Shown: positions 1 through 64,000 of the stretch, piece after piece
Position numbering within the stretch: position 1 is the first letter of the stretch
Layout of the letters: each line of letters starts with the position of its first letter
Source: Leptolyngbya boryana PCC 6306
GTDB taxonomy: Bacteria > Cyanobacteriota > Cyanobacteriia > Leptolyngbyales > Leptolyngbyaceae
DNA: 64,000 bases
Direction of reading: 5' to 3'
NCBI RefSeq assembly: GCF_000353285.1
Contig: NZ_KB731324.1
Span: 452,577-516,576, forward strand
Translations under genes and position numbers: made by a program
The notes under the pieces: generated by a model
Database searches by the model: none
The model's input: the letters and a program-made list of their open reading frames with translations, nothing else
What the model was told of the DNA's origin: nothing

Positions 1-528
1 CCGCTTCCGTCTGATGAGTTAACGGCTGATTTATACCGATTCGCACAACGCACGTTGACGAATGCGGGCTTTGAGCATTACGAAATTTCCAACTATGCGA
101 AACCGGGATATCAATGTCAACACAATCGCGTGTATTGGGAGAATCGATCGTTTTATGGCTTTGGCATGGGAGCAACCAGCTATTTGAATGGCGATCGGGT
201 TTCTCGCCCCCGCAAACTGAAAGAGTATTACGACTGGATTGGCACAGCACAATCTGAAGCCGAAGTAAGTCAAACTGATCTGATGTTAGATAGTTTGATG
301 GTTGGCTTACGGCTCAAAGAAGGCATTGATTTAGCACAGTTCAAAACCCAATTTGGAGAAGCTGCGATCGCTGAAATTGTGAAATGTTTAGCACCCTATC
401 AAACATCAAATTGGGTCGAAATCACAGCAGCAAGTATCCGACTCACTGATCCAGAAGGATTTCTATTTTCCAATGTTATTTTGACAACATTGTTCGCAGC
501 TTTTGAAGAAGATGAGTCTACTTTTTAG
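1..528 (+). CDS. hemW: Radical SAM heme chaperone HemW (3' part)
   Basis: The open frame enters from the left edge, so the N-terminal radical SAM part with its CxxxCxxC cluster is outside the window; about 175 codons remain. The fragment has the HemW/HemN-like C-terminal signature YEISNYAKPG followed by QHN and a GFGMGATSYL stretch, and ends with the usual winged-helix-like tail. The family (formerly called oxygen-independent coproporphyrinogen oxidase-like) delivers heme to target proteins rather than oxidising coproporphyrinogen; that role is family knowledge. Its last 11 bases overlap the 3' end of the convergent dps gene, so the two transcripts meet tail to tail. Confidence 0.87.
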   Translation, partial: PLPSDELTADLYRFAQRTLTNAGFEHYEISNYAKPGYQCQHNRVYWENRSFYGFGMGATSYLNGDRVSRPRKLKEYYDWIGTAQSEAEVSQTDLMLDSLMVGLRLKEGIDLAQFKTQFGEAAIAEIVKCLAPYQTSNWVEITAASIRLTDPEGFLFSNVILTTLFAAFEEDESTF

Positions 529-1084
529 ACTTTTTCTTACCGTTGGTTGCTTTTGTTTCTGCTGAACTTCCGTTAGTTGAAACTGGAGTTCCCTCAGCTT
601 GCAAATGTGCTTCTAGAAACCACAGACGTTTGTCGATCGCTCTTGAGATCTCAGTATATAAATCTGCTGTGTCTGCATCTCCGAGATCGTCTGTTTCCGA
701 AATCCCATCTCGTAATAGTTTTGCGTAGGGTGCATACCGATCTGCTAAAGCAGTCAGATGAGATTTTCCGTCAAAAATATCGATCGGATATTCGGGGATC
801 TCCGATGTCTGCGCTGCAAGCCTTGCAGTTCCAAGCGCTGTGCCACCCAGAGCAGTCACTCTTTCAGCGACCAGATCGATAAACTCTTCCAACTCAGATG
901 ACATTTCATCAAACAACTGATGAAGCTGATAGAAATCCATTCCCTTGACATTCCAGTGAGCCTGCTTCACTTGAGTCTTGAGATCAAGTGTATTTGCTAA
1001 GGTCTGATTCAAAATGTCGATAATTTGCGATCGAACATTCGCTGGAAGATCAATTCGCGTGAAATGAAGCGGAGTGCTACTCAT
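518..1084 (-). CDS. dps: Dps-family ferritin-like DNA-protection protein
   Basis: 188 residues. The dodecameric mini-ferritin oxidises and stores iron and protects DNA from peroxide. The intersubunit ferroxidase ligands are present with canonical spacing: His43, His55 and Asp59 from one chain, Asp70 and Glu74 from the other (motif AHWNVKG then DLVAER). The C-terminal tail (residues about 165-188) is rich in Ser/Asn and ends in Lys-rich KKKSKK; such basic tails bind DNA in other Dps proteins (inference here). The start is the ATG at 1082-1084. It lies convergent to hemW with an 11-base overlap. The 178 bases upstream, shared with the first adhesin gene, hold its promoter, but no PerR/Fur site was recognised. 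Confidence 0.92.
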   Translation of the reverse strand: MSSTPLHFTRIDLPANVRSQIIDILNQTLANTLDLKTQVKQAHWNVKGMDFYQLHQLFDEMSSELEEFIDLVAERVTALGGTALGTARLAAQTSEIPEYPIDIFDGKSHLTALADRYAPYAKLLRDGISETDDLGDADTADLYTEISRAIDKRLWFLEAHLQAEGTPVSTNGSSAETKATNGKKKSKK

Positions 1085-1262
1085 ATTGTTTTTTCTGAAT
1101 GTTTCCTAATAGTCTAATCGCAAATCGGAACTTAGGAAATCGCCAAAAAATTCCCTCCAGTCGCTCTCAATCATTGCTTACTTATAGTTTTGTATAGACT
1201 ACAAAATGATGAATTAGGGAACTCTACACCTACCGTCCTATAGCTTTAAGAGTGTGGTAGTG

Positions 1263-2057
1263 ATGAAGGGTATATTCCAGCTGTGTTTGGCAATCTTGGG
1301 GGCAGTTGCAATCTCAGAACAAGTTTGTGCGCAAGCCGTTGTGCCTGATAGCACCCTTGGCACAGTTGTGACCGGAAATCCTAACTTCATGATCACAGGC
1401 GGAACTCGTCCAAATAATGGTTCTAACCTGTTCCATAGCTTCAGCCAATTTTCTGTTCCGACGGGTGGCACAGCTTTTTTCGATAATGCACTCGATGTGT
1501 CAATGATTTTCAGCCGGGTCACAGGCGGAACAGTTTCTAACATTGATGGCATGATTCAAGCCAATGGCACTGCCAGCCTATTTCTGCTTAATCCTGCCGG
1601 AATTCTGTTTGGGAACAGTGCCCAATTGAACATTGGTGGCTCTTTTGTGGGAACCACTGCTAACAGTATTCGGTTTGCAGATGGGACGGAGTTTAGCGCC
1701 GTAAATTCGAGCCAAACCCCATTGTTAACGATAAGCGCGCCAGTAGGGTTACAGTTTGGCAGCAATCCAGGGAGCATCACGCACCAATCCACAACAGGCT
1801 TCCAAGTTGCGCCAGGTAAAACTCTTGCATTAATTGGCGGATCTCTCACCATAGCGGGTGGAACACTCAGTGCGCCATCTGGCAACATCGAGCTAGGAAG
1901 TGTTGCTGCGAATAGTCAAGTGGGTCTTGAGCCGACAACCTTTGTCATGAATTATGCTGGAGCCACAGGCTTTCAAGATATTCAACTGACTCAGAAGGCA
2001 CAAGTAGATGCCAGTGGCAGTAGTGGGGGGCGATTCAAATCCAAGCTCGACAATTGA
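1263..2057 (+). pseudogene. Filamentous haemagglutinin-type adhesin A, 5' part before frameshift
   Basis: First of four tandem paralogues. The frame encodes a signal peptide (MKGIFQLCLAILGAVA... cleaved near CAQA) and the two-partner-secretion (TPS) domain, with the hallmark LFLLNPAGILFG (NPNGI-like) motif and GGSFVGTTANSI. In two-partner secretion this domain targets the protein to an outer-membrane TpsB pore; no TpsB gene is in the window. The frame runs off at a six-G tract (2025-2030) and stops at 2057, while the downstream frame continues the protein. One extra G would join them into an uninterrupted protein of about 896 residues, matching the paralogues. ATG 1263 is preferred; GTG 1254 is an in-frame alternative. 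Confidence 0.8.
2025..2030 (+). other. G6 tract, frameshift point of adhesin A
   Basis: Six consecutive G residues sit exactly where the reading frame must change. Reading the zero frame gives a stop at 2057. Re-reading one base (a -1 shift), or having a seventh G, continues into the 2054-3952 frame with the paralogue-like sequence GGAIQIQARQLSL. The site could be a fixed mutation, a phase-variable homopolymer or a sequencing error; the sequence alone cannot decide. Confidence 0.75.
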
Positions 2058-3952
2058 GCCTCAAACAAGGGGCACAAGTGCGATCGAATACGCTTGGCTC
2101 GGATCAGGGAAAACCTATCACGATTCGGGCATCCGAGCGAGTCGAGATTGTGGGCACCGAAGATTTATCTCTCTACAACATCTACTATGGTAGTGAAGAC
2201 TTTGATACCAGTGGTTTAAGTGGCATTTATGCTGTTGTCAGAGGAGGAACCGGGAATGGGGGCAGCATTCAGATTGACAGTCCCTATCTGTCCGTAAGTC
2301 AGGCAGGGGCGATTGTCGCAAACACAAGAGGGCAAGGAAATGCAGGCAACCTGACGATCGAGAGCCAAACGGTCGAAATCAATGGTAACCCGGATGGCAA
2401 TGGTTTTCCGAGTGTTCTCAATACTGGAACGTTTACTGAGGGTCAGGGTGGCAATCTCACGATCAATGCAGATCGACTTTTCTCCAAGGACTTTGTGCTT
2501 GTTCAATCCAATTCCAACGGTTCAGGGGATGCGGGGAATTTAACGGTGAATGTTCGGCAGTTCCAAGCTTTCGGTGGTAGTCAATTTTCGTCGGGTGCTT
2601 TTGCGTCAGGGAATGGCAGCAACTTAACGGTGAATGCTACCGAGTCGGTAGAGTTGATCGGGTTTAGCACCTGGGATGGGGGACCCTTTTCAACAGGGCT
2701 ATTTAGCAGTGTTGAACCCAGGGGGACAGGACATGGCGGCAATTTGAGAATCACAACAGGGCGGTTGAGTATCCAGCAGGGAGCCAAGGTTACTGCAAAT
2801 TTGGTAGGGAACGGGAAGGCTGGAAATATTGTAATTCGAGCGAACGAAGTTGAAGTCAGCGACCCTTTAGTAGATTTTACGGGAGCGATCAGCGGCATTG
2901 TGACCTCAGTGCAAAATGGCTCGACTGGGCAAGGTGGCAACTTGGATATTGTCACCGATCGATTACGAGTCTTCCGAGGAGGACAGATTACAGCGGCAAC
3001 CGATGGATTTGGCAATGCAGGAAGTATCAATCTCCAAGCTGGGGATATCGATATTAGTGGCTTCTCCCAGGATGGACAATTTCGCAGTAGTATCACTGCG
3101 AGTTCAACGACTAGCTTTAATGCTGGCTCTATCAATCTTCGGAGCGATCGTTTGAGTGTTCGGGATGGAGCCAATATCACAGTCAGCAACACCGGAACTG
3201 GAGATGCAGGTAACCTCAATATCAATGCGGGGACTGTTTTCCTCAACAATGGCGCGAGTTTACAAGCTGAGGTCAATGGCGGAAGTCAAGGTAATATCCG
3301 GCTTGCAGCCCGCGATTTGCTCCTGCTACGGCAGGATAGCCAAATTGTCACGAGTGCCACCGGAGCTTCCACGGGCGGAAACATTACTATCAATGCGCCC
3401 ATCATTGTGGGATTAGAAAATAGTGATATTGTTGCTAATGCAGTGCAGGGTCAAGGTGGAAATATTCAAATTACCACTCAGGGCATTATCGGCTTGCAGT
3501 ATCGCGATCGCACAACGCCAGAAAACGACATCACTGCGAGTTCCGAATTCGGCGTGAATGGTACTGTTGAAGTCAACAATGTCGGAGTTGACCCAAATTC
3601 TGGCTTAGTCGAGCTATCCACAACGCTGATCGATTCAACTCAACAAGTCGCGGCTGGCTGTTCCGGGACTCAAGGGAGTAGTTTTGTGATCACAGGACGC
3701 GGTGGAGTGCCGCAAAATCCGACTCAGGAGGTGCGCCGAGATCGTGCCTGGAATGATGTACGCGATCTCTCGACATTCCAAAAAACCGCGATCGCGCCAG
3801 CCCCAACTCAGACTGCCATGCTCGTAGAAGCGACGAATTGGCATCGCAATTCCCAAACTGGAAAAGTTGAATTAGTTGCAGCACATTCTACTTCCAGCAC
3901 TCCATCTGCCACTTGTGCCAGCACGCTGAACTCAACTCGAAGCCCTATCTAA
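2054..3952 (+). pseudogene. Filamentous haemagglutinin-type adhesin A, 3' part after frameshift
   Basis: Continuation of adhesin A. It encodes degenerate repeats of the type G-x-G-G-x-I/L-x-I/V-x, the expected pattern of a right-handed parallel beta-helix. These are followed by the C-terminal block shared by all four paralogues: PIIVGLENSDIVANA, GGNIQITTQGIIGLQYRDR, then VDPNSGLVELSTTLID with a Cys, and FVITGRGG. The block resembles cyanobacterial proteins annotated as S-layer or haemagglutination-activity proteins. The internal start at 2054 has no ribosome binding site, so independent translation is doubtful. It ends with a Ser/Thr-rich tail. Confidence 0.78.
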
Positions 3953-3990
3953 ATCTCCACTTCCCAGAAGTAGACTTCTTCTGACATTGC

Positions 3991-4053
3991 GATGATGTTG
4001 TTTGAGGGACGGGCACCCTACGTTTGACACTCCAGAATTTGAGGTTAAATGCA
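3991..4053 (+). repeat. Duplicated 63-bp upstream region of adhesin B (copy 1)
   Basis: The 63 bases before the ATG of adhesin B are closely matched, base for base in length, by 9146-9208 before adhesin D (shared blocks GATGATGTTGTTTGA, ACGGGCAC, CTACGTTTGACA and AGGTTAAA). It carries the GAGG/AAGG ribosome binding site. The copy shows that B and D arose by duplication including their 5' regions. Confidence 0.75.
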
Positions 4054-6555
4054 ATGAGGCAGGCTGTCGCTGGATTAGTATGGGTTGGTCTAAGTACCAT
4101 CGCACTTGGGTATACCGACCATATCCTCAGAATAGATCGAGTTGATGCTCAAGTCCTTCCCGACAGCACCTTAGGAACGACAGTTCAAACGCCGAACAAT
4201 CTCGACTTCACGATCGATGGGGGGACTCGATCCGGTAACAATCTCTTTCATAGCTTCAACCAATTCTCTGTTCCCACAGGTGGCTCTGCCCTCTTCAATA
4301 ACGCTACGGATATTCAGACTATCTTTGCTCGCGTCACTGGAGGCAGTGCTTCCAATATTGATGGACTCCTCAAAACGAATGGCACTGCTAGTCTGTTTCT
4401 GCTGAACCCCAATGGCATCCTGTTTGGGAGCAATACCCAGTTGAATGTTGGTGGTTCCTTCGTAGGAACGACTGCCAATAGTATCCAATTTGCAGATGGC
4501 ACTGAGTTTAGTGCAGTGAATCCCAGTAGTCTGCCCTTGTTGACCATGAGTGCACCGATCGGTTTACAAATGGGACATAATCCAGGAGCAATTACTGTGC
4601 AGGGGCGAGGCAATCAGTTATTTGATATCACTGGTTTTGGTCAAGCCAGCGCGATCAACAGTCCTGCTGGCTTACAAGCTGGCGCAAATCAAACGTTAGC
4701 GTTGATTGGTGGTGCAGTGACCTTCTCTGGTGGAGTTGCTTCTATCCAGGGCAGTGGGCATCTGGAAGTCGGGAGTGTCAGTCGTGGAACGGTTGGACTT
4801 CAACCCACTCCAACGGGCTGGGTTGGTGATTACTCAGCAGTACAGCAATTTAACGATATTCATTTGGGGCAGGAATCGCTATTGAATGCTAGTGGGAGTA
4901 ATGGTTCCATCCAGCTCCAAGGACAAAACATTCGCTTGACAGAAGGATCTGCGGCTTTACTTCAAAACCTTGGTTCACAACCGGCAGGGGGAATCACGGT
5001 CAATGCAAAAGGATCTCTAATATTGCAAGGCAATACTTCCAATGGTGAATTAGGAAGTTTGATTCAAAGTAATAACTTAAATAGTGGTCAGGTTGGAGAC
5101 ATTCTCATTTCTGCGGCTCAGCTATTTCTTCGAGATAGCTCTAGAATTATGTCTAGAACCCGAAGCGCCACTGCTGGAGCAAACATCAATATCAACGTTA
5201 ATGGTACGACTGAAATTACTGGGTTTAACAACAGTAATCCAGCAGTGTACACAGCAGTTGCCACATTTTCAGTTGGCAGTGGCAATGCGGGTAACATCGC
5301 ATTATCTACAGAAAATCTCAAGGTCTTGGATTCTGGCGCAATGATTTCGGTTGCTGCGCGTGATGGGAACACAGGCATAATCCAAGTCAATGCGGCTAAA
5401 CAAGTCGAAATTGCGGGTTACAATCCAGTGGCATTTTCAGAAAGTTCTCTGTCTACCTATACCCAGGGGGCTGGCAATGCGAATCGTGCCGTGATCAACA
5501 CAGCAAGATTAGTAATAACCGGGGGTGCATCTTTAGGATCCTCTACGACTGCAACAGGTTCAGCGGGTAACGTAGAAGTAAATGCTTCAGAGTCCATCGA
5601 GATTGAAGGTCAGGGAACAGCAGGAAATGCGGTTGGAACGGTCTCTCGCATCTATTCCAATGCTGAAGAGGTCAGTCCAGAGATTCAAGCTGCATTTGGA
5701 TTACCCCCCATTCCCAGTGGTAATTCGGGATCTTTAACGATTAATACTCCCTCACTCCGCCTCAGCAATGGCGGCGCTGTGAGTGTCCAAAATGATGGCC
5801 CAGGCATTGGAGGAAATGTACAAATTATCGCCAATGATATCCAGCTAGAAAATCAGAGTCGCATTACTGCGGCAGCTGAATCAGGCGAGGGGGGCAATAT
5901 TAACCTTCAACTTCGTGATCTCTTATTGATGCGTTCTGGTAGTAGCATTGCGGCAACAGCAGGCGGACAGGGAAATGGAGGGAATATTACCATCAATACA
6001 CCCATTATCGTAGGATTAGAAAATAGTGACATTGTTGCCAACGCTGATCAGGGACGAGGCGGAAACATTCAAATTACCACTCAGGGCATTATCGGATTAC
6101 AATACCGCGATCGCTTAACGCCAGAAAACGACATCACTGCTAGTTCTGAGTTCGGCGTGAACGGCACCGTTGAAGTCAACAATGTCGGCGTAGATCCCAA
6201 CTCTGGCTTAGTCGAGCTATCCACAACCCTCATCGATTCAACCCAACAAGTCGCAGATGGCTGTTCTGGTTCTCAAAACAGCCGTTTTGTGATCACAGGA
6301 CGCGGTGGAATGCCAGAAAATCCGGCTGAAACTGTGAGAAGTGAGCGTGCCTGGAACGATATCCGCGATCTCTCGGCTTTTCATAAACCTGCGATCGCTC
6401 AGGCTCCCAATTTATCACCCTCGATCGCTCAAGCAACCGCTTGGTATCGCCATCCCCAAACGGGCAAAGTCGAGTTGGTTGCCACTGGACCAACTAAACC
6501 TCACATTGCCGCAACCTGTGCGGCTCCTCTACAACTGCGCTCTAGTGTCAAGTAA
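4054..6555 (+). CDS. Filamentous haemagglutinin-type (TPS domain) adhesin B
   Basis: Intact paralogue, 833 residues from ATG 4054. GAGG nine bases upstream favours this ATG over the TTG at 4024. An N-terminal signal segment (QAVAGLVWVGLSTIALGY) leads to a TPS domain with LFLLNPNGILFGS and GGSFVGTTANSIQFADG. A long beta-helix of degenerate GGN-[IL]-x-[IV] repeats covers roughly residues 280-690, followed by the conserved C-terminal block (VGLENSDIVANA to ITGRGG). The protein is expected to be exported through an outer-membrane TpsB partner and to sit on the cell surface; the partner is not in the window. Two short AT-rich gaps separate it from A and C, so the array may be partly co-transcribed. 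Confidence 0.88.
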   Translation: MRQAVAGLVWVGLSTIALGYTDHILRIDRVDAQVLPDSTLGTTVQTPNNLDFTIDGGTRSGNNLFHSFNQFSVPTGGSALFNNATDIQTIFARVTGGSASNIDGLLKTNGTASLFLLNPNGILFGSNTQLNVGGSFVGTTANSIQFADGTEFSAVNPSSLPLLTMSAPIGLQMGHNPGAITVQGRGNQLFDITGFGQASAINSPAGLQAGANQTLALIGGAVTFSGGVASIQGSGHLEVGSVSRGTVGLQPTPTGWVGDYSAVQQFNDIHLGQESLLNASGSNGSIQLQGQNIRLTEGSAALLQNLGSQPAGGITVNAKGSLILQGNTSNGELGSLIQSNNLNSGQVGDILISAAQLFLRDSSRIMSRTRSATAGANININVNGTTEITGFNNSNPAVYTAVATFSVGSGNAGNIALSTENLKVLDSGAMISVAARDGNTGIIQVNAAKQVEIAGYNPVAFSESSLSTYTQGAGNANRAVINTARLVITGGASLGSSTTATGSAGNVEVNASESIEIEGQGTAGNAVGTVSRIYSNAEEVSPEIQAAFGLPPIPSGNSGSLTINTPSLRLSNGGAVSVQNDGPGIGGNVQIIANDIQLENQSRITAAAESGEGGNINLQLRDLLLMRSGSSIAATAGGQGNGGNITINTPIIVGLENSDIVANADQGRGGNIQITTQGIIGLQYRDRLTPENDITASSEFGVNGTVEVNNVGVDPNSGLVELSTTLIDSTQQVADGCSGSQNSRFVITGRGGMPENPAETVRSERAWNDIRDLSAFHKPAIAQAPNLSPSIAQATAWYRHPQTGKVELVATGPTKPHIAATCAAPLQLRSSVK

Positions 6556-6648
6556 TTCGACCCTGCAATTAAATTCCTTACACAACATTTCTCTTGATGA
6601 TTTTTGGGGCACATTGACTGAGTCTCCTATTTGTCAAGAGAAGCTTCT

Positions 6649-9108
6649 ATGGTGCGATCCGTGCTACACTCCGTACTCTTGGGAATGTGTTTGACCCTCA
6701 CTCTTCCGGTTCAAGCGCAACAAGTCCTTCCCGACACGACCCTCAATACTCAAGTCACACGATCGCTCAACGACTTCACCATCACAGGCGGCACGACTTC
6801 CGGCACGAATCTTTTCCATAGCTTCCAAGAATTCTCTATTCCCACAGGTGGGTCTGCTCTCTTCAACAACGCGACTAACATTCAAAATATTTTCAGTCGT
6901 GTTACGGGTAGCACCATCTCCAACATTGATGGCTTAATTCAAACCAATGGCACTGCCAATCTATTCTTGCTCAATCCCAATGGCATTCTCTTTGGTGCGA
7001 ATGCTCGTTTGAATCTGGGTGGCTCATTCTTGGGAACAACTGCAAATCGTCTCAGATTTGCCGATGGTACAGAGTGGTATGCCGACAATGTAATGGCATC
7101 CCCTTTGTTAACGATGAGTGTTCCTGTGGGATTGCAAATGGGGAGCAATCCGGCATCCATTACTGTTCAAGGAACAGGACACGCTCTGAGTAATCCCAAT
7201 CCTAGTGGGTTGCCTCCCATCGCTGTAATTCCCAGTGCGACAGAATTGCGCGTTCAACCAGGACAAACCCTCGCCTTGATGGGCGGCAATTTGAATCTCA
7301 ATGGTGCAACTCTAAGCGCCCCACAGGGACGAGTCGAATTAGGCAGTCTGAGTGGTGCAGGTCTGATTCACCTCATTCCTACCGCCCAGGGGTATCGATT
7401 GGACTATGAGCAGGATCAGAGCTTTGGAAATATTCAACTCACCCAAAAGTCGCTTCTCGACGTGAGTGGCGTTAATGCCGGATCGGTACAGCTTCAAGGG
7501 CGAGAGATTCAATTCACCGATGGTTCACTGATCCTGTCACAAAATTTTGGTTACCTGCCGGGTGGGGAAATTCGCCTGCGAGCTTCAAACGCGATCGACA
7601 TGATTGGTGCAACGGACTCACGCATTTGGAGTGGAATTCGGAGTGAAACGTTTGGCATTGCAGCAGGAAGCAACGTCAGTGTTGTTACTCCCAAGCTAAC
7701 TGTCCAAGCAGGGGCAGGATTGAATACTTCAACGATAGGAACGGCTACAAGCGGGAATATTGACATTCAGGCAACTGCCATTGAAGTATCTGGTTTTTCA
7801 CTCAGCAATCCTAGGAGTGTGAGTAGTCTCAGCACCTCTAGTTACTACAGTTCGGGAAATGCGGGTGACATTCTGGTCAATGGGGATAGTTTAGTCGTTT
7901 CCGGTGGCGCTTCCTTGAGTTCAGCAACCTTTGGCAGCGGTGCGAGTGGGCAAGTTGCAATTCACAACAATCAAACAACGATCACGGGCGGCAACGGCTT
8001 CGGATTCCAGAGCGCTATTGGTTCAGTCACGTTTGCAACCGGAACTGCTAAGGCTCTCACCCTGGAGACAGATCGGTTACAAATTCTCGATGGCGGAACC
8101 CTTGCAGCAACGACATTCTTTATGGGAAATGGCGGAGATCTGAGAATTAACGCGGCAGAATCTATCGAGATCAGAGGATACAATCAGAGCAATAATAGCA
8201 GCATCAACTCTTCTGTCCTATCCTTAAACCCACAACTGCGGCAGCAATTTGGGCTTCCCGATATTTTAATCGCAAATGCAGGCAGTGTTAGCATTTCCAC
8301 ACCTAATCTAATCTTGACAGATCGCGGCACCGTCAGTGTGACGAATCAAGGGGATGGCAATGGTGGTACGCTGAGCATCAAAGCTAATACTATTCAATTA
8401 GATCGTCAAGCTAGCATTCAGGCACAAACAGCGTCAGGAAATGGCGGAAATATTGATTTAGCAGTTGGTAAGCTGTTACTGCTACGGAGCAATAGCGCGA
8501 TCGCGGTAACTTCGGGTGGAAATGGTAACGGTGGGAATATTACGCTCAATTCGCCTGTGATCGTAGGATTAGAAAATAGTGATATTGTCGCCAATGCAGC
8601 ACAAGGTAAAGGCGGAAATATCCAAATTACGACTCAAGGCATTATCGGATTACAATACCGCGATCGCACAACACCTGAAAGCGACATCACTGCTAGTTCC
8701 GGAATCGGCGTAGATGGCACCGTCGAAGTGAACAATGTTGGAGTTGATCCGAACTCTGGCTTAGTCGAGTTATCCACCACATTGATCGATTCAAACCAAC
8801 AAGTCGCGGCGGGCTGTTCCGGCACTCAAGGCAGTAGTTTTGTGATCACAGGACGCGGTGGAGTGCCTCAGAATCCGGCTCAAGAGGTGACCCACGATCT
8901 CACCTGGAATGATGTGCGTGATCTTTCAGCTTTCCACAAACCCTCGATCGCTCAGCCGCCAAATTCATCACCCTCGATTGTAGAAGCATCGGCTTGGTAC
9001 CGCAATCCTCAAACTGGAAAAGTCGAATTAGTTGCAGCACATCCTACTTTCAGCAATCCATCTGCCACTTGTGCCAGCAAACCTCGCTCAACTGAAAGCC
9101 CTTCCTAA
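6649..9108 (+). CDS. Filamentous haemagglutinin-type (TPS domain) adhesin C
   Basis: Intact third paralogue, 819 residues from ATG 6649, which has AGAGAAG about eight bases upstream; TTG 6631 is the longer alternative. A clear signal peptide (VRSVLHSVLLGMCLTLTLP, cleavage near VQAQ) is followed by the TPS domain (LFLLNPNGILFGA, GGSFLGTTAN). Beta-helix repeats and the shared C-terminal block follow, ending in a Ser/Pro-rich tail. Unlike B and D, its upstream region is not the 63-bp duplicated sequence, so its expression may differ. No transmembrane anchor is visible. Confidence 0.88.
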   Translation: MVRSVLHSVLLGMCLTLTLPVQAQQVLPDTTLNTQVTRSLNDFTITGGTTSGTNLFHSFQEFSIPTGGSALFNNATNIQNIFSRVTGSTISNIDGLIQTNGTANLFLLNPNGILFGANARLNLGGSFLGTTANRLRFADGTEWYADNVMASPLLTMSVPVGLQMGSNPASITVQGTGHALSNPNPSGLPPIAVIPSATELRVQPGQTLALMGGNLNLNGATLSAPQGRVELGSLSGAGLIHLIPTAQGYRLDYEQDQSFGNIQLTQKSLLDVSGVNAGSVQLQGREIQFTDGSLILSQNFGYLPGGEIRLRASNAIDMIGATDSRIWSGIRSETFGIAAGSNVSVVTPKLTVQAGAGLNTSTIGTATSGNIDIQATAIEVSGFSLSNPRSVSSLSTSSYYSSGNAGDILVNGDSLVVSGGASLSSATFGSGASGQVAIHNNQTTITGGNGFGFQSAIGSVTFATGTAKALTLETDRLQILDGGTLAATTFFMGNGGDLRINAAESIEIRGYNQSNNSSINSSVLSLNPQLRQQFGLPDILIANAGSVSISTPNLILTDRGTVSVTNQGDGNGGTLSIKANTIQLDRQASIQAQTASGNGGNIDLAVGKLLLLRSNSAIAVTSGGNGNGGNITLNSPVIVGLENSDIVANAAQGKGGNIQITTQGIIGLQYRDRTTPESDITASSGIGVDGTVEVNNVGVDPNSGLVELSTTLIDSNQQVAAGCSGTQGSSFVITGRGGVPQNPAQEVTHDLTWNDVRDLSAFHKPSIAQPPNSSPSIVEASAWYRNPQTGKVELVAAHPTFSNPSATCASKPRSTESPS

Positions 9109-9145
9109 GTTTCTGCTTGCCAACAGCATCTTTTTTATACGGCAA

Positions 9146-9208
9146 GATGATGTTGTTTGAAGCACGGGCACTCTACGTTTGACATTCCAAAATTCAAGGT
9201 TAAACGTT
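9146..9208 (+). repeat. Duplicated 63-bp upstream region of adhesin D (copy 2)
   Basis: Second copy of the sequence before adhesin B (3991-4053), of equal length and with only scattered substitutions. It includes AAGG about nine bases before ATG 9209, which supports the inner ATG start of both genes. Confidence 0.75.
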
Positions 9209-10075
9209 ATGAAGCAGGCTGTAGTTGGATTAATGTGGGTTGGACTCAGTACGATCGCTCTTGGATATGCCGACCATATTCTCAGAATGGATCGAGTTGA
9301 TGCTCAAGTCGTTCCCGACAACACCCTAGCAACGACAGTTCAAACGCCGAACAATCTTGCCTTCACGATCGAGGGAGGCACACGTTCTGGCAACAATCTC
9401 TTTCACAGCTTCAGCCAGTTCTCAGTACCCACGGGTGGTTCAGCAGGTTTCAACAATGCCTTAGATGTGCAGAATATTTTTGCACGCGTCACGGGGGGAA
9501 CTGCATCCAACATCAATGGACTGATTCAAGCCAATGGTTCTGCTAGCTTATTTTTGTTGAATCCCAGTGGCATTTTATTTGGACCAAATGCATCACTGAA
9601 TCTGGGCGGGTCATTTGTCGGAACGACAGCCAGTAGCGTTAAATTTGCGGATGGTACAGAATTTAGCGCGGTTAATTCTGGAACGCCTTTACTGACGATC
9701 AGCGCACCCATAGGCTTGCAGATGGGGGCAAACGCAGGCCCCATTCAAGTACAGGGTGCTGCCACGGCCAATCCTTCATTCCGACCACCTACCCTGGCAG
9801 TAGCTCCGATGCAAACCTTAGCACTGGTGGGTGGTCAGATCGATTTGAGTAGTGCAACGATATCTGCCCCTGGAGGACGAATCGAACTGTGGGCCTTGCG
9901 AAATGGACAGATCGCAACCAACACCCAGTCGTGGCAATTAGCCAGCCCAGCAACAGCAGCGACTTGGGGCACTATTACTCTACAACAAGCTGCCTTGGTC
10001 GATGCTAGTGGAATGACTGCTGGGGGAGGCATCAATGTGCGAGGACGGGGATTGACCTTGCAAGAGAGTTCAAAC
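9209..10075 (+). pseudogene. Adhesin D, 5' part, interrupted by an IS element
   Basis: Fourth paralogue; N-terminus nearly identical to B (signal segment, FTIEGGTRSGNNLFHSF, TPS motif LFLLNPSGILFGP). The native coding sequence ends at 10075 where the IS begins. The reading frame itself runs 51 bases into the element and stops at 10126, so a truncated product of about 306 residues consisting of the TPS domain could still be made and secreted. Removing the IS plus one copy of the duplicated target joins codon AAC (10073-10075) in frame to ATG 10925, giving a protein of about 899 residues. Confidence 0.85.
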
Positions 10076-10140
10076 GGTAGTGTTCTAGATATGTGGATAT
10101 ATGGCAGAATGAAAACGATGTGTTAGAGGGCTGAGTCGAG

Positions 10141-10428
10141 ATGGTCCTAGAACCTGTTCAATGTCCCGATTGCCAGAGTGTGGATGTCGTTAAGCATGGT
10201 CGCAGTGCTGCTGGAAAACAACGGTATTGTTGCCGTAACTTAGAGTGTTCGAGACGATCATTTATCTTGAACTTTAGCTATCGAGGACGACTGCCTGAAG
10301 TCAAAGCGCAAATCAGCGACATGGCAATCAACGGCAGTGGTATTCGTGATACCGCCAGAGTGTTGAAGATTAGCCCAACGACTGTGATTGAAACGCTGAA
10401 AAAAAGTCAAGTCAACTTGAACAAGTAA
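10141..10428 (+). CDS. IS1-family transposase, InsA-like part
   Basis: 95 residues. The N-terminus has a zinc-ribbon pattern (CPDCQS, then QRYCCRNLEC) followed by a helix-turn-helix region (GIRDTARVLKISPTTVIETLKK), as in InsA, which binds IS ends and acts as a repressor in IS1. The A-run at 10399-10405 lies near its 3' end. A -1 shift there enters an open frame running without a stop into the catalytic part at 10473. Confidence 0.88.
   Translation: MVLEPVQCPDCQSVDVVKHGRSAAGKQRYCCRNLECSRRSFILNFSYRGRLPEVKAQISDMAINGSGIRDTARVLKISPTTVIETLKKSQVNLNK
10399..10405 (+). promoter_or_regulatory. A7 slippery site for -1 translational frameshift
   Basis: Seven A residues are read in the InsA frame as AAA AAA AGT. 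Stepping back one base gives the frame that is open from 10404 to the stop at 10886 (KSSQLEQVNISL leading into the catalytic domain). IS1 itself uses an A-rich -1 shift to make the InsAB fusion, so this is very probably the functional slip site. Confidence 0.8.
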
Positions 10429-10472
10429 ACATAAGTCTGCTCGAACAGCACCAACCGGATAACACTGCAGTC

Positions 10473-10886
10473 ATGGTCGTCAGAGTCGAGGCGGCGGAGA
10501 TGGACGAGATGTGGAGTTTTGTCGAGTCAAAGCAGCATCAACGATGGTTGTGGCACGCGATTGACCATCAAACTGGAAAAGTCCTTGCCTATGTGCTAGC
10601 CACCCATGAAGACTCAGCTCTTAAGCAACTTCAGCAACTGTTAGCTCCTTTTTCGATTCAACGGTTTTACACCGATAGTTGGGGAGCTTACTTGCGATTG
10701 CTAGATGAGCAGCACCATACGGTTGGCAAAGCCAACACACAGCGCATTGAGCGGAAACATCTAACTTTGAGAACTCGGATCAAGCGGCTTGCCAGAAAGA
10801 CGATCTGTTTTTCCAAGACTGAGAAGATGCATGATACTGTGATTGGATTATTCATCAATCGTCATGAGTTCGGGCGAGCAGTATAA
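10473..10886 (+). CDS. IS1-family transposase, catalytic DDE part
   Basis: 137 residues counted from the internal ATG; as part of the frameshift fusion it would begin near 10404. The DDE-type catalytic residues are visible: Asp in MDEMWSF, Asp in YTDSWGAY, and Glu in QRIERKHLTLRTRIKRL, the last surrounded by the His/Arg pattern characteristic of IS1. In IS1 this part is made only as the InsAB fusion; independent translation from 10473 is unlikely. Confidence 0.88.
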   Translation: MVVRVEAAEMDEMWSFVESKQHQRWLWHAIDHQTGKVLAYVLATHEDSALKQLQQLLAPFSIQRFYTDSWGAYLRLLDEQHHTVGKANTQRIERKHLTLRTRIKRLARKTICFSKTEKMHDTVIGLFINRHEFGRAV

Positions 10887-10924
10887 CGTTATGCCCACAC
10901 ATCTAGAACACTACCACTTCAAAC

Positions 10925-12757
10925 ATGACATCTTTTACCTTCTCTGGAGAAGGACACGATATTACAGTTAACACGACGGAGTTTGTTGATCTTTTAGGTG
11001 CAACAGATTCTAATTTTCCCTTTGGATTCGATGGGATTTCCACTTCGGTGGGCAATTCATTTGGTATTGTTGCGCTGCCTGGGCCGCCTGCCACTGGACG
11101 AGCGGGCAATGTAACTGTTGAAACGGGGCGCTTACAAGTCGCTAATTCGGCTACTCTGCGATCGGCCACTGCGGGGAATCACTCTAGCTCCGGGAATGTG
11201 ACGGTTCGGGCGACTGATGTGGAGATGCGAGGATTTGAAACTTTACCCACATTGACTGCAACTACGATTATGAGTGTGATTGTGGCTGGAAACAATAATC
11301 AGAGTGGTCAGGTCACGGTTGAGGCAGATCGGGTACGTCTTCTGGGCGGTAGCCGTATCGCAGGTAGTATAATCGGGGGCAATGGCAAAGCTGGAGACAT
11401 TATCATTCGGGCTGCCGAGAGTTTGGAGATGCAGGGCACCACCTTTAGTGGCCTATCTAGTTCAGTTCTCACGACCTTGGAAGCAGGATCATCTGGACAA
11501 GGGGGGAATATTTTAATTGACACAGGACTTTTAAAACTATCTCAGGGTGGAGCCATTGCTAGTGAAGTCGCAGGTTCTCAAATCAACCCATTCTTTGGTG
11601 CCTTACCAGGTGCACAAGGCACAGCCGGAAGCATTGATATTCGAGCTAGGGAGGTACAAGTTAGCGATCCAATCGTGGATGGATATAGCCAAACGCTCAC
11701 AGGAATTACTACTTCCCTTGGCAAGGGGGCAAGGGGGACAGGCGGAACTATCCATCTGACAGCGGACAGTCTGCGCGTCTTTAATGGAGGACAAATCAGT
11801 GCATCTAGCCAGGGGCAAGGTGCAGCCGGAAATGTGAACTTGAACGTGAACTCGATCGATGTTCAGGGAGGAGCCCTGTCTCAAATCAATGGTCAATATT
11901 TGCCCAGTACCATTACAGCCTCTTCCTCCTCCTCGGCTGCCGCAGGCTCAGTCAACATTACTGCAAATTCTGTTGCCGTTCGTGATGCTGCCCAAGTTAC
12001 TGTTAGTAATACCGGAACCGGCGATGCAGGCAACCTCAATATCAATGCGGAGACTGTCTTTCTTAACAATGGTGCGAGTCTGCAAGCCAAGGTCAATGGT
12101 GGTAATCAAGGCAATATCTGGCTGCAAGCCCGTGATTTGCTACTCCTCCGGCAAGGTAGTCAAATTGTTACGAGTGCTACAGGAACTTCGACTGGCGGAA
12201 ACATTACCATCGATGCACCCATTATCGTGGGATTAGAAAATAGTGACATTATTGCCAATGCGGTAGAAGGTCGTGGAGGGAATATCCAGATTACGACTCA
12301 AGGCATTATTGGGCTGAAATATCGCGATCGCTTAACCCCAGAAAATGACATCACCGCAAGTTCTGAATTCGGCGTGAATGGTACTGTTGATGTCAACAAT
12401 GTAGGAGTTGACCCGAACTCTGGCTTAGTCGAGCTATCCACCACACTCATCGATTCAAACCAACAAGTCGCCGCTGCCTGTTCCGGCACTGAAGGGAGTA
12501 GTTTTGTGATTACAGGACGAGGCGGGATTCCTCAAAATCCAACTCAAGAAGTCAGCCACAATCGTTCCTGGAATGATATGCGTGATCTCTCGGCTTTTCA
12601 CAAATCCGCGATCGCTCAAGCTCCCACGTCAACTCCAACGATCGTGCAAGCCACAGATTGGTATCGCAATCCCCAAACAGGCAAAGTGGAGTTAACAGCC
12701 GTAAGACCTCTCCCATCCAATGCGATCGCGACTTGTGCAACTACACCCAACTCCTGA
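10925..12757 (+). pseudogene. Adhesin D, 3' part, downstream of IS element
   Basis: The beta-helix repeat region and conserved C-terminal block of adhesin D (IVGLENSDIIANA, GLKYRDR, VDPNSGLVELSTTLID, FVITGRGG). The first codon after the target duplication is ATG (10925), but it has no plausible ribosome binding site and no signal peptide. This half is therefore probably not exported even if translated. The C-terminal block is close to those of A-C at DNA level too, which suggests gene conversion within the array. Confidence 0.82.
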
Positions 12758-12972
12758 AACTGTTCAAGTTCCGCTTAAATGATGAGGATTGTCGTACTCT
12801 TGTTTGGCTCAAAAATCATCCCGGTTGTGGTCAGCGTCGATCGAATATTAAGAAGCGAAAACACCCAGCGGCAATACCAAGCTAGGCATTTTATACTGTT
12901 AGTAGCAAAGACTGATCAACTCCTCTTCAAAGCTAGTTTAACGCCTTTGCCTACAACATTTAGGAGAATCGT

Positions 12973-13476
12973 ATGTTCCACAAGATTTTAGTCGCGCTGG
13001 ATCACTCTGATTCGAGTCAAGCCGTATTTGAAAGAGCGGTCGAGCTTGCCAAAACAAATCACGCTGAATTGATGTTACTGCATATTATCAGCCCGATCGA
13101 CGAAGGTGTGCCAACTCCTGTTTATCCAATGCCCGATGGTCTCTATCCGATGCACCATGAGGCTTTACTTCAATCTTCAGCCCAGCTCTTTTCCCAAGTT
13201 GAACAAGCTGGATTGGACATGTTACGGGCACGAGATGCCGCTGCAACTGCGGCTGGAGTCCGGTGTGAATTTACACAACATGTCGGTGATCCGGGCACAT
13301 CTATTTGTGAGATCGCGCAAACTTGGAACGCGGATCTAATTGTGGTGGGACGTAGAGGCAGATCAGGACTAAGTGAATTCTTTTTAGGCAGTGTCAGTAA
13401 TCATGTCATGCACCATGCACGATGCTCAGTGCTCATTGTTCAAGAAGCCTTGGTTCCAGCTTCTAGCAATGCCTGA
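12973..13476 (+). CDS. Universal stress protein (UspA family)
   Basis: 167 residues, single Usp domain. It starts KILVALDHSDSS with the nucleotide-contact Asp10. The ATP-binding motif G-x2-G-x9-G-S is present (Gly126, Gly129, Gly139, Ser140), so it is the ATP-binding rather than the UspA-like non-binding type. A good ribosome binding site (AGGAG) lies seven bases before the ATG. Its last 37 bases overlap the 3' end of the convergent TPR gene. Which stress it answers cannot be told from the sequence. Confidence 0.92.
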   Translation: MFHKILVALDHSDSSQAVFERAVELAKTNHAELMLLHIISPIDEGVPTPVYPMPDGLYPMHHEALLQSSAQLFSQVEQAGLDMLRARDAAATAAGVRCEFTQHVGDPGTSICEIAQTWNADLIVVGRRGRSGLSEFFLGSVSNHVMHHARCSVLIVQEALVPASSNA

Positions 13477-14264
13477 AATTGCGAACGGTTGTGTAAAAAG
13501 TTGAAAATCGGATCTGTAGCAGCAAGGTTGCGATAGATTGAAGCTGAAAGCTCGATCGCGTGGGTTAAATTCTCGATCGTTGCTTCTGCATCTCGCTTGA
13601 GTGCATAGCAACAACCCATACCATACCAGGCACTGGCACTCCGAGAATTAATTTTCACGGCATTCTCAAAACTTGCAATCGCTTCCGGGATTCGATTTAA
13701 CTTTCCAAGCACTTGCCCTCGATAATTCCAGATGTAGTCTGAGACGGGCTTGATCTTCAGTGCAATGTCTAAATTCGTTAAAGCCGCCTCATGCTCATTG
13801 AGAGATGATAGTGCGATCGCTCGGTTGTACCAAGCTTTGTAATTTTGTGGTTTCAAGGCAATGACTTGATCAAAACTGGCGATCGCATCTTGGTAGCGAT
13901 ACAAATTCATCAGCGTTTTGCCATGATTTTGCCAACTGCGATAATCATCTGGCGTAAATTTCAAGGCTTGATTAAAGCTTGTCAAAGCTTCTTCATATTG
14001 TCCGATTCGACCTAATGAAATTCCGCGTCCTTGCCATGCCAAAGCCATGCGAGGGCGAAGTGTAATCACACGTTCAAAAGTTGAGATCGCCTCTTCATAG
14101 CGACCTAACTTTTCTAGTGCATAACCCCGACACAACAGCGCATTCGGATGATCAGGATCGATCGCTAAAATTTGCTCAAATCTCGCATACTGTTTTCCAT
14201 ATCGACCGAGCAGAGATAGCGATCGTCCCGCATTGCGATACCGAATTTCATCAGAGGGAAGCAT
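13440..14264 (-). CDS. Tetratricopeptide repeat protein
   Basis: 274 residues made almost entirely of about seven TPR units of 34 residues (for example NALLCRGYALEKLGRYEEAI and KAWYNRAIALSSLNEHEAAL). There is no signal peptide, membrane segment or catalytic domain, so a cytoplasmic protein-protein scaffold is likely. It follows the second TPR gene by nine bases on the same strand, so they form an operon, and they probably arose by duplication since both end in a degenerate half-repeat with a helix rich in Leu. The 3' end overlaps the stress protein gene. Confidence 0.88.
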   Translation of the reverse strand: MLPSDEIRYRNAGRSLSLLGRYGKQYARFEQILAIDPDHPNALLCRGYALEKLGRYEEAISTFERVITLRPRMALAWQGRGISLGRIGQYEEALTSFNQALKFTPDDYRSWQNHGKTLMNLYRYQDAIASFDQVIALKPQNYKAWYNRAIALSSLNEHEAALTNLDIALKIKPVSDYIWNYRGQVLGKLNRIPEAIASFENAVKINSRSASAWYGMGCCYALKRDAEATIENLTHAIELSASIYRNLAATDPIFNFLHNRSQFQALLEAGTKAS

Positions 14265-14273
14265 GGGCAGAAT

Positions 14274-15110
14274 TTACGACTCGCGAGGCGCGCGAAAGCT
14301 CAGCAACGATAGAAATCGATTATCTCGACGCAAAGCGGCAAAGTCAGCATTGCTCTGAGCTAAATCGCGATATTCATCAGGATTGAGTTCGATCGCACGT
14401 CGCAGATGTTCATAAGCAAGGTCAGACTTGCCCTGAAGTGCGTAACAGCAGGCTTTGTTGTACCAGATCGTGGCAGAATCTGGTTTGAGCGCAAGCGCGC
14501 GATCGTAGCTTTCGATCGCATCGTCAATGTTGCCCATGTGGTAGAGTGCGTTGCCGCGATTTGTCCAGGATTCCTCGAAGTCAGGTTTGAGTTCGAGTGC
14601 CCGATCGTAGCTGGCTACGACTCGTTCTAATTGACCCAGTTTTCGTAAGGCGAGTCCACGACTGTACCAAGCCCAGTAATAGTCCGGCTTGAATTCAATC
14701 GCGCGATCGTAGCTATTGACCGCTTCTTCATAACGCTCCATGTTCCGAAGCGAAATGCCTCGGTTGTACCACGCCCAGTGATAATCAGCGCGGTACTTGA
14801 TCGCATTGTCGTAACTATAGATCGCTTCTTGATAGCGTCCTAATTCATCTAAAGCATTGCCGCGATTGTTCCAGGCTTCAGGGAAACCCGGTTGGTATTC
14901 AATCGCTTGAGAGTAGCTGTCGATCGCTTGCTCGAATCGTCCCAAATGGTAAAGCGAGTTGCCCCGGTTGTACCAAGCATCCGGATAGTCAGGCTTTAGA
15001 TTTAGTGCGGCTTCATAGCTCGCGATCGCGGCTTCGTAGGCTTTCTGTTTATTGAGATATAACCCCTTCTGAAAGAAGAGCGTTACTTCAACGTCTTGAG
15101 CTTGGCTCAT
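14274..15110 (-). CDS. Tetratricopeptide repeat protein
   Basis: 278 residues from ATG 15110 (GTG 15113 is the adjacent alternative). Seven regular TPR units are visible, many containing the pattern AWYNRG-x5-G/ERYEEAI-x-SYD-x-AI-x-KPD. First gene of a two-gene TPR operon. Function is not determined by the sequence; TPR arrays of this type usually hold together complexes. The 116 bases before it separate it from the DUF2993 gene and may contain the promoter. Confidence 0.88.
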   Translation of the reverse strand: MSQAQDVEVTLFFQKGLYLNKQKAYEAAIASYEAALNLKPDYPDAWYNRGNSLYHLGRFEQAIDSYSQAIEYQPGFPEAWNNRGNALDELGRYQEAIYSYDNAIKYRADYHWAWYNRGISLRNMERYEEAVNSYDRAIEFKPDYYWAWYSRGLALRKLGQLERVVASYDRALELKPDFEESWTNRGNALYHMGNIDDAIESYDRALALKPDSATIWYNKACCYALQGKSDLAYEHLRRAIELNPDEYRDLAQSNADFAALRRDNRFLSLLSFRAPRES

Positions 15111-15226
15111 CACCCAATTCCGTCTTATACACGTTCCTTGTTAAGGTTCCCAGAAGATGTGCTAGGAATCACAAACGTTATGAAAATTGATAAGGCGAAA
15201 TCGAGAGAAAATGGGTGTGATTTTAA

Positions 15227-15967
15227 TTACAAATCGGGAACTTTTCGCGCGTGAATTTCAAGCTCAGTTGTTAAGACTTTATTTTTAATTTCTAATGCTT
15301 TACATCGAAATGCAACGCCTTCGATTTCATAGTAGGGTTGATTGAGAATTGATTCCATCCATTGCAGAAGTGCAATCATAAAGGGAATAGATTGCCCAGC
15401 ATTTGGGGTACAACAGAATGTCTCTAATCGAACAGGACTTGTCTCAGTACGTGGGCAAATAATGCAGGTGAATGCTAAGGTCTGCGATTGCTTCGCACGC
15501 TTAATCTCTACAGTTCCCGTAAATCGCAGCTTATTATCACTTAAGAGGCGAATCGCCGAGGGAGGCAATAATTCAAGGGTAATAATTTCGCGATCGACGG
15601 TTAATTCAATGGGTTTTAATAAAGACTTTCCATACTCTGAATTCATATTTTGATTCAGATCTTGTTCAGAGAGAGTTAGCCGGATTTCACTATCAATTGG
15701 CTCACTTAATCGGATTTTTCCTAATAACATACTGAGCGGATCAATTGAAATTTGATCCGTCTTGACTTCCAATTCTTGGACTTGAATTTCATCTTTAACA
15801 AAATCGCGCGCTTGAATTGAAACGTCATTGATTTCGCCTTGAAAGAGCTTACCTAGATTCGTTCTCATCGAAACTGCTATTTTTCTGAATTCATCGAGTT
15901 GAGTTGCCAAAACTAGCTTTGTAAATTCCGCAAAAATATTCTCTTCAGTTCGCGATCGCTCAGACAT
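15227..15967 (-). CDS. DUF2993 domain protein
   Basis: 246 residues. The pattern of alternating beta strands (DVSIQARDFVKDEIQVQELEVKTDQISIDPL and the following region) and the DLN motif match DUF2993, a family frequent in cyanobacteria and actinobacteria and suggested to resemble lipid-binding tubular domains; that is only a suggestion. No clear N-terminal signal or membrane helix is present. A second DUF2993 gene lies at 21039-21815. The molecular role is unknown. Confidence 0.78.
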   Translation of the reverse strand: MSERSRTEENIFAEFTKLVLATQLDEFRKIAVSMRTNLGKLFQGEINDVSIQARDFVKDEIQVQELEVKTDQISIDPLSMLLGKIRLSEPIDSEIRLTLSEQDLNQNMNSEYGKSLLKPIELTVDREIITLELLPPSAIRLLSDNKLRFTGTVEIKRAKQSQTLAFTCIICPRTETSPVRLETFCCTPNAGQSIPFMIALLQWMESILNQPYYEIEGVAFRCKALEIKNKVLTTELEIHARKVPDL

Positions 15968-16054
15968 AGCTTTTTTAAATTTAATTCCTCACTAATCTAG
16001 ATTTCTTGCTGATAAAACATCTCTACATTTTGGAAGAAACTCTGGAGATCTCAT

Positions 16055-16675
16055 ATGAATTATCCCCTTGCCCCTTGGATTCTCAGAGGTTACGGCTTTT
16101 TGACGCTGCATCTAGTTGATGTTGCCCAAGCAGAAAAATACATCCCAACTGATCTCGAAATTGTTCAAGTCTTACCTGGAAAAACGATCGGCGGCATTGT
16201 GCTCGGAAAATATGAACCTGGCTCAACTTTGACGTATGGAGAACTCATTGTTGTACCTGCTTTAGTTCGCCAAGGCGGAAATATCGGAGCTTGGATTTCG
16301 CATATTTATGTTGATGATTTGAATTCAATCGCAGGAGGACATAAGATTTGGGGTTTGCCGAAAGAAGAAGCACAATTTGTCTGGCAATCGAACGGAGGTG
16401 CAATGGTCAAACAAGGCGATCGCATTCTGTGCGATTTCATGCCAACCTGGCAGTTCAATCTTTGGCGACAGCGGGGACAATTCGGAACTTATTCCAGTCT
16501 GGAACAGCTTGCAAGGTTTGAGAGCGAAGCGATCGCCAATTTATCACTGATTTCTGCTCGACTCGATATTCCAGCATCTAGCCCATTTGCTCACATGATC
16601 AGAACTCAGCCCTGGCTTGCCCTACGTGCCGAATCTCTGGAACTTACCGTCGCGGCTCCGAAGCGAGTCGGGTAA
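16055..16675 (+). CDS. Acetoacetate decarboxylase-family protein
   Basis: 206 residues. The fold is recognised by GGIVLGKYEPGSTLTYGELI and the segment GGHKIWGLPKEEAQF, which corresponds to the catalytic Lys region of acetoacetate decarboxylase; the Lys in GLPK would be the Schiff-base candidate. In the classical enzyme two adjacent Lys occur (PKK); here the second is Glu, so the usual pKa-lowering partner is missing and a different substrate or a non-decarboxylating role is possible. It is flanked by unrelated genes. The start is the ATG 16055, preceded by a GGAG-like sequence (TCTGGAGATCTC). Confidence 0.8.
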   Translation: MNYPLAPWILRGYGFLTLHLVDVAQAEKYIPTDLEIVQVLPGKTIGGIVLGKYEPGSTLTYGELIVVPALVRQGGNIGAWISHIYVDDLNSIAGGHKIWGLPKEEAQFVWQSNGGAMVKQGDRILCDFMPTWQFNLWRQRGQFGTYSSLEQLARFESEAIANLSLISARLDIPASSPFAHMIRTQPWLALRAESLELTVAAPKRVG

Positions 16676-16823
16676 TCCGAATCACGAACCCCTAGAAGAA
16701 AACGCTGAAATTCGGCGATCGCAAGGTAAGCTGTCAGAGTACGAAAGTTGAAGAAAAGGTTACAGAAATTAAAGTAACCTGAATTTTCAACTTCACTTTA
16801 TTGGGTGTTAGACATCACAACCT

Positions 16824-18239
16824 ATGTCGGAGAATTCTTGGCAAGAAAACGAGCTTGAATCGCTGGCAGCACTGTTATCAGACCTGCCCGAAGAACCCAA
16901 TGGGTCTAAAGAGCCGGATACGTTTCGCGGTTTTCAAGGACGTAGGAAAAAAGCAGCGATCGTCTTTGCGGCGATTTGGAGTGGCACGATCGCGCTGCAT
17001 TTAGTGACCTGGGGCTATTGGTTTGTGTTGGGTGTGACCACCTTAATGAGTATTCATGCCATGCGCTTAATGCTTGCCCGCCCCGCTGCATTCGCAAAGC
17101 CGCTTGAAGATGATGATCTATTCCCTACAGTTTCGCTGATGGTTGCGGCAAAGAATGAGGAAGCCGTGATCGGGCGCTTGGTCAAAATGCTGTGTGAGTT
17201 GAATTATCCGCGCGATCGCTACGAAGTTTGGGTAATTGACGATAACAGCACTGATAAAACGCCTGAAGTGCTCGACCATTTAACGACTCAATATCCCCAA
17301 CTGAAAGTTTTCAATCGTCCTGAAAACTCAAGTGGCGGCAAATCTGGCGCATTAAATCAAGTCTTTCCACTCACTTCGGGTGAATTCTTAGTCGTCTTTG
17401 ATGCCGATGCTCAAGTCGAGCCAGATTTCTTGCGTCGAGTTATCCCCGTTTTTGAGCGAGGAGATATCGGTGCGATCCAAGTGAGAAAAGCGATCATTCA
17501 GGCTGAACCGCAATTTCACTCCAACGAGGCGGAGAATTTCTGGATCCAAGGACAAATGGCAGAAATGGCATTGGATGCGTTTATTCAGCAGCAGAGAGCC
17601 GCGATCGGAGGATTAGGTGAACTGCGCGGAAATGGACAACTCGTTCGTCGAGAAGCGTTGCTCGACTGTGGGGGGTGGAACGAAGAAACAATCACAGACG
17701 ATTTGGATTTGACATTCCGATTGCATTTGAGCGGCTGGGATATTGAAGTCGTGACAGAGCCAGCCGTTTACGAAGAAGGCGTGACAAACGCGATCGCGCT
17801 TTGGCATCAGCGAAATCGCTGGGCAGAAGGCGGCTATCAACGCTATCTCGATTACTGGCGACTGATTTTACGCAATCGCATGGGCAGTCGCAAAACAATC
17901 GATCTCGCGATGTTTTGGATGCTGCAATATGTGATGCCAACTGCAGCCATTCCCGATTTTCTCATGGCGGTTTTGCGCCATCGGATGATGCTGACGAGTC
18001 CGATTTCTGCGATGACGCTGTTCTTGTTCTTATTTAGTGCGATTGGTGGATTGCGTCGAGTTCAAAAACTGAAAAGTCAAGATGATATCTCAATCTTGAC
18101 TCAGATCTTTCAAGGATTACGAGGTGCGGTTTATATGTTGCACTGGTTTGTCATTGTCTCAACTGCAACATTGAGAATGTCCATCCGTCAGAAGCGGCTG
18201 AAGTGGGTGAAGACTGTGCATCACGGTGCAGCAAACTGA
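16824..18239 (+). CDS. mgdA: Monoglucosyldiacylglycerol synthase-like GT2 membrane glycosyltransferase
   Basis: 471 residues. In cyanobacteria this enzyme transfers glucose from UDP-glucose to diacylglycerol, the first step toward the galactolipids of thylakoids. The GT2 motifs are in order: VIDDNSTD, FDADAQ (metal-binding DAD near residue 193), TDDLD near 291 and QRNRW near 329. Hydrophobic segments lie at about 45-85 and after residue 360, consistent with membrane anchorage. The N-terminus (LASLLSDLPEEP-like) and overall sequence agree with the Sll1377 family as remembered; no search was run. ATG 16824 has no clear Shine-Dalgarno. Paired hairpins follow the stop. Confidence 0.85.
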   Translation: MSENSWQENELESLAALLSDLPEEPNGSKEPDTFRGFQGRRKKAAIVFAAIWSGTIALHLVTWGYWFVLGVTTLMSIHAMRLMLARPAAFAKPLEDDDLFPTVSLMVAAKNEEAVIGRLVKMLCELNYPRDRYEVWVIDDNSTDKTPEVLDHLTTQYPQLKVFNRPENSSGGKSGALNQVFPLTSGEFLVVFDADAQVEPDFLRRVIPVFERGDIGAIQVRKAIIQAEPQFHSNEAENFWIQGQMAEMALDAFIQQQRAAIGGLGELRGNGQLVRREALLDCGGWNEETITDDLDLTFRLHLSGWDIEVVTEPAVYEEGVTNAIALWHQRNRWAEGGYQRYLDYWRLILRNRMGSRKTIDLAMFWMLQYVMPTAAIPDFLMAVLRHRMMLTSPISAMTLFLFLFSAIGGLRRVQKLKSQDDISILTQIFQGLRGAVYMLHWFVIVSTATLRMSIRQKRLKWVKTVHHGAAN

Positions 18240-18259
18240 ATCTCACAAAACATTCTACA

Positions 18260-18296
18260 AAACAAACAAAAGAGGGTTAAACACTTCTAACCCTCT
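18260..18296 (-). terminator. Terminator of the Gfo/Idh gene
   Basis: A perfect 9-bp stem AGAGGGTTA/TAACCCTCT (18271-18279 with 18288-18296). Read on the minus strand it is followed by TTTTGTTTGTTTTG. Confidence 0.7.
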
Positions 18297-18321
18297 TAAA
18301 CCTATTAATTTTTACAATCCC

Positions 18322-18360
18322 TGCGCCGATCTGGATTTGTCTGGATCGGCGCAAATTTTA
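18322..18360 (+). terminator. Terminator of mgdA
   Basis: A perfect 10-bp stem TGCGCCGATC/GATCGGCGCA (18322-18331 with 18344-18353), followed by AATTTTAT. It sits between two convergent genes; the T stretch favours the plus-strand transcript. Confidence 0.7.
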
Positions 18361-18368
18361 TGTCTCCC

Positions 18369-19451
18369 TCAAACCGCGATCGCGGCAGTATCGAGTTCAA
18401 TTACCTTTGAGTCTGGCGAAGAATGCCACACTTTACCATCGAGTGCCATCTGCTCAATCAAACTCGCCAGTCTAAGTGCCTTCAATGCCTGAATTCCGCC
18501 AACTGAAGGAGCCATACCACCCCGGACACACTGGACAAAGTGCTCCAATTCAGCATGAAGCGGCTCGATATTGCTCGTTTTCACTTTCTCAATTAGACCA
18601 TCCTGGCAATATAAGACCTGTCCATAATCCGTCTTGTAATTCGAGGTCGTTTGACGGTGAATCAGAATCTCATTATTGAGAAAATCTGCTTCCGTCAGTG
18701 AATTCTTACAGTGGGCTGAAATTTGTCGAATCTTCCGATGGGTCACCTTACTCGCGGTCAGTGTTGCTACAATGCCATTGGCAAAGCCCAACGTCGCTGT
18801 CACATAATCCAACTGACCTGAATTCGAGGCACGCCCACCACTTGCGGTCAATTTCACGACCTTAGAATTTGCCAGTTCCAACAGCAAATCAATGTCGTGA
18901 ATCATCAGATCCAAGACAACCGATACATCATTTGCACGATCGCTATAAGGACTCATCCGATGAGCTTCGAGCGCCAAAACCTCTTCAGTTTTCAGAACCT
19001 TACTGAGTTCTTGAAACGCGGGGTTAAATCGCTCAATATGTCCAACCTGCAGAATACACTGACATTCTGCTGCCGCATTCACAAGCGATTCTGCTTCGGC
19101 AATACTTGCTGCAATCGGCTTTTCAATTAAAACATGAACCCCTGCCTTCAGAGCCGCCATTCCGACCCCATGATGCAACCGTGTTGGTACGGCAATACAA
19201 ACCGCATCGACATGATTCAACAAATCATGGTAGTCCTCAAAAAATCGGACACGATACTTGCTAGCCGTGTCCAACCCGCGTTCTACATTGATGTCCGAAA
19301 CTCCGACCAGTTCAACATCTTTCAGCAGACTTAACACCCTGGTATGATGTTGTCCCATATTCCCGACACCAATCACGCCAATCCGCAAAGGTTCTGGCTG
19401 ATTCCGGGATACACCAAACTGGGAATACCCAATTGGGATATTGTTTTGCAC
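18369..19451 (-). CDS. Gfo/Idh/MocA-family NAD(P)-dependent oxidoreductase
   Basis: 360 residues from GTG 19451. The Rossmann motif GVGNMG lies at about residues 28-33 and the family signature EKP at 110-112, followed by the usual alpha/beta C-terminal domain (GHIERFNPAF). The substrate is probably a sugar or cyclitol derivative, but cannot be told. The start was decided by a strong Shine-Dalgarno (GGAGGAGGAA) seven bases before this GTG; the longer frame from ATG 19514 would encode that SD as a Gly run, which is implausible. The convergent neighbour is mgdA. Confidence 0.87.
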   Translation of the reverse strand: MQNNIPIGYSQFGVSRNQPEPLRIGVIGVGNMGQHHTRVLSLLKDVELVGVSDINVERGLDTASKYRVRFFEDYHDLLNHVDAVCIAVPTRLHHGVGMAALKAGVHVLIEKPIAASIAEAESLVNAAAECQCILQVGHIERFNPAFQELSKVLKTEEVLALEAHRMSPYSDRANDVSVVLDLMIHDIDLLLELANSKVVKLTASGGRASNSGQLDYVTATLGFANGIVATLTASKVTHRKIRQISAHCKNSLTEADFLNNEILIHRQTTSNYKTDYGQVLYCQDGLIEKVKTSNIEPLHAELEHFVQCVRGGMAPSVGGIQALKALRLASLIEQMALDGKVWHSSPDSKVIELDTAAIAV

Positions 19452-19456
19452 TCTTA

Positions 19457-19466
19457 TTCCTCCTCC
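19457..19466 (-). promoter_or_regulatory. Strong ribosome binding site deciding a GTG start
   Basis: Minus-strand GGAGGAGGAA, seven bases before GTG 19451. It lies inside the longest frame and so argues for the shorter oxidoreductase. Confidence 0.75.
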
Positions 19467-19912
19467 ACCACCGAAATTGTGCTGATTAAACAGCCGTATA
19501 ATCTCCTCAGACATCCAGATACTATCACAGCGACATTATTTATGAAGAATTCCAAAGTGCATGGTAAGTTCCCTTTTACAATAGTGCGCTGATTTTTTTA
19601 ATTTCTACGCCCAGAGACGGAGTTTTGAATTGCTTGGTAGATCTGCGATCGAGAACTTCCCGCCCTTTATTAAGCGCTTCAATCGATTCAAAAGCATTCG
19701 ATTAAATTGCTATGTCGCACTTTCTGACTTCCAAGTCTATTTGCATCAGGTTGAAAGCTACTCTGCGTGAAATTACGACATGTCATCTCTATAGATGCCG
19801 AGGTTTTTATGAAGTTTTCGCCAAAATTACGTAAGGCTCAGATGACTCTATTGCTATAGAGCATTATGACTGGCTAGAATCTGGGATCAAGTCATTCCGT
19901 TGTCAAATTGAC
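19467..19912 (+). other. Intergenic region between divergent oxidoreductase and arsR genes
   Basis: About 450 bases with no convincing gene. It must hold the promoters of both divergent genes. Short AT-rich stretches (TTTTTTTAATTTC near 19591) are present, but no palindromic ArsR operator was recognised close to ATG 19913. Confidence 0.5.
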
Positions 19913-20269
19913 ATGAAATCTCCCGCACAACCTGTACCACCTGAAGTCGTGCAGCAAGTCTCTGATTATTTTAGTGTGTTAGGTGAACCGATGCGTCTTC
20001 GCATTCTCAATTTACTACGAGATGGCGAAAAATGCGTTCAGGATCTCGTTGAAGCGACTGATACGAGTCAAGCTAATGTTTCTAAGCATCTCAAGGTGAT
20101 GCTGCAAGCGGGAATCTTAACTCGGCGATCGAAAGGGACGCTGGCATATTACAGCGTCGAAGACGATCTGATTTTCGAGTTATGTAATCTGGTCTGCGAT
20201 CGCTTAGCGACTCGGATTGAACAGCAAGCTCAGTATTTCCGAGCCTTCAGCTTAGCCAGTCGTCGGTAG
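19913..20269 (+). CDS. ArsR/SmtB-family transcriptional regulator
   Basis: 118 residues with a winged helix-turn-helix at about 41-75 (VQDLVEATDTSQANVSKHL as recognition region). ArsR-type repressors leave DNA on binding a metal or thiol ligand. Cys41 precedes the HTH and Cys91 and Cys95 form ELCNLVC in the last helix. These could bind a metal or form a disulfide/polysulfide, but the classical ArsR CVC or SmtB alpha5 His/Asp sets are not evident. No metal-efflux or sulfide-oxidation gene lies beside it, so its target is open. It ends four bases before the convergent GerMN gene. Confidence 0.88.
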   Translation: MKSPAQPVPPEVVQQVSDYFSVLGEPMRLRILNLLRDGEKCVQDLVEATDTSQANVSKHLKVMLQAGILTRRSKGTLAYYSVEDDLIFELCNLVCDRLATRIEQQAQYFRAFSLASRR

Positions 20270-20272
20270 GAT

Positions 20273-20932
20273 TTATTCCTGCTTCGTGCCTGTGTCTTGT
20301 TCAAACTGCGCTCGCGTCAAGGGTTGCTCAACGATTAGCCCTTCTCCCCCTAAAACTGTTAAAGGCTTTCCTTCAACCGATAAGAAGACCTTTGCTTTTG
20401 GGTTAAGGCTAGTTGTCGTATAGAGAATTTGAGCCAAGCGACCCGTCATCGACAAACTGCCCCCACCTGCGGTAAACGGTCTGGTCAGATCGACATAGAT
20501 CGAATCTGCCTTGACCTTGAGACTGCGAAGCTGGGTTCCTTGCGGGATTCCAGTCATTAAATCCTGAGTCGGCGGATTGTTCAGAAGGTTATTCACCGCA
20601 GCTGTGAGTAAAACTTCTTGGCGATCGTCAGATTTCACTTTGATGGCAACTGGAACGAGTTCCATATCGGTTGCACTATCTTTGAGCCAGAAGACCTGCG
20701 CTGTTTTTTCAGTCGTTGGGGCTTGCGGCTTAATTTGATTTTGCGAAACTGATGGGACAGACGCAGCGGTTCGGGGATCTTGGGTCTGAGGCTGCTCTAC
20801 AGCAACAGGAGTGGGTGCTTGTTTCTGGGCTTGTTGCCAAGTGAAAAATGCAGTTGCACTACCGGTCGCAACAACCAGCGTGGATAATCCAACTACGATT
20901 CCGAGTGGAAAACGGCGCGGATGCTCTTGCAT
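20273..20932 (-). CDS. GerMN-domain membrane-anchored protein
   Basis: 219 residues from ATG 20932, chosen because GAGGA lies upstream (TTG 20947 is the longer option). One N-terminal membrane helix (FPLGIVVGLSTLVVATGSAT), a Pro/Gln/Thr-rich spacer (about 40-75), then a GerMN domain (LLTAAVNNLLNNPP, GTQLRSLKVKADSIYVDLT, RLAQILYTTTSL). GerMN domains are named after Bacillus germination proteins but occur widely in non-sporulating bacteria as extracytoplasmic domains. The role here is unknown. Confidence 0.84.
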   Translation of the reverse strand: MQEHPRRFPLGIVVGLSTLVVATGSATAFFTWQQAQKQAPTPVAVEQPQTQDPRTAASVPSVSQNQIKPQAPTTEKTAQVFWLKDSATDMELVPVAIKVKSDDRQEVLLTAAVNNLLNNPPTQDLMTGIPQGTQLRSLKVKADSIYVDLTRPFTAGGGSLSMTGRLAQILYTTTSLNPKAKVFLSVEGKPLTVLGGEGLIVEQPLTRAQFEQDTGTKQE

Positions 20933-21038
20933 GTGAGAAGTCCTCAACTAGGGCAGAAATTGCCAGGTCTGAGTCCTGACAGATTGTAGAAGTTCTACAG
21001 CTATGTTTAGCGCAATTTCGGATGTTTGACACAAACCG

Positions 21039-21815
21039 TTATTGTTTCCTTACGTCGGGTCGGATTTGTACAAAAGCCGCAATCTCTAAGTTGGAGGGAT
21101 TGAGTACCAAAGTTAAAATTCGAGCGGTTGTATTGGACGCTTCCAATCGCCGCAGATCGAGACGATCGCGAATCAAATTGGCGATCGCTTCAGTGATTTG
21201 CTTTGGACTTTCTTGACCATTTGCCCAGATTCTCAAATCATTCAGTTGTAGCGATCGACCTGAAATAATTTGCGGTTGAGCCTCTGCGACGATTTTTAAT
21301 TTAGCGGGATCACCTTGCTCTTGAAGTTCGATTTCAAATCGAGCGCGATTTTGTGGCAAAAGCGTGATTTGAGGATTGAGAAAATCGTAACGCTCAGCTT
21401 GTCGGGCTTGCGATCTCGTTAGCAATTGAAGACTCAAATTTTTAAGTCGAGCAGTCACCTGTGGAGATTGCAAGGCGAGATTGAGATCGTCTTGAGTGAG
21501 ACTCGCTCGAATTCCAGCCTGAAGCGGTTGAGTCAGTTTGCGACGTTTTAGGTCAAGTGCGATCGCATCGGTTTCCAGTTCAAATCGTTCAAGTCGCACT
21601 CCTTTTACAGGTACAATTCCGCGACCTGCGATGAGAATGCGATCGATTCTTCCTTGAGCAATTTGATAATTGGGCGCATTGTCTATTCGGACTTGAAGCT
21701 GTTCTGCACCGACAAGTTGCTTGCGGATTTGAGATTCTGCAATGCGATCGACGACGACACCTGCCGGAGAGACTAATCCAAGCAAGCTAGAAAGCAAAAT
21801 TGTGAAAAATTCCAT
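21039..21815 (-). CDS. DUF2993 domain protein
   Basis: 258 residues, second DUF2993 paralogue of the window. A hydrophobic N-terminus (FFTILLSSLLGLVSPAGVVV) looks like a signal or anchor, unlike the copy at 15227-15967. The body shows the alternating-strand pattern and the LTQDDLNLAL motif shared with that paralogue (LSEQDLNQNM). It lies four bases downstream of the GNAT gene on the same strand, so the two are probably co-transcribed. Function unknown; a lipid-handling role is only a family hypothesis. Confidence 0.82.
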   Translation of the reverse strand: MEFFTILLSSLLGLVSPAGVVVDRIAESQIRKQLVGAEQLQVRIDNAPNYQIAQGRIDRILIAGRGIVPVKGVRLERFELETDAIALDLKRRKLTQPLQAGIRASLTQDDLNLALQSPQVTARLKNLSLQLLTRSQARQAERYDFLNPQITLLPQNRARFEIELQEQGDPAKLKIVAEAQPQIISGRSLQLNDLRIWANGQESPKQITEAIANLIRDRLDLRRLEASNTTARILTLVLNPSNLEIAAFVQIRPDVRKQ

Positions 21816-21819
21816 GGAT

Positions 21820-22281
21820 TCAGAGTAATTTTTGCATCACGTAATTCTTGAATTGCTCACCTCGACAATAGACTTCTTGTTCTCTCACAACTGAAAACCC
21901 CATTTTTTCAAAGAAAGGTTTTGCTGTGATGCTTGCTTCTGTGACGAGTTGTGTAAGATTTAGTGCGATCGCTTTTGCCTCAATTTCTTGATAAATTTGC
22001 TTTCCTACTCCACAACGTTGATAGTTTTTGTGGCAGTAGAAACAGCCAATATGACCGTTCGATTCGAGTTCACCAAAGCCAGCAATCACACCGTGATCAT
22101 CAGCAACATAAGTGATTCGCTGTGAGCAGACTGCAACCCAATCTCTGAAGTAGATGTCATCCGGTGCCCAGGCTGCGACTTGAGACGGCGAATAATCACG
22201 ACGATTAATTTCTCGAATCGTGTCATGAAACAGTTGTGCAATCTGTTCAGCGTCTCGTTCTTCAAACAATCGAATGTGCAT
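21820..22281 (-). CDS. GNAT-family N-acetyltransferase
   Basis: 153 residues from ATG 22281, preceded by AGAGG at good spacing; the GTG at 22308 is a less likely start. The acetyl-CoA loop is visible as YQRCGVGKQIYQEIE (Q/R-x-x-G-x-G/A), followed by AKPFFEKMGFSVV typical of the family C-terminus. The substrate cannot be inferred. First gene of a likely pair with DUF2993. Confidence 0.87.
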   Translation of the reverse strand: MHIRLFEERDAEQIAQLFHDTIREINRRDYSPSQVAAWAPDDIYFRDWVAVCSQRITYVADDHGVIAGFGELESNGHIGCFYCHKNYQRCGVGKQIYQEIEAKAIALNLTQLVTEASITAKPFFEKMGFSVVREQEVYCRGEQFKNYVMQKLL

Positions 22282-22324
22282 CGCGGTTGCCTCTTTAGTC
22301 CAGTTCACTCCGTTTCGTCAAGCC

Positions 22325-22494
22325 TTCGACAAAGCTCAACGCAAACGCGCAAGAACAAAAATTTTTCGTGGGTTGAGCGAAGTCGAAACCTAATTCCAAC
22401 GTCAGTTCGTTAACGTTTAGGCGTGAATTCAATTCACATCGGCACAAGAGCGAAATCCCTTATCCCGAATTCACGTTAATCCCACGAAAAATTT
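22325..22494. repeat. Nested palindromic intergenic repeat
   Basis: An outer perfect 14-bp inverted repeat, AAATTTTTCGTGGG at 22359-22372 and CCCACGAAAAATTT at 22481-22494, brackets about 108 bases. It interlocks with a second imperfect pair, TTCGACAAAGCTCAAC (22325-22340) and GTTGAGCGAAGTCGAA (about 22372-22387; 13 of 16 match). GTGAATTC and GAATTCAC also pair inside. The GTTGAGCGAAGTCGAA core resembles palindromic repeats scattered in cyanobacterial intergenic regions. It could be a MITE-like or REP-like element; no transposase is present. Confidence 0.6.
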
Positions 22495-22543
22495 GAACGT
22501 TACCCATTTAACTGAGAACTTGCTGCTCAAAATTTGCTCAAAA

Positions 22544-24352
22544 TTATGAATGCAGCGCTTCTGTCACCCATTGCTTCAGAGTTGGCACAACCTGATCGAG
22601 TGCAAGTTCCTGCACCGCCTTAGTCGCCCGTTGTACGACTTCAACCTTGCCATCTTTCAAAGATTTCCCGGTGACAATTCGATATGGAATTCCAATTAGT
22701 TCAGAATCCTTAAACTTCACGCCTGCCCGCTCATTGCGATCGTCTAACAATGTCTCAACGCCTGCCTGATTCAATTCTGCATATAGCTTCTCAGCAGCGC
22801 TGACTTGATCCGCATCATTGACATTGGGAATCACAACGACCGCGTGATAAGGCGCGATCGCAACCGGAAAAATAATGCCATCTTTGTCATAGGACTGCTC
22901 CACCGCAGCTTGCGCTAATCGCGAAACCCCAATCCCATAACAACCCATCACTAAAGGCATTTCCTCCCCTTGCTCGTTGGTGTAGGTCGCATTCATCGCC
23001 TGCGAGTACTTCGTTCCAAGTTGAAAAATATGCCCGATTTCAATACCTCTAGCGGTTTGCAGCGTTTGAGATGGATCGTGAACTGCGCGATCGCCTGCTT
23101 TCGCCTTGCGCACATCGACCACTAAAGCAGGTTTCTGGAATTCTTTCCCCCAGTTTGCGCCGACAACGTGATAGCCAGATTCATCTGCACCTGTGACAAA
23201 ATTTTCTAAATCTGTCACCGTTTGATCCACGAATCGAACAAATTTCGATGCAATCTCTTTACTGGGCTTGATGTAATCATCCGCGATCGCGGGTGAGATA
23301 TATCCCAATGGCAAAGATTTTGCTGCCCACTTCTGTTGAGCTTCCGCGTCGGGAACCGTCAGCGAAATCACAGTTTTGCCGCCAAACTGATCAGCAAGTT
23401 TGGTCAGTTCATTTTGCAGTTTCACATCATTGACATCTTGATCACCGCGAATGTGAACTAAGACCAATGCAGTGATGCCACTATCAAATACGGCTTGATA
23501 GAGAACATTTTTAACAACATTCGTAGGGGAGCATTTTAGAAACTTGCAAACCTTTTCGATCGTTTCTGTTCCTGGCGTTTCGCGTTTCTCATAACTGGAA
23601 AAAGGAGAGGTCACAACATCTGGCGGAAGCGCGATCGCTTTTTCCACGTTTGCTGCATATTTCCCATCTTCGGTGTAGAGAACTTCGTCTTCTCCGGCTT
23701 CTGCAAGCACCATAAATTCTTGTGACCCAGAACCCCCGATCGCGCCTGAATCCGCATCAACTGCCCGAAACTTCAAGCCTGTTCTAGTCAGAATCTTGCA
23801 GTAAGCCGTGTGCATTTTCTGATACGTCACTTTCATCCCTGCCTCATCTGCGTCAAATGAGTAGGCATCTTTCATAATGAATTCGCGCCCCCGCATTAAC
23901 CCAAATCGAGGACGAATCTCATCACGGAACTTAGTTTGAATCTGATAAAGATTTTGAGGCAATTGACGATAGGAACGAATCATATCGCGTGCGATCGTCG
24001 TAATAACTTCCTCATGGGTCGGTCCCAAGCCCACTTCTCGATCTTGGCGATCGATTAACGCGAACATAATTCCTTCAGCCTTGGTATAGGTATCCCAACG
24101 CCCCGATTCTTTCCACAATTCCGACGGCTGCAACTGCGGTAACAGGCATTCTTGTGCGCCTGCTGCATTCATTTCCTCCCGCACAATTTGCGAGATCTTC
24201 TGCAACACCCGCCACATTAAAGGCAAATACGAATAGATGCCGCTGCCAATTCGCCGGATATACCCTGCTCGTACCAAAAGCTTATGACTGGGAATCTCCG
24301 CTTCCGCCGGATCTTCGCGCAGTGTTACAAATAGCATCTGAGATAGCCGCAT
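22544..24352 (-). CDS. proS: Prolyl-tRNA synthetase
   Basis: 602 residues from ATG 24352; this gives the family N-terminus [15 protein letters not shown] with AAGGG upstream, whereas the ATG at 24382 adds ten atypical residues. Class II synthetase motifs are present: the motif 1 region [13 protein letters not shown], motif 2 in [18 protein letters not shown] and motif 3 in [10 protein letters not shown]. The central insertion of about 180 residues (from about 220) corresponds to the editing domain of bacterial-type ProS, which hydrolyses Ala-tRNA(Pro). The C-terminal anticodon-binding domain follows. Nothing unusual was seen. Confidence 0.96.
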
Positions 24353-24439
24353 CGATCGTGCCCTTGTTGCAAAAAACCACATCCTATTCTAGAAGGCAAT
24401 GGCAATTTGCTCCGGAGTTGAGCGATCTATTTTGCAAAA

Positions 24440-24847
24440 CTATTCGATCGCTAAAGACACGCTATCTCCACCCACTTCTTTCAAAGTTGCCAAAACCCGA
24501 ATGACCTGTTGGTAGGGCAATCCTTGATCAGCCTTCAAAACAACCGATCCTTTCGGATTCTGTACAAGATAGGTCTGAATGGCTTGTGCTAACTGTTCAC
24601 GAGTTGCAGGATTGCCTTGCAATAAAATTTGCTGCTGTTGATTCAGCCCCACAATCATCGGATCAACAGGTCGTTCTCGATTGACTCCAGATTGAGCAGT
24701 TGGCAATGCGACATCAACTGACTGAAAGTTAGTCAACGTCATCGACACAATGATGAAAAATGTCAGGATGGTCATAATCACATCCATCATTGGTACGAGA
24801 TTGACCTCAGGCATCGATGTGCCACGCTGCCTTGCTTTAGATCTCAT
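24440..24847 (-). CDS. exbD: ExbD/TolR-family biopolymer transport protein
   Basis: 135 residues: short cytoplasmic N-terminus, one membrane helix (VPMMDVIMTILTFFIIVSM) with the essential proton-path Asp22, then a periplasmic domain (LKADQGLPYQQVIRVLATLKEVG). With ExbB it forms a proton-driven motor energising TonB-dependent outer-membrane uptake. It overlaps exbB by 11 bases, and exbB overlaps futA by one, so the three are a tightly coupled operon pointing to iron uptake. Confidence 0.92.
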   Translation of the reverse strand: MRSKARQRGTSMPEVNLVPMMDVIMTILTFFIIVSMTLTNFQSVDVALPTAQSGVNRERPVDPMIVGLNQQQQILLQGNPATREQLAQAIQTYLVQNPKGSVVLKADQGLPYQQVIRVLATLKEVGGDSVSLAIE

Positions 24848-25490
24848 TGCGTAAGTGACTCCTGTTGTACCAGACCTGCCGATAAGTCAGCTCTAACTCA
24901 CTTCCAATCTCAGCAAAATAGTCCATCTGCTTCGCTTGCAGAGCCACACACACTCGAAAAATGGCTAACGCCACGATCGCAACAATCATTCCTGCCGCAG
25001 TGGTAATCAATGCCTCTGCAATTCCCAGTGCAGCTTTAGAAGTATCCACTGCACTGCCAGATCCACCAATTTTCAAATTAAAAAACGTGACAATGAGTCC
25101 CGTCACTGTTCCTAAGAGTCCCAACAACGGAGCCATTGCAATTACAGTTTCGAGCAGCTTGTCGCCCTTATGCATTTTGACGAATTCGCGATCGCTAGCC
25201 GCTTCCAACGCCAGCCGAAAGGTTTCCGGCTCAGGACGATCCAGCTTCAATGCTGCATATAAGAATCGCGCGATCGCGATTTCCGAAGCAGATTCGGCAA
25301 TCGATCGCGCTTGATTCAAATCAGATTCAGCCGCCGCCAAAATTTGATGTGCCAAGCGATCCTCACCCCTCAACACATGCCACCAAAACCATGCCCGTTC
25401 TAAGGCACAAGCAATCGTGAGCACAGATAGACCTGTCATCGGAATCATCACAGGTCCACCTTTTGCCGCTAAATCAAGTAGCGTTGACAT
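24837..25490 (-). CDS. exbB: ExbB/TolQ/MotA-family proton channel protein
   Basis: 217 residues with three predicted membrane helices. The channel signature regions LLGLLGTVTGLIVTF and GIAEALITTAAGMIVAI carry the conserved Thr and Glu of the ExbB pore. It partners with the overlapping exbD. The first base of its start codon is also the last base of the futA stop (25490), which is strong evidence for translational coupling with the iron-binding protein upstream. Confidence 0.92.
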   Translation of the reverse strand: MSTLLDLAAKGGPVMIPMTGLSVLTIACALERAWFWWHVLRGEDRLAHQILAAAESDLNQARSIAESASEIAIARFLYAALKLDRPEPETFRLALEAASDREFVKMHKGDKLLETVIAMAPLLGLLGTVTGLIVTFFNLKIGGSGSAVDTSKAALGIAEALITTAAGMIVAIVALAIFRVCVALQAKQMDYFAEIGSELELTYRQVWYNRSHLRNEI

Positions 25491-26542
25491 TACTTCCAGC
25501 CAGCCCGATCCATAATTTGCAGCGCCTTCGCATTGTTGCGCCCAAAGATTTCAGCATTCAGCTTATCATCCTTGAACGTTCCATAGCTCTGCAAGACAGA
25601 ATCAACCGGAACGCCTGCAACCGCAGGATATTCATTGTTGCTTGCAGCAAAAATTTGCTGTGCTTCTTTGCTGGCTAGAAACTCCAAAAATTGAATTGCC
25701 GCTGCCTTGTTCGGAGCAGTCTTCAGGACGCCTCCGCCACTAATATTGATGTGAGTTCCGCTCCCATCTTTACCCTGATTCGGGAAAAACACGCCGATCT
25801 TGGAAGCAATCTCTTTCTCTTCAGGCTTATTTGATTTTGCTAAGCGAGGTAAATAGTAAGTATTCACTAACGTCAAATCACCTTGGCCTGCGGCGATCGC
25901 TTTAATTTGAGCCGTATCATTTCCTTCTGGAGATCGCGCAAAGTTTGCAACTAATCCCTTGACCCATTCCTCAGCTTTCTGCTCGCCATGCTTTTCGAGC
26001 AGTGCACCCGTGAGGGATTGATTGTAAACGTGACTCGACGATCGTACAATCAACCGTCCTTTCCACTTCGGATCAGCTAAATCTTCATAAGTGCTCAGTT
26101 CAGAAGGCTTAACACGGTCTTTGTTATACATGATCACCCGCGCCCGCTTGGTGAACCCGAACCATAGGTTGTTGGGCGATCGCAGATTCTCAGGAATGGC
26201 AGACTTTAAGACCGCAGAATCAACAGGTTGGAACAATCCCGCGTCTTGAGCACGCCACAGTCTGCCTGCATCAACGGTGATCAAAACATCTGCCGGACTG
26301 TTTGCACCTTCACTTTTGATCCGCTCAATCAGTTTGTCTGCATCTGCTTCGACCAGATTCACTTTGATGCCCGTTTTCTTGGTGAATGCTTCGTAGATCG
26401 CATTATCTGTATCGTAGTGACGTGCAGAATAAAGATTCACCACTCCCGCTGATGTGCCTGCTTGCATTTTGACAAGCTGATGAATTGCGATCGCTGCCAC
26501 TGCTGCGCCTGAAGCCAAGAAAATCCGCCGTTTAATCGCCAT
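25490..26542 (-). CDS. futA: Ferric iron ABC transporter substrate-binding protein (FutA-like)
   Basis: 350 residues. The N-terminus KRRIFLASGAAVAA has a twin-arginine-like RR and hydrophobic stretch, consistent with the Tat export known for a FutA homologue. The mature protein begins VNLYSARHYDTD, the family signature, and contains the Tyr pair in VNTYYLPRL expected to ligate Fe(III). The permease and ATPase (FutB, FutC) are not in the window. It heads the futA-exbB-exbD operon, an arrangement that couples periplasmic capture to outer-membrane energisation. No clear Fur box was found in the 247-base divergent region to its right. Confidence 0.92.
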   Translation of the reverse strand: MAIKRRIFLASGAAVAAIAIHQLVKMQAGTSAGVVNLYSARHYDTDNAIYEAFTKKTGIKVNLVEADADKLIERIKSEGANSPADVLITVDAGRLWRAQDAGLFQPVDSAVLKSAIPENLRSPNNLWFGFTKRARVIMYNKDRVKPSELSTYEDLADPKWKGRLIVRSSSHVYNQSLTGALLEKHGEQKAEEWVKGLVANFARSPEGNDTAQIKAIAAGQGDLTLVNTYYLPRLAKSNKPEEKEIASKIGVFFPNQGKDGSGTHINISGGGVLKTAPNKAAAIQFLEFLASKEAQQIFAASNNEYPAVAGVPVDSVLQSYGTFKDDKLNAEIFGRNNAKALQIMDRAGWK

Positions 26543-26789
26543 AACACTCCATCTATGTTCTTAAAAGTCCGATAGCACTTCTTGCTGAGCTTGTCGTCAT
26601 TATTGAGACTTTTTTCTAGTAAGTAATTTAAGAGAGTTCCAAATCTTTGTCAAGTGAATCCGCATTGAGAATCCCTAAGTCGATCTAGAATTTATATTTT
26701 GCAAGGGTTCTGCGCAATATCACTGGCAAAACTTCTTCAGACTATTGACAATTTATTTAGTTACTGCTTTATGATCAGACAGGAATAAT

Positions 26790-27512
26790 TTGCAAATTGA
26801 GTATTGTCTTTGCTCCTGTGTCGCGATCATGATCTTCAAACTGTCCCATCTCCAGCTTTGGCACATGCTCCCGATCGCAATTGGGCTGCACGGATTCCTT
26901 TTCGCAATGCCAATTCCATCGACTGACTCAGACATTGAGCCACCGAAGTCTGAGAACTCAGTGAATGTGATGAACTTACCAAAGCCGTCGCCTTCTCCAT
27001 CCGCGATCACTTCTCCAACTCCAAAACCTTCCCCTAAAGTCCAACCTTCTAAGACAGTTCAACCTTCGCCGACTGCAACTCCCACACTTCAGCGAGCAGT
27101 TCAACCTCAACCGCAAGTCAGCCCATCTCCACAGCCTTCGATCAGCCCGTCCCCGACGGTCAGCCCATCTCCTACCGTAAGTCCTTCACCAACCATTAGC
27201 CCATCTCCTACAGATGTCCTGCAAATTACTGGAGCGACTCCAGGCTGCCAAGGTCGAATCGGATGTTGGCAAATTGCGGAATCAAATGGTCGAACTGTCG
27301 CTGGAACACTTGAGCAACAGCTTGAAAAGCAAGGCTTTGTTTTGACAAGACAAGAACTAGAACCAGACACAGGCTTTCGGGTCTATCTCGTTGCAAAAGA
27401 TGGCACGCAGTCCTACTATTTGCACATGATCTGGAGCGATCGCGGAACGGCTTATATCCGTGATGATAACTTACTGTCTTATGATCAAATCACAGCAATA
27501 GCACAACTATAA
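26790..27512 (+). CDS. TonB-like membrane protein with Pro-rich periplasmic spacer (candidate)
   Basis: 240 residues from TTG 26790, which has AGG six bases upstream; ATG 26829 is an alternative. A single N-terminal helix LPIAIGLHGFLFAMPIP carries a His-Gly reminiscent of the functionally essential His in the TonB helix. About 95 residues of Pro/Ser/Thr-rich spacer follow, with repeated SPSPT units (residues about 60-145). Then comes a globular domain of about 90 residues beginning GCQGRIGCWQIAE with two close Cys. The usual TonB C-terminal motif is not recognisable. Layout and divergent position next to futA-exbB-exbD suggest an energy transducer; function is inferred. Confidence 0.6.
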   Translation: MQIEYCLCSCVAIMIFKLSHLQLWHMLPIAIGLHGFLFAMPIPSTDSDIEPPKSENSVNVMNLPKPSPSPSAITSPTPKPSPKVQPSKTVQPSPTATPTLQRAVQPQPQVSPSPQPSISPSPTVSPSPTVSPSPTISPSPTDVLQITGATPGCQGRIGCWQIAESNGRTVAGTLEQQLEKQGFVLTRQELEPDTGFRVYLVAKDGTQSYYLHMIWSDRGTAYIRDDNLLSYDQITAIAQL

Positions 27513-27541
27513 AAAATGCCCTCGTTGCTAAAGTGAGGGCA
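27511..27541 (-). terminator. Rho-independent terminator of the GT4 gene
   Basis: A perfect 7-bp stem TGCCCTC/GAGGGCA (27517-27523 with 27535-27541), followed on the minus strand by TTTTTT. It lies 30 bases after the stop of the glycosyltransferase and touches the stop codon of the convergent TonB-like gene. Confidence 0.8.
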
Positions 27542-27571
27542 TCAAACTATTGGAAATACGTAGCCTAAAAG

Positions 27572-28849
27572 CTAGCTGCTCGACTTATTGACACTGAACA
27601 TATAGGCAGGTTTTACGGCAGGCGTTCTCACAACTTTCTCAAACAACGCCTCATATTGATTCAAAGCTTGCTCAAAGGAGTAACGTTCGATCGCATATTG
27701 TCTTCCCTGCTTCCCTAGCTTGCTCGTCAGTTCAGGATTGTTGTACAACTCCAAAATCTGATCTGCAAGTGCTTCAGGATTTTCTGGCTCGACAACTACG
27801 CCACCGCAACTTTTCTTGATTGCTTTTGCTGCACTGCCAGTACTCGGAACAGAAGCAATGACTGCTCGCCCACTCGCGAGTAATACCTGAGTTTTTGATG
27901 GCATGTTAAACGACACTACATTGCGTTTCTGCACAATCAAGCCTACATCAGCCGCAGCGAGCATTTCTGGCAATTTCTCACGCGGTTGAAATGGCAACAG
28001 TCTTACATTGTCTGCACCGTGGGCTTCACAATGCTGTCTGAGGTTTTCGATCGCTTTTGGCTCTCCAACAATTGCAAAAGCAATATCACGCTGATGCTTC
28101 AAGCGTGCCGCAGCCTCAATCACTGTTTCCAGCCCTTGGGTCAGGGCAATATTACCGGCATAAAGCACAACAAATTTTCCATCTAGCCCGTTCTCTAGCC
28201 GAAAAGCATTATTTTCTTTTGATAGCGGGCGAATGAAGCTCGTATCGACCCAGTTTGGAATACAAGTGAGCTTACTGGACGACACACCTTTACCTTCTAA
28301 ATTCTCAACAAACCCATCTGCAATCACACTGATGGTATGAGCCGTGCGGTAAGCAAACTTCTCCAGCGCTTCAAACACGCGAATCATGGTTCTATTCTTG
28401 AGCAGTCCTACATGAACGGCAGCTTCTGGTAAGATATCCTGAACATTCAGCACGATCGGACAGTTGTGGAACCAGCTTAGGAGTGCTGCAGGCACACAGA
28501 CAGGCAAGGGCGGAACCGTTAGGAGAATGACATCGGGTCGCCAGCCTTTCAGAGCTTGTAGGAAACTCGTGACAACAAAACTACTATCTAGTAAAACACG
28601 ATCTATTAGACTCGGCTTTGGTTTTACCCACATATAGCTTCGCTGAATGATCACTCCATTACGTTTCTCAGTCATGTAGAGCTTGTCCCGATAACCCTCA
28701 TAAATCTGACGTTGGGGATAGTTCGGCATTCCAGTGATGACTCTAACTTGATGTCCCCGGCGGACTAAACCTTCCGCGAGTTCTGTCATTAATGGTGCAA
28801 TTCCAATCGGCTCTGGGTAGTAGTTGTAGGAATAGATCAAAACACGCAT
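27572..28849 (-). CDS. GT4-family glycosyltransferase (WbuB-like)
   Basis: 425 residues from ATG 28849 (MRVLIYSYNYYPEPIG, the usual N-terminus of this subgroup); a TTG 24 bases upstream is less likely. The GT-B fold is supported by the N-terminal GIAPLMTELAEGLVRRGHQV, the donor-domain start VVLYAGNIALTQGLETVIEAA and the nucleotide-sugar region FNMPSKTQVLLASGRAVIA. WbuB-type enzymes add amino sugars in O-antigen or exopolysaccharide synthesis; donor and acceptor cannot be read here. No other polysaccharide genes are adjacent. Confidence 0.88.
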   Translation of the reverse strand: MRVLIYSYNYYPEPIGIAPLMTELAEGLVRRGHQVRVITGMPNYPQRQIYEGYRDKLYMTEKRNGVIIQRSYMWVKPKPSLIDRVLLDSSFVVTSFLQALKGWRPDVILLTVPPLPVCVPAALLSWFHNCPIVLNVQDILPEAAVHVGLLKNRTMIRVFEALEKFAYRTAHTISVIADGFVENLEGKGVSSSKLTCIPNWVDTSFIRPLSKENNAFRLENGLDGKFVVLYAGNIALTQGLETVIEAAARLKHQRDIAFAIVGEPKAIENLRQHCEAHGADNVRLLPFQPREKLPEMLAAADVGLIVQKRNVVSFNMPSKTQVLLASGRAVIASVPSTGSAAKAIKKSCGGVVVEPENPEALADQILELYNNPELTSKLGKQGRQYAIERYSFEQALNQYEALFEKVVRTPAVKPAYMFSVNKSSS

Positions 28850-29184
28850 AATTTTGGTGAACCCAAACGGCAATGGTCACGATGTGCATAAAACTCAGTC
28901 GAACTCAACCTGCTGGAGACTGAAGATGCGCTAGGGGGTCACATATCACCGGCAAGAAACTGTCCTGTGAGTTTCTAGACTTGAAATCGAAGATAAATTT
29001 AGGGACGCTAACTCTAGGTTGCCCACAAATGATGACTCGTTACATCGCTTTATAGAAATGCCGAGAATCTAGCGTTGAGATATAAATTTCAGTGAAAAGT
29101 CAGGAATGAACCTTTTACGGGGGCGGTCTATATTAAATTTCAACGCTGCGCGCCAATTTCCGGAGAGTGCTGAAAATTATACTT
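28850..29184. other. Intergenic region, no gene seen
   Basis: 335 bases between two minus-strand genes. A 7-bp hairpin AGAAACT/AGTTTCT (28955-28976) is present. No open frame of substance or RNA gene was recognised. It should contain the glycosyltransferase promoter. Confidence 0.5.
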
Positions 29185-30066
29185 TCAATGAATTTTTGAT
29201 TCTTCAGGAACAATTACCGAAAACAATGCAGCGTAGTCGAGGTCAGCTAGATTGAGGTCGATCGCAGTTTGTAAAATCTGCTGCACTCCTTCAATAGAAG
29301 CCGTATCTAAATTTGACGACTTTGCAGTTTCAACAAACAAGTTCATGTCTTTCTGCAAATGCTTCGTTGGAAAGTTTGGATGTTCAAAATCTCGATCGAT
29401 CATCCGCTGTAATTTTTTGTCAAATGTCGGCGCATACAAGGCACTCTGCCGCACAATCTGCATAAACGCTTCAACATCAACGTTTTGTCGTAAGACAAGC
29501 CCAAGGCTTGCAGCAAATGCACTCGTTAACGAACCAATCAATTGATTCAGTGCCAATTTGACTGTTGCAGCTGAACCGACAGATCCGATCAGAACTGGAT
29601 TTTCGCCCAAGGTTTGCAGCAAAGGTTTCCATTGTTCAAATTGTTCTGGCTCTGCGCCGACCATGACAATGAGTTTTCCCGATTTTGCTTCAGGAATACT
29701 TCCTAGAACTGGCGCTTCTAAATAAGTTCCACCTGCTGCCATCACTTCAAGGCAAATCTCGCGACTTTCATCTGGTGAAATCGTACTCATTTGGATGACA
29801 GTCCGATCGCTTAAATCAGCTTGATGTAAAACATCTCGAATGGCTTGGGCATTGGTTAACATCAGCACGACACAATCAGAAGCCGCGATCGCTTCTGCAG
29901 GAGTGTGTGCGATCGCGATGCTGCCCTTTGGGTTTACGACTTCAGAGAGCTTTTCTAATTTTGTAGCGGTGCGATTGTAAGCAGTCACGGAATAACCTGC
30001 ACCGATGAGACGTTGCGCCATTGGTAATCCCATCAACCCGATGCCCAGAAAGCTAACCTTCACCAT
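29185..30066 (-). CDS. NAD(P)-dependent beta-hydroxyacid dehydrogenase family protein
   Basis: 293 residues. N-terminal Rossmann motif LGIGLMGLPMAQRL (G-x-G-x-x-G), substrate-binding APVLGSIPEAKSGKL and the catalytic Lys in VKLALNQL about residue 170, followed by the all-helical C-terminal domain. The family includes 3-hydroxyisobutyrate dehydrogenase, tartronate semialdehyde reductase and glyoxylate/succinic semialdehyde reductases. The sequence alone does not select among them; a succinic semialdehyde or glyoxylate reductase is plausible. It lies 39 bases downstream of the Hpt gene on the same strand. Confidence 0.87.
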   Translation of the reverse strand: MVKVSFLGIGLMGLPMAQRLIGAGYSVTAYNRTATKLEKLSEVVNPKGSIAIAHTPAEAIAASDCVVLMLTNAQAIRDVLHQADLSDRTVIQMSTISPDESREICLEVMAAGGTYLEAPVLGSIPEAKSGKLIVMVGAEPEQFEQWKPLLQTLGENPVLIGSVGSAATVKLALNQLIGSLTSAFAASLGLVLRQNVDVEAFMQIVRQSALYAPTFDKKLQRMIDRDFEHPNFPTKHLQKDMNLFVETAKSSNLDTASIEGVQQILQTAIDLNLADLDYAALFSVIVPEESKIH

Positions 30067-30105
30067 GAGCGCGACTCCAGACTGTGCCTTTCACAGTCTA
30101 ATGGA

Positions 30106-31035
30106 CTATTGAATCGCTTTCATCAGGAACTCAGCAATTTCGATCAGTTCCGACTTGTTAAACACGTCAAGCAGAGTCCGAGCTGCCGCTCTCGGTTCGA
30201 GTGGAATCGTAACCTGCTGCTTCACGGCTGGAGATGGGGCAGCTTTTGCCGAAGCAGGCTGTGCAGATGCTGGATTGAGCAGTTTTTGCAGATTAGCCGT
30301 AATGCTGATTTGCTCGGCTTGACCTAAGAGTAAAAGATCACTCGCTTGTTTGAGGTCTTTAATGACGATGGGGGCAAGAGATGCGTAGGTATTTTTGGGA
30401 TTTGCGATCGCCCGCTGAGCGGTTTGCAGTAATGTCACCCAGGGTTTTGTGGTACTGCTGACTTGAATCAGACGATTGCAGAGTGCGACGAGCTGCTGGC
30501 GACCTTTTTGAGAATCACCTTGTTTGAAAAGCTGCAACATGCCCTTGAGAATCGTTGTAATCTGAGTCGCAGCATTTTGAGGCAGCAGAGTGCCTTTCGA
30601 GGGAGAAGCTTTTCCGGTTTTGAGCGCTTCGAGATAAGCCTGCAATTCTCGGAAAGTTGGTTCTGAAGCAGCAACGGCTTGCTGAGCATCTTCTTCACGT
30701 AAGCCAAATGGGCTTTGTAAAGCTTCGATTAATTCTTTGAGTGTGTCAAACCCCTTGAAAAAGAGATCTTCGAGACGTTGGTCAATTTTGACCGGATGTT
30801 CTTTGAGAATTTTGAAACAATCTTCAAAGTGGTGCGCAGTTCTCTGAATGCTGTCAAAGCCGAGCATTGCTGCCCCACCTTTAACGGAGTGAGCGGCACG
30901 AAACAGTTCATTGACCCGCTCTGAATCCGCCATCGTAGCAGCGAGATCGACTAAGCCTTGTTCGATCGTGTCGAGATGTTCTTTTGCTTCTTCGATGAAA
31001 TAACCGAGAATTTGCTGCTGTTTAACCGATTGCAC
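30106..31035 (-). CDS. Orphan Hpt-domain phosphotransfer protein
   Basis: 309 residues from GTG 31035 with AGGAG eight bases upstream. The N-terminal Hpt domain (1-115) has the phospho-acceptor His49 in AAHSVKGGAAMLG. The rest is mostly helical, with an Ala/Pro-rich linker around 240-275 and a C-terminal helix pair (LLDVFNKSELIEIAEFLMKAI). No kinase or receiver domain is attached and none is adjacent, so it must act with partners elsewhere. It is transcribed divergently from a pilin-like gene, which makes a motility-related relay possible but unproven. Confidence 0.85.
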   Translation of the reverse strand: MQSVKQQQILGYFIEEAKEHLDTIEQGLVDLAATMADSERVNELFRAAHSVKGGAAMLGFDSIQRTAHHFEDCFKILKEHPVKIDQRLEDLFFKGFDTLKELIEALQSPFGLREEDAQQAVAASEPTFRELQAYLEALKTGKASPSKGTLLPQNAATQITTILKGMLQLFKQGDSQKGRQQLVALCNRLIQVSSTTKPWVTLLQTAQRAIANPKNTYASLAPIVIKDLKQASDLLLLGQAEQISITANLQKLLNPASAQPASAKAAPSPAVKQQVTIPLEPRAAARTLLDVFNKSELIEIAEFLMKAIQ

Positions 31036-31349
31036 CGCCCTGCTCCTGAAAGTGACAGATTCCAGTTCGGGAGATTCTCCCTTTACCTTTTCAGTGTTCC
31101 CAGGGACGGTAAGAATTCACGTCAAAAATAGGCTAAATTGCTTTTAAGACAATTCTTTGCCGCAATTTTACAAGATGCAAGTTTAATGAAATTATTTCTT
31201 CACAATTCCAATTCAGATTTTTTCAAAATCGGTCAGTTCTTATCCTGAAGCATCTACGATTTCAGTGGATAACGCTATGGATTACGGTAAAGTAAAGGCA
31301 ATTCGTTCGCGGCTCGTTGAGATCTGAAGCTTGAGATTAGTTTGTGTCT
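31036..31349. other. Divergent promoter region between Hpt and pilin-like genes
   Basis: About 310 AT-rich bases with no open frame of substance. It must hold promoters for both flanking genes. No operator palindrome was recognised. Confidence 0.5.
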
Positions 31350-32384
31350 ATGGAACAGTCGAACCTTTTAGAGCTTGCAAAACAAGGTGAGCCAAGTGCG
31401 ATCGCAGCGTTGATGAATGCAGTATTGTCTCCCAAAGGCATCACAGCGCGAGCGGGCATTGAGGATGACTGTTTGTGCATTTTTTTAGAGTCTCAAAAGC
31501 CGCTGAATCAGGAAACGCTCGTAGCGTTCATTCAGAAGGGATTGATTGAGTTAGGCAATGACTCAATTCGATCAGTACGGGCACAAGGAAAAAGAGCCGG
31601 AGATGAGGCATTTGCCTGGACACGTGAGTTTTCCCTGCGATCGACGGAATCAGCTTCGCGAGTTGCAACCTTAACGCCACCGATTGAGGGCGAGCTTCCT
31701 GAAATGGAATCCGCAGTTGCGATCGATGACAAAATTGAGGAATCAGCTTCGCGAATTGCAACCTTAACACCACCGATTGAGGACGAGCTTCCTGAAATGG
31801 AATCCGCAGTTGCGATCGACGATGAAGAAATTGAGGAAGAAGAAGAAACGCTTTCATTCCGAGGTTGGGTGAAGAAGCGGTGGAGAGTCTATGCACTTCC
31901 GGTCGCGTTGGTTGTCATCGGTGGATTTGTCGTGGGTGGAACGACGGCGTTCTGGTCTACCTCGAAGCAACAGGGTTCCAAGTCGGTTGAGGCGGTCATG
32001 AAACCGCAAAGTGATTCACCTGAGGCGAAGCAGCAAGAGGCAGAAACCTATCTGAAGGCGATGACAACTGCCCAGGAAAATTTTTACACGCAGAATAATC
32101 GCTTTGCGCGTAGCTTAGAAGAATTAGAGCGATCGACGAATGTGATTTCTCAAAGCTATAGTTATGCTTATCGCCTGCGAGTCGGAACAGATTCCGTGAT
32201 GACTGCTATTCCTCGGGAAGCAAATTTACAGAGTTACATCAGTGTGGTCAGCCTGAGTCCATCGGGAACGACTCGTGTAATTTGCCAATCTCTAAAGCCA
32301 TCGGTGCAAGCTCCAGAAAAGCCGAAAACAGCAAAAGGCTCTAAGGCTTTAGAGTGTGGAGCGCGATCACAGAAATTGCCTTAA
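31350..32384 (+). CDS. Type IV pilin-like G/H-family protein with cytoplasmic N-terminal domain
   Basis: 344 residues from ATG 31350 (GTG 31344 is adjacent). Residues 1-95 form a small domain (LLELAKQGEPSAIAALMN, then FIQKGLIELG) also seen at the start of other cyanobacterial proteins. An acidic linker (about 100-170) contains a tandem 31-residue repeat. One membrane helix (ALPVALVVIGGFVVGGTTAF) is followed by a Pilin_GH-like domain (AETYLKAMTTAQENFYTQNN, FARSLEEL). There is no N-terminal prepilin cleavage site, so it is pilin-like in domain only, probably a signal-anchor protein rather than a pilus subunit. Confidence 0.8.
   Translation: MEQSNLLELAKQGEPSAIAALMNAVLSPKGITARAGIEDDCLCIFLESQKPLNQETLVAFIQKGLIELGNDSIRSVRAQGKRAGDEAFAWTREFSLRSTESASRVATLTPPIEGELPEMESAVAIDDKIEESASRIATLTPPIEDELPEMESAVAIDDEEIEEEEETLSFRGWVKKRWRVYALPVALVVIGGFVVGGTTAFWSTSKQQGSKSVEAVMKPQSDSPEAKQQEAETYLKAMTTAQENFYTQNNRFARSLEELERSTNVISQSYSYAYRLRVGTDSVMTAIPREANLQSYISVVSLSPSGTTRVICQSLKPSVQAPEKPKTAKGSKALECGARSQKLP
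31647..31835 (+). repeat. Tandem 93-bp coding duplication
   Basis: Two head-to-tail copies (31647-31739 and 31740-31835; the second has one extra GAA codon) are nearly identical at DNA level and encode ESASR[VI]ATLTPPIE...MESAVAIDD. They lie in the acidic linker of the pilin-like protein. The high identity indicates a recent duplication or a length-variable site. Confidence 0.9.
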
Positions 32385-32411
32385 ATTGCAAGACTGGCGA
32401 GCGTGGTTTTT

Positions 32412-32936
32412 CTAACCTCCCATCACGGTCGGGAACGTTGTGAAAATGAAGACGGTCACTGCAATAACGGCAAGAACGCCCTGGATGAGATTGCCAACGA
32501 TCGAACCTACGACAATTCCCAAGCCAGCTTTGACCGCGATCATTAAATCCTTTCGGTAGAGATATTCACCAACGATCGCACCCACCAGAGGACCAAAGAA
32601 AATTCCGATGATGGGTCCGAGTGGTCCTCCGATTGGCAAAGTTGGCAAAAAGCCTAAAAATCCGAGCACAAATCCCACGAACGCACCAATCTGTCCCCAA
32701 TTACTCGCCCCTGCCTTTTTAGCACCCCAGTAGGTTGCGAGAAAATCAATGCCTAAGCTCATCAGAAAGACGAGCACACCCACTGCTAACGCGATCGTAA
32801 TATCTGAAAATCCTTTAACTGCACCCCAAATGACGATCGCTGCCAAAATGAGACTTGTTCCTGGAATGCCCGGAACGATCGCGCCCACAATGCCAACGAG
32901 CATGGCAACGACTAAAACCCAATACAGAGCAACCAT
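32412..32936 (-). CDS. DUF456-family membrane protein
   Basis: 174 residues from ATG 32936 with AGGA upstream (GTG 32939 adjacent). It is composed of four to five Gly-rich membrane helices. Repeated G-x-x-x-G patterns, such as VGIVGAIVPGIPGTSLILAA and PIIGIFFGPLVGAIVGEYL, match DUF456, an uncharacterised small membrane family related in layout to glycine-zipper proteins. Function unknown. Confidence 0.83.
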   Translation of the reverse strand: MVALYWVLVVAMLVGIVGAIVPGIPGTSLILAAIVIWGAVKGFSDITIALAVGVLVFLMSLGIDFLATYWGAKKAGASNWGQIGAFVGFVLGFLGFLPTLPIGGPLGPIIGIFFGPLVGAIVGEYLYRKDLMIAVKAGLGIVVGSIVGNLIQGVLAVIAVTVFIFTTFPTVMGG

Positions 32937-33003
32937 CACGAGCGTCCTTTGAGTAAGTAAAAGCTTTTGAGACTACGGTAGCGTATTCAAGCGACAAATT
33001 GAA

Positions 33004-33429
33004 TCATCGCCAATAGGGTTTTCCCTTCCAAAACACCCCTAAAATTATACAAATTACGGCATTCATCCCTAGAACCGGAGTCAATAGCTGCGGAAAAATC
33101 GAGTCTGGCAAAAACGATCGCAGCCACAGCCACAGTGCCAAACACGGCACTAATGCCCAGAGAACCGAGTTCGTAATTAAAATTCTCCGGCGGAACCAGC
33201 GTTCCATGATAGCAACTGCTAATGCTCCAATTCCAACGGCTGCTGCTAATTCGAGCAAAAATCCAAGCGGTGACTGTAGAACTCGTGCAGCAATGGGTCG
33301 TAGAGCAGGAGTACTTGCTGCCTGAAAAAACGCCCAATCTAATAAAACTGTAAATCCGATCGTGACAAGTGCAACTTGCAGCAATTCTATCCAAGGAAGA
33401 TATTTCAACGGGCGGAGCGGATCAAACAT
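33004..33429 (-). CDS. Conserved membrane protein of unknown function
   Basis: 141 residues with about four hydrophobic segments (LLQVALVTIGFTVLLDWAFF, FLLELAAAVGIGALAVAIM, NSVLWALVPCLALWLWLR, LLTPVLGMNAVICIILGVFW). It ends with a short basic tail. The family was not recognised. It precedes the DUF456 gene on the same strand, 67 bases away, so co-transcription is possible. The ATG at 33429 has no obvious ribosome binding site. Confidence 0.72.
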   Translation of the reverse strand: MFDPLRPLKYLPWIELLQVALVTIGFTVLLDWAFFQAASTPALRPIAARVLQSPLGFLLELAAAVGIGALAVAIMERWFRRRILITNSVLWALVPCLALWLWLRSFLPDSIFPQLLTPVLGMNAVICIILGVFWKGKPYWR

Positions 33430-33559
33430 AGAATATTGAGGGTTTTAATTTTTAAACAGATAGACTACAACAGATTGAGAGGCACTTTTGCTCAGAGTTC
33501 AACGTCGATTAGCCAGCTAGATTGGAACATTTCGTTCAGCTCAATTCGCTCAACTCAAT

Positions 33560-34144
33560 ATGACACAGCAACACGTTTTCTCAACTGGCTTACACTACTT
33601 CATTCGCATCAGTTTGATGCTGGGTCTAGGGAGTCAAAGTGTTGTCGCAAAACCTGCGCTTGAACCTTCAACCACTCCATTTAATCCGAAGATGATCCAG
33701 CAGGGGATGTGTAGCTCTAATATCGCTGGAATTACAGATACAAATATTCAGCAGACAGAATTGACAGAGCCGAGTCTATGGTGGATTCGGGATCAGCTTG
33801 CGGCTCAAAATAAATACGGCGATCGCTTAGTCAATGGGTGGCTTGCCTGTCCTGGCATCGAAGAACCCAACCGAGTCGATGTAGTTGTGAATGCTCAGCT
33901 TTGGAGTTCGCTGGATTTCTTCGATCGCTATGAGTTCATCCAAAAATTTGGCACAGCGACAACAGGCTATGGCTATAATCTGCGAGTGTTTGATCCGCAA
34001 GGCAGCATAGTCGCAGCCTATACCTGTAACTTCAATTCAGAGATTGCGGCAAAAGATGCAGATGAAAGACTTGCTTGTGCTTCTTTTGATAATTTAGCGA
34101 GTACGAACTTCTGGTCTCCAACTAAGCCGACCCTCGGATTTTAG
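33560..34144 (+). CDS. Secreted protein of unknown function
   Basis: 194 residues with a hydrophobic N-terminal stretch (ISLMLGLGSQSVVAKP) that looks like a signal peptide cleaved near AKP. The mature part has four Cys (SSNI-preceding Cys, LACPG, YTCNF, LACAS), suggesting two disulfides in the periplasm. It also contains the stretches WWIRDQLAAQNKYGDRLV and FDRYEFIQKFGTATTGYGYN. The family was not recognised. Its 3' end overlaps the convergent solute-binding protein gene by 23 bases. Confidence 0.7.
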   Translation: MTQQHVFSTGLHYFIRISLMLGLGSQSVVAKPALEPSTTPFNPKMIQQGMCSSNIAGITDTNIQQTELTEPSLWWIRDQLAAQNKYGDRLVNGWLACPGIEEPNRVDVVVNAQLWSSLDFFDRYEFIQKFGTATTGYGYNLRVFDPQGSIVAAYTCNFNSEIAAKDADERLACASFDNLASTNFWSPTKPTLGF

Positions 34145-35246
34145 CCCAGAGAGAACGGTATTGTTCAATCGTAGCGTCGGGAATGGGTTCTAGAAATTCA
34201 CTACGAGCAAGGACTTCTGGCTGCGGAACCAGCAGCGGATTTTGCCGAAGTTTTTCTGGAAAAGTATTGGCATCCAATGTGGAAAGCATTGGGGATGCAG
34301 CTTGACTGATCAGGGAAAGTTGGGGCGCGATATCGGGCTGCCAACAGAAGTTAATCCAATCTGCAATCGGCGCTTTTGAACTAACCGGAGCAGGACGAAC
34401 CCACAAGTCAGTAAATAAAGCAGAACCAGACTTGGGGAAAATCGCAGCGATCGTCGGATTACGGTTTACTGCTTGTAGAAAATCAGTAGACCAAGTGACT
34501 GCAACCCAGACATCATCCAGGATCAGGGATTGCAAAGCCGTACTAGAACTGTAGGCTCTGGCTTGTCGGTTTAACGCGACTAACTCCGGTTCTAAATTTG
34601 GAATTTTATTGAGATCAGCGGTGTTGTAGGATTGACCAAGCTTTTTCAGTGTGAGTCCGATCGTTTCTCTCGGCTGATCGAGTAAGGCAATTCGACCCCG
34701 TAAATCTTCGCGCCACAGATCTGCCCAATCTTGAGGCGGCTGGAGATTACGATCGCGGAAAATATCCGTTCGATAAGCAATGACCGTTGCACCCCACCGA
34801 TAGGGCGCACCCCAAACTTGATTGTCGCGAGTGACAATCTTTTTCCAGCGATCGGGCAGTTGTGCCCAAAGCTGCCAAGCTTTCGGGTCAAGCGGTTGAA
34901 TGAGGTTTTGGCGAATCGCAGTGGAAAGCCAGTAATCGCCCATTGTGATCAAGTCTGGAATTGGCTCAGAAGACTGACTGATGAAGGGTAAACCGGGTGA
35001 TGATGTTTGATTACGACTTGGCTTCTGTTTCCAAGCCTGCAAGTCATTAAACAGGTCTTGCAGCTGATTGGCAGGCTTGAAATCGAGCTTGATATCTTGC
35101 TTGAGTTGTCTGCGAAACTCGTTTGGAAGCTGGCTTGGAATGGAATTTTTCAGCAATCTCACTCGAAATGCTGAGGGGTCAGAACTGCATCCGCTCAGCG
35201 TGGTTCCTAATGCTGCCATTCCTAGTATGAAACTGCGTCGATCCAT
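34122..35246 (-). CDS. Extracellular solute-binding lipoprotein (spermidine/putrescine-type)
   Basis: 374 residues from ATG 35246. N-terminus MDRRSFILGMAALGTTLSGCSS has a lipobox LSGC and a twin-Arg, so it is exported (possibly by Tat) and lipid-anchored. The body resembles PotD/PotF-type periplasmic binding proteins (GDYWLSTAIRQNLIQPLD, WGAPYRWGATVIAYRTD, WADLWREDLRGRIALLD). Polyamine binding is a family inference. No ABC permease or ATPase genes are adjacent, so it may serve a transporter encoded elsewhere. Confidence 0.83.
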   Translation of the reverse strand: MDRRSFILGMAALGTTLSGCSSDPSAFRVRLLKNSIPSQLPNEFRRQLKQDIKLDFKPANQLQDLFNDLQAWKQKPSRNQTSSPGLPFISQSSEPIPDLITMGDYWLSTAIRQNLIQPLDPKAWQLWAQLPDRWKKIVTRDNQVWGAPYRWGATVIAYRTDIFRDRNLQPPQDWADLWREDLRGRIALLDQPRETIGLTLKKLGQSYNTADLNKIPNLEPELVALNRQARAYSSSTALQSLILDDVWVAVTWSTDFLQAVNRNPTIAAIFPKSGSALFTDLWVRPAPVSSKAPIADWINFCWQPDIAPQLSLISQAASPMLSTLDANTFPEKLRQNPLLVPQPEVLARSEFLEPIPDATIEQYRSLWAKIRGSA

Positions 35247-35378
35247 TTTCCCTAACCCTTCCATCACAGCAATCTTAGACTTTATTTGCCAAGATTGCTG
35301 GGAATTCTTTCCATCGCAATCGAGATGCCGTGTTCCCGATTTTTTGCAACAGTAGGGAAAGTTGCGCTCGCAAAAACG

Positions 35379-37208
35379 ATGTCGAATTACGGTTGGATGG
35401 GGTCACTTGATGAATTTCTCACCTGTTCTCAAGCAGATTGGCTTGAAACACTCAAAACGAATTATCAAAGGCTCTATCATCAAAATTCAGCCGGAACCCA
35501 ACAACAGGCTTGGCAAGACTGTGGAGAAATTTTGCGATCGCAATTGTCTGCTCTGACTCGCAAATCCTGGACATTGATTTTTGAATACGAACTGCCGGGT
35601 GAAGGCGGTCGTCGTCCTGATTTAGTGATGCTCGGTTTCGGACACATTGTCGTCTTTGAATTCAAACAAAATACTTCAGCCTCCAATGCAGATTGCGATC
35701 AAGTTGCTGCCTATGCACGAGACTTATCCGAATATCATCAAGCATCGGCACAACATCCAGTCAGCGCAGTTCTAATTCCCACTCGCTCCGTCAAAGAGAA
35801 TGCAGCCCGTAACGCAGTTCAAATTCTCAAGCCCACTCAAATTTCAACCTATTTGGAATCCTTACCTGCAAAGCAACCGGAAATCGATCCGACAAGTTGG
35901 GTGAATTCAGATTATGCACCCTTGCCTACGGTGATCGAAGCAGCGCGGCGAATTTTTCAGCAAGAGCCATTGCCAAATATCAGACGCGCCCAAAGTGCGG
36001 GCATTCCAGAGATACTTGAATTTCTCGATCGCTTAGTGCAGCAAGCCTCAGAGAAAAAAGAACGCCATCTTGTTCTGATCACAGGCGTTCCAGGTTCAGG
36101 GAAAACGCTCGTCGGCTTACAGTTCGTCTACCAAACCGATCACAATGCCCTTTTTCTATCTGGAAACCGCCCACTGATTAACGTTCTGCAATATGCTCTC
36201 AAAAGCAAAGCCTTCGTTCGAGAAATTCGGAATTTTTATATCCAGCATGAAGCTCGTCGCCAATCTGCCCCTAGAGAGCAAATTATTGTTTTCGATGAAG
36301 CTCAAAGGGCTTGGGATAGCGATCGCATGTCCGAAAAATATGGCATTCAAAGTGCTGCTCCTGGTACAGTTCTACGGATCTGTGAACGCACCCCAGATTG
36401 GTGTGTACTGGTTGGTTTAATTGGCGAAGGGCAAACGATCCATGTCGGAGAAGAAGGCGGAATCGAGCAATGGAATCAGGGGTTACAAATCTCGATCGAG
36501 TCTTGGCAAGTTCACTGTTCACCAGAACACGCAAAATTCTTTGATCAGCCCACTCATACCAATCCCTTGCTGAATCTGACTACTTCTTTGCGATCGCATC
36601 TTGCCCAATATGTTCAAACCTGGGTCTCTCATGTTTTAGCCGGTGAGATTGAACAAGCTAGGGCTATCATGCCCTTGATGATTGCAGAAGGATTTGATTG
36701 TTACCTGACTCGTGATTTGGAAGTTGCGAAAATTTATTGTCGCGATCGCTACCAGAGTCAACCTGACAAACGCTACGGACTAGTTGCCTCGTCTCGTGCC
36801 AAAAATCTCACTCAATATGGCATCCGAAACGACTATCTCTCGACTCAAAGACTCAATGTTGGCGCATGGTATGTCGAACCACCTGATACGGAAACCTCTT
36901 GCTGCATGTTTGATCGAGTCGTCACTGAGTTCAGTTGCCAAGGGTTAGAATTAGATCTGCCAATTTTGGGTTGGGGAGACGATTTGATTTGGCAGAACGA
37001 GGATTGGAAAACAACAAATCGCCAAAAAAATGTGCAGAATCCCCGACAATTACGCCTCAATAGCTATCGAGTTTTACTTACCCGGGGACGCGACGGATTC
37101 ATTGTATTTATTCCGCCTGAGAGCAAGATGGACAGTACTTTTGACGCTTTAGAATCAGCCGGATTACAGAGGCTAGATTCGATCCGGATGACCAAACCCG
37201 AGTTGTGA
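35379..37208 (+). CDS. PD-(D/E)XK nuclease fused to DUF2075/Schlafen-group-3 helicase
   Basis: 609 residues from ATG 35379 (MSNYGWMGSLDEFL); TTG 35286 would add 31 untypical residues. The N-terminal domain (about 40-130) has an apparent PD-(D/E)XK core: FEYELPGEGGRRPDLVML with Asp near 79, then VVFEFKQ with Glu-x-Lys near 94-96. The helicase part has Walker A GVPGSGKT (near 235) and Walker B IIVFDEAQ (near 303), then GLVASSRAKN and SYRVLLTRGRDG, matching the DUF2075 (SLFN-g3) group. A role in nucleic-acid processing or phage defence is inferred. Confidence 0.85.
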   Translation: MSNYGWMGSLDEFLTCSQADWLETLKTNYQRLYHQNSAGTQQQAWQDCGEILRSQLSALTRKSWTLIFEYELPGEGGRRPDLVMLGFGHIVVFEFKQNTSASNADCDQVAAYARDLSEYHQASAQHPVSAVLIPTRSVKENAARNAVQILKPTQISTYLESLPAKQPEIDPTSWVNSDYAPLPTVIEAARRIFQQEPLPNIRRAQSAGIPEILEFLDRLVQQASEKKERHLVLITGVPGSGKTLVGLQFVYQTDHNALFLSGNRPLINVLQYALKSKAFVREIRNFYIQHEARRQSAPREQIIVFDEAQRAWDSDRMSEKYGIQSAAPGTVLRICERTPDWCVLVGLIGEGQTIHVGEEGGIEQWNQGLQISIESWQVHCSPEHAKFFDQPTHTNPLLNLTTSLRSHLAQYVQTWVSHVLAGEIEQARAIMPLMIAEGFDCYLTRDLEVAKIYCRDRYQSQPDKRYGLVASSRAKNLTQYGIRNDYLSTQRLNVGAWYVEPPDTETSCCMFDRVVTEFSCQGLELDLPILGWGDDLIWQNEDWKTTNRQKNVQNPRQLRLNSYRVLLTRGRDGFIVFIPPESKMDSTFDALESAGLQRLDSIRMTKPEL

Positions 37209-37568
37209 AAAAGGTAATGTCATCAATCACACATCATTTTAGCCCCCGTTGAAACGTGATCTGGGTCAAAACACGGAATGATCTCAATCACTTTATATCC
37301 CTTTTATCGTCACTATACTGACTCCAACTTGATGACACGGGAAAGTTTTCCTGTGTAAATTCCGAATTGCACCCGCGATCGCGTGTAGTCCCTATCAAGA
37401 ACTGAGGAGATTGCAGACTGCAATTTTCAAAAACCTGCTCGAATCCAATGTCATCGGTAGTTTCTACGTTTCCTGGAACTTTAAACTCTGTTTCAGAGTC
37501 CCGAAGCACGGGAACACTAGCAAAGCAACCAACAGAACGATTTCCACATAGCGCACAAACGGAACATG
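37209..37568 (+). other. Leader/promoter region of sigC
   Basis: 360 bases without a supported gene. It has to contain the sigC promoter and a 5' leader. A minus-strand open frame spans 37288-37578 but lacks any protein-like feature. No clear regulatory structure was identified. Confidence 0.45.
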
Positions 37569-38810
37569 ATGCCAGCAACTTCTTTCTACGCTGATGCAGA
37601 GTTTGATCCCTCTACACTAGAGCAACCCTCAACCCTATCAGAAACCGAATTTGATCCCAATGCGGATCTCGCTGAACTTGAAGCGGAACTGGCAGGGCAA
37701 ATGGAAATGCGCGCCGCTGGACGGAAAACCACTGACTTAGTGAGGCTCTACCTGCAAGAGATCGGCCGCTACCACTTACTTGGACGCGACGAGGAAGTGG
37801 CTGAGGCGCAAAAAGTTCAACGCTACATGAAGCTATTAGAACAGCGCAATGATGCCGCTAACAAAGGCAATGATTCTATCCGTCAATTTGTAGACCTAAT
37901 GGATGCCCGCGATCGCTTGGTGTCCACACTGACCCACCGCCCGTCTCTCGAACGCTGGGCTGCCGAAGCAAATATCGAGGTCGCTAACCTCAAACCTCTC
38001 TTGGCAGAAGGCAAACAACATTGGGCACAAGTTGTGAAACTCAGCGTTGCCGAACTCGAGCAAATTCAAAGTCAAGGACTCACTGCGAAGACTCGCATGA
38101 TCAATGCGAACCTGCGGTTAGTCGTCTCCGTTGCCAAGAAATATCAAAATCGCGGTTTAGAACTCCTAGATTTGATCCAAGAGGGCACACTCGGCTTAGA
38201 GCGAGCCGTTGAGAAGTTTGATCCAACCAAAGGCTACCGATTCAGCACCTATGCGTATTGGTGGATTCGGCAAGGCATCACGCGCGCGATCGCCACTCAA
38301 AGCCGGACAATCCGCCTGCCCGTCCACATTACGGAAAAGCTGAATAAGATCAAAAAAGCTCAGCGCAAGATTTCTCAAGAAAAGGGGCGAACTGCCACGA
38401 TCGAAGATATTGCAACAGAGCTAGAAATGACACCGCCTCAAGTTCGGGAAGTGTTGTTGCGAGTTCCGCGGTCTGTATCGCTAGAAACTAAAGTGGGCAA
38501 AGAGCGAGACACCGAACTCGGCGACTTGCTGGAAACAGAAGAAGTCACGCCTGAAGAGACGTTGATGCGGGAATCACTGCGCCGAGATTTGCTGCAATTG
38601 CTTGCCGATTTAACCACTCGTGAAAGAGATGTGATTCAAATGCGCTTTGGTCTAGGAAGCGATGGACATCCTTATTCTTTAGCAGAGATTGGACGCGCGC
38701 TCGAATTGTCTAGAGAGCGAGTGAGACAAATCGAAGCGAAGGCGCTGCAAAAACTTCGTCAACCGAAACGGCGCAATCGCGTTCGGGACTATCTCGAATC
38801 GCTGAGCTGA
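37569..38810 (+). CDS. sigC: Group 2 RNA polymerase sigma factor SigC
   Basis: 413 residues; ATG 37569 gives the N-terminus MPATSFYADAEFDP, remembered as typical of cyanobacterial SigC, and another ATG is directly upstream. Regions 1.2 (DLVRLYLQEIGRYHLLGRDEE), 2 (NLRLVVSVAKKYQNRGLELLDLIQEG, then YRFSTYAYWWIRQGI), 3 and 4 (RERDVIQMRFGL, ELSRERVRQIEAKALQKLR) are complete. It lacks the long region 1.1 of primary sigma factors, consistent with group 2. SigC contributes to stationary-phase, heat or carbon/nitrogen responses in other cyanobacteria. furA lies just downstream on the same strand, as remembered from Anabaena. Confidence 0.88.
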   Translation: MPATSFYADAEFDPSTLEQPSTLSETEFDPNADLAELEAELAGQMEMRAAGRKTTDLVRLYLQEIGRYHLLGRDEEVAEAQKVQRYMKLLEQRNDAANKGNDSIRQFVDLMDARDRLVSTLTHRPSLERWAAEANIEVANLKPLLAEGKQHWAQVVKLSVAELEQIQSQGLTAKTRMINANLRLVVSVAKKYQNRGLELLDLIQEGTLGLERAVEKFDPTKGYRFSTYAYWWIRQGITRAIATQSRTIRLPVHITEKLNKIKKAQRKISQEKGRTATIEDIATELEMTPPQVREVLLRVPRSVSLETKVGKERDTELGDLLETEEVTPEETLMRESLRRDLLQLLADLTTRERDVIQMRFGLGSDGHPYSLAEIGRALELSRERVRQIEAKALQKLRQPKRRNRVRDYLESLS

Positions 38811-38822
38811 GGAATTGCCCTC

Positions 38823-38865
38823 GGATTTATGTGCAGCGAAGCCGAAACTCGCTGTACGTAAATCC
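38823..38865 (+). terminator. Strong hairpin after sigC
   Basis: Stem GGATTTA/TAAATCC (38823-38829 with 38859-38865) extended inside by CAGCGA/TCGCTG. No T run follows, so it may be an mRNA end-stabilising structure rather than a classical terminator. Confidence 0.45.
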
Positions 38866-38972
38866 AATCAATGGGGACTTTCTCAAGACAGATATAGCCA
38901 TCGACTCCGCTTAGTCAAGCAAGGCAGGCGGGGTAATTTTTTGAAAAAGTTAATTGCAGATTATTTTCAATA

Positions 38973-38996
38973 AGGCGAACTTGTTGCAAATCGCCT
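38973..38996 (+). promoter_or_regulatory. Inverted repeat in the furA promoter region
   Basis: AGGCGA (38973-38978) and TCGCCT (38991-38996) form an inverted repeat, bordered by ATA/TAT-rich sequence, about 50 bases before the furA start. TATGCTATGAT-like sequence downstream could be the -10 element. The repeat does not match a Fur-box consensus well. Confidence 0.35.
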
Positions 38997-39043
38997 ATTA
39001 TTTTTATATGCTATGATTCTCAAGAAAGGAGGCTTTGTTGACA

Positions 39044-39505
39044 ATGCTAAACGCTCCTGTATATACCAGTGCCTCGCTAAAGGCGGAACTGAATGAAAAA
39101 GGATGGCGGCTCACTCCGCAACGTGAAACTATTCTGAATGTTTTTCAAAAGCTTCCTGAAGGTCAACACCTCAGTGCTGAAGATTTGTATCATGAGCTTC
39201 AGGAAAAGAATGAGGGAATTAGTTTATCGACGATCTATCGCACGCTGAAATTAATGTCGCGAATGGGAATCCTGCGCGAGCTTGAATTAGCAGAGGGTCA
39301 CAAGCATTACGAGATTAACCAGCCTTTCCATCATCACCATCATTTGATTTGCGTACGCTGTAATAAAACGATCGAATTCAAAAGTGACCCGATCTTAAAA
39401 ATCGGTACAAAAGCAGCCCAGAAAGAGGGATACCACATTCTAGACTGCCAGTTAACAATTCACGCCGTTTGTCCGACCTGTCAGCGATCGCTCTTACCGC
39501 TCTAA
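39044..39505 (+). CDS. furA: Ferric uptake regulator FurA
   Basis: 153 residues from ATG 39044. A very strong SD (AAAGGAGG, 39025-39032) lies upstream; TTG 39038 is closer to it and is a real alternative. N-terminal DNA-binding domain (LKAELNEKGWRLTPQRETIL, ISLSTIYRTLKLMSRMGILREL), then the metal region GHKHYEIN, PFHHHHHLICVRC and a final CPTC, giving two CxxC pairs for structural zinc or redox sensing. The His cluster and overall sequence fit FurA-type iron regulators rather than PerR or Zur, but that is judged by eye. Iron-loaded Fur represses iron uptake, possibly including futA here. Confidence 0.86.
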   Translation: MLNAPVYTSASLKAELNEKGWRLTPQRETILNVFQKLPEGQHLSAEDLYHELQEKNEGISLSTIYRTLKLMSRMGILRELELAEGHKHYEINQPFHHHHHLICVRCNKTIEFKSDPILKIGTKAAQKEGYHILDCQLTIHAVCPTCQRSLLPL

Positions 39506-39520
39506 GTTATCGAAAAATCG

Positions 39521-40582
39521 TTATCGAAAAATTACACGAGCATCGGGAAATCCTTGCGATCGCAAATTTGCGGCAATTCTCTCTGCTGCTTCGGGTGTCG
39601 TGTAACGATTCACTTCAGCGTAGTCTCCTAATCGATCCTTGCGAGGAGTAGCACTAGGCGCAATGTTGAGTACCCGACTCCACTCTGTTGTTGTAGGGAT
39701 CGGAACAATGACCACATAGCGACGAACATTCAGCGAGGCAGAAGATTCTGCACTTTGTCTGATTTGATTCAGCGTTCGTGCATCTGCCTCACCCGTCGTT
39801 GCAAGCAGGTTCCTCTGCTGAAAATCTAAGACGGCTGCTTCTGTACTTGCCCCAAAAATACCGTCTACTCGAACTGAATACCCTAATCGGTTGAGTTGTT
39901 GTTGGAGTTCGCTCACTTGGGTTCCCCTATCTCCACGCTGTAAGCCTGTTCCGGGTCTGTTCGTCGGGGAGGTAGGCACACTTCCTCGATCTAATACTGC
40001 ATAAACTGAAGCATCAGCCTCGCCTGTTTCAGGCAATCTGAAGTCTCTCTGAAGCTGAATCACAGCGCTTTGAGTAGCAGAGCCAAATACGCCATCGATC
40101 TCGCTGTAATAGTATCCGGCAGCTTGTAATTGCTGTTGTAACTGTTGTACACGTGACCCTCGATCGCCCACTCGTAATCGATCGCCGAACTGATTCTCAA
40201 AACCTGTATCGGGATTTACAGTCGTTCCAATCCCCAAAGCGTTATACGTTGATGCACCAACAATTCCATCGGCTTCAATTCCAAATTGTTGCTGGCATCG
40301 AATGACCGCTGTTTCGGTCTGATCGCCAAAGTATCCAGTTATGGAACCGTCATAGCAATTTAGCTCTTGTAAGCGATTCTGCAATTCGACCACTGCTTGC
40401 CCCGAACTTCCTTTTCTCAGAAGCTCCTGTGCCATTGCGATTTGAGTGAATCCAGCGATCGCGCATCCCATCAACACGCTCAAAATCCGAACGCAGAGGT
40501 TCCCAGAACGGATTTGCTTGATCTGCGCGTGGTCTGGGGACTTATTTTCGCCAGCTCGATGCAAGTATGCGATCATTTTCAT
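39521..40582 (-). CDS. Secreted protein with three peptidoglycan-binding domains and SPOR-like end
   Basis: 353 residues. A hydrophobic segment near residues 35-50 (LSVLMGCAIAGFTQIAMA) serves as signal or anchor. Three PG_binding_1 repeats follow: LRKGSSGQAVVELQNRLQEL, LRVGDRGSRVQQLQQQLQAAG and LQRGDRGTQVSELQQQLNRLG, each ending in a GxFGxxT-x-x-AV helix. The last 75 residues (YVVIVPIPTTTEWSRVLN, then TPEAAERIAANLRSQGFPDARVIF) look SPOR-like. A cell-wall binding periplasmic role is probable; no catalytic domain is visible. It is convergent with furA at 15 bases. Confidence 0.86.
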   Translation of the reverse strand: MKMIAYLHRAGENKSPDHAQIKQIRSGNLCVRILSVLMGCAIAGFTQIAMAQELLRKGSSGQAVVELQNRLQELNCYDGSITGYFGDQTETAVIRCQQQFGIEADGIVGASTYNALGIGTTVNPDTGFENQFGDRLRVGDRGSRVQQLQQQLQAAGYYYSEIDGVFGSATQSAVIQLQRDFRLPETGEADASVYAVLDRGSVPTSPTNRPGTGLQRGDRGTQVSELQQQLNRLGYSVRVDGIFGASTEAAVLDFQQRNLLATTGEADARTLNQIRQSAESSASLNVRRYVVIVPIPTTTEWSRVLNIAPSATPRKDRLGDYAEVNRYTTPEAAERIAANLRSQGFPDARVIFR

Positions 40583-40797
40583 AATTTTGTGAGCAATTTT
40601 CGTGAATGGGAGTAGAATGGGAAATTTTTGCTTCTGAAACTATATTACCCATACCATAGAGTGATCGCTTTTCCTAAGGATGGAGATTGTAGAAAAGCTC
40701 TTGATCTCTATCGAAAGTTAGATCGCGTCCGTTCCCTCAGTACATTAAAATCCGGTGCTAAGGTTGCGATAGCAATCATTGTTAATTAGGTGTCGCT

Positions 40798-42150
40798 ATG
40801 GGTTTACCCAACTCTTCTGGCTCGATTGCTTCTACTACCCAAGTTGAGTCTGCTAGACCCAAGACTACATTAAATTTGTTTGATGCGATCGCGTTGATTG
40901 TTGGGATTGTGATTGGAGCAGGGATTTTTGAAACCCCTGCATTGGTTGCAGCGAATACTGGAACAAATTCGGCTGCTCTGTTGGCGTGGATTGCAGGAGG
41001 CGTTGTGTCTCTGATTGGAGCATTGTGCTATGCGGAGCTAGCAACGAATTATCCTCATGTGGGTGGTAATTACTACTACTTACAGCGAGCTTATGGAAAC
41101 GCGATCGCGTTTCTGTTCGCTTGGGCAAGAATGACGATTGTGCAAACTGGCTCGATTGCTCTCCTTGCTTTTGTTTTTGGTGATTATGCCTCTGAGATTT
41201 TTTCGTTGGGTAACTTCTCGACTCCGATCTATGCCGCAGGCGCAATTGTTCTTTTTACTGTGATCAATTTAGCAGGATTGCGCTTGGGCAAGGGAGTACA
41301 GAATGCTTTAAGTGCGGCAAAAGTCGTTGGGCTGATCTTAGTTGTCATAATTGGACTCTTCACATCGCCGACTGCTGCACCTGTTGTAACCGAGTCAAAA
41401 TCCTCACTCAGTTGGGGACTCGCAATGATTCTCGTCTTGCTGTCTTATGGAGGCTGGAATGAAGCCGCCTATATCTCTGCTGAGATTCAGAATCCTCGGC
41501 GAAATATTGTGCGATCGCTGCTTTGGAGTATTGGCATTATCACAGCGATCTATGTTGCAATTAATGCAGCTTATCTGCATGGACTCGGCATCAGTGCAAT
41601 GGCAAACTCGCCTGCGGTAGCAGCAGAACTCATGCGACGAGCATTTGGACAACCTGGAGTTGTGTTTATTAGCGTCCTCGTTGCTATTTCAGCATTAGGA
41701 GCGATGAATGCAACGATTTTTACTGGAGCACGGACAAACTATGCTTTGGGACAAGATTTCTCAGTATTTCGGGCTTTAGGAACTTGGCGATCACAGCAGA
41801 ATACTCCAACCACCGCTCTACTTGTACAAGGCGCAATCTCCTTGTTTTTGATTGGACTAGGAGTACTAACACGCAAGGGTTTTGAAGCAATGGTGGATTA
41901 TACAGCTCCAGTGTTTTGGTTCTTTTTCTTGCTGGTTGGGATTTCCGTATTTATTTTGCGATCGCAGGAGCCACTTCAGGAAAATGGATTTCGCGTTCCG
42001 TTTTATCCCATCACGCCAATCTTGTTCTGTCTAATTTGTGGGTACTTGCTGTATTCGAGCTTGGTGTATGTGAAAACGGGTGCGATCGCAGGCGTAGTTG
42101 TTCTAGCATTGGGAATTCCAGTGCTATATCGGCAAAATCAACTTCGATAA
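40798..42150 (+). CDS. APC-family amino acid permease
   Basis: 450 residues with about 12 membrane helices. The APC signature is in helix 1 (LIVGIVIGAGIFETPALVA), with the unwound GAGIF motif that binds the amino or carboxyl group of the substrate. Further conserved parts include YAELATNYPHVGGNYYYLQRAYG. Substrate specificity is not readable. The next gene, a lipoprotein methyltransferase, starts 20 bases downstream, so they may share a transcript. The 215-base upstream region contains the promoter. Confidence 0.9.
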   Translation: MGLPNSSGSIASTTQVESARPKTTLNLFDAIALIVGIVIGAGIFETPALVAANTGTNSAALLAWIAGGVVSLIGALCYAELATNYPHVGGNYYYLQRAYGNAIAFLFAWARMTIVQTGSIALLAFVFGDYASEIFSLGNFSTPIYAAGAIVLFTVINLAGLRLGKGVQNALSAAKVVGLILVVIIGLFTSPTAAPVVTESKSSLSWGLAMILVLLSYGGWNEAAYISAEIQNPRRNIVRSLLWSIGIITAIYVAINAAYLHGLGISAMANSPAVAAELMRRAFGQPGVVFISVLVAISALGAMNATIFTGARTNYALGQDFSVFRALGTWRSQQNTPTTALLVQGAISLFLIGLGVLTRKGFEAMVDYTAPVFWFFFLLVGISVFILRSQEPLQENGFRVPFYPITPILFCLICGYLLYSSLVYVKTGAIAGVVVLALGIPVLYRQNQLR

Positions 42151-42170
42151 AGCTCTAGGAGAACTGAGAT

Positions 42171-42782
42171 ATGACGATTAAGACTTTCATGATCACTATC
42201 AGTCTTGTCAGTTTGGCATTGACTGGATGTGCTCAAACTTCTACTCCAACTGCAACCCCTGAACCTTCCGCAGCACCGCAACAAGCTCAAGTCGAAGAGT
42301 CTCCGCAGCTTGATGTGCCTTACGTGCCTACTCCCACTGAAGTGGTTGATGCCATGCTCAAAGTTGCGAAAGTTGGGAAGAATGATGTGCTGTATGACCT
42401 GGGAAGCGGAGATGGTCGGATTCCTATTACCGCAGCAAAACGATTCGGAACTCGTGGATTTGGAGTAGATATCGATCCGCAACGGATTCAAGAAGCAAAC
42501 GCAAATGCCCAAAAAGAAGGCGTGAGTGATCTGGTGAAGTTTGCTCAGCAAGATTTATTTAAAACAGATCTAAGCAAGGCGACTGTGATTTCGCTCTATC
42601 TTTTACCTCGGATCAATCTCGAATTGCGTCCTAAATTATTGCAGTTGAAACCAGGCACACGGATTGTGTCTCATGCTTTTGATATGGGCGATTGGAAACC
42701 TGATCAAGTCGTGAACGTTGGCGGAACAACGGTTTATTACTGGGTTGTACCTGAAGAGGTTCCAGCGAATCTGAAAAAATGA
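42171..42782 (+). CDS. Lipoprotein with SAM-dependent methyltransferase-like domain
   Basis: 203 residues. The N-terminus MTIKTFMITISLVSLALTGC is a lipoprotein signal with lipobox ALTGC; a Thr/Pro/Ala-rich linker follows. Residues about 50-200 form a Rossmann methyltransferase fold with motif I VLYDLGSGDGR, acidic motif II GVDIDPQRI and FAQQDLF. SAM is cytoplasmic, so a lipid-anchored exported methyltransferase is unexpected. Either export fails or the fold has been reused. An AGGAG sequence precedes the ATG. Probably co-transcribed with the permease. Confidence 0.82.
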   Translation: MTIKTFMITISLVSLALTGCAQTSTPTATPEPSAAPQQAQVEESPQLDVPYVPTPTEVVDAMLKVAKVGKNDVLYDLGSGDGRIPITAAKRFGTRGFGVDIDPQRIQEANANAQKEGVSDLVKFAQQDLFKTDLSKATVISLYLLPRINLELRPKLLQLKPGTRIVSHAFDMGDWKPDQVVNVGGTTVYYWVVPEEVPANLKK

Positions 42783-42988
42783 CGGTTTGGTTTCAGCAGG
42801 TTTGCTGATTGATCGTTAGTCTAGCACTGCACTCTAGAATTGCCTTCTTGTCTGCATCCGTTTGCGCTTCCACAAGGTAACTCGACCTCACTCAGTCAGC
42901 ACTCCCAAAAAATGTGCAAAATTCTGAGCGTGCTTTTGCAATAGGATTTTTCGATCGCGGTTAAAGTAATAAAAAACCTTCTAAGCGT

Positions 42989-43945
42989 ATGAAACCAACC
43001 GTTAGTCTGCTGCGTGCTACCTCTTACGATTTAACAGAACTTCGGGCTGCACTCGAAGCATTGCTTGAACCTCTGGGCGGAATCAGCAGCATCGTCAAAT
43101 CGGGCGATCGCGTTTTACTCAAACCCAATCTCCTGACGGGTGCCCGCCCCGGAAAAGAATGCGTGACGCGTCCTGAGATTGCCTACTGCGTTGCGAAAAT
43201 GGTGCAGGAAGCAGGTGGAAAGCCATTCTTAGGAGATAGTCCCGCCTTTGGCAGCGCTCTAGGAGTCGCAAAGGCAAGTGGTTATCTCGAACTCACTGAG
43301 TCGCTCAATTTACCGATCGTTGAATTCAAAGGCAAACGGTATGAAACAGTTGGTGAAGAATTCAATCATTTATTGCTCTGTAAACAAGCGATCGAAGCGG
43401 ATGTCGTGATCAATCTACCTAAAGTCAAATCGCACATGCAATTGACTGTCACAATGGGTGTGAAAAATTTATTCGGATGTGTTCCAGGCAAAATGAAAGC
43501 TTGGTGGCACATGGAAGCGGGGAAAGATCAATCTCGTTTTGGCACGATGTTAGTTGAGACAGCGCGAACAATCGATCCAGATTTAACGATCGTAGATGGC
43601 ATCATCGGACACGAAGGTAATGGACCAAGCGGCGGTGAACCAAAAGATTTAGGCGTATTGGGAGCATCGCGTGATATATTTTCTCTTGACCGAGCGATCG
43701 TTGACATTCTACAAGTCGATCCCAACACTGTACCGACGATTGTAGCTAGCCAGCGATTAGGACTCTGTTCGGACATTGATGCAATTGACTTTCCACTGCT
43801 TCAACCCGTAGATCTACAGATTTCAGATTGGCAGCTTCCTGACAAAATGATGCCCATTGATTTTGGTGCGCCTCGCGTTCTGAAATCAACTTTCAAACAT
43901 CTGTATATCCGCTTCATCAAAGAACCGATAGCAGCCTACCGCTAA
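42989..43945 (+). CDS. DUF362-family protein
   Basis: 318 residues. Typical DUF362 features: DRVLLKPNLLTGARPGKECVTRPE near the start, FLGDSPAFGS, INLPKVKSHMQLTVTMGVKNLFGCVPG and IVDGIIGHEGNGP. Family members in other bacteria are often fused to ferredoxin domains; this one has no 4Fe-4S cluster motif. Function unproven; an iron-sulfur or redox-linked role is the usual guess. The promoter lies in the 206-base gap, and no ribosome binding site is obvious. Confidence 0.86.
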   Translation: MKPTVSLLRATSYDLTELRAALEALLEPLGGISSIVKSGDRVLLKPNLLTGARPGKECVTRPEIAYCVAKMVQEAGGKPFLGDSPAFGSALGVAKASGYLELTESLNLPIVEFKGKRYETVGEEFNHLLLCKQAIEADVVINLPKVKSHMQLTVTMGVKNLFGCVPGKMKAWWHMEAGKDQSRFGTMLVETARTIDPDLTIVDGIIGHEGNGPSGGEPKDLGVLGASRDIFSLDRAIVDILQVDPNTVPTIVASQRLGLCSDIDAIDFPLLQPVDLQISDWQLPDKMMPIDFGAPRVLKSTFKHLYIRFIKEPIAAYR

Positions 43946-44075
43946 TGTGTGAAAGGATGAAGGAAAGTCACAATATTTTCGACTGTCCTGTCGATATACA
44001 GGCGCAGAATAATCTTTTAATAACTGTTATTTCAGCTTGTAATGTCTGGCTTTCAGGATAGGCAGATTCAGTATT

Positions 44076-44321
44076 GTGGAAACAGCAACCTCATCCTTTG
44101 TTCCTATGAACCCATCTTTGATTCGTCAACTCTGGGCGCTGGTAGAGACGACCCAAGCCACTCATCTGGTTAACCTAGATGATGCAAACTTGGTGCAGTC
44201 TCTTCTGCGCCAAGTGAATACGCAGCAACCCCTCAACTCAGAAGAGAATTCGCTGCTCTCGACTTATGTTTATTCTCGGCTCGCTTTGATTCGGGATTTA
44301 GCCTATGAACGCTTAGCCTAA
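44076..44321 (+). CDS. Small conserved protein of unknown function
   Basis: 81 residues from GTG 44076; ATG 44106 would give a 71-residue form. It is mostly helical and acidic (LIRQLWALVETTQATHLVNL, LLSTYVYSRLALIRDLAYERLA), without signal peptide or Cys. Short proteins of this style next to ribD occur in cyanobacteria as far as remembered, but no domain is known. It overlaps the convergent ribD stop by nine bases. Confidence 0.7.
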   Translation: METATSSFVPMNPSLIRQLWALVETTQATHLVNLDDANLVQSLLRQVNTQQPLNSEENSLLSTYVYSRLALIRDLAYERLA

Positions 44322-45401
44322 ATAGCCTTCGATTAGTAAATCTGATTCGATCGTGCTCCAGGTCACCCGCGTTAACGGAATCGCATCGGTCATCTGATTG
44401 AGTCCTAATTCTGCAATCGGCGTTGGTGCGTGCTCTCCACCAATAATTTTCGGCGCAACAAATGCCCATACTTTTTGCACACAACTTTGGCGAATTGCTT
44501 GCGCTGCTAGATTTCCACCACATTCCCAAAGCACAGTATTCATTCCGCGATCGTAGAGATTCTCCATCACCGCAGCAGGCGTAGTCGTCTCCAAATTCAC
44601 AACTTCAACACCTTGCTGGCTCAATTTTTCTTGAATGTCTGAATTGGCATTCAGCCCTGTAAATACGACAGTTCGAGCAATCTCAGTCTTCCAGAGATTC
44701 GCCAGTGTTGGTAAATCCAAATTGCGGCTCATGACGACCCGCAAGGGTTGCCACTCTGAAAGTCCATGCGTGGTTAATTCAGGATTATCTTTGCGAACTG
44801 TATTGCCACCAATGACGATCGCATCACACTGCGTCCGTAACTGGTGAACACGCCGCCGCGACATTTGCCCAGTCACCCAGCTACTATGACCCGATGTTGC
44901 CGCAATTTTTCCATCCAAGGTCATGGCATATTTGAGAATCCCAAACGGGCGACGATTTAAAATTCGATGCACAAAGGCTTCATTTAACGTCTGACATGCT
45001 TCTTCTTCAACACCAACCGTGACTTCAATCCCTGCATTCTCAAGCGTTGCAATTCCCTTGCCTGCAACTTGCGGATTCGGGTCAACCATGCCGACGACCA
45101 CTCGCTTCAGTCCAGCTTTCACGACTGCTTGAGAACAAGGCGGAGTTCGACCAAAGTGATTACAGGGTTCTAGATTGACATAGAGAGTCGCGTTGCGCGA
45201 TCGCGCACCCGCTTGCTGCAGCGCAAACACCTCAGCGTGAGGCTCTCCCGTTTTCGGATGAAACCCCTCGCCCACAATTTCACCATCTGCCACAATCACA
45301 CAGCCGACCATGGGATTTGGAGCCGTACGCCCAATTGCTCGCCTCGCCAACTCCAGACACCGCTGCATCATTGCCCGATCGAATTCGTCTGCTGTTGCCA
45401 T
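44313..45401 (-). CDS. ribD: Bifunctional riboflavin biosynthesis deaminase/reductase RibD
   Basis: 362 residues from ATG 45401. It performs deamination of the pyrimidine intermediate and reduction of its ribosyl side chain in riboflavin synthesis. The zinc deaminase site is complete (His55-Ala-Glu57, Cys80 and Cys89 in NLEPCNHFGRTPPC). The reductase domain follows from about 147 (GILKYAMTLDGKIAA, DAIVIGGNTVRKDNP). The start overlaps the stop of the upstream membrane protein gene as TGATG, so the two are translationally coupled. No FMN riboswitch was seen. Confidence 0.95.
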   Translation of the reverse strand: MATADEFDRAMMQRCLELARRAIGRTAPNPMVGCVIVADGEIVGEGFHPKTGEPHAEVFALQQAGARSRNATLYVNLEPCNHFGRTPPCSQAVVKAGLKRVVVGMVDPNPQVAGKGIATLENAGIEVTVGVEEEACQTLNEAFVHRILNRRPFGILKYAMTLDGKIAATSGHSSWVTGQMSRRRVHQLRTQCDAIVIGGNTVRKDNPELTTHGLSEWQPLRVVMSRNLDLPTLANLWKTEIARTVVFTGLNANSDIQEKLSQQGVEVVNLETTTPAAVMENLYDRGMNTVLWECGGNLAAQAIRQSCVQKVWAFVAPKIIGGEHAPTPIAELGLNQMTDAIPLTRVTWSTIESDLLIEGYLG

Positions 45402-45937
45402 CAATACAAACTACTAGAGGTTGAATAGTGGCTTAAGATTTCTTGTCCCCAGCGCACAAGCCGTTCGGAGCCTTCGATCATCAGCAAATACTGCCCACGA
45501 TCGAGATGATGTCGATAAATACTCGCCGTCGTTCCTTCACCAAACAGCCCGAATAATGCGCCAATGACTGCGCCAAAAAATCCGCTGACGATCGATAAAG
45601 CTGGTACTAAAAATGGCGATTCTAATTCTGTCATCTGAATCAGATCGAACTGGGCAGCAAGAAACAAACCCAATCCAGCGATCGCGCCCAAGGTGCCCAA
45701 GATAATGCTGAGAAATCGAGCTTTGCGGATAGCAAGCTGCATCGGTTTAAGCAAACCGACATGTTCGGGATTGCTATAACCCGCGCCCACGATCGCGAGA
45801 TGTTCGGGCGAAATACCGTGATAATGCAGCAAACGATAGGCTTGAAACACTGAGGCTTCGTCTGGGAAGACCATCACAGCGAGGAAAGTCTGGCGACGAA
45901 TGAATCCGCTTTTGCGGAGGAACCGAGTAACTGACAC
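45401..45937 (-). CDS. Membrane protein with general-stress-protein-like N-terminal domain
   Basis: 178 residues from GTG 45937. Residues 15-60 (LAVMVFPDEASVFQAYRLLHYHGISPEHLAIVGAG) resemble the small alpha/beta domain of YflT/GS17M stress proteins. Two hydrophobic segments follow (LSIILGTLGAIAGLGLFLAA and ALSIVSGFFGAVIGALFGLFG), then a short tail (YLLMIEGSERLVRWGQEIL). Its stop overlaps the ribD start (TGATG), so the genes are coupled, although no functional link is known. Confidence 0.74.
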   Translation of the reverse strand: MSVTRFLRKSGFIRRQTFLAVMVFPDEASVFQAYRLLHYHGISPEHLAIVGAGYSNPEHVGLLKPMQLAIRKARFLSIILGTLGAIAGLGLFLAAQFDLIQMTELESPFLVPALSIVSGFFGAVIGALFGLFGEGTTASIYRHHLDRGQYLLMIEGSERLVRWGQEILSHYSTSSSLY

Positions 45938-46180
45938 TGGAGTAGCTCAGGATTGGCAATGGTATCTCTGAATTCTAAACTGTTGTCATCGCTTTCCTCA
46001 CTAACCGTTAGGTGAATTTAATCTAATTTCAATGAACTTCGTGAGGAGAACATTACATTTGTGAAGATGAGGAGTAGAGAGTGGCAAGTAGGAAGATACT
46101 CAGGCTCAATAAACTAACTTTTTTTGCGCTCCAGTTGCAATTTTTGGCATAGTATACAGTCAATCTCTATGTGACTGAAG

Positions 46181-46423
46181 ATGGATGTTTTGACGAAAGT
46201 TGATCAAGAAATGGATGTAGATGATTTTTCAACTTATCTGGATCCGACTCTCATTCAATCGGCGCGACTGATCTATGAAACTTATTTTTCGGTACATCCC
46301 GATATCGATCGACCATTAGGGGTCGCGATTAATCGGATTACGCATCGCGGCAAAATTATTTTTTCGGGGAAACCGATTTTGCTGCCTCAAGAATGTTTTG
46401 TGCCGTTTGAATTGATTGAGTAA
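46181..46423 (+). CDS. Small conserved protein of unknown function
   Basis: 80 residues, acidic N-terminal half (EMDVDDFSTYLDPTLIQSARLIYETYF) and a strand-rich end (KIIFSGKPILLPQECFVPFELIE). No signal peptide or known domain. It stands alone in front of pilD with an 81-base gap. Its compact, complete frame and normal codon use support a real gene. Start ATG 46181 has GAAG upstream. Confidence 0.68.
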   Translation: MDVLTKVDQEMDVDDFSTYLDPTLIQSARLIYETYFSVHPDIDRPLGVAINRITHRGKIIFSGKPILLPQECFVPFELIE

Positions 46424-46504
46424 AAATACGAGAATTGAAGGGTTAGGGCGCTGAATTGAATTCGATCGAGTTAAATGAAGTTGCCCTAATACTTGTCTCA
46501 AGTG

Positions 46505-47314
46505 ATGGACATTCTCGCAATTCCAGCTTTTCTGATTGTCTTTTTTATCGGTGCATCGATCGGTAGTTTTCTCAATGTGGTCATCTACCGTTTACCTGCT
46601 GGTTTATCTTTGATCTATCCGCCTTCGCGCTGTCCGCATTGTCTAACTCGCTTGAGAAAACGCGAGAACATTCCGGTGTTTGGATGGCTCAGACTAAAAG
46701 GAAAATGTGGACATTGTAAGAGTCCGATCTCCCCTCGCTACCCATTGATAGAAGCCACAACCGGGATGCTTTTTGTCCTAGTCTTTGCGGTTTTCAATCT
46801 TTCGCTGCAAACGCTGGGATTTTGGGCATTTATTAGTTGGCTCTTGGCGCTGTCGATGATCGACTTCGACACCATGCTGTTGCCCAATTCCTTGACGCAA
46901 TCAGGATTAGTGTTGGGATTGGTGTTTCAAGCGATCGTTGGGTTCTCGATCGCAGGAATACCAGGAGCAATTCAGCATTTTATGACGGGAGTGATTGGAG
47001 CAATTGTCGGAATTTGGCTATTGGATGCGATCTCAATTGTGGCATCGATGATGCTCGGACAGACCGCAATGGGAGCAGGTGATTCAAAGCTGATGGCAAT
47101 GATAGGAGCTTGGTTAGGGTGGAAGCTGTTGTTATTGACGGGTTTCTTGGGTTGTTTGACTGGATCAATTGCTGGACTTTGGGCACTCTCGCTTGGAAAA
47201 TTGGCGCGGCGGCAAGCGATGCCGTTTGGTCCATTTTTGGCTTTGGGAGCGGGGTTAAGTCTCTTTTGGGGAGAGCAATGGATATCAAGCTATTTGCAAC
47301 TGTTTCAGATTTAA
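46505..47314 (+). CDS. pilD: Prepilin peptidase PilD
   Basis: 269 residues from ATG 46505 (TTG 46493 is the longer option). A membrane aspartic protease that cleaves and N-methylates type IV prepilins. The cytoplasmic zinc-type Cys tetrad is complete (Cys43, Cys46, Cys68, Cys71), and both catalytic Asp regions are present (LSMIDFDTMLLP near residue 120 and GAGDSKLMAM near 192). N-terminal FLNVVIYRLP is typical of the family. No pilus structural genes are adjacent. Confidence 0.94.
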   Translation: MDILAIPAFLIVFFIGASIGSFLNVVIYRLPAGLSLIYPPSRCPHCLTRLRKRENIPVFGWLRLKGKCGHCKSPISPRYPLIEATTGMLFVLVFAVFNLSLQTLGFWAFISWLLALSMIDFDTMLLPNSLTQSGLVLGLVFQAIVGFSIAGIPGAIQHFMTGVIGAIVGIWLLDAISIVASMMLGQTAMGAGDSKLMAMIGAWLGWKLLLLTGFLGCLTGSIAGLWALSLGKLARRQAMPFGPFLALGAGLSLFWGEQWISSYLQLFQI

Positions 47315-47404
47315 CCTGGAACCGTTCGGATGCAAGCTTCGCGTGCGATCCAACTCATTTCCGCCAGGATTTGAAATCATTGAACTCAGTTTAAATTCCT
47401 TGCT

Positions 47405-47860
47405 TTAGGCGAGCGTAGTGCGTCCTGCAAAGTAATCTTGCAGTTGCTGACCATGGTCATGAGAAAGCTTTCCGGGCGGCAACTGCGAACAATGGAAAGC
47501 TTTCACATCCAAGACTTCATTGACATCTTTCGGCTTAAACTTGCCTGTTGCTTCGACCTCAACGACCACACAGATCGAATGCATTCTCGGATCGCGATCG
47601 GGAGCCGAATAAATTCCAACTAAGCGGCGAATTTTGGTCAGTTCTAACCCTGTTTCTTCAAATAATTCACGCCGAATCGCCGTTGGTAAATCTTCCCCCC
47701 AATCGACAATTCCCCCCGGCAAGCCCCATAAGCCATTGTCACGGCGACGAATCAACACAATGCGATCGTCTGGCAACACCGTAATAATGCTTGTGCCAGT
47801 CACAGGATGACGGAAAACCACCCCTAAAACAGTTTGAAAAAAGTGCCACAACCGACTCAT
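47405..47860 (-). CDS. NUDIX hydrolase
   Basis: 151 residues. The Nudix box is complete: GGIVDWGEDLPTAIRREL followed by FEETGL (G-x5-E-x7-R-E-U-x-E-E-x-G-U). The N-terminal TSIITVLPDDRIVLIRRRDNG is usual for nucleoside-diphosphate derivative hydrolases. The substrate (ADP-ribose, 8-oxo nucleotides or another) cannot be deduced. It lies on the minus strand 71 bases downstream of bcp. Confidence 0.9.
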   Translation of the reverse strand: MSRLWHFFQTVLGVVFRHPVTGTSIITVLPDDRIVLIRRRDNGLWGLPGGIVDWGEDLPTAIRRELFEETGLELTKIRRLVGIYSAPDRDPRMHSICVVVEVEATGKFKPKDVNEVLDVKAFHCSQLPPGKLSHDHGQQLQDYFAGRTTLA

Positions 47861-47931
47861 AAACTTAGGGAACAGAATTTGTAGGGATGTCTGAGTAATA
47901 CCCTGAGCACAAAGAAATCTAACGTTGTAGT

Positions 47932-48390
47932 TCAGGCTAGATCCGCGAGAACTTGAGCCGCATGAAACTCTGGCTTAACTTTGAGGTAGATTTTCTCGAT
48001 CGTACCATCTGGACTAATCACAAATGTATTCCGGGTAATGCCTAAATACTCTTTACCCATAAATTTCTTTAGACCAAAACTATCGTAAGTCTCCGCAACT
48101 TTCCCGCCTTCATCACAAAGTAAGGGGAATGGAAGATTGTGCTTTTTAACAAACTTCGCATGCGATTTTGCATCGTCTGTACTCACCCCTAACACTACGA
48201 AGTCTTGAGCTTGATAATCGGCATAGGCATCCCGAAAACCACAAGCTTCTTTGATACAGCCTGGTGTATTATCGCGAGGGTAGAAATATAAGATCACCCG
48301 TTTGCCGCGTAAATCCACTAGATTAACGAGATTTCCATCGGTATCAGGGAGTGAAAAATCAGGAGCGCGATCGCCCACTTTCAGCGCCAT
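47932..48390 (-). CDS. bcp: Peroxiredoxin, BCP/PrxQ type
   Basis: 152 residues. Thioredoxin-dependent peroxide reductase. Peroxidatic Cys45 lies in PRDNTPGC, with resolving Cys50 four residues on, the atypical 2-Cys BCP/PrxQ arrangement. The usual Thr after Cys45 (TPGCTKEA) is Ile here, probably neutral. The gene starts five bases after the argH stop, so the two form an operon, a pairing with no obvious functional logic. Confidence 0.94.
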
Positions 48391-48395
48391 AGTTG

Positions 48396-49802
48396 TTACC
48401 CTAATCGTTGTTTTGCCGACGCGATCGCCCGTTCAACCTGCTCAAATCCTGTTCCCCCGAAACTATTTCGAGCCGCAACCACTTGAACAGGGGCAATCGC
48501 TTCGTAAATATCTTCCTCAAAGGCTGGATGCAATTCCTGCCATTCAGTGAGCGACAGATCTTTGAGCAATTTATTTTCTGCTAAACACGATCGCACGACT
48601 TTACCGACCAGATTATATGCCACTCGGAAAGGCACACCTTTTGCCGCTAAATAATCTGCCACGTCTGTCGCGTTAGAAAAGTCCTCAGATACGGCTTGAT
48701 TTAGCCGCGTCGTCTTAAATTCCAATCCTTCACGGAATAGAATGGTCATCGCTTCTAGACATGCCCGGACTGTTTTCACCGCGTCAAACAAGGCTTCTTT
48801 GTCTTCTTGCAAATCCTTGTTGTAAGCGAGAGGTAAGCCTTTCATCAGCACCAACATGCCTTGCAAATGTCCAAACACCCGTCCTGTTTTTCCGCGCACT
48901 AATTCTGGAACGTCGGGATTCTTCTTCTGGGGCATGATACTCGAACCCGTCGCACAGCTATCTTTCAGCGCCACAAAACTGAACTCTTGCGATGCCCAGA
49001 AAATCACTTCTTCTGATAGGCGGCTAAGATGCACCATGATTAGACTGGCAGCACAGAGAAATTCGATCGCAAAATCTCGATCGCTCACGCCATCTAAACT
49101 GTTCTCATACAATCCGCCAAATTCGAGTAACTCAGCAGCATAGTGTCGATCAATCGGAAACGTTGTGCCTGCTAACGCACCTGAACCTAAAGGCGATACA
49201 TTCACCCGCTGATAAATTTCTCCAAGCCGCGTCCAATCTCGCTGCGCCATCTCAAAATACGCCAGCAAGTGATGCGCCAAACTAATCGGCTGGGCGCGCT
49301 GTAAGTGCGTATAACCCGGAATCAGCGTTCTCACATGCTGCTGTGCCAAATCCAGCAAGACGGTTTGAAATTCTCGAAGCTGCTGCTGAATGTCTTGAAT
49401 TTGCGAGCGCAAGTAGAGCCGGGTATCAGTTCCGACTTGATCATTGCGCGATCGTGCCGTGTGCAACTTCTTGCCAACATCGCCCGTAATCTCGGTCAAG
49501 CGCCGCTCCACCGCAAAATGGACATCTTCTGCATCCACTCCGGGTTGAAATTGTCCGGCACGGTATTCTTGGCGGATCTGCTCTAATCCTGTGACAAGTT
49601 GCTCACCTTCCGCTTCAGAAATGATGCCGGTCTTTGCCAACATTTTCGCGTGAGCTTGAGATCCGGTGAGATCGTATTCAATTAATTCAATATCAAACCC
49701 GATACTGGCGTTAAACTGCGCGATCGCAGGATGCAACGCAGATTCAAAGCGTTGACTCCAGGTTTGGGAGGGTTGAGAGGATTCAGAAGGCTGGGAACTC
49801 AA
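48396..49802 (-). CDS. argH: Argininosuccinate lyase
   Basis: 468 residues from TTG 49802; no internal ATG gives the family N-terminus ([20 protein letters not shown]). It cleaves argininosuccinate to arginine and fumarate, last step of arginine synthesis. The fumarase/aspartase superfamily signature [12 protein letters not shown] is present, and [13 protein letters not shown] is the conserved substrate region. The first 15 residues are Ser/Gln-rich and not conserved. Confidence 0.96.
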
Positions 49803-49904
49803 GAGAAATTTTTCTCGCTCGACTGCAAGTTTTAAGCCTACCCTAAACCGCGATCACATGAGGGATGAAGCCCAAATAAAATTTCTTCATCCCCACCCCA
49901 TTGC

Positions 49905-50144
49905 TTAGCCAAACGAAGTAAAAGTTTTAGCCAGATAGCCAGCTACGATTCCAATCACGAACGCCCAGACTTGTCCGGTTCTGACGAAGTGATTCCAACT
50001 TTTGCTGACATCTCCGGTGATATCAGTCGGTTTGAATTCTTGAGCAAAAATGGTGACATCGATCGATTGCATGGTTTGGAACAGATCGCCGAGATGCGTC
50101 GTACTATTCAACCAAGTCGGTAAGTCTAAGATAAAGTGTGCCAT
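49905..50144 (-). CDS. Small single-pass membrane protein of unknown function
   Basis: 79 residues. The N-terminal part is soluble-looking (LPTWLNSTTHLGDLFQTMQSIDVTIFAQEF), and the C-terminus ends in one membrane helix (VWAFVIGIVAGYLAKTF). No domain recognised. The start ATG at 50144 is preceded by no strong ribosome binding site. It stands alone between argH and the NarL-type regulator. Confidence 0.65.
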   Translation of the reverse strand: MAHFILDLPTWLNSTTHLGDLFQTMQSIDVTIFAQEFKPTDITGDVSKSWNHFVRTGQVWAFVIGIVAGYLAKTFTSFG

Positions 50145-50220
50145 GAGTATTTTCTGTACAGCGTGTTTCCTTTCAGCACAGTATTACCACATGGATTTCT
50201 AAGCAGAGTCCGAGAAAACG

Positions 50221-50931
50221 CTAGTTCAGTAAGGGCATGACTGATGTGGCAACGATCGCGGCTTGCGTACGATCCCGCAAATTCAGCCGTCCTAAAATAC
50301 TCGCAACGTGGTTCTTAACGGTGCCCTCGGAAATGTCAAGAGTTCTTGCAATTTCTCGATTACTTGAGCCTTCTGCGATCAAGCGCAAAACTTGACGTTC
50401 GCGGGCGGTCAGCTTGGAAAATCCAGGCGGTAAATTGCTCGAAGACGTGCGGCGCTGAGACGGAACGAAAGGCAAAACATTTGTGGCAGGGGTTTCAATG
50501 GGCATCGTTTCTAATTCGATCGCTGGAGCCATTGCTTTCTGTAAAATCCCAGGACTCAGCTGAGTAAATCCCTTATGAGCCGTCCGCACCGCATTTGCCA
50601 ATTCATCGGGGGACATGTCTTTCAGCAGGTAGCCGTGTGCTCCGACCTGTAAAGCATTGCGCACTGAAATTTCATCATCCGAAGCAGTCAAGACCAAAAC
50701 CCGCGTGTCTGGACAACGTTCACAAATAGTCTGCGTCGCTGTAATTCCATCCATTCGAGGCATTTTCAAATCCATGAGCACAACATCGGGCAGGAGCGCC
50801 TCTGCCTGCTGCACTGCGTCATAGCCGTTATCCACATCCGCAATCACTTGTAGATCGGGTTCTTGATCTAGAAGCGCTTTCAGACCCTCTCGAATCAGGT
50901 TCTGATCGTCTGCCAGCAATACGCGAATCAT
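50221..50931 (-). CDS. NarL/FixJ-family response regulator
   Basis: 236 residues. Receiver domain (1-120) with acidic pocket Asp8/Asp9, phospho-acceptor Asp54 in VLMDLKMPRMDG, and the conserved Lys in YLLKDMSP. A linker (135-170) leads to a LuxR-type HTH at about 172-230 (LTARERQVLRLIAEGSSNREIA, TVKNHVASILGRL). No cognate histidine kinase is adjacent. It is divergent from the PMT-family gene across 267 bases. Confidence 0.92.
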   Translation of the reverse strand: MIRVLLADDQNLIREGLKALLDQEPDLQVIADVDNGYDAVQQAEALLPDVVLMDLKMPRMDGITATQTICERCPDTRVLVLTASDDEISVRNALQVGAHGYLLKDMSPDELANAVRTAHKGFTQLSPGILQKAMAPAIELETMPIETPATNVLPFVPSQRRTSSSNLPPGFSKLTARERQVLRLIAEGSSNREIARTLDISEGTVKNHVASILGRLNLRDRTQAAIVATSVMPLLN

Positions 50932-51198
50932 GATAATCGGTTCCTCAACTCAATATTGATTTTCAGGCATAGGGCTTGGATATCCAAGAAATCACGCAGA
51001 CTCTGAACCAAACCTGGCTGCGATCGCAGATGCTCCTTAGCAAATCAAAGATGTCATGCAAATCGTTCACGAAACTTCACCAAACGTATTTTTTATTATT
51101 TGATAGAAGAAATCAAGTCTTTTGTGACAGAAATTTACCAAATCCATTGAGAAATCAGTATGCTGAAAGACTAGAAAAATAGGCTCCAACAAACTGTG

Positions 51199-52680
51199 AT
51201 GCGGAAGACTGAGCAACCGATCAAGCCGATTGCATGGTTTCGGCTAGGACTACTTGGAATATTTCTCGTTTCGTTGGGTCTCCGATTTTGGGGACTCGAG
51301 CGATTCAATACCCTAGTCTTTGATGAAGTTTACTATGCAAAGTTTGCAAATAACTACCTGACTGGCACAAATTTTTTTGATGGACATCCGCCTTTAAGTA
51401 AATATTTGATCGCGATCGGAATTTGGATTGGCAATCAAATCCCGATCGGTCGAGATACTGTTAATTCGCTCACGGGTTCCACACTGAGTACTTGGAGTTA
51501 CCGCTGGCTAAATGCATTGACAGGCTCATTTATTCCACTGGTTATTGCCGCGATCGCATTCCAGCTGAGCCGCCGCCGAAGCTATGCTCTCGTCGCTGGA
51601 AGCCTTGCTGCGATGGACGGTCTATTCTTAGTTGAGTCTCGTTATGCCCTCAATAATGTCTATCTGGTGCTATTCGGATTATTAGGGCAATGGTGTTTGT
51701 TATTAAGTTTACGATCGTCCAAAAGATTGAATTTTTCTCTGGTATTATCCGGCGTATTTTTTGCAGCGTCTGCTTCAATCAAATGGAATGGTTTATGGTT
51801 CTTGGCAAGCATTTATTTATTGTGGGGAATTGGCTGGAGTTTTCGTGTGATGAATTGGTTTCGTCAAAGCTCAAAAGGAAGTGAACAAATTCCGACCAAT
51901 TCATTACCGACTTCGTCTCTATATCGCCTTACACAGATTAATTTGTTATATTTTTTACTCTGTTTCGCTGCAATTCCTGCACTCGTTTATTGGCTAATTT
52001 GGCTGCCTCATATTCACCTCAATCCAGAGTTTGACTTTCTCGAAGTTCAAAGACAAATTCTGGTTTATCACCAAAGAGTTGGCAGCGGATCAAACATTCA
52101 TCCTTATTGTTCAACCTGGTACAGTTGGATACCCATGTTGCGTCCTGTTGCGTATTTTTACCAGGTTACCGAGTCTGTCAACGCTCCGATCCCTAGTGGA
52201 AACTCGGCATTAGTACTTGAGCCAGGGCGGGTTGTTTACGATGTTCATGCCCTGGGGAATCCGTTTCTTTGGTGGTTTTCGTCGATCGCGATCGCATTTC
52301 TCGTTTGGATACTGCTCGAACACTGGAAGATCCTGCCGAGTTTGGCTATCCCCAATGCGCCCAGACTCAGTTTTTTGCCGCCTCAAGAGTTGTGGATTGT
52401 CTTATTTTTGCTGATTAGCTATGTAGCGAATCTATTACCCTGGGTTCCTGTATCGAGATGTGTGTTTTTGTATCACTATATGGGTTCATCGGTATATGCC
52501 GGGATGGGCTTGGCTTGGCTCGTCGATCGCTGGTTTAGAACCCGCGAATTTCGTGCGATCGGGATTGGTGTGATGGTAATTTGTGCCATCAGTTTTATCT
52601 TTTGGATGCCCATCTATCTCGGCTTACCGCTGACCCTAGATGAATACAAATTGCGGATGTGGTTCAGGTCTTGGGTTTAG
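51199..52680 (+). CDS. PMT-family (GT39) membrane glycosyltransferase
   Basis: 493 residues from ATG 51199 (GTG 51196 adjacent) with about ten membrane helices. The first luminal loop holds the family DE motif and surroundings, FDEVYYAKFANNYLTG and FFDGHPPLSKYLI. Protein-O-mannosyltransferases use a polyprenyl-phosphate sugar donor to glycosylate exported proteins; in cyanobacteria the sugar and target are unknown. C-terminal region ends LTLDEYKLRMWFRSW. The last 17 bases overlap the convergent HTH gene. Confidence 0.86.
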   Translation: MRKTEQPIKPIAWFRLGLLGIFLVSLGLRFWGLERFNTLVFDEVYYAKFANNYLTGTNFFDGHPPLSKYLIAIGIWIGNQIPIGRDTVNSLTGSTLSTWSYRWLNALTGSFIPLVIAAIAFQLSRRRSYALVAGSLAAMDGLFLVESRYALNNVYLVLFGLLGQWCLLLSLRSSKRLNFSLVLSGVFFAASASIKWNGLWFLASIYLLWGIGWSFRVMNWFRQSSKGSEQIPTNSLPTSSLYRLTQINLLYFLLCFAAIPALVYWLIWLPHIHLNPEFDFLEVQRQILVYHQRVGSGSNIHPYCSTWYSWIPMLRPVAYFYQVTESVNAPIPSGNSALVLEPGRVVYDVHALGNPFLWWFSSIAIAFLVWILLEHWKILPSLAIPNAPRLSFLPPQELWIVLFLLISYVANLLPWVPVSRCVFLYHYMGSSVYAGMGLAWLVDRWFRTREFRAIGIGVMVICAISFIFWMPIYLGLPLTLDEYKLRMWFRSWV

Positions 52681-53002
52681 TCAATCCTTCGATCTCTGAC
52701 ATCAGTTGAGCGATCGAGGATTTAATTTCTGAGATCTCACGACTCAGATGATCTAATCTCACTTCTACGGTCTTCAAATTGATCGGCATCTGCCACATCG
52801 AAAATTTTAAGGCTGCCAGAATTTTTTCCACCGTGGCGAAACTCGGCTCATATTGAGGATCGTTTAAAATCCGATTGATCTGCTGAGTGTAGCCTAATGC
52901 ACTCCCACCATGCTCCTCAGCGATTTTGGCGGAAATCTGACGAATGCTCAGCCCTTGGGTTTTCATCAGTTCCCGAATTACCTCCACCACTCTTTCTTGC
53001 AT
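52664..53002 (-). CDS. XRE-like helix-turn-helix protein with coiled-coil tail
   Basis: 112 residues. Residues 1-70 look like a helix-turn-helix fold of the XRE type (VIRELMKTQGLSIRQISAKI, YTQQINRILNDPQYEPSFATVEKILAAL). The tail (75-112) is a heptad-rich helix (VEVRLDHLSREISEIKSSIAQLM), probably for dimerisation. A small DNA-binding regulator is likely. It starts a group of small minus-strand genes of unknown role (52.7-54.3 kb). Confidence 0.76.
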   Translation of the reverse strand: MQERVVEVIRELMKTQGLSIRQISAKIAEEHGGSALGYTQQINRILNDPQYEPSFATVEKILAALKFSMWQMPINLKTVEVRLDHLSREISEIKSSIAQLMSEIEGLTKPKT

Positions 53003-53054
53003 AAAGCCCCACCTTCGATTACGCTATGCTTCTGAGAACTTGAATCAACTGAAC

Positions 53055-53086
53055 GACCTTGCCGCACATGGTAAAGGTCTTTTTTT
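53055..53086 (+). terminator. Orphan plus-strand Rho-independent terminator
   Basis: Stem GACCTT/AAGGTC (53055-53060 with 53074-53079), followed by TTTTTTT (53080-53086). No plus-strand gene ends close by; the nearest, the PMT-family gene, ends about 375 bases upstream and is followed by an opposite gene. It may end a small RNA or an antisense transcript. Confidence 0.6.
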
Positions 53087-53115
53087 ACGCTGATATATCG
53101 TACAGATGTTTCCAT

Positions 53116-53149
53116 AGAAAAGCAGCAGAACGCTGCGTCGCTCTGCTGC
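53116..53149 (-). terminator. Terminator of the small minus-strand gene at 53168
   Basis: Perfect 8-bp stem GCAGCAGA/TCTGCTGC (53122-53129 with 53142-53149), followed on the minus strand by TTTT. It lies 18 bases after the stop of the coiled-coil protein gene. Confidence 0.65.
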
Positions 53150-53167
53150 CAACCGGGTTTCAATGTC

Positions 53168-53542
53168 TTACAAACCAACTAACTCACGCGCTTCCAAACC
53201 GCTCAACTGTTGCGCGATCGTCAATCGTGCTTCTAACTTGGCGACACTGAACTCGTTCCGCAACCGCTCGAGATGAGCAAATGCATTCGCCTTCTCGGTC
53301 GTGGCTCGATTCAGCGCATCCACTGCCCGCTGATACTCGGAATTCACTTGCAGGACTTCAAATCGCCGAGCTTTGCGTTGGTTGTCATTTTTTAGCGCCG
53401 TCTCAAACGCCACCACCATATCGGCATTGCCTTCCAATCGAGCAATGTGGTAGCGAATTTCTGCGATATTTTGCTCTAGCTCATTCACATGCTGAGAAGC
53501 TTGAGCGATCGCACTGGGATATTGATCTAATCGAAGTTTCAT
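53168..53542 (-). CDS. Small coiled-coil protein of unknown function
   Basis: 124 residues from ATG 53542, chosen for AGGA eight bases upstream; longer starts exist to 53599. Almost entirely helical with heptad-like spacing (ASQHVNELEQNIAEIRYHIARLE, then VDALNRATTEKANAFAHLERLRNEF). No signal peptide. Function unknown. It is followed by a good terminator and may be read with the small gene upstream at 53631. Confidence 0.66.
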   Translation of the reverse strand: MKLRLDQYPSAIAQASQHVNELEQNIAEIRYHIARLEGNADMVVAFETALKNDNQRKARRFEVLQVNSEYQRAVDALNRATTEKANAFAHLERLRNEFSVAKLEARLTIAQQLSGLEARELVGL

Positions 53543-53630
53543 GACTGACATCCTGAAAATAATGAAGTGGTCAGTAGCCATCGGGTCAGAATTTGACACC
53601 GACTACGAACAACAGACAGCCTTTCAAGCC

Positions 53631-53900
53631 TTAAGCGACGAGTTGAGGCACACGAGCCGTTAACTCAGACGGCAATTCGGTCAGAGTCGGGGGAATCAGT
53701 TGGGATTGAGGCGCAGCTTGCTCGAGTACCTGCACTTCAATCTTGACGGACACGAGATAAGAACCGGGTTGCTCGCCCACTGCCTGCGCGATCAGTTCTG
53801 CAAAACCGGGTCGATCGGCGGTAATTGGGTCACGTAACGAACAACGATCCCATTCATACTTGGCATTCGGATCAAGCTGAAGAATGTAATGCTTCGTCAT
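53631..53900 (-). CDS. Small protein of unknown function
   Basis: 89 residues from ATG 53900 (AAGG upstream); GTG 53921 would add seven residues. The N-terminus TKHYILQLDPNAKYEWDRC is followed by an amphipathic part and a Pro/Leu-rich end. No domain recognised. A TACAAT -10-like element lies 29 bases before the ATG, in the motif shared with the gene at 53960. Confidence 0.58.
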   Translation of the reverse strand: MTKHYILQLDPNAKYEWDRCSLRDPITADRPGFAELIAQAVGEQPGSYLVSVKIEVQVLEQAAPQSQLIPPTLTELPSELTARVPQLVA

Positions 53901-53926
53901 GGAACAAGAACCTTGAATCACTTGTA

Positions 53927-53936
53927 CTATTGTAGT
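53927..53936 (-). promoter_or_regulatory. Shared promoter-like motif (copy 1)
   Basis: Minus-strand ACTACAATAG with TACAAT as a likely -10 element, giving a 5' leader of about 25 bases before ATG 53900. The same ten bases occur at 54324-54333. Confidence 0.5.
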
Positions 53937-53959
53937 GCAAAATCGCTACGATTTCAAGC

Positions 53960-54298
53960 TTAAGCGGCAAGAATTTTACGGCGGAGTTCGGGCAGTTGTT
54001 TCTGATCTTTGCGATCCCAATAGGCTAGGCGCTTTGCAATTTCAGTGTCGCCAATGAGCTTAATTTCAAACGGAAACTGAGTCAAAACTTGGCTTTTCTG
54101 CACCGAGAATCGATAACCAGAACTGGCAAGCGATTGGGCAAATTTTTGAGCTTGATTCAGCTTGTCAAACCCGAAATAACAAAGACTCAGCGATCGCCGA
54201 AACGGAGTGCGCACTACTAAAACTCGACTCGAAAGATATTGTCCAACACGTCCATCTCGCAGCGAGAAAAATCGACCGATCGGGACAAAAGTATTCAT
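53960..54298 (-). CDS. Small protein of unknown function
   Basis: 112 residues from ATG 54298, downstream of the shared TACAAT element; the frame is open to 54343. Basic and strand-rich N-terminus (TFVPIGRFFSLRDGRVGQYL), then a mixed region (FGFDKLNQAQKFAQSLASSGYRF) and basic tail. No known domain. It reads toward the 53631 gene but has its own promoter-like motif. Confidence 0.6.
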   Translation of the reverse strand: MNTFVPIGRFFSLRDGRVGQYLSSRVLVVRTPFRRSLSLCYFGFDKLNQAQKFAQSLASSGYRFSVQKSQVLTQFPFEIKLIGDTEIAKRLAYWDRKDQKQLPELRRKILAA

Positions 54299-55978
<1,680 letters not shown>

Positions 55979-56006
55979 TCGTTCCCCACCGTCTAATCTA
56001 CATTTC

Positions 56007-56039
56007 AGGTAGGTAGTGTTATGCTGCCTACCTTTCTTG
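56007..56039 (+). terminator. Rho-independent terminator of ahcY
   Basis: Ten-base stem AGGTAGGTAG/CTGCCTACCT (56007-56016 with 56024-56033; one G-U), followed by TTCTTGT. The 3' arm overlaps the end of the convergent hepT gene. Confidence 0.75.
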
Positions 56040-56372
56040 TATCAAGCTTTCGAGTTGTTCGCGAAGGGTTGGCAAAACTGAGACAACGATTCTCCAAACG
56101 ATTTCTTGGTCAACTTGGTCATAGCGATGAGCAATAACATTCCGAAGCCCGATCGTATTTCTCCAGTCGATTTCAGGATGAGCTTGCTGAAATTCAGTTG
56201 AAACCCGACGTGCTGCTTCTCCCAAAATTTCTAGTTCCCGCTCCACCGCTCTTTGAATGAGCAGACTGTCAAGATAACCTGTTTCAGTGAGTCCACTTGT
56301 GAATTCTTGAATGTGCTGAATTGCGCGCAACATATCCCAGAGAGAAGCAGTATCTCGATCGTTATTCTGCAT
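56028..56372 (-). CDS. hepT: HepT-like HEPN-domain RNase toxin (DUF86)
   Basis: 114 residues, all-helical HEPN domain. The RNase motif R-x4-H-x-Y is complete (Arg77, His82, Tyr84 in RNVIAHRY). In the type VII HepT/MntA pair, the toxin cleaves RNA and is inactivated when MntA adds AMP to the Tyr of this motif; family knowledge. It overlaps mntA by 11 bases, with the antitoxin gene first as in other pairs. Confidence 0.9.
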   Translation of the reverse strand: MQNNDRDTASLWDMLRAIQHIQEFTSGLTETGYLDSLLIQRAVERELEILGEAARRVSTEFQQAHPEIDWRNTIGLRNVIAHRYDQVDQEIVWRIVVSVLPTLREQLESLIQER

Positions 56373-56697
56373 AGATGATTCGGTGAGATTGCAGGATATT
56401 GGCGCGGCGGTAAGGATTCTGAAGTTCCTTTTTCTGAATTAAGTCAACGCTTCTGCCAAAGAGAGCCTCTAATTCGCGTTGTAAATCCATGAAATCGAAA
56501 AGATTCCAGGGATGCTGAGGCGCAAAAGTAATGAGGACATCAACATCACTATTCGGTCGAAAATCTTTTCGCAACACAGAGCCAAATATTGCAAATTCTT
56601 GAATCTGCCAGCGCTGACAAAGTTCCGCGATCCTTGCTTGTGTCGTCTGTAAGCGATCGCGCAGAACTGTTTGTAAATCAGGTTGAAGTTCGATCAT
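56362..56697 (-). CDS. mntA: MntA-like minimal nucleotidyltransferase antitoxin
   Basis: 111 residues from ATG 56697; the frame continues upstream to 56748. Minimal nucleotidyltransferase motif G-S-x10-D-x-D complete (Gly39, Ser40, Asp51, Asp53 in FGSVLRKDFRPNSDVDVLI). It forms a type VII toxin-antitoxin pair with the overlapping hepT gene. The start codon lies within one arm of a divergent inverted repeat shared with the TIR-GUN4 gene. Confidence 0.9.
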   Translation of the reverse strand: MIELQPDLQTVLRDRLQTTQARIAELCQRWQIQEFAIFGSVLRKDFRPNSDVDVLITFAPQHPWNLFDFMDLQRELEALFGRSVDLIQKKELQNPYRRANILQSHRIIYAE

Positions 56698-56762
56698 CGT
56701 CCAAATTTTGATCAATGCTCCCCTAGTGTACAAGACTCTTAAAATCACTAAAATTGGACGAT
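56696..56762. promoter_or_regulatory. Divergent inverted repeat between mntA and TIR-GUN4 genes
   Basis: ATCGTCCAAATTTT (56696-56709) and AAAATTGGACGAT (56750-56762) are inverted arms, differing by one base in length. The left arm overlaps the mntA start codon, and the right arm lies about 30 bases before the TIR-GUN4 start, so each divergent gene has the same element in the same orientation. A shared operator or autoregulation by MntA/HepT is inferred. Confidence 0.6.
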
Positions 56763-56794
56763 AGAATATATCTGCCTGTATGAGATGTTTCAGG

Positions 56795-57799
56795 ATGTCA
56801 ATCAGTATCTTCTTCTCCTACTCTCACAAGGATGAGGCACTGCGGGATAAAGTCGCGGAGCATTTGAGTGCTTTGAAGCGGAGTAATGTGATTCAGGAAT
56901 GGCACGATCGATTGATTCCAGCAGGCAGCGAATGGAAAGATGAAATCGATCGTAACTTGAGAACTGCTGACATTATTTTGCTGTTGGTGAGTGCGTCGTT
57001 TCTTAGTTCGGACTATTGTTGGAGTGAGGAGCTGAAACGGGCAATGACCCGGCATGAGACTGGGGAAGCTGTTGTGATTCCTGTAATTCTGTGTCCTTGT
57101 GATTGGCAAGATACACCTTTTGCAAAATTGCAGATGTTACCGAAAGATGCGAGAGCAGTAACGTTGTGGAGTAATGAGGATGAAGCGCTAACAGACATAG
57201 CTCACGGTATTCGAGGTACTGTACAACGGGTTGCTGAACGGAAGCAACTTGAAACAAAAGCAAGCGATCAAAGAACTGAGCCAACGTTAGAAGCGCCTGA
57301 AATTCCTCCAGCTATGCAACCTTCATTAGAGAAACAACCAGAATATGACTCGTTATTTGATTACATGCCATTAGGGAAGATGCTGAAAGCTGGTAAATGG
57401 AAGCAAGCTGATCAAGAAACACTCCGAGTGATGCTTCAAACTATGGGAAGGCAGAGAGAGGGTTGGTTGCGTGTGGAAGATGTTCAGAAATTCCCCTGTC
57501 TAGATTTGCGAATGATCGATCGCCTGTGGTTGAAATACAGCGACGGGAGATTCGGTTTTAGTACGCAAATAAAAATTTGGCAAGAGTGTGGGAGTCCCAC
57601 AGATTACACACAGGACTGGTGTACTTTTAGCGCGCGAGTCGGTTGGTACATGGCAGAAGGCTTTATTCTTTATCCTAACTGGGTGTTTATAGCTCCTCAA
57701 GGACATTTTCCAAGTTTGGCATTCAAAGGCACAATTTGGCGATGGGGAATGTATTCTCTTGCCCAGAGGCTTGCTAGCTGCGGCACACAACAGTTGTAG
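56795..57799 (+). CDS. TIR domain fused to GUN4 porphyrin-binding domain
   Basis: 334 residues from ATG 56795 (MSISIFFSYSHKDEAL, the normal TIR start); ATG 56780 is five codons longer. TIR domain at 1-135: IFFSYSHKDE box 1, LLVSASFLSSDYCWSEEL with a probable catalytic Glu79 for NAD cleavage. A charged linker (135-190) leads to a GUN4 domain at about 195-330 (LGKMLKAGKWKQADQETLRVM, FPCLDLRMIDRLWLKYSDGRFGFS, ending GHFPS). GUN4 binds Mg-protoporphyrin and helps Mg-chelatase; here it may be a sensor. The effect is inferred. Confidence 0.88.
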   Translation: MSISIFFSYSHKDEALRDKVAEHLSALKRSNVIQEWHDRLIPAGSEWKDEIDRNLRTADIILLLVSASFLSSDYCWSEELKRAMTRHETGEAVVIPVILCPCDWQDTPFAKLQMLPKDARAVTLWSNEDEALTDIAHGIRGTVQRVAERKQLETKASDQRTEPTLEAPEIPPAMQPSLEKQPEYDSLFDYMPLGKMLKAGKWKQADQETLRVMLQTMGRQREGWLRVEDVQKFPCLDLRMIDRLWLKYSDGRFGFSTQIKIWQECGSPTDYTQDWCTFSARVGWYMAEGFILYPNWVFIAPQGHFPSLAFKGTIWRWGMYSLAQRLASCGTQQL

Positions 57800-57893
57800 C
57801 ATTTAGTTTTTTAGGCTTCGTATTGTGGAGTGTTTTACTTAATTGCGAGAGGAAGAATTGTCGATTCCTGAGCCGATAACACTTTTTGAACAT

Positions 57894-57927
57894 GAGGAAG
57901 TGTGAAATCCAGCGATCACACTTCCTC
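57894..57927. terminator. Strong hairpin between TIR-GUN4 and mazF genes
   Basis: Perfect 12-bp stem GAGGAAGTGTGA/TCACACTTCCTC (57894-57905 with 57916-57927) between convergent genes. There is no T run on either side, so a transcription barrier or mRNA end-structure is likelier than a classical terminator. Confidence 0.5.
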
Positions 57928-57983
57928 TATCTTCTAACCGCAGAAGAAATTTTTACAGTTTCTGCCTAGCTGATTAAGCCAAG

Positions 57984-58310
57984 TTAGGCAGCAAAGAGGT
58001 CAGCTATCGTATCGAGAAGCGCTCTTTGCTCCTCGCCAATTTGACCCAGAAATTGAACAAGTCGGGTTTTATCTACTGCTCGAATTTGATCTAGGACAAT
58101 CTGACCCGCTTTGCCTTGAAACTGACAATCAACTCGAAATGGGAAGTTTCGTCTTACAGAAGTTAATGGAGCTATCAAAACCGTTTTGAGTAAACGATTC
58201 ATCTCATCGGGAGAGACGATTATACAAGGACGGGTCTTCTGAATTTCAGATCCAACAGTTGGATCTAGCTGAACAAGAAACACATCAAAACGACGAACTA
58301 CCATTGCCAT
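57984..58310 (-). CDS. mazF: MazF/PemK-family endoribonuclease toxin
   Basis: 108 residues from ATG 58310; ATG 58304 two codons on is equally possible. N-terminal VVRRFDVFLVQLDPTVGSEI, then TRPCIIVSPDEMN and VLIAPLTSVRR match the MazF/PemK fold that cuts mRNA at short sites. Its start overlaps the 3' end of mazE by 13 bases, so the two are translationally coupled. Confidence 0.92.
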   Translation of the reverse strand: MAMVVRRFDVFLVQLDPTVGSEIQKTRPCIIVSPDEMNRLLKTVLIAPLTSVRRNFPFRVDCQFQGKAGQIVLDQIRAVDKTRLVQFLGQIGEEQRALLDTIADLFAA

Positions 58311-58561
58311 TCGGTTTCGTCCCATTGAGTTGAGGTTTCATCATCCAGCAAGCCTTCATCCCCAGATTTTGCGATTTCTGCATCGATCGCTGCTTCCCAT
58401 CCAGCACGAGGATGAGATACAGGACGAATAATCAAGCGATTGCCTTCGACTTCGATTTCAACTTCACTTTGAATGCCACTTTGCTCTAGTAACAGCTTCG
58501 GAATCCGAATTCCTTGAGAATTACCAAATTTGACAAGTCGAGTCCGAATTGTTCCACTCAT
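58298..58561 (-). CDS. mazE: MazE-type AbrB-like antitoxin
   Basis: 87 residues. The N-terminal AbrB/MazE swapped-hairpin domain (TRLVKFGNSQGIRIPKLLLEQ, then VEIEVEGNRLIIRPV) binds DNA. The acidic Trp-rich tail (DEGLLDDETSTQWDETEWQW) fits the segment that neutralises MazF. It is the first gene of the pair. A perfect 26-bp palindrome lies seven bases upstream of its start, in line with operon autorepression. Confidence 0.92.
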   Translation of the reverse strand: MSGTIRTRLVKFGNSQGIRIPKLLLEQSGIQSEVEIEVEGNRLIIRPVSHPRAGWEAAIDAEIAKSGDEGLLDDETSTQWDETEWQW

Positions 58562-58568
58562 AAATTAA

Positions 58569-58594
58569 AATCACAATGTATATACATTGTGATT
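58569..58594. promoter_or_regulatory. 26-bp perfect palindrome, probable mazEF operator
   Basis: A perfect inverted repeat centred at 58581/58582 with arms AATCACAATGTAT and ATACATTGTGATT, adjacent to the mazE start. AbrB-type antitoxins autoregulate through such palindromes, so this is a strong operator candidate. It is within the presumed core promoter. Confidence 0.75.
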
Positions 58595-58685
58595 ACTCAG
58601 AACGAAATTTGTCAATAGTGATGCGGGATGCTTCACATTTCTTCTGTAGAATCCTCACTAGATAAGCTAGAGGAGGTAGAAACTC

Positions 58686-59486
58686 ATGACATTCAATGCT
58701 CAAACAGTGACATCCCTGAGTGATACCTTGATCAATTTGGCATCTCAAAATCTGCCGAAAGTGATTTGGGCGATCGTGATTCTACTGGTTACTCGTTGGA
58801 TCGCAGACGCTATTCGACCGATCGGATTTCGCATACTTAAATATGCAGAGCCAACCCTGCAAAAGTTCCTGATTCAAGTCGCATCGATTATGGTTTGGAT
58901 TGCGGGAACCGTTGCAGCTTTAAATGCAATCGGGATTCAAACGACAACCGTGATTACGATCATTGGTGCAGCAGGTTTAGCCATTGGTTTAGCTTTGCAA
59001 AATAGCTTGTCCCACTTTGCGGCAGGCGTGATGTTAGTTAGCTTTCGACCATTTGAAGTCGGAGACTCGATCGAAGGTGCAGGTGTCGCAGGCATGGTTG
59101 ATAGTATTGGATTGTTTTCGACGACGATCGTGTCGCCTGATAATGTCCGCATTACCGTGCCCAATAGCAATTTATTTAGTGGAACTCTGAAGAATAATAC
59201 GATTATGGGAACGCGGCGAGTCGATTTGCAGATTAATATTGGTCATCGCGAAATTGACTCGACCATGACGCATCTGTTATCGCTGGTACAACCTCATCCC
59301 CTCGTATTGCGCGAACCCCGTCCAACTTGTCACGTCGAGAGCATTACACCTGACGCAACAATTTTGTATTTACGTCCCTGGTGCGCTGCGATTCATCACG
59401 AACAAGTGCGATCGGAGATTTTACAACTCGTTCAAGAAGCACTTCAATCCATCCCCGCCAAACAAGCCGCCCAATCGGGTACTTGA
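58686..59486 (+). CDS. Small-conductance mechanosensitive channel (MscS family)
   Basis: 266 residues. Two or three membrane helices (VIWAIVILLVTRWIADAI, VASIMVWIAGTVAALNAIG) lead to the pore helix TTTVITIIGAAGLAIGLALQNSLSHFAAGVML, then the MscS beta domain (RPFEVGDSIEGAGVAGMVDSIGLFSTTI, VPNSNLFSGTLKN). It opens on membrane tension to release solutes in osmotic down-shock. A strong SD (AGAGGAGGT) lies nine bases before the ATG. Hairpin GAACCTAA/TTAGGGTTC (59488-59514) follows the stop, then the aroF leader. Confidence 0.94.
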   Translation: MTFNAQTVTSLSDTLINLASQNLPKVIWAIVILLVTRWIADAIRPIGFRILKYAEPTLQKFLIQVASIMVWIAGTVAALNAIGIQTTTVITIIGAAGLAIGLALQNSLSHFAAGVMLVSFRPFEVGDSIEGAGVAGMVDSIGLFSTTIVSPDNVRITVPNSNLFSGTLKNNTIMGTRRVDLQINIGHREIDSTMTHLLSLVQPHPLVLREPRPTCHVESITPDATILYLRPWCAAIHHEQVRSEILQLVQEALQSIPAKQAAQSGT

Positions 59487-59546
59487 CGAACCTAAGAAAG
59501 CTCTGTTAGGGTTCAAAGTAACAGATTTACAAGCCAACCTAGAGAA

Positions 59547-59609
59547 ATGCAACTCGGCACTTCCTACTTTTACTTTTTTTGGCGATCGGCGGTTCACCCG
59601 GCGAGGTAA
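59547..59609 (+). CDS. AroF leader peptide 1 (Tyr/Phe/Trp-rich, 20 residues)
   Basis: Open frame ATG to TAA encoding a 20-residue peptide with SYFYFFW in its middle (codons TAC TTT TAC TTT TTT TGG, 59565-59582), then RSAVHPAR. Six consecutive aromatic codons are far from random and are products of the pathway aroF starts. AGAGA precedes the ATG closely, so translation initiation is not strong by SD. The stop overlaps the 5' arm of an antiterminator hairpin (59589-59601). It fits a ribosome-stalling attenuator leader. No such peptide was found by similarity; the evidence is sequence design alone. Confidence 0.8.
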   Translation: MQLGTSYFYFFWRSAVHPAR

Positions 59610-59637
59610 ATCCTCATGAGTCCGTCCGGTGAACCGC
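59589..59637 (+). promoter_or_regulatory. Antiterminator hairpin of aroF attenuator 1
   Basis: GCGGTTCACC(C)GG (59589-59601) pairs with CCGGTGAACCGC (59626-59637), a 12-bp stem with one bulged C. Its 3' arm uses bases 59634-59637, which are also in the terminator stem, so the two are mutually exclusive. A ribosome at the leader stop (59607) would cover the 5' arm; one stalled at the aromatic codons would leave much of it free. Confidence 0.75.
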
Positions 59638-59660
59638 AGAGTAACATCTGCGGTTTTTTT
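59634..59660 (+). terminator. Rho-independent terminator of aroF attenuator 1
   Basis: Stem CCGCAGA/TCTGCGG (59634-59640 with 59647-59653), six-base loop, then seven T. It lies between leader peptide 1 and leader peptide 2. Confidence 0.88.
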
Positions 59661-59681
59661 ATTCTCAAAATCTTCTTTGCA

Positions 59682-59744
59682 ATGACTTATCTCACTTCCT
59701 GGTTTTACGGTTTTTACTTTTTTACCCGCAGGCGCTCTGGGTAA
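59682..59744 (+). CDS. AroF leader peptide 2 (Trp/Tyr/Phe-rich, 20 residues)
   Basis: Second 20-codon frame with the same length and plan: an N-terminal MTYLTS, then WFYGFYFF (Trp, Phe, Tyr, Gly, Phe, Tyr, Phe, Phe; 59700-59723), then TRRRSG and TAA at 59742-59744. Seven of eight residues in the core are aromatic. Both leaders share the DNA pattern ACTTCCT followed by TTTTAC and a T run, so they likely arose by tandem duplication. The last codons lie in the antiterminator arm 59734-59742. No SD is obvious. Its own terminator follows at 59766-59799. Confidence 0.8.
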   Translation: MTYLTSWFYGFYFFTRRRSG

Positions 59745-59775
59745 GTCATTTGCATGTGTGATTGCAACCCGGAGC
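59734..59775 (+). promoter_or_regulatory. Antiterminator pairing of aroF attenuator 2
   Basis: GCTCTGGGT (59734-59742), within the last codons of leader 2, can pair with ACCCGGAGC (59767-59775; nine pairs, one G-U). That is the 5' arm of terminator 2, so the structures exclude each other. The arrangement mirrors attenuator 1. Confidence 0.7.
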
Positions 59776-59799
59776 CTCAAATCAGGTTCCGGGTTTTTT
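59766..59799 (+). terminator. Rho-independent terminator of aroF attenuator 2
   Basis: Stem AACCCGGA/TCCGGGTT (59766-59773 with 59788-59795), extended inside by CCT/AGG and followed by a run of T to 59799. It ends 38 bases before the aroF start, so it would stop transcription before the gene. Confidence 0.88.
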
Positions 59800-59837
59800 G
59801 TTTGAAGTTCACGAAACCAATTTAAGGAGTTCATTCC

Positions 59838-60683
59838 ATGAAAGACGCTAGATTAGTCCGCAAAACTGAGTCCACTTCCAACTCAATCGTGTCTCTGTCA
59901 AATAGTGTTGCCATTGGCGGCGAAGCGATCGTGATTATTGGTGGCCCTTGTGCCGTCGAGAGTTTGGAACAGATGGAAACGATCGCACGGGAATTAAAAT
60001 CGGCTCCGATTCAAGCATTACGGGGAGGTGTGTACAAGCCACGCACTTCCCCTTATTCTTTCCAGGGTTCTGGTTTAGCTGGACTGGAAATCTTAGCAAC
60101 CGTTCGTCAGCGCTATGATTTGCCGGTCGTCACAGAAGTCATGGCAATTTCTCAAATTGAAGAGATCGCTCAATATGCTGACATGCTGCAAGTGGGCAGC
60201 CGGAATATGCAGAATTTCGATTTGCTCAAGGCTTTGGGACAGACGGATAAGCCGATTCTCCTGAAGCGAGGACTCGCAGCAACGATCGAAGAATTCGTGA
60301 TGGCAGCCGAGTACATCATGAGCCACGGCAATCCGAATGTCGTGCTGTGTGAGCGAGGAATTCGCAGCTTCGATAACTACACCCGCAATGTTTTGGATTT
60401 GGGTGCTGTAGCTGCGTTGAAGCAAATTACGCATTTACCTGTGATTGTTGATCCGAGCCATGCGGCAGGTCGGCGAGAATTGATTGCAGATTTGTCGAGA
60501 GCCGCGATCGCGTGTGGAGCAGATGGATTAATCATTGAGTGTCATCCCGAACCTGATCAATCGGTTTCAGATGCACAACAGGCTTTGTCGATCGAGAGCA
60601 TGATGCAGTTGGTGCAAAGTGTGCAGCCTGTGGCAAAAGCAGTGGGTCGAACCGTCTATGAAGGATGTTTCGCGATCGCTTAG
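59838..60683 (+). CDS. aroF: 3-deoxy-7-phosphoheptulonate synthase (DAHP synthase, type I-beta)
   Basis: 281 residues. It condenses PEP with erythrose 4-phosphate, first step of aromatic amino-acid synthesis. Active-site regions are clear: GGPCAVES, ALRGGVYKPRTSPYSFQG, LQVGSRNMQNFDLL, PILLKRG, PVIVDPSHAAGRR and EC-H-PEPDQSVSDAQQ. It has only a short N-terminal tail of about 28 residues before the barrel, so the ferredoxin-like or chorismate-mutase domains that give feedback inhibition in other type I-beta enzymes are missing. Regulation may therefore rest on the two attenuators upstream. SD AAGGAG precedes the ATG. Confidence 0.96.
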   Translation: MKDARLVRKTESTSNSIVSLSNSVAIGGEAIVIIGGPCAVESLEQMETIARELKSAPIQALRGGVYKPRTSPYSFQGSGLAGLEILATVRQRYDLPVVTEVMAISQIEEIAQYADMLQVGSRNMQNFDLLKALGQTDKPILLKRGLAATIEEFVMAAEYIMSHGNPNVVLCERGIRSFDNYTRNVLDLGAVAALKQITHLPVIVDPSHAAGRRELIADLSRAAIACGADGLIIECHPEPDQSVSDAQQALSIESMMQLVQSVQPVAKAVGRTVYEGCFAIA

Positions 60684-61139
60684 AGTTTTGAGCTTTATGG
60701 AACGAGTTGGAGGCGATTGTAAGTTCAAGAAGACTTCTAGATTCCCAAAATGAGAAGACTCCGGGGACAACTGAATCACTCCAGCCGTTGCAAAAGAATC
60801 AATAATCTGAGTATTAATTCAGACTCAATAACAAGATCAAAATCAGTCTAATCGCTCAAAGATCGCAATCTGTTGTTACATAACATACAATGATTTTTAT
60901 CGGATACTGATAAACATAAATAAAGAGCCAACCCCTTGAGAGATCGGCTCTGAATCAACCTGTTGTCGTTTCACATTGGAGAAAACCCATCTGCGCTTTT
61001 TCCCAAAATTGCAGCGGGTTCATAGAGTAATAATCCCTATTCGCTTGCTATTGTAACAACATACACAAAACTTTTGTCATGAAACTTCATGGTTCTCGGA
61101 CATATATCTTCCTGATGACTGATTCTCTCTTTCTAAGAT
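60684..61139. other. Intergenic region between convergent aroF and rqcH
   Basis: 456 bases with no supported gene. A weak stem AGAGCC/GGCTCT (60924-60929 with 60946-60951), followed on the minus strand by TTTATTTATG, could end the rqcH transcript; nothing else was recognised. Confidence 0.45.
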
Positions 61140-62882
61140 CTAGCTAATCGGTCGGTGCGATATCGCAAATTCTCTACCCTGCTGCGGTTGCCCCCAAATG
61201 ACCCGCTCCTGTTTATAGATAACGGTTCCAGGCTTTGCGCCCTTCGGTTTATAAACGTGTTTTGGTTCTGTGTAAACTACGGGAACTTGTTCGCTTTGAC
61301 GGGCACGGCTATGAAACGCGGCTAAATTTGCCGTAAATTGCAGATCTTGTTCATCTGCGATCGCTCCCGGTTCCAGTCTCAACAAAACATGACTGCCCGG
61401 AATTTCTTGAGTGTGAAACCACAAATCGTATTCCGTCGCCGTTCGGAACGTGAGTTGATCATTCTGGCGATTATTCCGACCGATCAAAAGCTCAAATCCG
61501 CCTGGCGTTTTGTAGCGGTAGGGTTGAGTTTCAGAATCTTGCTGAGTTGTCGCTTTTCGATACTCAGAGCCTTCGAGATAGCCTTCCTGAACTAATTCAT
61601 CCCGGATCTCTTCGAGCGCTTTCAAATCGTCTGGAGTTTCGTAGCGATCGAATTGCGCGATCGCCGTTTCAATCTCTTCTAAATAAAACATCTCATCTTG
61701 AACCGCTTTTAATAAAGGTTCGATCGCGGCACGAGTTCGCTTTAATTTCTGGTGCTGCTTGTAAAGGCTTTGAGCATTCAGAACTGCATTCTTTTCTGGA
61801 TCGAGTGGGATGGTTACAGGCTCCCCGGTTTCAAAATCGCAAAGCTCGATGGATTGCATACCTGGCTCCCACAGATGTAAATGAGCCATGAGCAAGTCCG
61901 CTTGTTGCTTCGCTTGGTCTGCTCGATCTGAGCGGTCTAATCGACTCTCAAATCCTTCTGCTTTGACTCGTAGCTTTCCAAGGACAGCATTTAATCGCTG
62001 AGTGATCTGGTGAAGCAGTTGAGTAAAAACCTGCTGATTCAACTGATCGCGATAATAGCGATCGATCATGTTCTGAACGCTCGTTTCTCCCTGACCCCAG
62101 AGCACTGTATAGCCGGACGAAGTAAATCCTGGCTGAAAATTCTCAGCTTCAAGCGATTTCAACCAAAATTGCCAACATTCAAATAATCGTTGCCATTCAC
62201 CGTCAGACATTTCATCAGTTAAGCGATCTGGCTGAATTTCTGCCGCTTTAACCATCGATAAAACCAGCGAAGAACTTAATCCTCGATAAGCTTTGACCAG
62301 ATTTTTCCGAATTGCACCTGGAACAAGAGCAATTCTCGATTTCCAACGTTCAAAATCTTCTGCCAAACTCGGAGCCGGATCGAGTCGAGCAGGCGGCAAC
62401 TCATACGGCTGCCCTGTCTGAATCGGACGCACACTCGATTGATTGGAACTCACCTGATGAGCTGCTGTAACAATTGCATTTTCCTGATTCACCAAGATGG
62501 CATTGCTATACTGACCCATAATTTCAATATAGAGATGCCATAGCGCAGGCTCCCCAGGACGATGAGCGAACTGCAAATCGATCGCTCTTTCCCAAGGAGA
62601 AACAGGCTCGATCGCGACCAAGGCTAATCCACCTAGCTGATGCCGCAATTGCTGACTAAATGTGAATGTATCCGGATCGCGAGGCGGCGGCTCACTCATA
62701 TGCATCCGGGCTGCCTGCGGATGCCAGGATAGAGTTAACCATCCCCGCTGCTTTAGCGTTCGCAACGCCAATAAAACTGTAAAGCGATCGCGCTGATACG
62801 CCTGTTCAAATCTGGCTGGAAGCCACTGCGATCGCAATTCCGCACAGACCGCCATTAGCGTTGTGAAATCAACTGGTTGCAT
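61140..62882 (-). CDS. rqcH: NFACT-family ribosome quality control factor RqcH
   Basis: 580 residues: NFACT-N (FTTLMAVCAELRSQWLPARFEQAYQ), a helix-hairpin-helix and long coiled-coil middle (about 280-420) and the NFACT-R domain with the strong motif ATEYDLWFHTQEIPGSHVLLR near residue 490. In bacteria RqcH binds stalled 50S subunits and adds Ala tails to nascent chains. Earlier names are FbpA or fibronectin-binding protein. It is divergent from remA and gmk, a grouping also known in Firmicutes. Confidence 0.93.
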   Translation of the reverse strand: MQPVDFTTLMAVCAELRSQWLPARFEQAYQRDRFTVLLALRTLKQRGWLTLSWHPQAARMHMSEPPPRDPDTFTFSQQLRHQLGGLALVAIEPVSPWERAIDLQFAHRPGEPALWHLYIEIMGQYSNAILVNQENAIVTAAHQVSSNQSSVRPIQTGQPYELPPARLDPAPSLAEDFERWKSRIALVPGAIRKNLVKAYRGLSSSLVLSMVKAAEIQPDRLTDEMSDGEWQRLFECWQFWLKSLEAENFQPGFTSSGYTVLWGQGETSVQNMIDRYYRDQLNQQVFTQLLHQITQRLNAVLGKLRVKAEGFESRLDRSDRADQAKQQADLLMAHLHLWEPGMQSIELCDFETGEPVTIPLDPEKNAVLNAQSLYKQHQKLKRTRAAIEPLLKAVQDEMFYLEEIETAIAQFDRYETPDDLKALEEIRDELVQEGYLEGSEYRKATTQQDSETQPYRYKTPGGFELLIGRNNRQNDQLTFRTATEYDLWFHTQEIPGSHVLLRLEPGAIADEQDLQFTANLAAFHSRARQSEQVPVVYTEPKHVYKPKGAKPGTVIYKQERVIWGQPQQGREFAISHRPIS

Positions 62883-62942
62883 TTTCTACCCCCTCTTATT
62901 TTTTCAGTATTGTGAAAAAACAAGTTCTCTCAATTTTTTCTC

Positions 62943-63188
62943 ATGACGGAGATCAAACTCATTAACATCGGCTTTGGCAACATCGTCTCCGCCAGCCGAG
63001 TCATCGCGATCGTCAGTCCCGAATCCGCACCCATTAAGCGTATCATCAGCGACGCCCGTACAGGGGAGAAGCTGATCGATGCCACCTATGGACGCAGAAC
63101 CCGCGCTGTCATTGTCATGGACTCCGGTCACGTCGTCCTTTCAGCGATCCAACCTGAGACAGTTGCGCATCGTTTTTTAGAAGGGTAG
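62943..63188 (+). CDS. remA: RemA-family regulator (DUF370)
   Basis: 81 residues, the usual small size. The family sequence is clear: [21 protein letters not shown], then [17 protein letters not shown] and [15 protein letters not shown]. RemA in Bacillus is a DNA-binding activator of matrix and osmoprotection genes; the role in cyanobacteria is unknown. It precedes gmk by 135 bases, the same neighbourhood as in Bacillus. ATG 62943 lies only 60 bases from the rqcH start. Confidence 0.92.
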
Positions 63189-63323
63189 AACTAAGAAAAC
63201 CGTAATTTCCGAGAAAATTTTATTTTTTCCGCCGAATCCTTCATCCTATCAACGAGCGTTGCAAGCTATACTCACAGAATCAGAAAACTGGGAACACTAG
63301 CGCATCAAATTAATTAGGCAGCC

Positions 63324-63896
63324 ATGAGCAAGGGTAGACTAATTGTTTTAACAGGGCCAAGCGGAGTCGGAAAAGGAACCTTGCTAAAGTCGCTTCTTCA
63401 GCGCCACAAGGACGATCTATTTCTCTCTGTCTCGGCAACCACTCGATCCCCCCGCCCCGGAGAAGTCGATGGCAAAAATTATCACTTTGTCACCCGACCA
63501 CAATTTGAGCGTATGGTCGCCCAAGGGGAATTTCTCGAATGGGCTGAATTTGCTGGGAATTGTTACGGCACTCCTCGCAAGCCCGTCGAAGAAAAAATCC
63601 GATCCGGAAAATGGGTCATTCTCGAAATCGAACTCGATGGCGCTCGCCAAATTCGGCGATCGTTCCCGAGCGCTCTGCAAATCTTCATCGCTCCGCCTTC
63701 CATGGTAGAACTCGAAGCTCGCATTCGAGGACGCGCCCAAGATCCTGAAGCCGCAATTTTGCGTCGGCTCCAGAGAGCTTGGGAAGAGATAGAAGCAGCA
63801 GGGGAATTTGACATTCAGATTGTCAATGACGATTTAGAGCGGGCGCTGGGCGAAATTGAAATCGCTTTATTCGAGCCAGTTGCAGCTGTCTGCTGA
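63324..63896 (+). CDS. gmk: Guanylate kinase
   Basis: 190 residues. Phosphorylates GMP to GDP. Walker A GPSGVGKG at residues 11-18, the GMP-binding region [22 protein letters not shown] and the lid [13 protein letters not shown] are complete. The length and motifs are standard. A hairpin follows at 63952. Confidence 0.96.
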
Positions 63897-63951
63897 GTCA
63901 ATTTAGCGCAGCAATTTGTCTCGTGCAGTCAAGTTGACTACACACTACAAC

Positions 63952-63979
63952 AAGTGGGCGATCTTTATGATGCCCACTT
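63952..63979 (+). terminator. Possible terminator after gmk
   Basis: Perfect 8-bp stem AAGTGGGC/GCCCACTT (63952-63959 with 63972-63979), followed by only a short T-containing stretch (AGTTTAAC). It lies 56 bases after the gmk stop. Confidence 0.5.
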
Positions 63980-64000
63980 AGTTTAACGGGTTAACAGAGT

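Follow-up and report, generated by a model that had tools for sequence, protein, structure and literature searches.

How might a cell restrain a DAHP synthase that has no regulatory domain of its own? The aroF gene of Leptolyngbya boryana PCC 6306 raises this question. It encodes such an enzyme and, in the 64,000-nucleotide stretch of DNA that we analysed (hereafter the window), it is preceded by two short reading frames rich in aromatic codons, each with an intrinsic terminator behind it (Table 1). The phe operons of Escherichia coli are controlled by ribosome-mediated attenuators of the trp type, and control of this kind requires close coupling of transcription and translation. The E. coli trp attenuator is likewise ribosome-mediated, as set out in PMC3641672. 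An article from 2016 describes reliable data on attenuation in cyanobacteria as lacking (PMC4833913).

We conclude that the region is, with high probability, a tandem ribosome-mediated transcription attenuator controlling this DAHP synthase. Every feature that can be tested in sequence fits ribosome-mediated attenuation, with weaker support for module 2 (the downstream leader and its terminator) than for module 1. The anatomy, conservation, covariation, ribosome-position geometry and promoter-like element were obtained by computation; we infer in addition that the leaders are translated, that they sense charged tRNA, that two steps give a combined or steeper response, and that the modules have the in-cell default states proposed below. 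An original prediction, made from this DNA alone, had put forward the two leaders and their alternate pairings; the start-hiding helix, the promoter-like element, the single-leader relatives and the split between DAHP synthase isozymes described here go beyond it.

Under the proposed mechanism, transcription would start at about 59519 and then cross two separate modules, in each of which a ribosome would translate a leader with many Phe, Tyr and Trp codons. With ample charged aromatic tRNA, the ribosome would reach the stop codon and cover the 5' strand of the antiterminator, the terminator would form, and transcription would end at about 59660 (module 1) or 59799 (module 2). A ribosome stalled at the aromatic codons would instead allow the leader tail to pair with the 5' arm of the terminator, and RNA polymerase would continue. 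aroF would be transcribed only if both modules permitted passage.

Table 1. Predicted features upstream of aroF in L. boryana PCC 6306, in window positions
Feature	Position	Strand	Sequence or basis
Predicted promoter	59483..59512	+	TTGACG 59483-59488, 18-nt spacer, extended -10 TGT-TAGGGT 59504-59512
Leader peptide 1	59547..59609	+	20 codons, MQLGTSYFYFFWRSAVHPAR
Antiterminator 1, 5' strand	59589..59598	+	GCGGTTCACC, within the leader 1 tail
Antiterminator 1, 3' strand	59628..59637	+	GGTGAACCGC, overlaps the 5' arm of terminator 1
Intrinsic terminator 1 with T tail	59631..59660	+	Terminator scan, folding
P0 (start-hiding helix of leader 2), 5' strand	59678..59689	+	Includes the leader 2 ATG; partner 59742-59754
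Leader peptide 2	59682..59744	+	20 codons, MTYLTSWFYGFYFFTRRRSG
Antiterminator 2, 5' strand	59734..59742	+	GCTCTGGGT, ends at the first base of the leader 2 stop codon
P0 helix, 3' strand	59742..59754	+	Adjoins the end of antiterminator 2
Antiterminator 2, 3' strand	59767..59775	+	ACCCGGAGC, within the 5' arm of terminator 2
Intrinsic terminator 2 with T tail	59766..59799	+	Terminator scan, folding
Likely aroF ribosome binding site	59824..59829	+	AAGGAG, read from sequence
aroF, 281-aa DAHP synthase without ferredoxin-like regulatory domain	59838..60683	+	Profile matches

Both leaders are conserved upstream of aroF

We assembled aroF loci from a scan of named genomes, which gave 80 loci, and from 386 genomes drawn from the phylum. 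Among the latter, 321 had matches of 1e-30 or better; a close orthologue (at least 70% identity) was present in 38 of the 321, and the weaker matches listed had 45–58% identity. The first round comprised 119 loci with at least 68% identity, including the window and its duplicate; dropping the window's own copy (L082) left 118. Leaders were assigned by a regular expression at 95 of the 119 loci and by hand from the reading frames at 16 more, making 110 once L082 was dropped. Both leaders, each followed by a terminator, were thus present at 110 of the 118 loci, the window included. A second round, same order, covered 26 of 30 new matching genomes, the remaining four having no locus, and all 26 new loci (L132–L157) carried both leaders; leader 1 of one of them, L144, has only four aromatic residues in nine. 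Named carriers include Nostoc, Calothrix, Anabaena, Tolypothrix, Brasilonema, Leptolyngbya, Stenomitos and Trichocoleus.

Within the oxygenic class, three of the 118 first-round loci have a single leader, of type 2 in L032 and L116 and of type 1 in L111, and are natural cases of each module alone. At four others (L019, L027, L067 and L071) the contig ends no more than 102 nt upstream of aroF. L119 holds the 3' part of an aroF that is split, with the two leaders upstream of the 5' part. In genome G382, aroF is broken near codon 72, with pieces at L201 1824-2498 (-) and L202 about 159-632 (-), and retains both leaders upstream; the insert, which we estimate at 5.8 kb, includes a frame of 339 aa at L201 6943-7962 that carries the phage-integrase domain PF00589. 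This insert is reminiscent of the excisable elements of heterocyst formers.

The two 20-codon aromatic frames of the original prediction were confirmed in both coordinates and sequence, and each holds Phe, Tyr and Trp codons in the window. Among 2,363 start–stop pairs of 10–30 codons on the two strands of the window (1,119 + 1,244, nested starts counted separately), two have at least six aromatic residues in nine; in each case a terminator with a folding energy of -10 kcal/mol or lower lies no more than 90 nt downstream. The regions flanking 135 loci (1,037,278 strand-bases, window excluded) gave 17,387 such pairs, of which 42 were equally dense in aromatic residues, and none of the 42 had such a terminator. 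Elsewhere in the L. boryana genome, three PF00425 matches and one PF00800 match mark further aromatic genes; short gene-strand frames near them reached at most four aromatic residues in nine, aromatic density being all that was scored.

Conservation of the frames among relatives had been set as a check on the prediction, and the frames are kept, as in SYFYFWFRVVHRE for leader 1 and MTYFSSWFYGFYFWPRASSG for leader 2. We took 74 representatives, namely loci less than 90% alike, with some loci being one species from two collections. The densest nine residues include all three aromatic amino acids in 61 of the 74 for leader 1 and in 71 of the 74 for leader 2. Phe and Tyr interchange within the cores, the N-terminal parts of the peptides vary, and conservation extends past the aromatic core, e.g. 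VVHRE and PRASSG. Tyr positions of the cores use both TAC and TAT in alignments of 50 sequences. In at least four loci (L022, L028, L089 and L038) the leader 2 frame reaches into or beyond the terminator.

The terminators might instead be under some other control, by a protein or a ligand, or under none, with the frames being small-protein genes or by-products of T-rich DNA, which readily yields Phe codons. We consider this highly improbable. The Trp codon TGG, counted from the alignments without selecting for the residue, is kept in 48 of 50 sequences at the end of core 1 and in 41 and 43 of 50 at the two Trp positions of core 2. The absence of a terminator behind all 42 aromatic-dense flank frames also speaks against it, as does the fixed position of the antiterminator relative to the stop codon, which is most exact in module 2 (see below).

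Terminators and competing antiterminators are conserved in both modules

Two Rho-independent terminators had been predicted, and a terminator scan of the window found two on the + strand here, at 59631-59656 and 59766-59795 plus their T tails, with folding energies of -15.9 kcal/mol for terminator 1 and -21.1 kcal/mol for terminator 2. The alternate pairings proposed between each leader end and the 5' arm of its terminator were recovered by a helix search in both modules. In module 1 the search returned a helix of 10 pairs; the wider pairing of the prediction (59589-59601 with 59626-59637) is the same helix with extra pairs beyond a bulge. In module 2 the pairing was found at the predicted positions. 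The arrangement is that of the trp type: an intrinsic terminator lies between leader and biosynthetic gene, and an antiterminator whose 5' strand is at the leader end excludes that terminator, the support for the latter being weaker in module 2.

Every leader copy is followed by a terminator (110 of 110 for each module), with median energies of -17.7 kcal/mol in module 1 and -17.3 kcal/mol in module 2. Relative to dinucleotide shuffles, the antiterminator duplex had z below -2 in 109 of 110 loci for module 1 and in 80 of 110 for module 2, where 16 of 110 had z above -1.

Covariation was assessed for each module in an alignment of 50 representatives, thinned by hand from the 74; that of module 2 omits 24 representatives, including L004, L022, L038 and L055, which have long or odd leader 2 frames. 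For antiterminator 1, 91.5% of cells were paired, with two-sided changes at 7 of 13 pairs, and its top hairpin was paired in 70.4% of cells with two-sided changes at all 6 pairs. The corresponding values were 98.0% and 4 of 9 pairs for terminator 1, 85.1% and 4 of 11 for antiterminator 2, and 96.0% and 4 of 9 for terminator 2. In all four tests none of 500 shuffles reached the real percentage paired or covariation score, a result that is not a probability because the shuffles ignore relatedness; structures slid along the alignment scored lower. Two measures were no better than shuffled: for antiterminator 2, 342 and 357 of 500 shuffles reached the two-sided pair count and the pair types, respectively, and for terminator 1, 247 of 500 equalled the pair types. 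Compensatory changes in the alternate stems, which the original prediction had named as a check, are therefore present, with weaker support for antiterminator 2.

One base of a 5' arm is shared by both folds and is G rather than A in 10 of 50 sequences. Its terminator partner is then C in all 10, and its antiterminator partner is C in two of them, a G-U pair being kept in the other eight. The terminator 1 stem (59631-59656 in the window, and its counterparts in relatives) is nearly invariant across the class, 4 of its 9 pairs showing no change in 50 sequences.

Ribosome position is predicted to switch the fold

The original prediction held that stalling at aromatic codons would favour read-through. 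We modelled this by masking 27 nt as the ribosome and cutting the transcript ahead of the 3' arm of the terminator, using all 74 representatives for module 1 and, after omission of leader 2 frames longer than 28 codons, 71 of the 74 for module 2 (geometry and folding). The expected switch was seen. When the A site held the first aromatic codon, the median antiterminator probability was 0.99 in both modules, exceeding 0.5 in 73 of 74 representatives for module 1 and in 62 of 71 for module 2, where it was below 0.1 in 8 of 71. When it held the last one, the median was 0.59 for module 1 and 0.90 for module 2, the latter being above 0.5 in 47 of 71 and below 0.1 in 18 of 71. With the ribosome at the stop codon, the median fell to 0.00, and the probability was below 0.1 in 74 of 74 (module 1) and 70 of 71 (module 2). 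The module 1 switch failed in one of 74. In silico, then, the ribosome frees the antiterminator at the control codons and covers it at the stop codon, as in the trp type.

The underlying geometry is most regular in module 2: for 53 of 71 representatives, the base on which the 5' strand of the antiterminator ends is also the one that opens the stop codon. This strand most often begins 12 nt after the start of the last aromatic codon (19 of 71). In module 1 the commonest end is 3 nt ahead of the first base of the stop codon (31 of 74).

The same RNA switch could in principle be thrown by nascent-peptide arrest, for which TnaC is the example: stalling would be caused by the nascent peptide inside the exit tunnel acting with a small molecule, and tRNA charging would not be what is sensed. 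We regard this as very unlikely. It would fit with the conservation of the peptides past the aromatic core; however, these conserved tails are the antiterminator strand and covary with its partner, the core tolerates Phe/Tyr swaps, and the beginnings of the peptides vary. In the folding model, moreover, a stall at the first or a middle aromatic codon also works.

A predicted helix that would hide the start of leader 2 suggests different default states

In the window, the ATG of leader 2 is predicted to pair, with a probability of 0.99, with the stretch from its own stop codon onward. Across representatives the median probability of this start codon–stop region pairing (the P0 helix) was 0.82, and it exceeded 0.5 in 42 of 71. 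Only 35 of the 71 duplexes had z below -2, and z was above 0 for 13 of them. The P0 strands diverge widely among lineages yet still pair, for instance in L026 and L117. We sought an equivalent start-hiding helix in module 1 and did not find one: the duplex z was below -2 in 3 of 74 representatives, and the median probability that the leader 1 ATG pairs with the stretch from its stop codon onward was 0.00, exceeding 0.5 in 4 of 74.

P0 and antiterminator 2 are mutually incompatible unless they form a pseudoknot. Because P0 hides the start codon and excludes antiterminator 2, module 2 may terminate when no ribosome is present. In truncated transcripts folded without a ribosome, antiterminator 2 had a probability above 0.5 in 40 of 71 representatives (0.94 in the window); since it so often wins, default termination at module 2 would rest on P0 folding first. 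Module 1 should read through without a ribosome, as no competitor of antiterminator 1 was found. Together, these predictions suggest that the two modules may have opposite default states, depending on the order of folding.

A single promoter-like element precedes both modules

Of the 74 representatives, 71 had the pattern TTGAC-N14-20-TGnTAnnnT in the 130 nt ahead of leader 1, compared with 7 of 4,508 background windows; the pattern was read from alignments and then counted on the 74 representatives, so that these are partly the same sequences. It was found between the leaders in 0 of 74 representatives and between leader 2 and aroF in 0 of 74. Because the pattern lies only upstream of leader 1, both modules should share one transcript, and the start expected from the element in the window is the one given above. 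A promoter downstream of 59799 would have spoken against the original prediction; no copy of this pattern was found between leader 2 and aroF, and the promoter-like element lies ahead of leader 1. A generic sigma-70 scan did not list the predicted promoter at 59483-59512. Counting TATAAT alone gave 20 of 74 and carried little information. A Shine–Dalgarno-like motif precedes aroF in 68 of 74 representatives, leader 2 in 18 and leader 1 in 2.

Comparison with known systems

No part of the window matched a family in Rfam 15 at its gathering score; for 59487-59840 the best hit scored 20 bits, its gathering score being 70. Like an attenuator of the E. coli trp type, the region has codons for the end product in its leaders, and stalling would favour read-through into biosynthetic genes. 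It differs in having two full modules in series, mostly with all three aromatic amino acids, ahead of the first enzyme of the common pathway, and in its cyanobacterial host and lack of an Rfam match.

Salmonella mgtCBR, as described in PMC3641672, also has two short leader frames in one 5' region that both act on downstream transcription; there, however, the two leaders answer two signals (ATP and proline) through stem-loops unlike intrinsic terminators. Here the same class of codons is used twice, both times with an intrinsic terminator, and the region is thus not of the mgtCBR type. The uORFC-13-1 motif, according to PMC8632094, lies upstream of aroF in Acholeplasma and environmental sequences (24 representatives) and resembles each module in having a short frame with one or more Phe codons by a terminator ahead of a DAHP synthase gene. 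As presented there it has a single frame and is not tandem, whereas there are two here. The tandem riboswitches of Bacillus clausii metE, as mentioned in PMC3641672, share with this region two terminator-type control elements in series in one leader.

The original prediction knew of no described cyanobacterial case with two such attenuators in tandem, and we found none in searches of open-licence papers. The principle is known; for the arrangement and the lineage those searches returned no precedent, the nearest cases being mgtCBR and uORFC-13-1. If our reading is true, a conserved tandem attenuator would be a ready reporter of transcription–translation coupling in cyanobacteria and a natural two-stage switch using the same type of sensor twice, and it would explain how a DAHP synthase without a regulatory domain is restrained. 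It may be of use in engineering cyanobacteria for aromatic products.

The tandem belongs to a short isozyme, and a single attenuator is probably older

The ferredoxin-like domain mediates feedback inhibition in the Thermotoga DAHP synthase. The aroF product in the window matches PF00793 and TIGR01361 above their cut-offs and has no match to PF18152, the ferredoxin-like domain; the nearest solved chains include 1zco (262 residues) and 3pg8 (272 residues). The other DAHP synthase of the same genome (353 aa, L120) has both PF00793 and PF18152, and we found no aromatic-dense leader upstream of it. A further match is present in 36 of the 38 genomes with the short type. Because the short isozyme lacks the PF18152 domain, attenuation may replace allostery in it, and we propose, from sequence, that it stands in for this missing control.

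Among 12 more distant copies (L120–L131), only L124 has an aromatic leader. This is also the locus of genome G343 itself, a member of a different class within the phylum. Among 18 genomes from the order that contains G343, 9 matched, giving 14 copies, 11 short and 3 long. Eight of the 11 short copies have one aromatic-dense leader with a terminator. In addition, L209 has a Trp-rich leader with a terminator (seen by eye, then by script), and L212 and L214, both short, have neither leader nor terminator. The terminator of L213 was read by eye, its loop being longer than the scan permits. None of the three long copies has a leader with a terminator, and L218 shows one aromatic-dense frame. Antiterminator z in this class was below -2 in 3 of 9 copies under a first definition of the leader tail and in 8 of 9 under a second, in which the tail starts at the end of the aromatic cluster and the 5' arm is longer. 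The motif (A/G)ACCGCnG, similar to the terminator 1 stem of the tandem, is present in the 5' arm of 7 of 9 leader-bearing copies of this class, as read by eye. Because single modules stand before short aroF in another class, the single attenuator is probably older than the tandem.

We ran models of both modules on 146 genomes of the phylum, scoring about 20 candidates per genome. The module 1 model matched in 23 genomes, with 19 strong matches (E 1.1e-11 or better), 18 of them at short-type aroF and one at a decayed aroF (genome G030). The module 2 model matched in 98 genomes; its 18 strong matches (E 1e-17 or better) were without exception at aroF, and the one after these had 5.6e-5. In G030 (L198 about 1805-2156, -), leader 1 persists before the decayed aroF remnant, and neither the 3' arm of terminator 1 nor module 2 was seen at this locus. 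The modules could also, or mainly, yield two short terminated RNAs that act in trans, which would be compatible with attenuation and in keeping with how little the terminator 1 stem varies. The confinement of strong matches in the 146 genomes to short-type aroF, and once to its decayed form, argues against such a role, and we consider it the least probable of the alternatives.

Attenuation in cis remains our preferred reading of both modules, and their resemblance is suggestive of an origin by duplication: the module 2 model gave weak matches at module 1 of G125, G068 and G116. In five of the single modules from the other class it also gave matches with E no worse than 0.0031, the module 1 model reaching 0.01 at best. 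More tentatively, and as a combination that we hold to be possible rather than probable, the tandem may act as a logic gate: module 1 would pass polymerase unless its leader is fully translated, module 2 would stop it unless a ribosome is present and stalled, and aroF would then respond to starvation for aromatic amino acids but not to translation being blocked in general. On this proposal an earlier single attenuator would have given rise to the gate within the oxygenic cyanobacteria, serving an isozyme that lacks allosteric feedback.

In genome G426, two short copies differ in their leaders, which are Trp-rich (WTWW) in one and Phe/Tyr-rich (YFYYFFY) in the other (L209 and L215, respectively), as if each copy answered its own amino acids.
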